From a virus, in the IMG/VR virus record IMGVR_UViG_3300006305_000015, positions 1 through 30,390 of that record: a DNA stretch of 30,390 nt. One strand, written 5' to 3'. A model generated the notes under the pieces. The model made no database searches. It had not been told where the DNA came from and saw only the letters and a list, made by a program, of their open reading frames with translations. Below are positions 1 through 30,390 of this stretch, in pieces; the first letter of the stretch is position 1, and every line of letters begins with the position of its first letter. The position numbers and the translations under genes were made by a program.

Positions 1-15
1 TATTGTTTCTGCCAT
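1..15 (-). CDS. Start of next late gene (partial, 5 codons)
   Basis: The first five codons (Met-Ala-Glu-Thr-Ile) of a gene that continues beyond the window edge. Its ATG at 15-13 overlaps the TAA stop of the preceding gene by one base (TAATG), the same coupling used at many junctions here, and a GGAG lies a few bases upstream. In P22-like gene order an ejection or internal virion protein could follow, but the product cannot be identified from five residues. Confidence 0.6.
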
Positions 16-1511
16 TACGCTCTCCTTGCTTCAAGGTTACGCATCAAAGAGTACATATTCTTTATGCCTTTGTTTAAACTACCATTACCTGCATTCTTAA
101 CAGCTTTTCTTGTCATAACAAACTCACCATCCATTAACATGGCAGGTACATCGTCCTTTTTACCAGAACCAAGACCCGGCCCTATACCACCTGTTCTTCT
201 TGGAAAGGCCGCTCCGCCTTTCTTAGCTGCAAAAACCGGCATTGTCGGTATAGGATAAGGCGACATTTCTGGTAATGAAGGTATTCCGTAAACACTATCA
301 ACTTGTGTTTTGTCTACAAAAGGCTGTGCTGCTACATCAATATAATATTTGTCAGGATCCTCATCAATTAAATCTTGTCCTGTTAGTATTTCCTCTTCGG
401 GTTCTTCTTCAGGTGCACTAAAGAACCCACCTAATGCAGCAGCACCTGTTATGCCTGCAAGTGGTATGCCGTACTTTTGTAAAAAGCTAGGACCTGTGTA
501 TTCTTTTTGTAAAGCAGCCAAAGCTTTATCACCTGTCAAACGTGCAGGATTTCTTGGGTCTGTTAAAATTTTAAACTCTTTAGAATTAAATATATCATCA
601 ACACTAGGACCTCTTAAAGTGTAATTATCTGTAAAGGGTATAGAAGAATATTGAATGTCTTTTAAAGATTTTGCATTTTGTAAATCAAAATCTAATAAAT
701 CTGAGTAAGATTGTGATTGGTTTGCCGCTTTTAAAGTAGGACCTGCTTTTGTAAGAAACTGTTGATTAAACTCTTGATTTTGTGTGCTTAAATTTTGACC
801 TTCTGGAAACTCAAAACTAGTAGGATCAGCAAATTTATCAGCATCTGTTGTACCTGAAGCAAAATACTGTTGCGCTTGTGTAAAAGGGTTTCTGAAAGTT
901 CCCGGACGAAAACCTTGACCGCCTCTTAAATCTTGTCCAAAAAGTTTCATTTGTGTTACATCACCTGATATTCCCGGTCGAGACATAGCGGCTAAAGCTG
1001 CTCCTGACAAACCACCAAGGGCTGCACTTCGTAAAGCTTCTCTTGGATCATCGCCTTCTATTAAACTTCCAACACCAGCTCCTAATGTGCCTGCGGCTAT
1101 CTTACCCATGCCGGGAACAAAATAACCTAAAGCAAGCGGTAATATAACAGAAGCATTTTTCTTTAATGCCTTGCCTACATTCTTTAAACCTTTAAATATC
1201 TTTTTAAGAAAAAATTCTGGTTGACCTGTAATAGGATTTATAGAGTTAAGTTGATTACCTACAATATAGCGTTCTGGTTCAATGCCCATGTCCCGCATTT
1301 GTGTAAACAACATGTTCTTTAGCTGTGGGTTTGCATCTAATACTTCCATAGGCAATACAGTTTCACCTTCTGCGGCGTGAACTATATATGTATCACCATT
1401 ACGGCCCATATTAGCAAGCTTCTCTGCTTGGTCTTGAAAAGAAGCAATGCCTATGGGTTCAAGTTCATAATCTGGTTTGCTGTCAATGACTGATGTAATA
1501 CCCTCTTGCAT
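15..1511 (-). CDS. Putative DNA-ejection / internal virion protein
   Basis: A 498-aa protein. Residues about 45-100 look conserved (VLPMEVL, QMRDMGI, RYIVGN, TGQPEFF). A Lys-rich helix (103-119) precedes a hydrophobic Gly/Ala-rich stretch (121-176) of glycine-zipper type, and a second such stretch lies near 350-367. An acidic run (EEEPEEE, about 370) follows, and the C-terminus has a DGEFVM motif followed by basic residues. Membrane-active Gly/Ala zippers and a position just after the gp10-like hub gene suggest a protein ejected with the DNA, or a tape-measure-like core protein. I recall similar proteins in marine phages without an assigned function. The role is inferred from position and composition. 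The gene starts 10 bases after the preceding stop with an AAGG ribosome site. Confidence 0.6.
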   Translation of the reverse strand: MQEGITSVIDSKPDYELEPIGIASFQDQAEKLANMGRNGDTYIVHAAEGETVLPMEVLDANPQLKNMLFTQMRDMGIEPERYIVGNQLNSINPITGQPEFFLKKIFKGLKNVGKALKKNASVILPLALGYFVPGMGKIAAGTLGAGVGSLIEGDDPREALRSAALGGLSGAALAAMSRPGISGDVTQMKLFGQDLRGGQGFRPGTFRNPFTQAQQYFASGTTDADKFADPTSFEFPEGQNLSTQNQEFNQQFLTKAGPTLKAANQSQSYSDLLDFDLQNAKSLKDIQYSSIPFTDNYTLRGPSVDDIFNSKEFKILTDPRNPARLTGDKALAALQKEYTGPSFLQKYGIPLAGITGAAALGGFFSAPEEEPEEEILTGQDLIDEDPDKYYIDVAAQPFVDKTQVDSVYGIPSLPEMSPYPIPTMPVFAAKKGGAAFPRRTGGIGPGLGSGKKDDVPAMLMDGEFVMTRKAVKNAGNGSLNKGIKNMYSLMRNLEARRA

Positions 1512-1520
1512 AACCTTACC

Positions 1521-1844
1521 TTAACTTATTTCCATGTAACTTACAACCACATGTAAACGATTTGCTGTAGCTGCTTGTGCTGTTATTTTTTCAGACTCTG
1601 CTAATACCAAAGGTGCTGTTAATAATTCAACCGTTGTATTTGCACTTACAGCCTTAACCTTAAACAAACTAAATATAGCACTTGCTGAATCTGTCAATGT
1701 TAAAGTAATTGTATCTGCATTACCGCTATCTTCTGAAACTAATATGGATTTTATTACAGCCGTTGTAGCATTAGGCATTGTAAAAACATCCGTTGCGTTA
1801 GTTGTGGTTAAATCTACTTTTGCATTTTTGTATCTAATTGTCAT
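1521..1844 (-). CDS. Small beta-rich virion protein
   Basis: A 107-aa protein of alternating polar and hydrophobic residues, rich in Thr, Val and Ala, with no charged clusters. It looks like a compact beta-sandwich of the kind found in phage tails. An upstream ATG at 1859 would add five residues, but the ATG at 1844 forms a four-base ATGA overlap with the stop of the preceding gene, the dominant junction type here, so I prefer 1844. It lies between the gp10-like hub gene and the ejection candidate, so a small tail accessory role is likely. No enzyme motif is visible. Confidence 0.65.
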   Translation of the reverse strand: MTIRYKNAKVDLTTTNATDVFTMPNATTAVIKSILVSEDSGNADTITLTLTDSASAIFSLFKVKAVSANTTVELLTAPLVLAESEKITAQAATANRLHVVVSYMEIS

Positions 1845-2032
1845 TGACCCATAAACCAACTAATTGTTTCTAATTGTTCTTCAGTTTCAGTGCTTTGCTG
1901 TTGATTAATAAAAACTTCTAACGCACGAATAAGATCGCCTATGTAACTAGCAGTAACTAATGGATCTCTTGCGAAGTCTGCTGGTGGTTCTGGAAGTCTG
2001 GGGGGAGTTACACCTAAATTACCATAAACCAT
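1841..2032 (-). CDS. Small protein downstream of the tail hub
   Basis: A 63-aa protein with a Pro-rich start (TPPRLPEPPADF) followed by a helical segment ending in a Gln/Glu-rich tail and SWFMGQ. Its ATG overlaps the stop of the 707-aa hub gene by one base and its TGA overlaps the next ATG, so it is translationally coupled on both sides. No family recognised. A Pro-rich arm plus short helix would suit a small assembly or bridging factor, but that is a guess. Confidence 0.6.
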   Translation of the reverse strand: MVYGNLGVTPPRLPEPPADFARDPLVTASYIGDLIRALEVFINQQQSTETEEQLETISWFMGQ

Positions 2033-4155
2033 TAACGTCTCCCATCCGGTCTAATATGAACTCTTGGTGAGCCTAACTTCCATTTCATGCCCGTTGCGTC
2101 AGAATCTACTCGTAAAGCAAAAGAACGACCTCTAACTCTTAAATCTATTTGATTAGTAAACAACTCAACAGGTGATGTAGCTGTGCGTGTTGCAGATCCC
2201 GCAGAAGAATTACCATAATCTTCTCCGGGTTCATTTCTTGCCTTTAAAGTAAAGTTTGCAACTGGTGTGCTCTGATTTACAGATCCTTCAAATGTTAAAT
2301 CTGGTATAACCTTTTGTACAAGACTAAATTTATCCCCGTCACCGACATCCATTGGTGCTGACTCAATAAATGATGTCATGGCAGAACCATCATCATCGTA
2401 CCCTGTTTCGTGATTATATAAATAAGAAGTTCCTGCTGCTATTGGAAAAGATCGTATACCTCTGTCAATCCATGCTGTCCTAGCTAATGTGCCAAAGTAC
2501 CAAACCTTTTCGTTATAGTTATATACAACATATTTATCTATGTCGCCCGTGCCACCATTGTTAAGTGAATTAGTCTCTGATGGATAAAACCATATGACTT
2601 CACCAAACTCTGAGTTTATACCAGCAACAACTTTGTCTCTTTGTTCATCGTTAAAATCAAGAAACACTTTATCTTTGACTGTGCATGGTAGAGTTTGTGT
2701 GCCACCAGCGTATACATAAAAATTATCTCTGCCCATCCAGAATACAAAGTCCTCTGTAGACACAGCAGCCTTTGGACCCATGATCGTAATATTTGATGCA
2801 ATCTGCTGTATACCAAAAACAAAGTCACCACCAATAAAACGTAACGAGTGCAATGATGTATCTGTATACACAAGAATCTCACGTTTTGTCTCTATGGCCT
2901 GTACAAACTCTGATCCAGATCCAAGTCTTAAGCTACCAGCAGTTGTGTCTGAACTGATTGTCCAGTTTGTTACAGACTCTTGATTAGACCATCTAATTAA
3001 CAATGGATCTTGGGTCGTGGTTCCATATGTATTAGTGCCAAAACAAAGCACATGTCTATCGATGTCACTTACAAGGACCTGTTTGGCAATAGTCGGTGTA
3101 TTTGCTGCACCAGCTAATGTACTCAGTTCCACGGCTCGTGTAGATAGGCCATTTGTTTTATCCCAAAGATAAATTCCACCATCTCTAGGGTTTATTAAAA
3201 GATCTTCACCAAAATTGTCATGTGACCAAACTCTTAACTCAGTTTCTGTTGCAATAATACCTGCTGCACCCCAAGCAACAAAATCATCTGTTGATAAAAC
3301 ATTACCTACAGCAAGACGAACTGTTGCACCATTTGAGTGTGTCGTTGCCGTTGTGCCACTATGTCCTCTTGCAACAGTAAGTGTATTATCATCAGTTGTT
3401 GCTGTTACAATCATTAATTCTTCACCAACTAATATAACATCATTGTCTGTTGTTATTCCTGTTTCATCTGCAACATCAACAGCTGTTTCACTATTATCTA
3501 AATCTTCAGCTAAAGTAGTTGTTAAAGCTCCTGCTGTTGTGCCACCCCATGTGCTTGAACCCCAACCTGTACCACCTACTTGAGAGTTAAGACCTACACT
3601 AATTTGATACTCAGCATCTGTTGCACTACCACCATTACCACTGTCTGAAGCATTAGCAGTTACACTAACTGTAATTACATAGTTATTAGCATCTGTTACA
3701 GATACAATCTGATGTTCTGCATTGAGTATTGCTGCTGTTACATTACCACCTAAACTAACAGCTTGACTAAAAGTTACAAAATCACTTTCTGCCGCACCAT
3801 GATTACTTTCTGTAACAGTTATATTTGCAGAGCCATTTGTAGCAGAAAAAGTCGTAGAGTTTGTTGTTGAGGTACGAATTGGTGTTACGTCATTAAATGT
3901 ACCACCTTCTTCTATATAGTATTTTAAATGTGTACCAACACCAAGAAAGTTTGATCCATCAAGTGCTAACCAATTATGTAAACGTCTTGCTGTGCCTTGA
4001 TAAGTGTTGCTTGTTAACTTTTCCCAACCACCAAACTTTTCTGGATAACCAAAACGAAAACGTATCTTATCACAGTCAACCCAACCACCTTCGTTGCTGT
4101 ACTTTGTAATCTCTCTGTTTATACCTGGTTTAAACTGTAGTTTGGTTAATGGCAT
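2032..4155 (-). CDS. P22 gp10-like tail hub / stabilisation protein
   Basis: A 707-aa protein. The N-terminus (residues 1-60) has the pattern of phage stabilisation proteins: FKPGINREITKYSNEGGW, then KIRFRFGYPEKFGGW and an RRLHNW segment. The body from about 285 onwards alternates short beta repeats with WSNQES, VFWMGRDNFYVYAGG and VVYNYNEKVWYFG, typical of the beta-propeller-like hub of P22 gp10. The C-terminus (LRVRGRSFALRV through PRVHIRPDGRR) is also characteristic. Two extra beta modules interrupt it: residues 111-170, related to a segment of the 168-aa gene at 14841-15347, and about 205-282 (LAEDLDNSETAVDVADETG...). In P22, gp10 seats on gp4 and closes the portal channel. Family placement is confident; the exact role here is inferred. 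Confidence 0.82.
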   Translation of the reverse strand: MPLTKLQFKPGINREITKYSNEGGWVDCDKIRFRFGYPEKFGGWEKLTSNTYQGTARRLHNWLALDGSNFLGVGTHLKYYIEEGGTFNDVTPIRTSTTNSTTFSATNGSANITVTESNHGAAESDFVTFSQAVSLGGNVTAAILNAEHQIVSVTDANNYVITVSVTANASDSGNGGSATDAEYQISVGLNSQVGGTGWGSSTWGGTTAGALTTTLAEDLDNSETAVDVADETGITTDNDVILVGEELMIVTATTDDNTLTVARGHSGTTATTHSNGATVRLAVGNVLSTDDFVAWGAAGIIATETELRVWSHDNFGEDLLINPRDGGIYLWDKTNGLSTRAVELSTLAGAANTPTIAKQVLVSDIDRHVLCFGTNTYGTTTQDPLLIRWSNQESVTNWTISSDTTAGSLRLGSGSEFVQAIETKREILVYTDTSLHSLRFIGGDFVFGIQQIASNITIMGPKAAVSTEDFVFWMGRDNFYVYAGGTQTLPCTVKDKVFLDFNDEQRDKVVAGINSEFGEVIWFYPSETNSLNNGGTGDIDKYVVYNYNEKVWYFGTLARTAWIDRGIRSFPIAAGTSYLYNHETGYDDDGSAMTSFIESAPMDVGDGDKFSLVQKVIPDLTFEGSVNQSTPVANFTLKARNEPGEDYGNSSAGSATRTATSPVELFTNQIDLRVRGRSFALRVDSDATGMKWKLGSPRVHIRPDGRR

Positions 4156-4886
4156 TATGAACCTATTGAACTGTATAAATCAGAAAAGGATATTGTACCA
4201 GATGACGGAACACCAGAATTAACACTCAATGCTCGTGAACCACTGCCACTTGATCCAGTGTTTATAGCTACCTGATTGTATATACAACTATAACTAGGAG
4301 TTAAAACGAAAGGCATTTTAACTGAAACTCTTACAGCCGAACCTGCTGTTGCACTAAAACTACCTGTTCTTGTAACAGGACCAGCACCACTTCCACTAGA
4401 ACCTAAAACATCATCAACTAAACTATCATCATCAGAAGATGTACCAACATGAAAAGTTCCATTAGTTAATTCATAAGAAAATGTTTGATAATAGTAAGTT
4501 GCAGTATGACTAAATGTTAAATCAAAAACTGTATCTGGTGGAGCAGTACCACTAGTCCAACTTGAATTATAAAAAAATGTATAATTAGTATAATAATCAG
4601 TATAAGAAGGACCACTGGCATGAGCTACACCACCACGCCAATAACCATAATCAGCACCTGTATTTGGACTTGTAGACGTAGCAGTGTTACCATGATTATA
4701 TCTTGCACCTGAATAACCATAACCAGTTATAATGTTTGCTACTTCAGAAACAGTTACTGTTGTGTTAACTTCGTCAGGTACTTCACTACCACCTCTATAC
4801 AAGTCACTCATAGATATAGCACCAGATATGCCAAACTCGGTTCGCATATCACTCATACTTATAGTGCCACTACTTGTTAGAGCCAT
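4155..4886 (-). CDS. Tail fibre-like protein with GxISMSDL repeats
   Basis: A 243-aa protein with three copies of a G-x-I-S-x-S-D-L/M motif: two near the N-terminus (SSGTISMSDMRTEFG, GAISMSDLYRGG) and one at the C-terminus (SSGTISFSDLYSSIGS). The middle is rich in Ser, Gly, Thr and Tyr. I recall this motif from fibre or tail-tip proteins of marine T4-like and other phages, where it can occur at termini. Its position between the S74 fibre and the gp10-like hub supports a virion surface or receptor-binding role. Start and stop are coupled by a TAATG overlap to the hub gene. Confidence 0.6.
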   Translation of the reverse strand: MALTSSGTISMSDMRTEFGISGAISMSDLYRGGSEVPDEVNTTVTVSEVANIITGYGYSGARYNHGNTATSTSPNTGADYGYWRGGVAHASGPSYTDYYTNYTFFYNSSWTSGTAPPDTVFDLTFSHTATYYYQTFSYELTNGTFHVGTSSDDDSLVDDVLGSSGSGAGPVTRTGSFSATAGSAVRVSVKMPFVLTPSYSCIYNQVAINTGSSGSGSRALSVNSGVPSSGTISFSDLYSSIGS

Positions 4887-4888
4887 AC

Positions 4889-6316
4889 TTAGCCATATCT
4901 CTTTAATTTATCAATTTGTTTTTGCTGTTCTTTAATTGCTTCAATTAAAACACCAACTATATTACCATATGCAACAGACTTATACTCACCATCTGTTACA
5001 ACCTCTGGTAATACTTTTTCTATCTCTTGAGCAATTACACCAATACCTTTTTCAGCTTGTTTAGTATAAGATACGCCACGCATATTCATAACTTTATCTA
5101 AAGCATTATCTATTGTCTCTATATCTGATTTTAATCTTTCATCTGAGAAAGCTGTAATATCGCCACTAGCAGTAATTGTACCAGTGTTAGATATATTTCT
5201 AAAACCACTAATGTCTTTATTGCTATCAACGATTACTGCTTTTGACGCAGAAACAGTTCCTGCAGTTATACCATCAACTAAATTTAATTCTGATGCTGTG
5301 GAAGTAACTCCATCTAAGATATTTAATTCAGCAGCAGTGGAAGTTATTGCTGTGCCACCTAATGTTATTGATCCAGAGACATCAAGATTACCATTCATAT
5401 CTATGGTGGTTGCTGTTATATCTATCTCTGTAGGAGATGCTATTAAAAGTGTATCTGAACCACCACTCCGTATGAATTGGTCTAAATTACTAGCATCATC
5501 AAAATATATACCTCTTGTTGAGTTAAGAAGTAACCCTAAATTATGAACATGAGTCAAGGACACTTCACTGTCAGCACCAAAGTTAATTGATTTGCTATCT
5601 GTAATAAGATTTAAATCACCTTCATGTGTTAATCTCATTTTTTCTGTCGCAGCTTCAGAACTACCTAACTTAAAAACCAAGTCTGTTTGATTAACAGAAG
5701 CTGTGAACTCATTGTCTGCTTCAGCTACGATAGATGCAGCAACTGTTATAGCATCTGTACCACTACTTTCATTCGGTGCTTGGAACTGTAATGCACCAAG
5801 TACATTACCATCAGTAATAGCTGTGGCTGATGTCTGTAATGTTAACAAAGCACCATCACCAGTTTTCATGGTTACATCTTCTGTAAAATTAATAGAGCCT
5901 GTTTCTATCTGTGCAACTGCTGCACCAGACCCGGCTCCGTCTGCATACACAATTGCTGTATTTCCATTGGTAATTGTAACAGTAGACCCACTGCCTTGTT
6001 TAATTATTATAGATTGACCACCAGATGTGTTATTAAATACAAAATACAGTTTGTCTTGATCATTAGGTGATATGGTAACAGTGTTTGTAGAACTTAATGT
6101 ACCACCAAAAACTAATACTTTAAAATGACCATCAGACAACGCACCATCTGTCGTTGTCAACGTATGTGTTGTACCAGATAAGGTAATTGAACCTACTCCA
6201 TTTATAGCTCTGTCAAGAATATCAAAATTTGTATTGGTTGTTGCACCCCAAGTACCTGCTTGTTCGCCTGTACCTATCTTTTCTATGCCGTTATTTGCTG
6301 TATACGAACTCGCCAT
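4889..6316 (-). CDS. Tail fibre with C-terminal S74 self-cleaving chaperone
   Basis: A 475-aa fibre. The N-terminus (GIEKIGTGEQAGTWG, then TNTNFDILDRAINGV) is a common marine-phage virion-attachment segment, followed by beta-rich repeats, including TAAELNILDGVTSTASELNLVDG near 325-350. The C-terminal 90 residues are an S74 intramolecular chaperone (endosialidase-type): SDERLK at 391-396 carries the expected Ser391 and Lys396, followed by GVIAQEIEKVLPEVV and a terminal coiled coil. In this family the domain trimerises the fibre and then cuts itself off before the Ser, so cleavage between Phe390 and Ser391 is predicted. Residues 242-264 share a module with the fibre at 10680-11654. Confidence 0.85.
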   Translation of the reverse strand: MASSYTANNGIEKIGTGEQAGTWGATTNTNFDILDRAINGVGSITLSGTTHTLTTTDGALSDGHFKVLVFGGTLSSTNTVTISPNDQDKLYFVFNNTSGGQSIIIKQGSGSTVTITNGNTAIVYADGAGSGAAVAQIETGSINFTEDVTMKTGDGALLTLQTSATAITDGNVLGALQFQAPNESSGTDAITVAASIVAEADNEFTASVNQTDLVFKLGSSEAATEKMRLTHEGDLNLITDSKSINFGADSEVSLTHVHNLGLLLNSTRGIYFDDASNLDQFIRSGGSDTLLIASPTEIDITATTIDMNGNLDVSGSITLGGTAITSTAAELNILDGVTSTASELNLVDGITAGTVSASKAVIVDSNKDISGFRNISNTGTITASGDITAFSDERLKSDIETIDNALDKVMNMRGVSYTKQAEKGIGVIAQEIEKVLPEVVTDGEYKSVAYGNIVGVLIEAIKEQQKQIDKLKRYG

Positions 6317-6325
6317 CTATAACTC

Positions 6326-6805
6326 CTAATTTGTACTCACATCTGTCCAAGTGTCGCCTGTGTGAGTAATCTCTGTCCAACTATCACCTGTATGCGTGAT
6401 CTCTGTGTAAGTCACAGTAACACTCGGAACAATTTCTGTAAATAATAATTCACCAGTAGCTGTCTGTGTTAAGCTAAAACTTTGTGTAGAAAATCCTTCT
6501 GCTTGGTATGTACCTACTGTTGTTTGATCAATGTTAAAGTTTATATCTATTTCTTGATCTGTGCCTTTTACAAAAACAGCAGAAGAAGTTTTAGTAAAGT
6601 TTAAATCCATTGTTGTAACTGGTATATCAGGTACAACAGCACCTTCCACATCTTCTACAAAGTTAGCAGATATTTCAGCTATACCTACTAGTATACCAAT
6701 ACCAGCAGATGCTGTAGAAGCCAAACCACTCATCTCTGCATTACCTTCGAGTATCTTGCTTATACTACTGATAGGTGTTTCAGAAAGAGCGACATGACCT
6801 AGCAT
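6326..6805 (-). CDS. Tail-associated protein with C-terminal decapeptide repeats
   Basis: A 159-aa protein starting MLGHVALSETPIS, with a Gly/Ala-rich N-terminal half and a beta-rich middle. The C-terminus consists of 10-residue repeats: TEITHTGDSW, TEITHTGDTW and a final TDVSTN. I recall marine-phage proteins with the same opening and a similar variable-length Trp/Thr repeat end, usually in fibre clusters. The repeats may form a surface-exposed beta-strand or ligand-binding tip. It lies directly upstream of the S74 fibre gene, and its ATG overlaps the stop of the preceding small gene. Function is inferred from position. Confidence 0.6.
   Translation of the reverse strand: MLGHVALSETPISSISKILEGNAEMSGLASTASAGIGILVGIAEISANFVEDVEGAVVPDIPVTTMDLNFTKTSSAVFVKGTDQEIDINFNIDQTTVGTYQAEGFSTQSFSLTQTATGELLFTEIVPSVTVTYTEITHTGDSWTEITHTGDTWTDVSTN
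6342..6410 (-). repeat. 30-bp in-frame tandem repeat in tail gene
   Basis: On the plus strand TCTGTCCAA recurs at 6342 and 6372, and a diverged TCTGTGTAA at 6402, giving an exact 30-base period (10 codons). The repeat encodes the TEITHTGD(S/T)W units at the C-terminus of the 159-aa protein. Because the period is a multiple of three, copies can be gained or lost without a frameshift. Confidence 0.75.
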
Positions 6806-7008
6806 TAACTAGCCTTTTTTTCTTCTAATGATTGTATTAACGCACTTGTATAAGAGTTTTTAGCAACACGGATTGGATCAAGTTGAAACGACAATCGTTC
6901 TTCTTCTGCTGTCAAAGCTCTTATTTGTTTTATTAAATACTTTTGTTGATCGGACATAGCATCAATATTGTGATCCTTGCCGTTTATATTTATTACGTTA
7001 TCACTCAT
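6805..7008 (-). CDS. Small helical protein in tail locus
   Basis: A 67-aa protein: a short beta start (NVININGKDHNID), then a long helix with coiled-coil spacing (QQKYLIKQIRALTAEEERLSF to the C-terminus). This layout (an ING-K/D-x opening, then a Gln/Leu/Ala-rich helix) recurs in short proteins of unknown function beside marine phage fibre genes. It is coupled to its neighbours by an ATGA overlap upstream and TAATG downstream. A fibre-associated chaperone or spacer is possible, but unproven. Confidence 0.6.
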   Translation of the reverse strand: MSDNVININGKDHNIDAMSDQQKYLIKQIRALTAEEERLSFQLDPIRVAKNSYTSALIQSLEEKKAS

Positions 7009-7670
7009 CCAGCAATCTCCTGAACTGTTAGCACTGATACAGTTCTTGGGTCATAATAAGCATTATCTCTATCACTATGTGATCTGTTAATGTACGCAAT
7101 GGCACTTGAACTATTAAGTGTTCCTTGATAATCTTTATATTGAATTTTATAGGTTACTTGAGATGTAGTGTTCGGTGAGTCTAATATGTTTATTGGAATT
7201 GGAGATATATCATACGTATCCCAGCCGTTTGTAGCAGCTGTAGCAGAATATACTTGTGGTCTGTTACTAGCAGAATCACCTACTGCTAAAGTTGTGCTAT
7301 CTCTAACAACTATAATGTAAGACCTAAAATAATTTTCAGCAACATTTACAAAGCCAGTAACTAGCACTTTACTTGACGTTGAAATAGGAGTTATATCTAG
7401 TGTTAATCCAGTATCAGTATAACTGTTTCCTTGTGCAGAACTAGCTCCAGTTAATGTCATTGACAATGTTTGTATTATAGAACCACTAGGCATTTTATCT
7501 GTACCAATAGTTCCTAACTTACTTGAAGCTATAGCTGCACTCGCATTTACTTCTGTATTTGTCACTGCTCCCGCACCTATCTTTGCATTTGTCACAGCGT
7601 CATCAGCGACTTTTGCCGTTGTAATAGCGTCATCTCCTATTGCATTTGTACTTAAAGTTGTTATTGCCAT
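7005..7670 (-). CDS. Short tail fibre protein
   Basis: A 221-aa protein. The N-terminal 55 residues are a low-complexity repeat (DDAITTAKVADDAVTNAKIG, then GAVTNTEVNASAAIASSKLG), a triple-stranded shaft pattern frequent in phage fibres. The remaining 165 residues are a compact beta-rich head domain with many aromatic and Asn residues, ending VSVLTVQEIAG, plausibly the receptor-contact tip. A shaft motif like SAAIASSKL also occurs in the 511-aa fibre at 12006-13541. The role as a fibre is well supported by composition; the receptor is unknown. Confidence 0.65.
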   Translation of the reverse strand: MAITTLSTNAIGDDAITTAKVADDAVTNAKIGAGAVTNTEVNASAAIASSKLGTIGTDKMPSGSIIQTLSMTLTGASSAQGNSYTDTGLTLDITPISTSSKVLVTGFVNVAENYFRSYIIVVRDSTTLAVGDSASNRPQVYSATAATNGWDTYDISPIPINILDSPNTTSQVTYKIQYKDYQGTLNSSSAIAYINRSHSDRDNAYYDPRTVSVLTVQEIAG

Positions 7671-7858
7671 TAGTCTGCATCCTCTATTGTTAGTTCACCT
7701 GCATCAACTTGTCGTTTAATTTCAGCGTAGTGTCTGTTAGCTTCATCTAATGGAACACCCATTTTTTTTCCATCTATTGTACAATGAATACAACTTATTA
7801 TATTTGTTGTTATATCTTTAAAATATTTTGCATTTGTTATTGTCATTTTTTCATTCAT
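7670..7858 (-). CDS. Small protein between fibre genes
   Basis: A 62-aa protein with a beta start containing a CxxC pair (ISCIHCTIDGKKMGVPLDE), then an Asn-Arg-His-Tyr helix and an acidic tail (AGELTIEDAD). I recall similar small proteins near fibre genes of marine phages, without a known function. The CIHC pair might bind a metal or form a disulphide, but a single pair is weak evidence. The stop overlaps the ATG of the next fibre gene by one base. Confidence 0.6.
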   Translation of the reverse strand: MNEKMTITNAKYFKDITTNIISCIHCTIDGKKMGVPLDEANRHYAEIKRQVDAGELTIEDAD

Positions 7859-7866
7859 AATAATTC

Positions 7867-8976
7867 CTATAATTCTGCTGATAAAGTAAGTTCAGCGTTA
7901 GTAGTATCAATTATATACAAACCTCCTACATTACCTGTTGAACCATCTATATCTGAGTTATTTATAAGTGTAGTTACTTTTGTATTAGATGTGTTTAAAG
8001 CAACATCATTAAAATAATCACCATCAGCGTTTCGTATAAACTGAAAATCGTTTGTACCATCTGTACAAGTTACTGTTGGATTTGCTCTCATTTCTACTGG
8101 GTGATACAAAAAGCCTATCATTAAAGTAGCATTATACTGCCAACCACTTGCAAAATAACTAGTTGCTGAACCTTTCGGTACAGGAGCATAAAAATATCTT
8201 TGACATCTAGCTAAATTATCTGAAAAAGATTCATGTGCAAAAGGCGTAGCAACTTCTCCTAATTCCCATTGAACACCTGTTATTAACCAATTATAACTTG
8301 TATTACCCAAAACATTTACTTGCCCTACAGCAGAATTTGCAGCAGTATCATCAGCCCAAGTAGTTTGTAATGACCCACTTGTATAATTAGAACCTGCAAG
8401 TAACCAAAAATCTAGTGTCATGCTTTGTGCATTATCATCATCTAAAGGGTCGCCTGTTGATGTATCACCTGCAAAGGTAATTGTTTTATGTTCCCAAGTA
8501 TCTGCTGCATTTATTGTATATGATTTAGATATTTGTCTTGAATTATCGTGGTCATACAATCTACATATATGTGTTCCTGTTAATCCTGATTTTACCCAAA
8601 AAGAAACTGTGCTTGATTTAGCTGTTGAAAAACCTTTTTGTAATCTTTGTAAAAATTGACCTTCAAAACATTGTCTTATTATTGCATACTGTGCTGCTCC
8701 TACACTTGAGTCAGCAGTTGTTACATCTATTTTAAGACTATTATTAAAACCTTGACCTGATGGTAAATCTGTTGCTTGTGACATGGTAATCGTAGCATCA
8801 GAGTTATCAAGAAATTTCCAACCATCACACGAAAAATAACCAGATGCAGTTATACCTGCAGCACTTGTTGGTCTTTGACAAATAGCCATATCACCATTCA
8901 TAACTATGTTACGATTAGCTAGACTACCTGCTTCAGATGCTGTAGCTAAATCTGCAAATGTTCTTGCTCTGCTCAT
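7867..8976 (-). CDS. Receptor-binding tail fibre, jelly-roll carbohydrate-binding-like
   Basis: A 369-aa protein. It begins with a short attachment segment, then the recurrent pattern NRNIVMNGDMAICQR, a YFSCDGWKF segment and beta strands ending in VQWELGEVATPFAHESF and LARCQRYFY. This N-G-x-M...DGW...QxExG-x-x-x-T-P-F...CQRY signature is common in phage tail proteins and resembles carbohydrate-binding (CBM4/9-like) beta-sandwiches. The region after 260 forms a further beta-rich tip. It likely contacts surface glycans. The match is by motif recall, so the fold should be treated as probable. Confidence 0.7.
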   Translation of the reverse strand: MSRARTFADLATASEAGSLANRNIVMNGDMAICQRPTSAAGITASGYFSCDGWKFLDNSDATITMSQATDLPSGQGFNNSLKIDVTTADSSVGAAQYAIIRQCFEGQFLQRLQKGFSTAKSSTVSFWVKSGLTGTHICRLYDHDNSRQISKSYTINAADTWEHKTITFAGDTSTGDPLDDDNAQSMTLDFWLLAGSNYTSGSLQTTWADDTAANSAVGQVNVLGNTSYNWLITGVQWELGEVATPFAHESFSDNLARCQRYFYAPVPKGSATSYFASGWQYNATLMIGFLYHPVEMRANPTVTCTDGTNDFQFIRNADGDYFNDVALNTSNTKVTTLINNSDIDGSTGNVGGLYIIDTTNAELTLSAEL

Positions 8977-8979
8977 AAA

Positions 8980-9258
8980 TTATCCTATTTTATTTGCTTC
9001 ATCCCTAGTTTTTCTATCTTTATAATCAGACCTAGATGTTATTAATTTTACAAAGTCTGCTTTGTTAGATGGTATGCTGTCTGTAAAACTTTCATCATTC
9101 ATTAGTTTTGTAGTCCATTCTTGTTGCATACGTTTCCAACAATTATTAATTTTACCTGTCATTGCAGCTTGTATCCAAACATCAATGTCTAATAAATCAT
9201 TCTTTAATACTAATTGGTCGGTATCATCTACCTTTATTGTTAATGTTATTTCTGCCAT
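8980..9258 (-). CDS. Small helical protein, candidate fibre-assembly partner
   Basis: A 92-aa protein: a beta N-terminus (AEITLTIKVDDTDQ) then helices with LLDIDVWIQAAMTGKINNCWKR and a charged C-terminus with SRSDYKDRKTRDE. I recall similar proteins (the DxWIQxAxxGKINNC core, a C-terminal SRxDYKxR) next to tail-fibre genes in marine cyanophages and others. Function is undetermined; placement after a fibre gene suggests a partner or chaperone. An excellent ribosome site (AAAAGGAG) precedes the ATG. Confidence 0.65.
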   Translation of the reverse strand: MAEITLTIKVDDTDQLVLKNDLLDIDVWIQAAMTGKINNCWKRMQQEWTTKLMNDESFTDSIPSNKADFVKLITSRSDYKDRKTRDEANKIG

Positions 9259-9291
9259 TTTTTTTCTCCTTTTAAAGAGGGTTATTTCACC

Positions 9292-10377
9292 CTATGCTAT
9301 TAAAAATCCACTAAACATAAGTTCAGAGATATCTGTGCTTTGATTGCCATCTGGTTGATAAAATGTTAATGAAGCTGTGTCATTTGCATCCATGTCTAAT
9401 ATTGCAGAACCACTTGCATTTTCAAACTCTGGGTCACTGTCATATCCTGCCGGGTCTTGCAAATATATTTGATGATTTCTGTTAGACCCTGTTATAAAAA
9501 GATTTATATATCTAGCATCTAATGGCACACCTTTTAAACTAGCAAATACATTAAAAAAATAAGTTCCTGTTACAGGAGCAGTAAAAGTGTTAGATGAAAA
9601 ATCACCATTTTTATCAATTATTTCACTATTTGCTACAACTGTTACTGCTGTAGCTAACGCCATGTTACTTTGTGTGCCAGTAATACTAACTAAAAAAATA
9701 GGTTGCAATGGCATGGTTACATGACCTGCACTATCTATATTAAACGCAGTAGTTCCATCAGTTAAAGATGAACCACTTGTTCCATTTTTAAATGTTAAAG
9801 ATTGATAACTTCTTAATAATAAATTGTTTGCACCAACCTCTCCAGATATACTTTGAAATGTGCCAGTAGAATTATTTTCTCCAAATACTAAAGGTGTAGC
9901 ACCTCTCAACTTTGCATAAGTGCTTGTAATATGTGCTAAATCACTTCCTGCTACTTTTATATCTATTTGGTCATCTGTATCTGCTGTAATAGAAGTGTCA
10001 GCGTCTGCATCTAATATTAATTCAGTTCCGTTCATGTCTAATGTGCTGTTAGCAGTTACTGCACCACTAAACGTACCACCACTTGTAGCACTTACCATGT
10101 CAGCAACAGTAAACACATCATACACCACCACAGTCACTTCATCATTTGTGTTAAGTGCTGATAGACCTGCTATTGTGTTAGCAGTGCTTGTGTTATAGTC
10201 TGTTGTTGGTTTTAACAAAACACCATTAAGATACACGTCAACGTATGCACCATCTGTAAATGTTAAAGTAGCTCCATTAGCATCTGCTCCACTTACGGAT
10301 GTGTCACCACTTGAAGCTAGATATATAAATCTATTTCTTACTCCAAATCCGTCTGTTGATCTTCCTATGTATGGCAT
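9292..10377 (-). CDS. Tail fibre with C1q/TNF-like C-terminal domain
   Basis: A 361-aa fibre. The N-terminus starts MPYIG, shared with the fibre at 10680-11654, followed by a beta domain with YVDVYLNGVLLKPTTDYN, a common fibre-attachment module. The central region is a low-complexity beta shaft (residues about 95-215). The C-terminal ~130 residues (FTAPVTGTYFFNVFASLKG and ASLTFYQPDG to the end) have the strand pattern and FxAPxxGxYxF signature of C1q/TNF-like trimeric heads. Such heads form protein-binding tips in phage fibres, so this end probably contacts the host receptor. The gene starts 3 bases after the preceding stop. Confidence 0.72.
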   Translation of the reverse strand: MPYIGRSTDGFGVRNRFIYLASSGDTSVSGADANGATLTFTDGAYVDVYLNGVLLKPTTDYNTSTANTIAGLSALNTNDEVTVVVYDVFTVADMVSATSGGTFSGAVTANSTLDMNGTELILDADADTSITADTDDQIDIKVAGSDLAHITSTYAKLRGATPLVFGENNSTGTFQSISGEVGANNLLLRSYQSLTFKNGTSGSSLTDGTTAFNIDSAGHVTMPLQPIFLVSITGTQSNMALATAVTVVANSEIIDKNGDFSSNTFTAPVTGTYFFNVFASLKGVPLDARYINLFITGSNRNHQIYLQDPAGYDSDPEFENASGSAILDMDANDTASLTFYQPDGNQSTDISELMFSGFLIA

Positions 10378-10380
10378 ATG

Positions 10381-10665
10381 TTATTCCGTCTTACCAGTAT
10401 CTGGATTAAATGTCTTATTTAAATTTTTCATTGAATTTTGCCAATTATCAATTTGCGTCTTACACAAATCATATGCGTCTTTAATGTAGTCATCATCTGA
10501 CTTTCCATCAACTATAGTAAGCCATTTGTCAATTGCATAAAAATTATTTTTTTCATCTGTAATTGCAAAACCTACTCGTTTTTTTAATGTACCATCATCT
10601 GAAAGAGTATTCTTTTCATTTACTTTTTCATCAGTAAAATCTTTTATTTTATAAGTTAATGCCAT
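10381..10665 (-). CDS. Small charged protein, candidate fibre partner
   Basis: A 94-aa, Lys/Asp/Asn-rich protein: a beta start (ALTYKIKDFTDEKVNEKN), a middle segment with GFAITDEKNNFYAIDKW, and a C-terminal helix (YIKDAYDLCKTQIDNWQNS). It lies between two MPYIG fibre genes, matching the fibre/small-protein alternation of this locus. It shows no similarity to the 92-aa protein at 8980-9258 that I can see. A strong ribosome site (AAAGGAGAT) precedes the ATG. Function unknown. Confidence 0.62.
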   Translation of the reverse strand: MALTYKIKDFTDEKVNEKNTLSDDGTLKKRVGFAITDEKNNFYAIDKWLTIVDGKSDDDYIKDAYDLCKTQIDNWQNSMKNLNKTFNPDTGKTE

Positions 10666-10679
10666 TTTAAATATCTCCT

Positions 10680-11654
10680 TTATGCTGCTAATACACCTAC
10701 TGTGTAAGCTGTATCACCACCTCTAGTATTTTTTAATGTAAATTGATATTGGCTTCCTGAACTAAATACACAAGCCATTTTACCATCTGTGTCTGAAACA
10801 GCAAAATTTGTATCCCCAGTAAGATTAAATTCACTACCAATCCAAGAAACAAAAAACAAATTTGCATAACCTGTACTATGAACAGTTAATATAACAAGCA
10901 TCCCTCCAGCAGGTGTGCCTGAAGTTATAGTTACAGTTGCATCGTCTGCTAAAGTAAAAGTTGCAAAATTAGTCGTACTAATTCTAATAGCATCTACCTG
11001 ACCTATACTCATAAATGTTTCACTATTTGCCGTAAAACCTAAAGAATGAGTGTTATTATCATATGTTATTTGTCCTGCATCTGTGTCATCTACATCACCA
11101 AAACATATTCTTGAAACATTGTTTGCATCAGTTAATAAAGACATACCAACAGCACCTGTGCCACCAACAACAAGATTATCAGCAGATGTGTTCGCTGTTC
11201 CAAAATTACTTGTTGTTTGGTCGCCTACATCTAAAATTAATCCTTTATCTGCAAGATGAGTTAAAGTGACATCGTTATCTGCTCCAAAATTTAACGCTGC
11301 ACTGTCTGATGCAAGACTTAAATCATCTCCTACAGAAACATCTCCTGTAAACGTACCATCTACGGCTGTAAGGTTTTGTGCCGCAGGATGTGTTGCTGTA
11401 CTTACTGGTGTATTGTGGTGCATTACATAAATATTATTCGTGCCACTTGGAGGAGCACCAGTAAACGTCAATGTAGTACCACTAATTGCATATGCTGTTG
11501 TTGGTATCTGTCTTACGTTCTCAACATAAACAGCTACACCATTTGTCGTTGCTGGTTTAGATAATGTAAATGCAGTCGTACTACCATTACCACTAAATGT
11601 ATCTTTAGTGACTGATGCAAAGTTTACTGCTGGTGTGTTTCCTATATATGGCAT
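10680..11654 (-). CDS. Tail fibre protein (MPYIG family)
   Basis: A 324-aa fibre. The N-terminus (MPYIGNTPAVNF) is followed by a typical fibre-attachment domain: DTFSGNGSTTAFTLSKPA, then a VYVENVRQIP strand and TLTFTGAPPSGTNNIYV at about 62-78. Residues 119-140 (ALNFGADNDVTLTHLADKG) share a module with the S74 fibre at 4889-6316. The C-terminal half is a compact beta-rich head ending DTAYTVGVLAA. This is a structural fibre with its attachment domain at the N-terminus and probably an exposed tip at the C-terminus. Preceded by AGGAGAT. Confidence 0.7.
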   Translation of the reverse strand: MPYIGNTPAVNFASVTKDTFSGNGSTTAFTLSKPATTNGVAVYVENVRQIPTTAYAISGTTLTFTGAPPSGTNNIYVMHHNTPVSTATHPAAQNLTAVDGTFTGDVSVGDDLSLASDSAALNFGADNDVTLTHLADKGLILDVGDQTTSNFGTANTSADNLVVGGTGAVGMSLLTDANNVSRICFGDVDDTDAGQITYDNNTHSLGFTANSETFMSIGQVDAIRISTTNFATFTLADDATVTITSGTPAGGMLVILTVHSTGYANLFFVSWIGSEFNLTGDTNFAVSDTDGKMACVFSSGSQYQFTLKNTRGGDTAYTVGVLAA

Positions 11655-11665
11655 TAGGTTATCTC

Positions 11666-11992
11666 CTACTCACTAATTGCATCAACAACAGAAACCCAAA
11701 CATCTGCTGAACTTGCTGTATTACTTTGCACTTTTAAAACATCATTATTCTGCATAACAATTTTAGCACCACCATCTAAAACTTGAATTGCACCCCCAGT
11801 AGGCACTGGTGCATTTTTAACAATGTAAAAATCATTTGAGCCATCATGGATAAATACATCTATTGTAATTTGACTTGTTGTTGTATTTGCTACATTTATT
11901 CCTACTATGGCATCATCTGAATTTGCTGTTCTTAACGTAGAAGCACTTGTTCCAACATTTCTTGCTTTATCTCTTTCAAAATCTTGTGCCAT
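11666..11992 (-). CDS. Small beta-sandwich structural protein
   Basis: A 108-aa protein. After a charged start (AQDFERDKARNVGTSAS) it is a regular alternation of beta strands (ITIDVFIHDGSNDFYIVKNA, GGAIQVLDGGAKIVMQNND, VWVSVVDAISE). The DFYIVKNAPVP-GGA...DVLKVQS pattern is one I associate with small tail proteins of marine phages and resembles an Ig-like or trimeric collar domain. It lies between the 511-aa and 324-aa fibres, so a fibre accessory or collar component is likely. Preceded by AGGAG. Confidence 0.62.
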   Translation of the reverse strand: MAQDFERDKARNVGTSASTLRTANSDDAIVGINVANTTTSQITIDVFIHDGSNDFYIVKNAPVPTGGAIQVLDGGAKIVMQNNDVLKVQSNTASSADVWVSVVDAISE

Positions 11993-12005
11993 TATATTCT
12001 CCTAT

Positions 12006-13541
12006 TCACAACGCTATAGCCATAGCTGTAGCGAACCCTTTTGTAGCTAATTCTTTACCTTCAACTGCTAATACACCTGCACTTGCTCTGGATAAAGTTG
12101 TATCACTTGCATGACCTAATTCTATATTACCAGATGTTGTTAAACTTGTTAAAGTTCCAACTGATGTAATATTAGTTTGTGCTGCAGTTTGTAATGTACC
12201 TGCTAACTGTGTCGCTGTTAGTCTTCCTGTACTTGGATTATAAGTTAAATCACCATCACTCTCTAATCCAAGATTACCACCATCTACATCGCCACCTGCC
12301 GTAAAGACAATCGCATTATCTTCATTTGTGCTTTCATTGTCTGTAATTGTAACTGTAGTAGCAACTGCGGCAGTTCCAGAGTAACCACTAGAAGTAATTG
12401 TTCCTAATGAAGCACCACCATCTGAAAAAGTTATTGTACCACCATCTGCATCTAATGTGATACCACCACTTGAATCTAGTGTTACAGTTGTTCCTGCAAG
12501 TTCTGCCGTACCATCTGCCGTAATTTGTATGTTAGCTGCTGCTGCATTGTCATCAGTTGTAACAATATCTAATGTGCCATTTGTTCCTACTGTTATAGTG
12601 GCTGTATCACTAGTAGAACCTGTCATGGTAATGACTTTGCCATCAATTGCCACATCATCTACAGTAAGAGCTGTAAGCGTTCCTAATGATGTAATATTAG
12701 TTTGTGCGGCTGTTGTTAGAGTTACATCAGCTATGTATGTTTTTACACGGCTCATGTCAGCACGTCTGTTTGTGCCACCTCCACCATCGTCAACTATGAT
12801 CTCATCTGCATCTGCAAGAGCAGCACCTATATCTGTTCCACCATCAATATCCAATGCACTGATGGCAACTTTACCTGCTGTTGATATTGTATCAAGTTTA
12901 GTATCAGCAATCGCTGCACTCGATTTTATATCAGCATTAACAATGTTTGTTATTGTGTTATTATCAGAATCTATACTTTTGTTTGTTAATGTTTGTGTTA
13001 TCGTTGTAGAAACTAAATCTGATGTAGTGGTAACATTTGCACCATGATCTGGAAGCCTTAACGTATTGGCTGCTTGTGCAGAGTGTGGTGCACCAATAAG
13101 AGTTTGTGCATGAGCATTTGAACTTTCACAATAAAACTTAATCTGTGATACAGCACCACCATCATTTTTAAGATCAATCAAACCACCTGCAATAAACAAA
13201 TCATGTGGTATGGATACATGACCATCTGCATCTTCAAAAACTGCTTTATCAGCAGGGTATGTCATAAATATAGTTCTTGTACCAGATGACCAGTTGACAG
13301 CACTATTTGAGTTAGAACTTGCTAATATAGTTGTTCTGGCTAATGTAGTTCCAGAAGATGTAAATGTGCCAATACCAATTTCAAAATCAGTATTGTCAGT
13401 ACAACAATAGTAAGTTGTATCGCTGTTATCAAGATTAGCAGTAAAAGTCTCAAAACCAGTTACAGCACCAGCTAACGTATATGTTCCAGTGCCTGTTGTG
13501 GTTGTAGTTTCTTTTACTCTATCATGTATTTCTAAGGCCAT
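12006..13541 (-). CDS. Long tail fibre / proximal fibre protein
   Basis: A 511-aa fibre, the largest in the locus. The N-terminal ~110 residues look like a virion-attachment domain (EIHDRVKETTTTTGTGTYTL, GFETFTANLDNSDTTYYC, then IFMTYPADKAVFED). A head-proximal linker (SIPHDLFIAGGLIDLKNDGG) leads to a long low-complexity beta shaft with two TAAQTNITS(L/V)GTLT repeats at about residues 281 and 455. No catalytic motif is seen. The TAATG overlap with the preceding 144-aa gene links it to that protein. The architecture suits a long trimeric fibre whose shaft is built of beta repeats. Confidence 0.72.
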   Translation of the reverse strand: MALEIHDRVKETTTTTGTGTYTLAGAVTGFETFTANLDNSDTTYYCCTDNTDFEIGIGTFTSSGTTLARTTILASSNSNSAVNWSSGTRTIFMTYPADKAVFEDADGHVSIPHDLFIAGGLIDLKNDGGAVSQIKFYCESSNAHAQTLIGAPHSAQAANTLRLPDHGANVTTTSDLVSTTITQTLTNKSIDSDNNTITNIVNADIKSSAAIADTKLDTISTAGKVAISALDIDGGTDIGAALADADEIIVDDGGGGTNRRADMSRVKTYIADVTLTTAAQTNITSLGTLTALTVDDVAIDGKVITMTGSTSDTATITVGTNGTLDIVTTDDNAAAANIQITADGTAELAGTTVTLDSSGGITLDADGGTITFSDGGASLGTITSSGYSGTAAVATTVTITDNESTNEDNAIVFTAGGDVDGGNLGLESDGDLTYNPSTGRLTATQLAGTLQTAAQTNITSVGTLTSLTTSGNIELGHASDTTLSRASAGVLAVEGKELATKGFATAMAIAL

Positions 13542-13975
13542 TACTTCAACTCAATACTCAAGTTATTTGTGTTAATTCTAAATATATCGTTTTGTGCTAA
13601 AGTTTTACTTGCATCCAAAGCACCTACAAACAGTATGTTACCACTTGAACTTGCGTCTACGATAAATACATGAGTGATTGTAACGTTCCCACTGTCTGTC
13701 TTTGCAGGAAACTCAATTTCACTTGCATTTTTTGCTGTCTGTGTATCTGTTGAGTCAGCACCTATTGTTGTCCAATTAGATGCAGTTACTTGCTGTCTAA
13801 GGTATCCACCAAAACTTGCCTCTGTTAAAGAACCAGTTTCAGCCGCAGATACTGCTGTTGCTAGTCCAACATATATACTGTCACCTGGACTTGAAAAACT
13901 AAGAGAATTATTTTTAAATAAAAAATTTAATAATCTTCTTTCTAAATAGTTGGTTGCTGCGTTTGAGGTTGCCAT
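13541..13975 (-). CDS. Structural protein at base of fibre locus
   Basis: A 144-aa protein starting with a helix (TSNAATNYLERRLLNFLF) then a beta-rich body with DSIYVGLATAVS, EASFGGYLRQQVTAS and FVGALDASKTLAQNDIFRIN. I recall this pattern (NYLE-x3-L-x-FLF, YVGL, GGYxRQ, ASK-x-L-x-xGD) in a widespread short tail protein of marine phages. It lies between the adaptor gene and the first fibre, so it may be a fibre-attachment or tail-completion protein. Its stop overlaps the ATG of the 511-aa fibre. Preceded by AGGAGAT. Confidence 0.66.
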   Translation of the reverse strand: MATSNAATNYLERRLLNFLFKNNSLSFSSPGDSIYVGLATAVSAAETGSLTEASFGGYLRQQVTASNWTTIGADSTDTQTAKNASEIEFPAKTDSGNVTITHVFIVDASSSGNILFVGALDASKTLAQNDIFRINTNNLSIELK

Positions 13976-13985
13976 AATTTATCTC

Positions 13986-14840
13986 CTATGTCCTTGCTCT
14001 TCTAGGTAATCCTTGCCTATAAGCATCAGCATTTTCCCTAGCCTCACCTAAATCTTTTAATCTCATAAGTTCTTCATTAAATCTTTTTTCATACATAACT
14101 AAAACGTCTTGTTCACCTTTCATAAAAATGTAAGCTTCATATAACGCTCCATATAACATAGCATTTCGTGCATTCGTGCTCAACCATGTTGTTGTAGTAT
14201 CACTTGATATGGCAGATATAGCTGAAGAGGCACCCGTTGTGCCCCCTGTTACTGTTTCACCACTTGTAAACGCAGTTGTTGGAACAATAATTGTTAATTT
14301 GTTTGTACTGTCGTTTTTGCTTTGTATGGTAGCTGTGGCACCGCTAGAGGCCCCTGTTATAACCTCATTGACTGCCAAACTAGATGTAGAAGCAACTGTT
14401 AACTCAATTGTACTGTCAGCTAAACTTGTAGGTCGATAATAATAATGTAATTCAACAGAATAATTACTGTTAGGTGTTGGTGCAAGTATAAAGTTATTTA
14501 CATCAAATCGTGCATAATATTTAGGCGCACCAGTTGTAGAACTATTTGGGTTATACTCCTGTATAAAATTTACATCTTTTTCTAATAAAAACTCTATGTT
14601 GCTTGAATTTGTTATAGATAAACTAAAAGAAGCTAAATAATCATCTGGCACAGATAAAAACCTATCAGAGGATGATGTAGCACTCGTTACGTTTTTACGA
14701 AATACTTCAAAGTCAACCGACTTAAATATTCTATTCTCAGTTGCTCTAATAAATTCTCTTAAATTATTAACAAAAGTAGTTTCACTATTTTCTGAGTAGT
14801 CTTGTATGGCTGACTTTAATGTTGTTAAAGTAAAACTCAT
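13986..14840 (-). CDS. Head-tail adaptor protein, phage SU10-like
   Basis: A 284-aa protein with an N-terminal helix (LKSAIQDYSENSETTFVNNL) carrying an FVNNLREFIRATENRI segment, then RFLSVPDDYLASFSLSI, TGAPKYYARFDVNNFILAPTPN, VELHYYYRPTSL and a C-terminal helix (NAMLYGALYEAYIFMKGEQD). This order matches adaptor proteins of SU10-type podoviruses, which join portal to tail. An extra beta module of about 50 residues (GASSGATATIQSKNDSTNK to SSAISAIS) interrupts the core just before the final helices. It resembles common phage beta-insertions. Preceded by GGAGG, with one base between ATG and the upstream stop codon's end. Confidence 0.78.
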   Translation of the reverse strand: MSFTLTTLKSAIQDYSENSETTFVNNLREFIRATENRIFKSVDFEVFRKNVTSATSSSDRFLSVPDDYLASFSLSITNSSNIEFLLEKDVNFIQEYNPNSSTTGAPKYYARFDVNNFILAPTPNSNYSVELHYYYRPTSLADSTIELTVASTSSLAVNEVITGASSGATATIQSKNDSTNKLTIIVPTTAFTSGETVTGGTTGASSAISAISSDTTTTWLSTNARNAMLYGALYEAYIFMKGEQDVLVMYEKRFNEELMRLKDLGEARENADAYRQGLPRRART

Positions 14841-15347
14841 TTAATCCTCCAATGTGACAGGACCAGCGGAAGCTATGCCACCCCCACCTTTTATTAAACC
14901 AGTAACAGCCGTACCTGTTACAGATATTGTATAATTATTTTCATCTACAACACTCACAATCGTAAACCCACTTGAGTTTTCCATTGCACTACTTGTAATA
15001 CCGTCAAAAGGTGCAACGTCTCTAAACCTTACTGTGCTTGAAGCTGATCTTCCATGAGCATGTTCTTGAACGGTTACTGTTGTAGGATTTACACTAGCCG
15101 CTCCCGTTGTAAAAGGGTTTAATCTTAATAATACAGCGACTGCCGGTTCTGTTCTTGAGGGCCTAGCATCTCTTAAAGCCTGCGCATCAGCTTTTTTTGG
15201 TCTTGGATCTAATTGAGGGTGCTTACGCTCGTACTCTGATTTAGCTACAATAGAACCATTCCACTCTCTTACCTTATGACGATATGGAAACTTTAATCCA
15301 CTTCTGTCTGATATAAAATAAGCATTTTTTCCAGATGAAAAACTCAT
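14841..15347 (-). CDS. Virion protein with Ig-like insertion module
   Basis: A 168-aa protein. The N-terminus (GKNAYFISDRSGLKFPYRHK, then REWNGSIVAKSEYERKHPQL) is one I recognise from marine phage structural genes beside adaptors. A basic linker (about 47-63) leads to a beta module at residues 90-150 with HGRSASSTVRF and IVSVVDENNYTISV. That module has the same residue pattern as residues 111-170 of the 707-aa hub protein. It sits between the two adaptor genes, so it may be a connector accessory protein. Family function is unknown to me. Confidence 0.65.
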   Translation of the reverse strand: MSFSSGKNAYFISDRSGLKFPYRHKVREWNGSIVAKSEYERKHPQLDPRPKKADAQALRDARPSRTEPAVAVLLRLNPFTTGAASVNPTTVTVQEHAHGRSASSTVRFRDVAPFDGITSSAMENSSGFTIVSVVDENNYTISVTGTAVTGLIKGGGGIASAGPVTLED

Positions 15348-16015
15348 TAACCCACCTTATAATAATCCATACTAGGCGTAATATTAAACGAGGACCTGTC
15401 TCTGTCTTCAGCCATAGCTCTATCAAACTCCTCTTCATACACACTTTTTAATAATTGTATTCTTTCTGGCGCTCTTTTAAGTGAAATATAATAAGCTAAT
15501 CCAGCTGTTAAACAAGGGTAAAAACGAAAAGGTATTTCTAATGTATTTTGAGCAGTATCAGCATCATTCATTCTTGTAAGAGCATCGTACCTAATTACGT
15601 CTGTGCTGTTTTCAGGAGCAGGCCATATTTTTAAATTAGGAGTTATTTGTCTGTCTAAGAAAAATTGTGTAGGTCTACCTGTGCTTGTTTTTGTTGGAAT
15701 AGCTAGATAAACATCTCTACTAATCCTAGTCATATTAAAATCAGTATTACTTCTTCTTACTACAGCAGATAAGATGTCTATAACATCTGTACCTAAATCA
15801 TACTCAGTATCATCAGCAGTTACTGTTTGTGTTCTCTGTTCTATTGTCCATTGATTTAAACCACGGTTTGCCCACTCAGCTAACATTAAATTTAATGATC
15901 TACGAGCACTTTTAAGATCGTATCCTGTTCTTACTTCAAGACCACATCTTTCAAAAGCTTCTTCTATATACTCATCAACAGCTGGTTCAAAGTTGGTTGA
16001 TCCTGATAAAGCCAT
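15347..16015 (-). CDS. Head completion / tail adaptor, P22 gp4-like
   Basis: A 222-aa protein. Helical N-terminus (PAVDEYIEEAFERCGLEV, then LKSARRSLNLMLAEWANRG), NQWTIEQRTQTVTADDTEYDL, a beta core with DILSAVVRR, TGRPTQFFLDRQITPNLKIW and a C-terminal helix with GLAYYISLKRAPERI. This arrangement matches P22 gp4-type tail accessory factors, which bind beneath the portal to close the head. That a gp10-like hub is also encoded fits, since gp4 and gp10 interact in P22. Overlaps the next gene by TAATG. Confidence 0.75.
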   Translation of the reverse strand: MALSGSTNFEPAVDEYIEEAFERCGLEVRTGYDLKSARRSLNLMLAEWANRGLNQWTIEQRTQTVTADDTEYDLGTDVIDILSAVVRRSNTDFNMTRISRDVYLAIPTKTSTGRPTQFFLDRQITPNLKIWPAPENSTDVIRYDALTRMNDADTAQNTLEIPFRFYPCLTAGLAYYISLKRAPERIQLLKSVYEEEFDRAMAEDRDRSSFNITPSMDYYKVG

Positions 16016-16690
16016 TTAATCCTCATTGTACAAATTATCAAAAATTCTATTTACGTCTAATGTATAGTCTAAATCAGATTTAGAATAATGTACATACTGT
16101 GATGGTTTAAAATCTGGAGCACCTACTCCTGTTTCAAACCATGCTGGATGTGTAACACGAACTCGATTGTTTGGCAATGCTACAAGATTACCTGTCCATT
16201 CTCCTGCATCTAACAAATACATTACATGACTTTGTTTATGTTGTGCTGGATCATCAGCTATCTCACTTTCAGAATAATCAACTGTAAACAGGTATTTAGC
16301 AGGATAAAAAGCACCACCAATTTTAGCCATCCAGGGACAAGGTGTAGCTCTATCTAAAGTGTAAACAGCGTGTGTGTAAGAAGAACAATCCCAAGGTTGC
16401 GCGTCATGCACAGCCATAGAATCTGGCCATTCATCAACTACAATATCTGCCATGAGAGCTGTTATGGGCATTCTCGCCCACATAGCACCGCCATGTACGT
16501 TGGGATTTTTGGTATCATCTGTTTCACAACCAGTAAATATAAGTTGAAAACTAAGGCATCTATTTGGTATGGTCGTGACTGCAATAGCCATGGCGTGTAA
16601 AAACTCGCCATGGTAGTTTGTATGATTACAGGTGTATTCCCTTCTTACCCAACATTTAAAATGTGGAATATTGCTTTGTAAGTAGGGCAT
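16016..16690 (-). CDS. Unknown cysteine- and tryptophan-rich structural protein
   Basis: A 224-aa protein of unknown family, with unusual Cys/Trp/His content for this locus: HFKCWVRREYTCNHTNYHGE, NRCLSFQLIF, TGCE, QPWDCSSYTHAVY and ATPCPWMAKIGGAFYPAKYLFTV. The region around GGAMWARMPITALMAD may be a core strand set. I recall a related short conserved protein next to head-completion genes in cyanophages and pelagiphages. It follows the basic 108-aa gene by a TAATG overlap and ends one base before the gp4-like start. A head or tail accessory role is inferred from position only. Confidence 0.6.
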   Translation of the reverse strand: MPYLQSNIPHFKCWVRREYTCNHTNYHGEFLHAMAIAVTTIPNRCLSFQLIFTGCETDDTKNPNVHGGAMWARMPITALMADIVVDEWPDSMAVHDAQPWDCSSYTHAVYTLDRATPCPWMAKIGGAFYPAKYLFTVDYSESEIADDPAQHKQSHVMYLLDAGEWTGNLVALPNNRVRVTHPAWFETGVGAPDFKPSQYVHYSKSDLDYTLDVNRIFDNLYNED

Positions 16691-17016
16691 TATCTTCTGC
16701 TTTTAGCAGCTCCACCTTTTCTCATCATTTTCTTTTTCATGGCTCCACCATTCATCATTTTTCTAGGTGTTACTTTACCGCCGGCTTTGTAACCCTTTTT
16801 TCTCATGGCTCCACCATTCATCATTTTTTTAGGTTTAGCTTTAATAGCTTTTATAGCACCACCAAGCTTATACCCTTTTTTTACTTTACCGCCTGCTTTA
16901 TAACCTTTTTTCTTTTTTACTTTACCACCGTTTTTCATAAAACCCATTTTATTACGAACAGCTTTAGGTAATTTTTTTAATCCTTTGTTTTTTGCAGGTA
17001 CTTTTTTCATGGCCAT
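16690..17016 (-). CDS. Very basic repeat protein, possible DNA-binding virion protein
   Basis: A 108-aa protein with about 30% Lys and almost no acidic residues. It is built of imperfect repeats: KKGYKAGGKV (twice) with KKGYKLGGAI as a variant, and KMMNGGAM-(R/K)KK (twice). Such composition suggests binding to DNA or to an acidic surface, and it could condense the packaged genome or act as a host-targeting factor. It sits among virion genes. It could alternatively be a low-complexity linker domain in a virion protein. The strong ribosome site (AAGGAG) supports real expression. Confidence 0.66.
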   Translation of the reverse strand: MAMKKVPAKNKGLKKLPKAVRNKMGFMKNGGKVKKKKGYKAGGKVKKGYKLGGAIKAIKAKPKKMMNGGAMRKKGYKAGGKVTPRKMMNGGAMKKKMMRKGGAAKSRR

Positions 17017-17026
17017 AGTTTTCTCC

Positions 17027-17239
17027 TTATTTAAACCAACTTACAGTTAAATTAGCAAGAACTCCAATAGCTCCTGCTACACCCATCATAACCCAAAAAG
17101 CCCCTCTCCAGCGGCTGGCTGTTTCTCTTAATTGAATTATATCTGAGCGCATTTCTTTCATGTCTTCTTGAAGGGCCTCAACACGTTCTTCCAAACGTGC
17201 CAAAGCAACTTCAAGTTTATGTTCTGTTTTTTGAGCCAT
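17027..17239 (-). CDS. Coiled-coil membrane protein, haemolysin XhlA-like
   Basis: A 70-aa protein: an amphipathic coiled coil (EHKLEVALARLEERVEALQE, continuing to about residue 43) followed by one membrane span (about 47-66, AFWVMMGVAGAIGVLANL). This layout matches XhlA-like or holin-partner proteins, and other small coiled-coil membrane proteins share it. A TTG six bases upstream (17245) overlaps the preceding stop and could also be the start; I prefer the ATG at 17239, in a TGAGGATG junction. Could take part in lysis. No catalytic residues visible. Confidence 0.65.
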   Translation of the reverse strand: MAQKTEHKLEVALARLEERVEALQEDMKEMRSDIIQLRETASRWRGAFWVMMGVAGAIGVLANLTVSWFK

Positions 17240-17241
17240 CC

Positions 17242-17643
17242 TCAAAATTCTTTTTTCAAGTAAAGTATAATAGTATAGGTGTCTCCACTACTGTGACCCA
17301 CAGTAGTAAACTTGATGTCACCTGTTTTACCTGAACCAGCATTGTTAGTTAAACCACCAAAAGAGGTGTAGTCGTGATAACCAGATTGATTTTCACCTAA
17401 CTGTATTGCTAAAACATCTGAAGTAGCATCAAATAAAATGCTTACTTTCATTCCCGTACATTGCCACCATATTTTTTGTATGGTAGCTCCTGTACAAGCT
17501 ACTCCGTTTGCACTTGAGGCTAGACCACTAACATCGACTTTAGTAACGGCACTTTCACCTGTGCCGTCACTTACGTTTGTTAATTTGATTACAGCATATC
17601 TAGGACCGTCATCAATAGTTTGACTTGCTACTGTATCAGCCAT
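17242..17643 (-). CDS. Small beta-rich virion protein
   Basis: A 133-aa protein rich in Ser, Gly, Thr: YAVIKLTNVSDGTGES near the start, then TIQKIWWQCTGMKVSILFD, YHDYTSFGGLTNNAGSGKTG and TIILYLKKEF. The repeated short strands and Gly-Ser loops suggest a small beta-barrel structural protein. I recall similar proteins in marine phages adjacent to the 208-aa family next to it. Preceded by AGGAGG. Confidence 0.62.
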   Translation of the reverse strand: MADTVASQTIDDGPRYAVIKLTNVSDGTGESAVTKVDVSGLASSANGVACTGATIQKIWWQCTGMKVSILFDATSDVLAIQLGENQSGYHDYTSFGGLTNNAGSGKTGDIKFTTVGHSSGDTYTIILYLKKEF

Positions 17644-17656
17644 TTTGTCCTCCTAA

Positions 17657-18283
17657 TTAAGCCTCGTAACCAAATAATTCTATTAAAAGCTTACCGGCTG
17701 TGTAATCAGCGTCTGTTGTGTCGCCAAGAGTTAAATATAAAAACTCATCTGCCGCAGGAACCGCCGCAAATATACCAACTTTACCTAATGTAGAATCTCC
17801 ATTGTTAAGAAGTAGAGTTTCTGTCAAATCACTTATAGCTCCATCCTCAACACCTGTGCTTTCTGTAGCAGAGTGTACATTAATATCCGGATCACCACCA
17901 GCAGGTGCTTCAAAACAAGTCATACGACCTGCTAAAATTGTGCCATTTCTAGCGGCAGTAATTTGCCCAATATGACAAACATTAGATGTACCATTAACAC
18001 CAATAATATCGCCAGATGCTGTTGACCTTAATCCTGTTAAATCAATAAGAATGTTTGTATGTATTATACCACCTGTTCTTATAACGGAACTTCTATAAAT
18101 AGTTCCTGTTCCACCAGTAATACCTGTGCCAGCTTCTGTGGCTAAAGTATTAGCATCAAAAGACGCTACACCAGTTGAACTTATGCTTGAAAGAGTTGTA
18201 AAGGCACCAGTTGTTGAACTTTTACTTACAGAAGTAAAGCCTCCTTCGGAACGGACTGGACCTGAAAAAGTTGTATTACCCAT
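17657..18283 (-). CDS. Structural protein opening the second late unit
   Basis: A 208-aa beta-rich protein: Ser/Thr/Gly-rich N-terminus (GNTTFSGPVRSEGGF), a short motif TGGTGTIYRSSVIRTGGIIH, an ILIDLTGLRSTASGDIIG strand set and C-terminal DTTDADYTAGKLLIELFGYE. I recall a widespread marine phage virion protein with this pattern. It is the first gene after the capsid terminator, so it opens the second late transcription unit. The ribosome site is excellent (AAGGAGG). A decoration or portal-proximal role is possible. Confidence 0.66.
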   Translation of the reverse strand: MGNTTFSGPVRSEGGFTSVSKSSTTGAFTTLSSISSTGVASFDANTLATEAGTGITGGTGTIYRSSVIRTGGIIHTNILIDLTGLRSTASGDIIGVNGTSNVCHIGQITAARNGTILAGRMTCFEAPAGGDPDINVHSATESTGVEDGAISDLTETLLLNNGDSTLGKVGIFAAVPAADEFLYLTLGDTTDADYTAGKLLIELFGYEA

Positions 18284-18335
18284 GAAAATCCTCCTTGTCT
18301 TGGGTTAGTCTGCTTATGCAGTCAAGGTTTATAAA

Positions 18336-18364
18336 ACTATATAACAAAAAAGGGCGGCCTGCAA
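18336..18364 (-). promoter_or_regulatory. Candidate promoter overlapping the capsid terminator
   Basis: On the minus strand a TATAGT -10-like box (18341-18336) lies 17 bases after a TTGCAG -35-like box (18364-18359). The -35 box lies in the loop of the capsid-gene terminator. This would restart transcription for the downstream structural unit. The -10 matches five of six consensus bases, but the -35 only three, so support is weak. Confidence 0.2.
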
Positions 18365-18376
18365 GCCGCCCTTTTA
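18346..18376 (-). terminator. Intrinsic terminator after the capsid gene
   Basis: A perfect 11-bp GC-rich hairpin: stem 18348-18358 paired with 18365-18375, loop CTGCAA, followed in transcription direction (minus strand) by a T run. It lies 21 bases past the capsid stop codon. It would reduce or end the head-gene transcript so that head and tail genes are expressed at different levels. Confidence 0.85.
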
Positions 18377-18396
18377 CACTTGTTAATTTTTTTTAT

Positions 18397-19302
18397 TTAA
18401 GCACCCGCTGTGCCAAATACACAACGCCAGTCAGATACACCAAAAGAGTATCTTTCTCTTGCTTTAAATCTCATATTGCCTGTATCAAAATCACCTTCCA
18501 TAGCTGTTTTGATTGGGCTTCTGTTAAACAATTTAAAACCATTTGGTGCGTCAGTCTTGATAAAAAACGCATCAGTGTCTGTCAAAAAATGATTTACGAC
18601 AGCACCTTGTGGAAGCATACCCATGCTTCTTAACGCATTAATATCATTATCAGCAGTTGCAGTTCTAAGGTTTGTCGCCATTAATCTTTCCGCAATAAAC
18701 TGTAGTTCTTTTGGAATAATTAATTTTGTGCCTCTAATTGCAACTTTTAAACCACGCTCATCTGTAATTCCAGATATATCAATAAGCATTTGCTCAAGAG
18801 AAGTTTCGTTAAGATCCGCAGCGGTGCTTAACTGATTTCTTTGATTACCGCTTAATGATGGGTGTGCAGAAGAACATAAAGCCGCACCGTCACCAATTGG
18901 TGAAGATGTGCTAAAAGCGTTGTTTAAAATTGACGCAGCTTTAATTTGCTTTGTCTGTGCCATTGATCTCGCTAAAGCTTTAGTATAGCGTGACGCCAAC
19001 CTGTCATACAAGTTATCCTCAATAGCTTCTTCAGTAATTGAGAAAGCTAATGCAATTGTTTCCATTGTATAACGAGCTGTATACGTCTCTTGTGCTGAGT
19101 CAAAGGTAATTGCTGAACCTTCTTCTTTCACAGGAGCTGTAGTAAAGCCTGCAAGCATGACCTCTTCTTCAAACGCTCTATCTGAAGTTTCTTCATCAAA
19201 AATCTCAGAATGCTCGTTTTCATATCGATCATACTCAAGTCCGAATAGCGCGTTTAATCCCGGCTCTAATTCTTTAGCCAGTTGTGCTCTAGATATTGCC
19301 AT
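18397..19302 (-). CDS. Major capsid protein (HK97-fold, gpT-like)
   Basis: A 301-aa protein. N-terminal helix (RAQLAKELEPGLNALFGLEY), an E-loop-like segment with YTARYTMETIALAFSITEEA, a spine-helix candidate (LASRYTKALARSMAQTKQIK), LCSSAHPSLSGNQRNQL, then TKLIIPKELQFIAERLMAT and C-terminal FIKTDAPNGFKLFNR, GNMRFKARERYSFGVSDWR. This matches the gpT-like branch of HK97-fold major capsid proteins. It follows the scaffold and a putative decoration gene, and is ended by a strong terminator, as expected for the most abundant virion protein. The AGGAGG ribosome site is one of the best in the window. No N-terminal delta-domain is fused; a separate scaffold is encoded. Confidence 0.88.
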   Translation of the reverse strand: MAISRAQLAKELEPGLNALFGLEYDRYENEHSEIFDEETSDRAFEEEVMLAGFTTAPVKEEGSAITFDSAQETYTARYTMETIALAFSITEEAIEDNLYDRLASRYTKALARSMAQTKQIKAASILNNAFSTSSPIGDGAALCSSAHPSLSGNQRNQLSTAADLNETSLEQMLIDISGITDERGLKVAIRGTKLIIPKELQFIAERLMATNLRTATADNDINALRSMGMLPQGAVVNHFLTDTDAFFIKTDAPNGFKLFNRSPIKTAMEGDFDTGNMRFKARERYSFGVSDWRCVFGTAGA

Positions 19303-19312
19303 AATTTACCTC

Positions 19313-19945
19313 CTATATTCCGGTATTTGCGGCGGTGCCTACAGCAGCAGCAAAGCCTGAATTAAAATGAGCATTTAGGCGAACAATATATTGATGTCCG
19401 ACAGCAGAAAAATCTTCGTTAGCTGGATCATCATAAATGCCAACAATACGCACATCAAGGTTAGCTGTTGTAGCAGCTGTACTAATATCAAGCATATCAC
19501 TTGATTTACCTGTGTTTGTACTACCATTGTTAACACTCGCCATGTCACAGTTAGCAAAAGTATCTGCTAAAGCTGTGGCTCTATCGGTGTTAGTACCGTC
19601 TGCAACAACAGTATAAAGTTGCATCGGGTTATCGAATACGAAAGCTTTGACAGGGAAATTCGTGTCAACGCTAACGCTGTTTGAACCGGGCCAATAGTTC
19701 AAGAAAGTAGTCTTCTTAGTTGTTGAGTCCACATACTCTACCCCAGCTAAAACGCCTAGTGGTGCTACTGCCTGATCGGAAATAGCAATTGTGCCACCAG
19801 CAAGCGGTATAACAATACCACCGTTGTATATAGCTGTTGTATAGTTTGATGCAATCTCATACTTGGTTGTGCCTGTTGATGTAACATCACTACCAGTTAA
19901 ACCAATTGGACGAAGACCATAGCCACCAGTTAAAGTGTTTGCCAT
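19313..19945 (-). CDS. Candidate head decoration / structural protein
   Basis: A 210-aa beta-rich protein: LTGGYGLRPIGLTGS at the start, IYNGGIVIPLAGGTI, GVLAGVEYVDSTTKKTTFLN, a KAFVFDNPMQLYTV strand and a C-terminal region with YIVRLNAHFNSGFAAAVG. Gene order (scaffold, 162-aa protein, this gene, capsid) suggests a capsid-associated or head-stabilising protein. I recall similar proteins (opening NxLTGGYGLRPIG) immediately upstream of capsid genes in marine podoviruses. The decoration role is inferred from position. Preceded by AAGGAG. Confidence 0.68.
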   Translation of the reverse strand: MANTLTGGYGLRPIGLTGSDVTSTGTTKYEIASNYTTAIYNGGIVIPLAGGTIAISDQAVAPLGVLAGVEYVDSTTKKTTFLNYWPGSNSVSVDTNFPVKAFVFDNPMQLYTVVADGTNTDRATALADTFANCDMASVNNGSTNTGKSSDMLDISTAATTANLDVRIVGIYDDPANEDFSAVGHQYIVRLNAHFNSGFAAAVGTAANTGI

Positions 19946-19973
19946 CTTTTTGTCTCCTTAAAATAGCAGGTGA

Positions 19974-20462
19974 TCATTTTTTTGGACCACCAAAGGTTAC
20001 TCTTGATTGACGATCAGGTTTACTAATCGTCATGGTTGAATGAGAATTTTCTCGCATCATATCAGAATCCACCGCATCCATTTGATCTTGAGTTTTCTCA
20101 CGAAAATACTCATTTCTCTCCTGAACAGTCTCTTCCGGTATTCTTGCAAGGACTAGACCACCTTGTCCAAAAACACCTGTATATTTGCCTGATTCAATAA
20201 CTGGAGCTTCAAACTCCGGATATTCATCTTTACGAACTAATTCATAACCTTCACGCAGTCTAGAAGAAATATTCTTCGTATCGTCAAAGCCACGAACTTC
20301 CGCTCGTATCCATCTATGCCGATAACCATCTGGCGCAGGCGGTGCTTCTAGTATTGACGGCGGTGCCCAAGGCTTACGCCGCGTTTGCTTGTTTCTAGTC
20401 TTATTAGCGCGAGGAGTTCGATCTACGCCGTTCACATCTATTTCTGTAATTGTTTCTGACAT
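19974..20462 (-). CDS. Conserved head-module protein
   Basis: A 162-aa basic protein. N-terminal disordered basic segment (RANKTRNKQTRRKPWAPPSI), then a compact domain with YRHRWIRAEVRGFDDTKN, RLREGYELVRKDEYPE, IESGKYTGVFGQGGLVLARI and a helical C-terminus (NEYFREKTQDQMDAVDS). The YRHRWIR...GYELVR...GGLVLARIP core is one I associate with conserved unknown proteins beside scaffold and capsid genes in marine phages. Its position argues for a head-assembly role; no motif defines it further. Confidence 0.66.
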   Translation of the reverse strand: MSETITEIDVNGVDRTPRANKTRNKQTRRKPWAPPSILEAPPAPDGYRHRWIRAEVRGFDDTKNISSRLREGYELVRKDEYPEFEAPVIESGKYTGVFGQGGLVLARIPEETVQERNEYFREKTQDQMDAVDSDMMRENSHSTMTISKPDRQSRVTFGGPKK

Positions 20463-20467
20463 TTATT

Positions 20468-21361
20468 TTACTCCTTAACGTATTTTGCATATTCTTCAAG
20501 TGGAACTCCCAGCTTATTTGCCATTGCAACCTGACTGGAGGATAACTTGACTCTTCTTTTGCGCCCAGTTCCTTTAGCGGTTCTTGTAACGGAAGCCACA
20601 TTTTGGGCGGGTCTTCTGCTTCCGTTTCCGTTAGTGCCAAGCTTATGAGGAAATTCTGTCTCCATTCGCTTGTCTAATTCAGTATAGTACTCATCTGTTC
20701 TTGGGTCAAACCCTTCTTCTTCAATTAATTTTTTATGAATACCAAAAGCTGCGTATGTCATGGCCTCGTCTTGACCAAACCATTCATTGTTTTTAGCCCA
20801 ATCCTCTGCTTTTGGATCAGGTTGTTGCTGTGGCTGCTGCGGTTGAACCGGTGCAGGTTGTTGCGTTTGTTGAGGAACCTCTTCACCTTTCTCTTCTTCT
20901 GGCTGTTGTGCCTTGGCCAAACGTACACGTTCTTTAGCAACAGATAATTCTGATAGTTTTTTCTGTGCTTGTATTGTAGCATCAGTGTCTCCAGAGTTCA
21001 TAGCCTGCCTAAGAGACGCTTCAGCAGATGCTAATTCACTATCAACCCTTTGGGAGTACTCAGTAACATACCCTTGGTCTAGCGTCTTTAAACGGCCTTT
21101 AAGACTATCTGCTTCTGCTTTTATTTTCTTTGCATAATCGATAGCAGCCTGTTCACGCCTTTCTGCTTCACGCATCTTTTTAGTAAGACGATCAATGCGT
21201 TTCTTCGATTCGGAGACTGTCTGCTCTTGTTCATTAACTTGCTCAACCTCAACATCAGAGGTGGCTTCTTGCGCGTTGCCTTTTTCATCAACTTCTATCT
21301 CTACACTTTCTTGTCTTGGTTCTACTTCTAAATCTAATTCTGCTTGTTTTTGCTCTGCCAT
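20468..21361 (-). CDS. Capsid scaffolding protein
   Basis: A 297-aa protein with the classic scaffold plan. An acidic N-terminus (Glu/Val/Gln, 1-48) leads to a long coiled coil (SKKRIDRLTKKMREAERREQ to about residue 155), then a Gln/Pro-rich linker (about 160-188) with QPAPVQPQQPQQQPD. The C-terminal domain has EWFGQDEAMTYAAFGIHKKL and ends in a very basic patch followed by LSSSQVAMANKLGVPLEEYA. In such phages the basic C-terminal part binds the capsid protein. The gene lies upstream of the capsid with one intervening pair of genes and is absent as a fused delta domain, consistent with a separate scaffold. Confidence 0.8.
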   Translation of the reverse strand: MAEQKQAELDLEVEPRQESVEIEVDEKGNAQEATSDVEVEQVNEQEQTVSESKKRIDRLTKKMREAERREQAAIDYAKKIKAEADSLKGRLKTLDQGYVTEYSQRVDSELASAEASLRQAMNSGDTDATIQAQKKLSELSVAKERVRLAKAQQPEEEKGEEVPQQTQQPAPVQPQQPQQQPDPKAEDWAKNNEWFGQDEAMTYAAFGIHKKLIEEEGFDPRTDEYYTELDKRMETEFPHKLGTNGNGSRRPAQNVASVTRTAKGTGRKRRVKLSSSQVAMANKLGVPLEEYAKYVKE

Positions 21362-21368
21362 TTGATCC

Positions 21369-21788
21369 TCAATGTAATATGTCTTCAGGGTTTAAGATTG
21401 TTGCGAGTATCTCATCGTCATTTAAAATTTTAACTTCACCACCGTCTATTTTAAAACGGGAGCCAGAATAACGTGCAAAAATTACCCAGTCTTTTTCCTG
21501 ACACCAAGGTCCTGTTTCAAACTTAGTTTTGTCTTTATAAGCTAAAGGTCCCATCTTTAAAACATATCCTACCTGTGTAGATACTTGATTTTCTTCTATA
21601 ACTTTATCAGGCAGTAAAACACCACCCTCAGTTTTACCCTTACCTTTGTAAGGTAAAACAAGTAAACGCCAACCAGTTGGTTTAGGCATACGTTCAAGTA
21701 AAGATTTGTTTAAAAGTTTTGGATCTAGTACAAGATCATTTTGATTTATATATGCAGGTTTTATATCAACTGCTGAAGATTTAGTCAT
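21369..21788 (-). CDS. Phage co-chaperonin GroES-like protein
   Basis: A 139-aa protein. The last ~100 residues align with GroES by pattern: PTGWRLLVLPYKGKG, a GGVLLPDK segment at the mobile-loop position, VGYVLKMGP, WVIFARYSGSRFKIDG and EVKILNDDEILATI. GroES proteins are about 97 residues, so this one carries an N-terminal extension of about 38. It lies between the tiny-gene string and the scaffold. The likely role is capping the host GroEL for folding of capsid or other virion proteins; no GroEL gene is seen here. Phage GroES-like proteins are known from marine viruses and T4 (gp31). The start overlaps the preceding stop by eight bases. Confidence 0.85.
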   Translation of the reverse strand: MTKSSAVDIKPAYINQNDLVLDPKLLNKSLLERMPKPTGWRLLVLPYKGKGKTEGGVLLPDKVIEENQVSTQVGYVLKMGPLAYKDKTKFETGPWCQEKDWVIFARYSGSRFKIDGGEVKILNDDEILATILNPEDILH

Positions 21789-21981
21789 CCATTCGCTCCT
21801 GTTTATTTAGCAGGCTCTTGAGTTCCTGTTCAATATAGTCTAATGAACTAAGGTTTCCCATTAGTTCTTTGTAGTGTTCCATGTTCTTTACACCATCACT
21901 TGATAAGATGTCAAGAACGTGTGAACGTCTATCTTTAATTATTTTATTTACATGTTCTAAAAAATGATATGTTTCGCTCAT
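21781..21981 (-). CDS. Small helical protein upstream of groES
   Basis: A 66-aa, highly charged, alpha-helical protein: YHFLEHVNKIIKDRRSHVLD, an SSDGVKNMEHYKELMG segment and YIEQELKSLLNKQERMDD. I recall small phage proteins with a DGVxxMEHYxxLMGxL core at this position in marine genomes. Its ATG overlaps the stop of the preceding basic gene (ATGA), and its TAA lies eight bases inside the GroES gene. An assembly co-factor is possible; function unknown. Confidence 0.6.
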   Translation of the reverse strand: MSETYHFLEHVNKIIKDRRSHVLDILSSDGVKNMEHYKELMGNLSSLDYIEQELKSLLNKQERMDD

Positions 21982-22259
21982 GTCTTCCTTCTTAAAGCTT
22001 CTTTGCCTTTTTTAAAAATACTTACAACTTGGTTTTTACCCATAACTTTTGCACGTTGTTCACCAACTGTCAGTATCTGTATTTTTCTTGCAAAAGGTTT
22101 ATTAATACGTTTTACCTTAGCAACCGTAGCTCTAGCATCAGCAGGTGTTGCAAATTTAATACTAACTGTATCTTTTGGATTTTCGTCTGTGTAAAGTCGT
22201 CTACCAGACCCTTTTGGTTTTTTACCCGTACCTTTTTTTGGATCTCTTCTTTTTACCAT
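21978..22259 (-). CDS. Basic protein with conserved C-terminal domain
   Basis: A 93-aa protein, strongly basic at both ends. The N-terminus is a Lys/Gly-rich tail (KRRDPKKGTGKKPKGSGRR), and the core has NPKDTVSIKFATPADARATV, then RKIQILTVGEQRAKVMGKNQ and FKKGKEALRRKT. I recall this short protein in many marine phage genomes without an assigned function. A tail plus compact core suggests DNA or RNA binding. The first 38 bases overlap the 44-aa gene in another frame. Confidence 0.64.
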   Translation of the reverse strand: MVKRRDPKKGTGKKPKGSGRRLYTDENPKDTVSIKFATPADARATVAKVKRINKPFARKIQILTVGEQRAKVMGKNQVVSIFKKGKEALRRKT

Positions 22260-22356
22260 TACCTATTATACTTTTTAATGTTTTTGCCTGTGCAGCATGC
22301 TTCTTAGATGCTTTGTTTAGTGCAGTCATAACTTTTTTAATTTTTCTAACAGCCAT
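22222..22356 (-). CDS. 44-aa highly basic protein
   Basis: A 44-residue protein (MAVRKIKKVMTALNKASKKH ... RSKKRYG), with Lys and Arg making up more than a third of it. The ATG at 22356 overlaps the stop of the holin-like gene (TAATG) and the TAA at 22222 lies 38 bases inside the next gene in a different frame. Overlap on both sides with the locus's standard junction type is the main evidence that it is real. The helical basic character suggests nucleic-acid or membrane binding; function unknown. Confidence 0.55.
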   Translation of the reverse strand: MAVRKIKKVMTALNKASKKHAAQAKTLKSIIGNGKKKRSKKRYG

Positions 22357-22763
22357 TACTTACCTTTCTTACTAAATAATTGTAACCCTTGCTTACCGAA
22401 CCGATACCCAAATGAGCTCCCTATTACAATATAAAGCATGTGATGAAACCAATCAGGTGTGTGTTGATCTAAAAATATAAATCCTTCTTTAACATATTCC
22501 TGTGTCCAAGGCAGGAAACACGCCGTCAGAACCGCTATAAACCAAAGTGACCACGCTTCATCTTTCCAGCTTTCACCCATTTGATTTGTAAGCGCTTGCT
22601 CATTAAGAAAACTAGAGGTGGCCTCAGTCTCGTAAACCTTCGCTTCCGCTTTGGCTTTTGCTACTTTTACTTCTGTTTCTGCTTTAGCCTTATCAACACG
22701 GCCTTGTAGCCACGTTCCGGCTAGTGAACTTATTGGTCCAATAATACTACTTAACATTTCCAT
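22356..22763 (-). CDS. Holin-like membrane protein (3TM-type)
   Basis: A 135-aa protein. N-terminal amphipathic hydrophobic segment (SSIIGPISSLAGTWL), an Ala/Lys/Glu helix (about 22-50), then ESWKDEAWSLWF entering a membrane span (about 72-86) and a second span (about 106-122, HHMLYIVIGSSFGYRFG). This fits the '3TM holin' family associated with gene-transfer agents and marine phages. It would make membrane holes to release endolysin. No endolysin is visible nearby. The ATG at 22763 lies only three bases after AGGAG; the second ATG (22757) has better spacing and may be the true start. Confidence 0.68.
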   Translation of the reverse strand: MEMLSSIIGPISSLAGTWLQGRVDKAKAETEVKVAKAKAEAKVYETEATSSFLNEQALTNQMGESWKDEAWSLWFIAVLTACFLPWTQEYVKEGFIFLDQHTPDWFHHMLYIVIGSSFGYRFGKQGLQLFSKKGK

Positions 22764-23035
22764 CTTCTCCTTGCTTGACGCAAACGACTATTAGGATTTT
22801 TAGCGGCTTTTGGAAACTTCTTCATTTGTCCTGCGCTTCTTGCACAGAATGATTTCCTACGTTTTGCATCTTTACTACCCTTTTTAACCTTACCTGTTAC
22901 AGCTGTTTTAAGCTTACTTCCGGGATTATCACGCCTGTATTTAGCAACACCCGCAGCTGTCATACCCGCACCAGACTTAGTTGAACGGTAGTATTTTTTT
23001 GTTCTAGGTGGTTGTTTGTCAGGTTTTCGTGCCAT
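22751..23035 (-). CDS. Small basic protein of the SGAGMTAAGV type
   Basis: A 94-aa, Lys/Arg-rich protein: RSTKSGAGMTAAGVAKYRRD, then NPGSKLKTAVTGKVKKGSKD and RKSFCARSAGQMKKFPKAA. The central GAGMTAAGVxxYRRxNPGSxLxTAVTxxxxxGSxxAxRRKSFCARxxGQM pattern is a short domain I recall from cyanophages and giant viruses (DUF6321 as far as I remember). Function unknown, but the charge suggests nucleic-acid binding. It overlaps the holin-like gene by 13 bases and the upstream gene by TAATG. Confidence 0.68.
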   Translation of the reverse strand: MARKPDKQPPRTKKYYRSTKSGAGMTAAGVAKYRRDNPGSKLKTAVTGKVKKGSKDAKRRKSFCARSAGQMKKFPKAAKNPNSRLRQARRRWKC

Positions 23036-23286
23036 TATGCTCTCTTTGTCTTTCTAAATGACTTACGTTTACGTCCTGAAGCGGTAACAGACCATTTAAC
23101 TTTACCAGGTCCTGTCTTCTTACGGGCTTCTGACTTTGATATTCTACCAGCTACAGCTTTAGGTCTGCAAGCAGGATAAGGTCTTTTCTTTTTCTCTTTG
23201 CCAGATCGACCGCACTTCTTACCAGTCTTGACATCACGCCAATCCTCTTTGAACCACTTCGTCAATCCGCCTTGAGGTTTAGCCAT
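23035..23286 (-). CDS. Small basic protein, GLTKWFKEDW type
   Basis: An 83-aa, Lys/Arg-rich protein with GLTKWFKEDWRDVKTGKKCG, then CGRSGKEKKKRPYPACRP and a basic tail (GRKRKSFRKTKRA). The WFKExWxDxxTGKxCGR...YPxCRP pattern is one I recall from DUF5872-type proteins of large viruses and marine phages. The two Cys residues in CGR and ACRP could form a metal or disulphide pair. Adjacent to the 94-aa and 59-aa genes, all basic and TAATG-coupled; nucleic-acid binding is likely but not proven. Confidence 0.66.
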   Translation of the reverse strand: MAKPQGGLTKWFKEDWRDVKTGKKCGRSGKEKKKRPYPACRPKAVAGRISKSEARKKTGPGKVKWSVTASGRKRKSFRKTKRA

Positions 23287-23465
23287 TATGCGTAAGTCCC
23301 GCCTCTTTTCTTGTATGTCTTAACAAGCCATGCATTTGCATATGCACTAGGATATACATCGAACTTACGTTTAGCTTCAGCCTTAACTCTTGAATATAAA
23401 GCTTTGTTTTTTGGAGTTGCTTTACCTCCACCTGATTTAGGTTTTCTAAATTTTTTTACAGCCAT
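23286..23465 (-). CDS. 59-aa basic protein with KFDVYPSAYAN motif
   Basis: A 59-aa protein: a Lys/Gly-rich start (MAVKKFRKPKSGGGKATPKN) followed by a helix with KRKFDVYPSAYANAWLVKTY and a KKRGGTY end. The KFDVYPSAYANAWxVxxYKxxGGxY motif recurs, in my recollection, in short proteins of marine phages and large DNA viruses, often beside the two basic families next to it. ATG at 23465 follows a GGAG ribosome site; the TAA overlaps the next ATG (TAATG). Function unknown. Confidence 0.7.
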   Translation of the reverse strand: MAVKKFRKPKSGGGKATPKNKALYSRVKAEAKRKFDVYPSAYANAWLVKTYKKRGGTYA

Positions 23466-23475
23466 AATTTGCTCC

Positions 23476-23673
23476 TTATCTCATTTTTTTAGTTATCCAT
23501 AAATATACTGTGTAACACATAAACACATAAACGGTAGCTATGCCTATATCAGCTAAATGCTCTCGCATATGATATATAAACTGTATACCTGCTTCTACAT
23601 CACTACCACCGCCTTCACTAATATTAATTGTCTTAGTAAGGGTTTCTACGTCACTTATCGTTTGTTCCATCAT
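23476..23673 (-). CDS. Small single-span membrane protein
   Basis: A 65-aa protein with a soluble acidic N-terminus (about 1-38, including SEGGGSDVEAG), a membrane span (about 42-60, DIGIATVYVFMCYTVYLWI) and a short basic C-terminus (TKKMR). Positive charge at the C-terminus suggests N-out topology or a C-tail in the cytoplasm. Coupled to the preceding gene by an ATGA overlap. It could be a lysis accessory or holin regulator, but nothing specific is visible. Confidence 0.58.
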   Translation of the reverse strand: MMEQTISDVETLTKTINISEGGGSDVEAGIQFIYHMREHLADIGIATVYVFMCYTVYLWITKKMR

Positions 23674-23870
23674 TGTTTTTTCTCATTTTTGTTAGGAACA
23701 GATTTAGGTACGCAATAAGCCTTGACCCAGATTTTGCTGTCTCCTGCAAGTGAGGGGTCGTAGTTTTGCGCTCTAATCTTCTGTGCAATTCTAAGGCACG
23801 CGTCCAAATCACTGAAATACACGGCCTCCTGTACAGTTCCTGATAAAAATACAACTAATAACCATGTCAT
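23670..23870 (-). CDS. Small exported protein candidate
   Basis: A 66-aa protein with a short hydrophobic N-terminus (TWLLVVFLSGTVQE), then a soluble domain with DLDACLRIAQKIRAQN, GDSKIWVKAYCVPKSV and a charged tail. It looks like an exported or membrane-anchored protein with two Cys that could pair in the periplasm. Preferred over the alternative frame because its start overlaps the preceding TAA/TGA and its stop overlaps the next ATG (ATGA at both ends). Possible small spanin-like or superinfection-exclusion protein; unproven. Confidence 0.55.
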   Translation of the reverse strand: MTWLLVVFLSGTVQEAVYFSDLDACLRIAQKIRAQNYDPSLAGDSKIWVKAYCVPKSVPNKNEKKQ

Positions 23871-24199
23871 TTACCATTTTCTCTTGACCGCGTAAAAGCT
23901 GTCGTACCCATAAACACTGATACTATACCTAAGTTTGCTACAATGTAGGTAGAAAGTAAAGCTGTTACCATTTCAACCCGCGAATCCGGAATAACAGGTG
24001 ACATGGCCAAAACAATCAGTATAATGGACGAAATAGAGGATACCCAGCAGATCATACGTTGTTGATCCTGCATTTTATCATTGTTTTCCAGTCTAATTAT
24101 ACGTTCTTCGCGTGCAATCTCCTCGTCAGTCACGATTCCATCGCCATCAAGGTCGTGTTTTAAATATTTACTGTCTTCTTGTAGCGTTTTTTTGGCCAT
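23867..24199 (-). CDS. EF-hand membrane protein
   Basis: A 110-aa protein. A single canonical EF-hand loop, DLDGDGIVTDEE at residues 16-27, has Asp at loop positions 1, 3 and 5, Gly at 6 and Glu at 12, all needed for calcium binding. A helix (about 28-48) leads to two membrane spans (about 50-69 and 77-99). The C-terminus is short and charged. Two spans plus position among lysis-type genes suggest a holin-like or membrane role, perhaps calcium-responsive. The EF-hand is clear; the function is inferred. Starts with TAATG and ends with ATGA overlap. Confidence 0.7.
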   Translation of the reverse strand: MAKKTLQEDSKYLKHDLDGDGIVTDEEIAREERIIRLENNDKMQDQQRMICWVSSISSIILIVLAMSPVIPDSRVEMVTALLSTYIVANLGIVSVFMGTTAFTRSRENGK

Positions 24200-24363
24200 T
24201 ACACGCCTAAATAGTCACCACCACGCTTCGCGGCACCCATTCCAAGAGCTTTTTTCTTTTTTAATGGCCCTTTTGGCACAGAAACCTGCTTTAACTTGTA
24301 GCTTTGGTCGTCATTTATCATTTTTACCTTTGCTTTTCCGGTAACAATACGAACTTTGCTCAT
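24199..24363 (-). CDS. 54-aa basic protein
   Basis: A 54-aa protein (MSKVRIVTGKAKVKMINDDQ ... GGDYLGV) with a beta-like start, a Lys-rich centre (PKGPLKKKKAL) and a Gly-rich end. Its ATG overlaps the portal stop (ATGA) and its TAA overlaps the EF-hand gene's ATG (TAATG), which supports it as a genuine gene although short. Lys content is high, as in other small genes here. No family recognised. Confidence 0.6.
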   Translation of the reverse strand: MSKVRIVTGKAKVKMINDDQSYKLKQVSVPKGPLKKKKALGMGAAKRGGDYLGV

Positions 24364-26795
24364 TGTCTACTCCTTTGTTGTGCTTGTTGCTTTAAAATTT
24401 CACGTTCTCTCGCTGCATCTATACGGTCATCAGTCATTTTTTCCTGACTTTGTATTCTTTCGCGTGAAATAGCTCCTGATTGGTCAATTTGTTTGTTACG
24501 CAACTGTAAATCTGCCTGATCTCTTTGCATATCAGCTTGATCTCGCTGGGCTCTTAACTGTAATTCTTGTTGTTTTAACTCAACAACAGGATCAGGAGCT
24601 CCCGCTCCGCTTAACTGCTGGCTCATTTGCTGTACCTGCTGTATGCCCTCAGCAACATATTGCGCGGTCAACGATTCCATAGTCAGGATTTCTTCTTGGG
24701 ACGGCCCCTCTTGCGCTTGGGCTCCTCCTTTTTCTGTGATTTCGGCCATAGCACGCTCACGAGCTTGGATTTTAACGTGCTCCATAATGTGCTTCTGTAA
24801 AGCAACAGCAATTGGAGGCGCTGCCGCAACAGTTGGCGAACCGCCAAAAACCAGATGTGCCATGATATGCGCTTGATGGTTTTGGCCTTGAAAGGCCACA
24901 AGGGGGGTTTGATCAATTGCATCGATATTCTCCTGTGCTGGGTCCTTAGCCACCGGTTGTTCGTTAGATGGCGGTTTTAAATATTTATCAATATTTCTAA
25001 CTCCCAAAGCTTCATACATATCCCTGAAAACTTCGTACATATTATGCATTTCAGGTGCCTGACCCGCTAACTGCATTTGTGTTTGGGCAAGAGCTATACG
25101 CTGTGCCTGACTAAAGACGTTTGGATTGGACACAGGAATGATGTCAACGCGATCATCAAAATCCTGTGCTTTTATACTTGCTTCGGCACCCTCTATTGCA
25201 TAAGGGTACTCCGGAGGCAAGCTATCCGCCATAACTTTTGATAGTAGTTTAAATTCCATACGCATTGCATAATGCAAGCGTTTATGTACAGCTGACATGA
25301 CCCGTGAGCCCTGTTCCATCATTGCTATGGTTGTACCCACGGCTGCCTGCTGATTACCATCTCCTACTTTTAAATCTGTAATTGTTGCGAATCGTTGTCC
25401 TGCTTGAACAACAAAACCTAATAATTGAAATAATGTTTGGTCAGGCCCCCTAAATGGTAAGGGCATAAGAGAATCTTTTATAGCACCACCAGGTGCATCT
25501 ACATCACGAAACTCTCCGGGCTGTATAGGTTCCTCATCGTCCCTGATCCGTAGGCCACGGGCCTTGAAACCTGCCGGTAGATTAGATAACGTACCTGCAT
25601 CAATCAACTGCCTCAATGCGGCAGTCGCTGTTCTTGATAAGCCGCCAATAGTATGTATCAGACCTAAACCATAAAAGCCAAAGCCCGGTAAAAATTTATA
25701 GTGTACAAAATATTGTATCTTTTTCTTTTGTTTATCAGCTTCGGCAAAGTTTCTACGAATAGCCAGTATCTCACCGTTGTCCTGACTAATCGTTACAATA
25801 TACGGTATTTTTATTCCTGTCGGTTCACCATCCTGTCCCATGTCTTCATAGCCTTCAAGGTCTAAATCAACATGACACTCAAGCAAGGTACAGTCATAAT
25901 CTATCTGTGACGGCTCAATACCGCTTAACTCATTTATTTCCTGCGACAGAGAACTGCTTTCACCCTGTTGCGGCAATACAGGTATATCCAAATAGAAACC
26001 CGATACCTGCTGTTTTTTAAGTTCGTTTAAATTTATTTTTACTACATGTGTAATATTAGGACAGGTTTCCAAATCATTTGCTTCGTATGGCACAATAAGA
26101 TTTTCTGCTGGTACAAACTTACTTACCGCCCTGTCAAGGGACCCGTCATAGTAAACCTTCTTGAATGTAGAACCTGCTAATGGTAAATAGAATAGCATCT
26201 GGTCAAACTCAGGTGTATACTCCTCCATTACGTTTGTGATGTAATAGTTCATAAAATCTTTTACACGCTGTGACTGATCTTCTGTTTCCCTTGTAGCAGC
26301 TCCAACAATACTTGTTCTTACAGGACCACCTGCCGGTAGTAACTCGTTAAAGGCCTGTGCCTGAAACTGCACGGCAGCTTCTGCGAGTAGTGGATGTGTT
26401 ACACCTGTTGCACCGTTAAACGGTTCTGATCTCTCACTATAGTTAAAACCAAGAAGCTCCAGACCATTTGCAAAAGCATCTTCCCATTCCTGACGGCTGC
26501 TTTTGTTTGCTTCGTACTCTGACATAAGCTCACCAGCTAAACGACTAAGCTCCTGATCAGACATACTTTCTGCTAAATTACTGTAAAAATCCTGTGGTGT
26601 TGATTCGGCAGCCGTGGCTTCCGGGTCAAAATCAATGACAGCTCCACCATCGTCTTCCATCTCAACTTCTATTTCACCAACCTCTTTTGGCTGTAATGCT
26701 CCGGGAAGCTCTAACTCTATTTCTGCTTCTAGATCTTCCGGATCAAGTTGTGTTGGGACATTTCTGTCCATCAAACTAACTGGTGGTTTAGCCAT
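24360..26795 (-). CDS. Portal protein
   Basis: An 811-aa protein. An acidic N-terminal region (1-70) precedes the portal core: SSRQEWEDAFANGLELLGFN, EPFNGATGVTHPLLAEAAVQ, FQAQAFNELLPAGGPVRTSI, FVPAENLIVPYEANDLETCP and IQYFVHYKFLPGFGFYGLGL. The C-terminal third is Gln-rich and ends in a coiled coil (ELKQQELQLRAQRDQADMQR onward), as in the long P22-type barrel. P22's portal is 725 aa, so this one is somewhat longer. It forms the dodecameric DNA gate at one vertex and docks TerL and the adaptors. Its start overlaps the preceding TAA by eight bases; ribosome site GAGG. Confidence 0.85.
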   Translation of the reverse strand: MAKPPVSLMDRNVPTQLDPEDLEAEIELELPGALQPKEVGEIEVEMEDDGGAVIDFDPEATAAESTPQDFYSNLAESMSDQELSRLAGELMSEYEANKSSRQEWEDAFANGLELLGFNYSERSEPFNGATGVTHPLLAEAAVQFQAQAFNELLPAGGPVRTSIVGAATRETEDQSQRVKDFMNYYITNVMEEYTPEFDQMLFYLPLAGSTFKKVYYDGSLDRAVSKFVPAENLIVPYEANDLETCPNITHVVKINLNELKKQQVSGFYLDIPVLPQQGESSSLSQEINELSGIEPSQIDYDCTLLECHVDLDLEGYEDMGQDGEPTGIKIPYIVTISQDNGEILAIRRNFAEADKQKKKIQYFVHYKFLPGFGFYGLGLIHTIGGLSRTATAALRQLIDAGTLSNLPAGFKARGLRIRDDEEPIQPGEFRDVDAPGGAIKDSLMPLPFRGPDQTLFQLLGFVVQAGQRFATITDLKVGDGNQQAAVGTTIAMMEQGSRVMSAVHKRLHYAMRMEFKLLSKVMADSLPPEYPYAIEGAEASIKAQDFDDRVDIIPVSNPNVFSQAQRIALAQTQMQLAGQAPEMHNMYEVFRDMYEALGVRNIDKYLKPPSNEQPVAKDPAQENIDAIDQTPLVAFQGQNHQAHIMAHLVFGGSPTVAAAPPIAVALQKHIMEHVKIQARERAMAEITEKGGAQAQEGPSQEEILTMESLTAQYVAEGIQQVQQMSQQLSGAGAPDPVVELKQQELQLRAQRDQADMQRDQADLQLRNKQIDQSGAISRERIQSQEKMTDDRIDAAREREILKQQAQQRSRQ

Positions 26796-27066
26796 TTAAT
26801 TTTACCTCTGATAAGTCATAAAGTTCGGTTATCTCTTCTTTGTCAGTATTAACGAAGACAGGTGTTTTATCCCCGACCCACGCACCAACGACATTATATT
26901 CCATAAACTCTTCTGCTTCTTCATACGTCATCTTATCACGTTTCACAAGCACTTCGCAACATTTCTGATAATCGTACACTAACAGATCAGGTTGTCCGCA
27001 CCTTCGGCCAACGCCTAAAACTGCTTCGTCAAACCCATCTGCTTTTAATAATTGTTCTTCATCCAT
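26788..27066 (-). CDS. Conserved small protein next to the portal
   Basis: A 92-aa protein: DGFDEAVLGVGRRCGQPDLL, then VYDYQKCCEVLVKRD, MTYEEAEEFMEYNVVGAWVG and DKTPVFVNT. I recall the GFDxAxxGxxxxxGxxxxxxYDxxKCxEVLxxRDxMTxEEAxEFxxYNxxGAWxGxxTPxF pattern from many phages, where it is unassigned. Its position between terminase and portal argues for a packaging or head-related role. The stop overlaps the portal start. Function undetermined. Confidence 0.66.
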   Translation of the reverse strand: MDEEQLLKADGFDEAVLGVGRRCGQPDLLVYDYQKCCEVLVKRDKMTYEEAEEFMEYNVVGAWVGDKTPVFVNTDKEEITELYDLSEVKLNG

Positions 27067-27068
27067 GT

Positions 27069-27626
27069 TTATCTCTCCGGTAACATATTTGTAAAATTTT
27101 CTGCAAAAAATTTAGCTTGATCTTCAGAATCAAACTCTAAATATTCCCCTTCTCTAAAAGCCCTGTTGCTTGCGGCTTGAGGTCTTAGCTGGGTCAATAC
27201 CCGACCCATGGGTGTTTCTAAAGGAAATATACTAGGAAAAGCATAATTATCTTCTTGAAACATACGAACAGTTGCCGGACCTTGTTCCGTGTCTAATACA
27301 GGACTATTTTTATTAAAGGCTCTTTTTACAAAATCAGGAACATAACCTAACTTGTTTATTGAATTTAACAAAATTTTTTCTATGTCAAATTGATCTGTGC
27401 CTAAAGAAGCCACTCCACCTTGCACGGGACCGCCTTCTTGAAATTTCATAATGTACTGGTCACCTTTAAGACCATAGCGTTCATGCCAGTCTCTTTCATA
27501 CATTAAAGCTTGTCTTTCTACATCAGCAAGGTTTTCAAATCCGCCAACCAAAAACTTCTTTCTATGTAGACCAACAGCAAAAGGCTCACCATTAATCCAC
27601 TGGATTAATTTCATAAAATCATCCAT
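27069..27626 (-). CDS. Unknown protein between terminase and portal
   Basis: A 185-aa protein. The N-terminus has FMKLIQWINGEPFAVGLHRK, VGGFENLADVERQALMYERD; the middle has SLGTDQFDIEKILLNSINKL; the C-terminal region has LTQLRPQAASNRAFREGEYL and QAKFFAENFTNMLPER. I do not recognise the family. The start overlaps the terminase stop by eight bases, so it is co-translated with packaging genes; a packaging or injected protein is possible. No catalytic motif is apparent. Confidence 0.55.
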   Translation of the reverse strand: MDDFMKLIQWINGEPFAVGLHRKKFLVGGFENLADVERQALMYERDWHERYGLKGDQYIMKFQEGGPVQGGVASLGTDQFDIEKILLNSINKLGYVPDFVKRAFNKNSPVLDTEQGPATVRMFQEDNYAFPSIFPLETPMGRVLTQLRPQAASNRAFREGEYLEFDSEDQAKFFAENFTNMLPER

Positions 27627-29076
27627 AATAAGCCCTTATCCTTGTTTCTTTCAATTCTTCATCTCCCCAATCATCCGATGGCAGGTTTACAAAGTTGCCT
27701 TGTCTATATCTCATCAAGGCCTGTGTCATACTATCCACAAGGTCATCATACTCTCCATTTGGAAAAGCTGCAACCTCTTCTATCATCTCGTCTGCAAACG
27801 TCTCTTCGGGGGCCCATACCATACCGGCTTCAAACAAAGGTGATACCGAATGTACACGCGATACCTTATCATTACCTTTAGAAGGCGTAAAGTTTACGAC
27901 AGGGATACCCGTGTTCCGTAGTTCGTGTGTCAAAGGCAGCCCACTTGCTTTTGCTTCCACGATTACAGTGTCGGGGTCCCAATACTCATATTCTTCTAAC
28001 GCAATACCTTTGAGTTCCGGAAAGTCCCAACGTCCCTTTTTACTGTCCAATAGTATTAATCCTGGTGGTCCACCTTCTTCTGGTGAGAATACACCCCAAG
28101 TTGTAATGGCAGAATAGTCTGATGTTTCGCGTTTCGTGAATGCCGTATCGTAACTCTGTATTACATATTTTAAATCAGGTACGTTTTTCTTTTTCCATCG
28201 TTTCCACCAGCTGCGTGGAATGATAGCGTTGTCCTCACCTGTAGGGTTTTGCTGATACTGTGCATTCCATTTGGACGGTGGTATTGACGCTTTTACAGAT
28301 TCAAGATCTGGTAAAGACCAATACTCTGGCCAGCAGGCAGAACCGCTGGGCATAATGGCTGGTAGCTCTATGACTTCCCATTGATCAGCTAGGGGATCCT
28401 TAGCCATAGATTTAATCAACTGTCCTGTCATATCTTTCTGTGACCATCTTGTCTGTACAAGAACAATAGCACCACCGGGCTGTAGTCTCTGTCGGGGGCC
28501 CCCAGTATACCACTCCCATGCATCTTCAAAACCAGAATTAGACATGGCTGTCTGTTCCGAGTGTGGATCATCAATAACAATAAGATCGCCACCACGACCC
28601 GCTAGGTTTGATCCAACGCCCACGGCGTAATACATACCGCCTGCTTTTGTATCCCAACGCCCTGATGCTTTACTGTCAGCAGATAAATTAGCGTCAGGAA
28701 ATATTTCTTTGTAGTCGTCACGTTCCAAAAGGTTTTTAACCTTACGGCCAAAACTTACTGCAAGTTCTGTCGTATGTGTTGCTTGTATAATTTTCATCGT
28801 AGGCTTACGGCCTATCATCCACGCTGGAAAGAGATAGCTGGCAAACTCAGATTTCGTGTGTCGCGGAGGCATATTGACAATAAGTCTTTTTAATTCACCC
28901 GTTGCTATGCCCTCAAGCTTGTCTGCTATGATCTTATGATGCGCTCCTGCAATAAATTCAGGCCACATTTGTTTTACGAAATACAAAAAATTATTTTTTG
29001 AATAATCAATCTTTTTTAACTGCTCTAGTCTTAATTCAAGCTTTAATCGTTTTGCGGTTACTTCTTGTGCTTCCAT
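27619..29076 (-). CDS. terL: Large terminase subunit (packaging motor)
   Basis: A 485-aa protein with all terminase signatures. ATPase: Walker A MPPRHTKS (69-76), Walker B LIVIDD (165-170) followed by PHSEQ. Nuclease (RNase H-like): SYDTAF with Asp310 as motif I, VIVEAKASG with Glu374 as motif II and GEYDDLVDSM with Asp445 and Asp448 as motif III. The protein pumps DNA into the prohead and cuts the concatemer. It opens the late region, after a GC-rich intergenic island, with a good ribosome site (GGAG, five bases before ATG). The small subunit is not identified in the window. Confidence 0.92.
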   Translation of the reverse strand: MEAQEVTAKRLKLELRLEQLKKIDYSKNNFLYFVKQMWPEFIAGAHHKIIADKLEGIATGELKRLIVNMPPRHTKSEFASYLFPAWMIGRKPTMKIIQATHTTELAVSFGRKVKNLLERDDYKEIFPDANLSADSKASGRWDTKAGGMYYAVGVGSNLAGRGGDLIVIDDPHSEQTAMSNSGFEDAWEWYTGGPRQRLQPGGAIVLVQTRWSQKDMTGQLIKSMAKDPLADQWEVIELPAIMPSGSACWPEYWSLPDLESVKASIPPSKWNAQYQQNPTGEDNAIIPRSWWKRWKKKNVPDLKYVIQSYDTAFTKRETSDYSAITTWGVFSPEEGGPPGLILLDSKKGRWDFPELKGIALEEYEYWDPDTVIVEAKASGLPLTHELRNTGIPVVNFTPSKGNDKVSRVHSVSPLFEAGMVWAPEETFADEMIEEVAAFPNGEYDDLVDSMTQALMRYRQGNFVNLPSDDWGDEELKETRIRAYYG

Positions 29077-29188
29077 TGTAGCTCCGGGGGACCCTTAGGG
29101 TACCTGTGGGTTTTATCTTATATTAACGCACTTTGTAGAAAAATACTATGTATTATTTGTGGAAAACATGCACCTTGACCCTGTTACA

Positions 29189-29501
29189 GGTCCGTCGGGA
29201 CGGTCGAATCTGGTCCGAATCTCTATAACCCGCGGAATCCTTACAAAAATCAGTAACCAGTAACCAAAAACCACGCGCCGTGCGATTGAGTCCAGTTTTG
29301 AATCTTCCCGGAAGATCTTCCGGGAAGCGTGCGGATCTTCCGGGCGGATCTGGTGCCGGTCCACGGTCCATAAACCACGCGAATCGGATCTCGTACAATT
29401 GGACCACGGGCGCGGGTCCGGCGTCCGCTTGTTTAACCCGTAAATATATAATTTGCGTTTTACTGGTCCTGAACGTGCGAAGCTGGGAACGTATCCGGTC
29501 C
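29189..29501. repeat. Iteron-like repeats and GGWCC cluster
   Basis: Eight GGWCC words lie within 313 bases (29189, 29212, 29358, 29365, 29401, 29415, 29465, 29497), with a ninth at 29089. Four are GGTCCG in the same orientation (29189, 29212, 29415, 29497). CGGATCT occurs three times in the same orientation (29332, 29345, 29385), and AAACCACGCG twice (29268, 29372), 104 bases apart. AGTAACC is also tandem near 29252-29265. Multiple same-strand repeats next to a palindrome resemble origins or regulator-binding arrays. Confidence 0.6.
29304..29327. repeat. 24-bp perfect palindrome
   Basis: A perfectly self-complementary 24-mer with half-site CTTCCCGGAAGA. A further GATCTTCCGGG copy starts at 29334, just after it, so the right half is repeated. 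A dimeric or multimeric protein could bind it, or it could form a cruciform. It has no T run, so it is not an intrinsic terminator. Confidence 0.8.
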
Positions 29502-29589
29502 GGTCAGGGTATTTTATAGGGTAAGTTGTCGCGCTGTGCAGCTGCAGCTTTTTTATGTAAGTGATTTGCTGAGGGTTCGCGCGTGCATT

Positions 29590-29620
29590 AAAAAACCCGC
29601 CAAAACTTCGGGCGGGTTTA
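29590..29620 (-). terminator. Intrinsic terminator isolating the late region
   Basis: A perfect 9-bp hairpin: stem 29593-29601 with 29611-29619, loop of nine bases, followed on the minus strand by a T run. It lies about 40 bases past the stop of the 137-aa gene and just upstream of the non-coding island. It would stop transcription from upstream genes entering the late region. Confidence 0.85.
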
Positions 29621-29661
29621 ATTTAACAATATAGAAAAAATTTTTAATTGTCTATGTTTTT

Positions 29662-30075
29662 TTACTTAAGCGCGTTTTCTCCCGCTTCTGTCAGGGGCGC
29701 CCGGTTGCTGTCGGGGTGTAATTCTGTGAAGGTCTGGTCAAGTTCTTCCATCAGGCGCATAGTTAAAATTTTTAAATGCTCCCCGTATGCGCGCCCGGTC
29801 AATAAATCTAAGTGTTTAAAATAGTTTACGATTGCGCTTTGTGCGTATCCATAAGACGCCCCCGCTTCATGTGCTATAAATGAAGTAAAGCTTTCAATCG
29901 TGAAGCTTCTTAATCTTTTAAGCGTGGTGGCGTGTCTTATACGGTCCATGTTTTTTATATATGAATCATACCCGCCATAATCCCCAGTAATCCAACCGCG
30001 GTAAGATCTGCGGGTAATGTCGTTGTCATCTTCTATTATATTTTCTAATAGATTATTTATTTTACTTTTAATCAT
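29662..30075 (-). CDS. 137-aa protein of unknown function
   Basis: A helical protein: SKINNLLENIIEDDNDITRR, then GWITGDYGGYDSYIKNMDRI, TTLKRLRSFTIESFTSFIAH and YAQSAIVNYFKHLDLLTGRA. It is flanked by intrinsic terminators on both sides, so it is a single-gene transcript and separate from the late genes. The terminase neighbourhood would suit a small terminase, but I see no helix-turn-helix signature and a terminator separates them, so I do not call it that. An AGGAG ribosome site precedes the ATG at a long spacing of about 12 bases. Confidence 0.62.
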   Translation of the reverse strand: MIKSKINNLLENIIEDDNDITRRSYRGWITGDYGGYDSYIKNMDRIRHATTLKRLRSFTIESFTSFIAHEAGASYGYAQSAIVNYFKHLDLLTGRAYGEHLKILTMRLMEELDQTFTELHPDSNRAPLTEAGENALK

Positions 30076-30127
30076 GATTCTTTAACTCCTGTAATTGATT
30101 AAATTTAATATGTAAGAGTTATCGCAT

Positions 30128-30158
30128 AAAAAAAGCCCGGCGTCAATTTGCCGGGCTT
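30128..30158 (-). terminator. Intrinsic terminator after upstream gene
   Basis: A perfect 9-bp hairpin: stem 30133-30141 with 30150-30158, loop of eight bases, followed by a seven-base T run on the minus strand. It lies 27 bases past the stop of the partial gene at the right edge and terminates that upstream unit. Confidence 0.88.
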
Positions 30159-30185
30159 GTTGCGGGGTGTTTGCCTGTCAGCCTG

Positions 30186-30390
30186 TCAGCTGTGGCGGTG
30201 TCCTTCTGGTGTTATTCCAATCCAGATTCCCCCGCAATCAACTATAACAAAGTCATCACAACCAATAACTGGTTTTAATGTGCGCCTAAATTGTAAGTAA
30301 GAAAGATTCAAGCGCTCCTTTATCTGGTGCCAGTTATATAAATGTTTTAAAGCTTCCGCCTGCTTGCGGGTTATTTTAAGTTCGCACCCA
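30186..30390 (-). CDS. Partial gene at right edge (C-terminal 67 aa)
   Basis: An open frame entering from the right edge and ending at TGA 30188-30186. The visible 67 residues include KITRKQAEALKHLYNW, LNLSYLQFRRTLKPVIGCDD and WIGITPEGHRHS. I recall the TRKQAEALxxLY...SYLxFRRT...GxDxxxxxWxGxWxGIxxxGxxHS pattern from many phage genomes as an unassigned short protein. The stop lies within a tandem CCTGTCAG pair (30173-30190) and is followed by a strong terminator. The start is outside the window. Confidence 0.7.
   Translation of the reverse strand, partial: GCELKITRKQAEALKHLYNWHQIKERLNLSYLQFRRTLKPVIGCDDFVIVDCGGIWIGITPEGHRHS

Follow-up and report, generated by a model that had tools for sequence, protein, structure and literature searches.

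What does a largely AT-rich phage genome hold in a long, GC-rich non-coding stretch directly upstream of its terminase gene? The DNA analysed here (the window) is a 30,390-base virus fragment, and an earlier note, made from its letters alone, had singled out one such stretch as a possible replication origin, pac/cos packaging site, late-promoter control region or structured RNA. Because the 485-aa terL lies on the minus strand, at 27619-29076, the stretch at issue is the 5' upstream region of this gene. It is the largest non-coding stretch of the window, as had been claimed: the gap at 29077-29661 spans 585 bp, and the next largest in the ORF list is about 190 bp. Its main landmarks, in the direction of transcription, are as follows.

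29662-30075, minus strand: 137-aa gene 5' of the terminator, without a known family
29590-29618, minus strand: Rho-independent terminator hairpin (AACCCGCCCGAAGTTTTGGCGGGTTTTTT), recognised in the sequence, which ends the 137-aa gene and forms the upstream border of the promoter module
29180-29590, minus strand: GC-rich, hypervariable non-coding island between the terminator and a promoter-like element, 52.6% GC
27619-29076, minus strand: terL, terminase large subunit (485 aa; PHROG 38, E 5.6e-106; Pfam Terminase_6C)

The window phage is an HTVC023P-type marine phage, a relative of the pelagiphages HTVC027P and HTVC023P. Its TerL is 64% identical to that of 023Pt_psg01, 62% to HTVC027P, 59% to DSL-LC04 and 55% to HTVC023P, the nearest named phages. 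We found no DNA-level match among named phages and no prophage relative with this TerL in 84,980 bacterial and archaeal species, and based the comparison of the region on 320 IMG/VR loci. The remark that no small terminase is visible holds for the window but not as a feature of the genome. In six assembled relatives of the window lineage a TerS homologue sits 4.5-6.8 kb upstream of terL, and in a seventh (G009) it falls past the contig edge; in HTVC027P, HTVC023P and DSL-LC04 the distance is about 4.7-5.5 kb. The window stops 1.3 kb upstream of terL, so that the missing terS is an effect of the window edge.

The upstream region is bipartite, since the 100 bp adjoining terL have an AT-normal composition (38.5% GC), unlike 29180-29590, where GC reaches 52.6% vs 38.4% window-wide. 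The GC-richness noted earlier is therefore real for this part: the four 400-bp segments with the highest GC in the 30 kb all fall here, the richest at 52.5%. A GC peak 100-500 bp upstream of terL recurs in most relatives, in AT-rich and GC-rich genomes alike (38-62% GC), with few exceptions (L021, L058, L069, L080). The letters of the island are hypervariable, with 54-65% identity in loci whose terL is 80-96% identical. Three features could be placed within it.

29365-29439, minus strand: conserved block A (GGGTTAAACAAGCGGACGCCGGACC..GTAC..CGATTCGCGTGGTTTATGGACC), from alignment A1
29304-29327, unstranded: 24-bp perfect palindrome, incidental, broken in L004-L006
29229-29265, minus strand: conserved block B (GGTTACTGGTTACTGATTTTTGTAAGGATTCCGCGGG), from alignment A1

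The palindrome, same-strand repeats and GGWCC sites, which had drawn attention in the earlier note, proved to be the least conserved part of the region. The 24-bp palindrome exists as described but results incidentally from a tandem TTCCCGGAAGATC repeat, and we rejected it as a functional site on finding it broken in three loci whose islands are 92-94% identical to that of the window. The GGWCC cluster is likewise genuine (8 sites vs a shuffle mean of 0.97, with 0 of 500 shuffles reaching 8); as a conserved signal it was set aside, the islands of relatives being enriched in other words (CAGCTGG, GATCC, CCAGC). A conserved ORF across the island, which the note had set against its regulatory proposal, was looked for, and a small protein was rejected: the ORFs are interrupted in L010 and L015, and no domain was found. 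The structured-RNA option fared no better, with fold z-scores of -1.08 and -1.44, a weak covariation term (-1.64) and no Rfam match. The conserved parts of the region are instead an AT-rich promoter-like element, the two island blocks and a GGGNCCC box at the terL start. Forms related to block A (GTTAAACAAG..AAACNTAC) extend to more distant loci.

Two of the elements that lie between the island and terL are listed here.

29111-29170, minus strand: AT-rich promoter-like element, consisting of box1 (CATGTTTTCCACAAATAAT) and then ..GCGTTAATATAAGATAAAA, single copy in the window
29098-29108, minus strand: CACAGGTACCC element in the terL leader, duplicated in L007-L010

The order from terminator through GC-rich spacer and AT-rich element to terL is repeated across relatives, and a hairpin with a T-run stands at the equivalent place in many of them. 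Comparison with related phages, as had been proposed, thus separated what is kept (the order, the promoter-like element and the blocks) from what is not (the palindrome and the GGWCC array). The AT-rich element is nearly invariant in close relatives, and a scan of IMG/VR with the box1 consensus found at least 117 places; among the matches listed, 97 of 117 lie upstream of a same-strand TerL start. The region has the layout of an operon head, being intergenic, following a terminator and standing ahead of a co-directional operon, in an arrangement repeated in relatives. One sub-lineage carries a TTGATA/TTGAAA-16-TATAAT promoter, an 11/12 match to sigma-70, fixed at -71. Sigma-70 matches of at least 9/12 occur in 16 of 35 representatives (shuffle mean 8.5, maximum 14). 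In the window the best match near terL is only 8/12, and it is the homologous position of the AT-rich element from which we infer a promoter there. The HTVC027P RNA-seq paper gives no transcription start sites in the text consulted (PMC12753301), and the open-access papers searched do not describe these elements. That the module (module A) would drive the terminase/late operon is well supported by comparison, and the late-promoter option of the earlier note gains backing in this form. The GC-rich island is, on the same comparison, the upstream half of this conserved promoter module.

Downstream of the promoter-like element lies the second conserved part, a palindromic box with counterparts in other named phages.

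29084-29096, minus strand: terL-attached palindromic box AAGGGTCCCCCGG (GGGNCCC core 29088-29094), candidate packaging-initiation signal
HTVC027P, position 20361: GGGNCCC box GGGGTCCC
HTVC023P, about position 17195: GGGNCCC box GGGGACCC

When every gapped 3+3 word was compared over 210 bp spanning the terL start, GGGNCCC ranked top, occurring in 12 of 12 genomes vs 0.35 expected. Of the eligible loci in three lineages, 66/66, 72/72 and 70/74 have it close to where terL starts; these lineages, with TerL proteins 55-64% identical (36-45% divergent), still share ancestry, and loci within one lineage are not independent. Nine control palindromes of similar make-up did not reproduce its pattern across lineages. 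The distance from the box to terL is lineage-specific, at about -20, -110 and -27, and ranges overall from about -1 to -168. HTVC023P and 023Pt_psg01, with genomes of 60 kb, each contain a sole copy of GGGGNCCC or its complement, just upstream of terL in both, and five of the six GGGNCCC sites of the window fall within 27809-29094, in or adjoining terL. The motif has limits: it is absent in the more distant TerL relatives CRP-901, Pam1, CRP-810 and ctsTn925, lies only at -1856 in Synechococcus phage MinM2, and turned up in just 7 of the 47 loci that the DSL-LC04 scan covered. It is also missing in L422, and among the matches listed 8 of 97 loci hold no GGGNCCC between box1 and terL. The operon heads of HTVC027P and HTVC023P, which belong to the same genome group, resemble that of the window in having GGGNCCC upstream of terL and terL followed by structural genes, but they lack the GC-rich island and box1; no description of their promoters was found in the literature searched.

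Several smaller observations concern the surroundings of the box. The HTVC027P and HTVC023P lineages (L144-L223, L304-L383) have a second conserved box, TAGAGGTACCA or TAGTGGTCCCA, some 150 bp ahead of terL, and in the window CAGGTACCC adjoins the GGGNCCC. GC-richer relatives (L046, L054, L059, L061, L063, L074) have a GGGNCCC about 210-230 bp upstream of terL. The upstream GGGNCCC is followed by TATCGGGTCA within 12 bp in 28 of 70 loci and travels with the promoter module, so the motif is not confined to terL. Runs of A and T, possibly bent DNA, lie between GGGNCCC and the terL start in HTVC027P (L083, 19830-19890) and DSL-LC04 (L085, 5860-5914).

Loci with a changed gene order offer the strongest evidence that the region would combine two separate functions. 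In L387, L415, L496 and L486 a terS cassette sits between the AT-rich element and terL; in the first three, terS is followed by a second reading frame that by eye resembles a VRR-NUC nuclease. All four place the terminator, the GC-rich island, the upstream GGGNCCC and box1 ahead of terS, and all four retain another GGGNCCC at the terL start. Two further loci, L051 and L080, have coding sequence reaching as far as terL and no recognised promoter module beside it; GGGGCCCC is kept in both. Together these cases assign the island to the promoter and the box to terL. Box1 and the island track the operon head across the gene-order change (L387, L415, L486, L496), as is expected of a promoter region, and the box depends on neither the promoter nor the neighbouring gene order, as is expected of a pac site.

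The same loci bear on a somewhat unlikely alternative, that everything here is transcription control and the GGGNCCC sites are operators of a phage late-gene regulator, looping in the manner of lac O1-O3. Operators could account for the GGGNCCC sites that many relatives carry about 97 bp ahead of box1, in the leader and within terL, and for GGGGACCC standing just before a TATAGT hexamer in the HTVC023P lineage. However, once terS is inserted, the leader beside the promoter holds no GGGNCCC while terL keeps its box; L051 and L080 hold the box without a recognised promoter module; and the position of the box relative to the promoter varies among lineages.

GGGNCCC also recurs within the coding sequence of terL.

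28492-28503, minus strand: GGGGGCCCCCGA, GGGNCCC copy in terL (~nt 574), in 71/79 loci
27974-27980, unstranded: GGGNCCC copy in terL (~nt 1096), in 45/79 loci
27808-27816, minus strand: TGGGCCCCC in terL (~nt 1261), in 59/79 loci

The copy at nt 574 is written with GGG and CCC codons in 29 of 33 representatives, vs 17% and 20% of terL Gly and Pro codons. As these letters are kept at synonymous positions despite low background usage, the copy is under selection on DNA or RNA letters and not on protein. In the HTVC027P lineage, terL nt 1264-1296 shows strong synonymous conservation around TGG GCG CCC (39/40 representatives), a spot that is homologous to TGG GCC CCC in the window and ranks among the most constrained synonymous sites of that lineage. 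The corresponding scan of the HTVC023P lineage was uninformative, its representatives being too similar.

These copies are also relevant to a translational explanation, in which the AGGGG of the box is the Shine-Dalgarno sequence of terL and the CCC half tunes it. We regard it as decidedly improbable. In GC-richer sub-lineages the box does precede the terL ATG by 4-8 nt, and no second ribosome site can be seen there. Its spacing from the ATG is, however, 69-168 nt in HTVC027P, 023Pt_psg01 and DSL-LC04; the window also contains a GGAG distinct from the box, and the intragenic copies are conserved too. A ribosome-binding site is a poor fit because the distance from box to start codon differs by lineage across the range given above.

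The explanation that we favor as a whole, tentatively and at close to an even chance, joins a promoter module to a terL-attached GGGNCCC that would serve as a headful (pac-type) packaging signal. In this scheme the terminator would close the upstream operon, and the single-copy AT-rich element, following a GC-rich hypervariable spacer with conserved blocks, would initiate terminase/late transcription. The terminase (TerS/TerL) would recognise GGGNCCC at the terL start, with the intragenic copies as a backup in the window lineage, and recognition of these sites would start headful packaging of the concatemer. Comparison among loci shows the two parts to be conserved, ordered, near-unique and separable. 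GGGNCCC is a near-unique signal by the terminase genes, conserved among phages with that terminase, as a pac site should be. The pac reading follows from its near-uniqueness, its position at or in the terminase gene, its freedom from promoter and neighbours, and its variable distance from the start codon; GGGNCCC probably marks a candidate packaging start, which the terminase would read in a headful mode. The earlier pac/cos suggestion thus finds its best expression in the neighbouring GGGNCCC and not in the GC-rich island itself, and a cos site with fixed ends is disfavoured. As a mark of terL in three lineages, GGGNCCC provides a testable candidate for the packaging start and an easy sequence tag for these genomes.

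Contig ends speak to the mode of packaging. In the HTVC027P and HTVC023P lineages, contigs read through GGGNCCC, and their ends share no base and do not pile up at one position; such crossing of the box with scattered ends indirectly disfavours fixed cos ends and fits permuted genomes and headful packaging. We found no terminal direct repeats in 11 contigs or records, the named records being cut at gene starts, and 023Pt_psg01 and DSL-LC04 were deposited as circular. Among contigs of the window lineage, many stop at 0-600 bp upstream of terL, frequently on the box1 border, and we read these ends as assembly breaks at the hypervariable segment. A cos site with fixed cohesive ends is highly improbable. 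It would suit a palindromic, GC-rich sequence adjoining the terminase and the frequency of contig ends upstream of terL, yet those ends are spread out, stopping at the border of the hypervariable island, the ends in the two pelagiphage lineages have no base in common while most contigs cross the box, and circular records exist.

The closest known counterparts are the pac sites of P22 and SPP1. The P22 pac is a 22-bp asymmetric sequence within terS (PMC9611059). As in P22 and SPP1, the candidate described here is a short signal beside or inside the terminase genes, partly in coding sequence, in phages with circular assemblies, and as in SPP1, where several contact points flank the cut (PMC9611059), there are several sites. 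Unlike P22, the window phage group has a 7-bp palindrome at or in terL as its candidate signal, with terS usually 4.5-6.8 kb away. The cos sites of lambda, HK97 and PaP3 share a GC-rich, symmetric core near the terminase, but contig ends here point to no fixed terminus at GGGNCCC. A further parallel is the A-tract read by HK97 TerS (PMC11331095); A-tract-like runs separate box and terL in the lineages of HTVC027P and DSL-LC04.

A replication origin was another option raised for this region, with an AT-rich unwinding element beside GC-rich, repeat-bearing DNA and, in relatives, parS. The juxtaposition of AT-rich and GC-rich DNA, the multiple short conserved blocks, a DnaA-box-like TTTTCCACA in box1 and the parS copies in half of the loci would be compatible with it. 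On the other side, relatives do not retain the DnaA-like word (TTTCTCACA, TTTTTGACA, TTTTCTCAA), L051 and L080 keep GGGNCCC in the absence of the AT-rich element, and across 11 relatives the skew check suggested in the earlier note gave no consistent change of GC-skew sign at the site. Nothing points to an origin, which we consider quite unlikely.

The parS copies are an observation in their own right. A perfect 16-bp bacterial parS, TGTTTCACGTGAAACA, occurs in 35 of 70 window-lineage loci between the GC island/box1 and terL, 20-250 bp upstream of terL in L017, L036, L045, L057, L061 and others. The word matches that of chromosomal parS (ParABS); unlike that system, the window has no parS, no ParB_N gene was found in 17 relatives, and parS is present in one copy per genome where it occurs (exactly one in each of seven longer contigs searched). 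ParB bound to parS can repress nearby promoters (PMC5521831), and host ParB may act on the phage terL locus. A bolder and unlikely reading is that HTVC023P-type phages use a new kind of packaging signal, a dispersed GGGNCCC set over terL and its leader that is fixed at synonymous codon positions, and that many of them add a single host-type parS by which host ParB, and perhaps SMC, would be recruited to where late transcription and packaging begin. The copies raise the question of phage use of host chromosome-segregation proteins, and the HTVC027P record carries a parS with one mismatch at 16412-16427.
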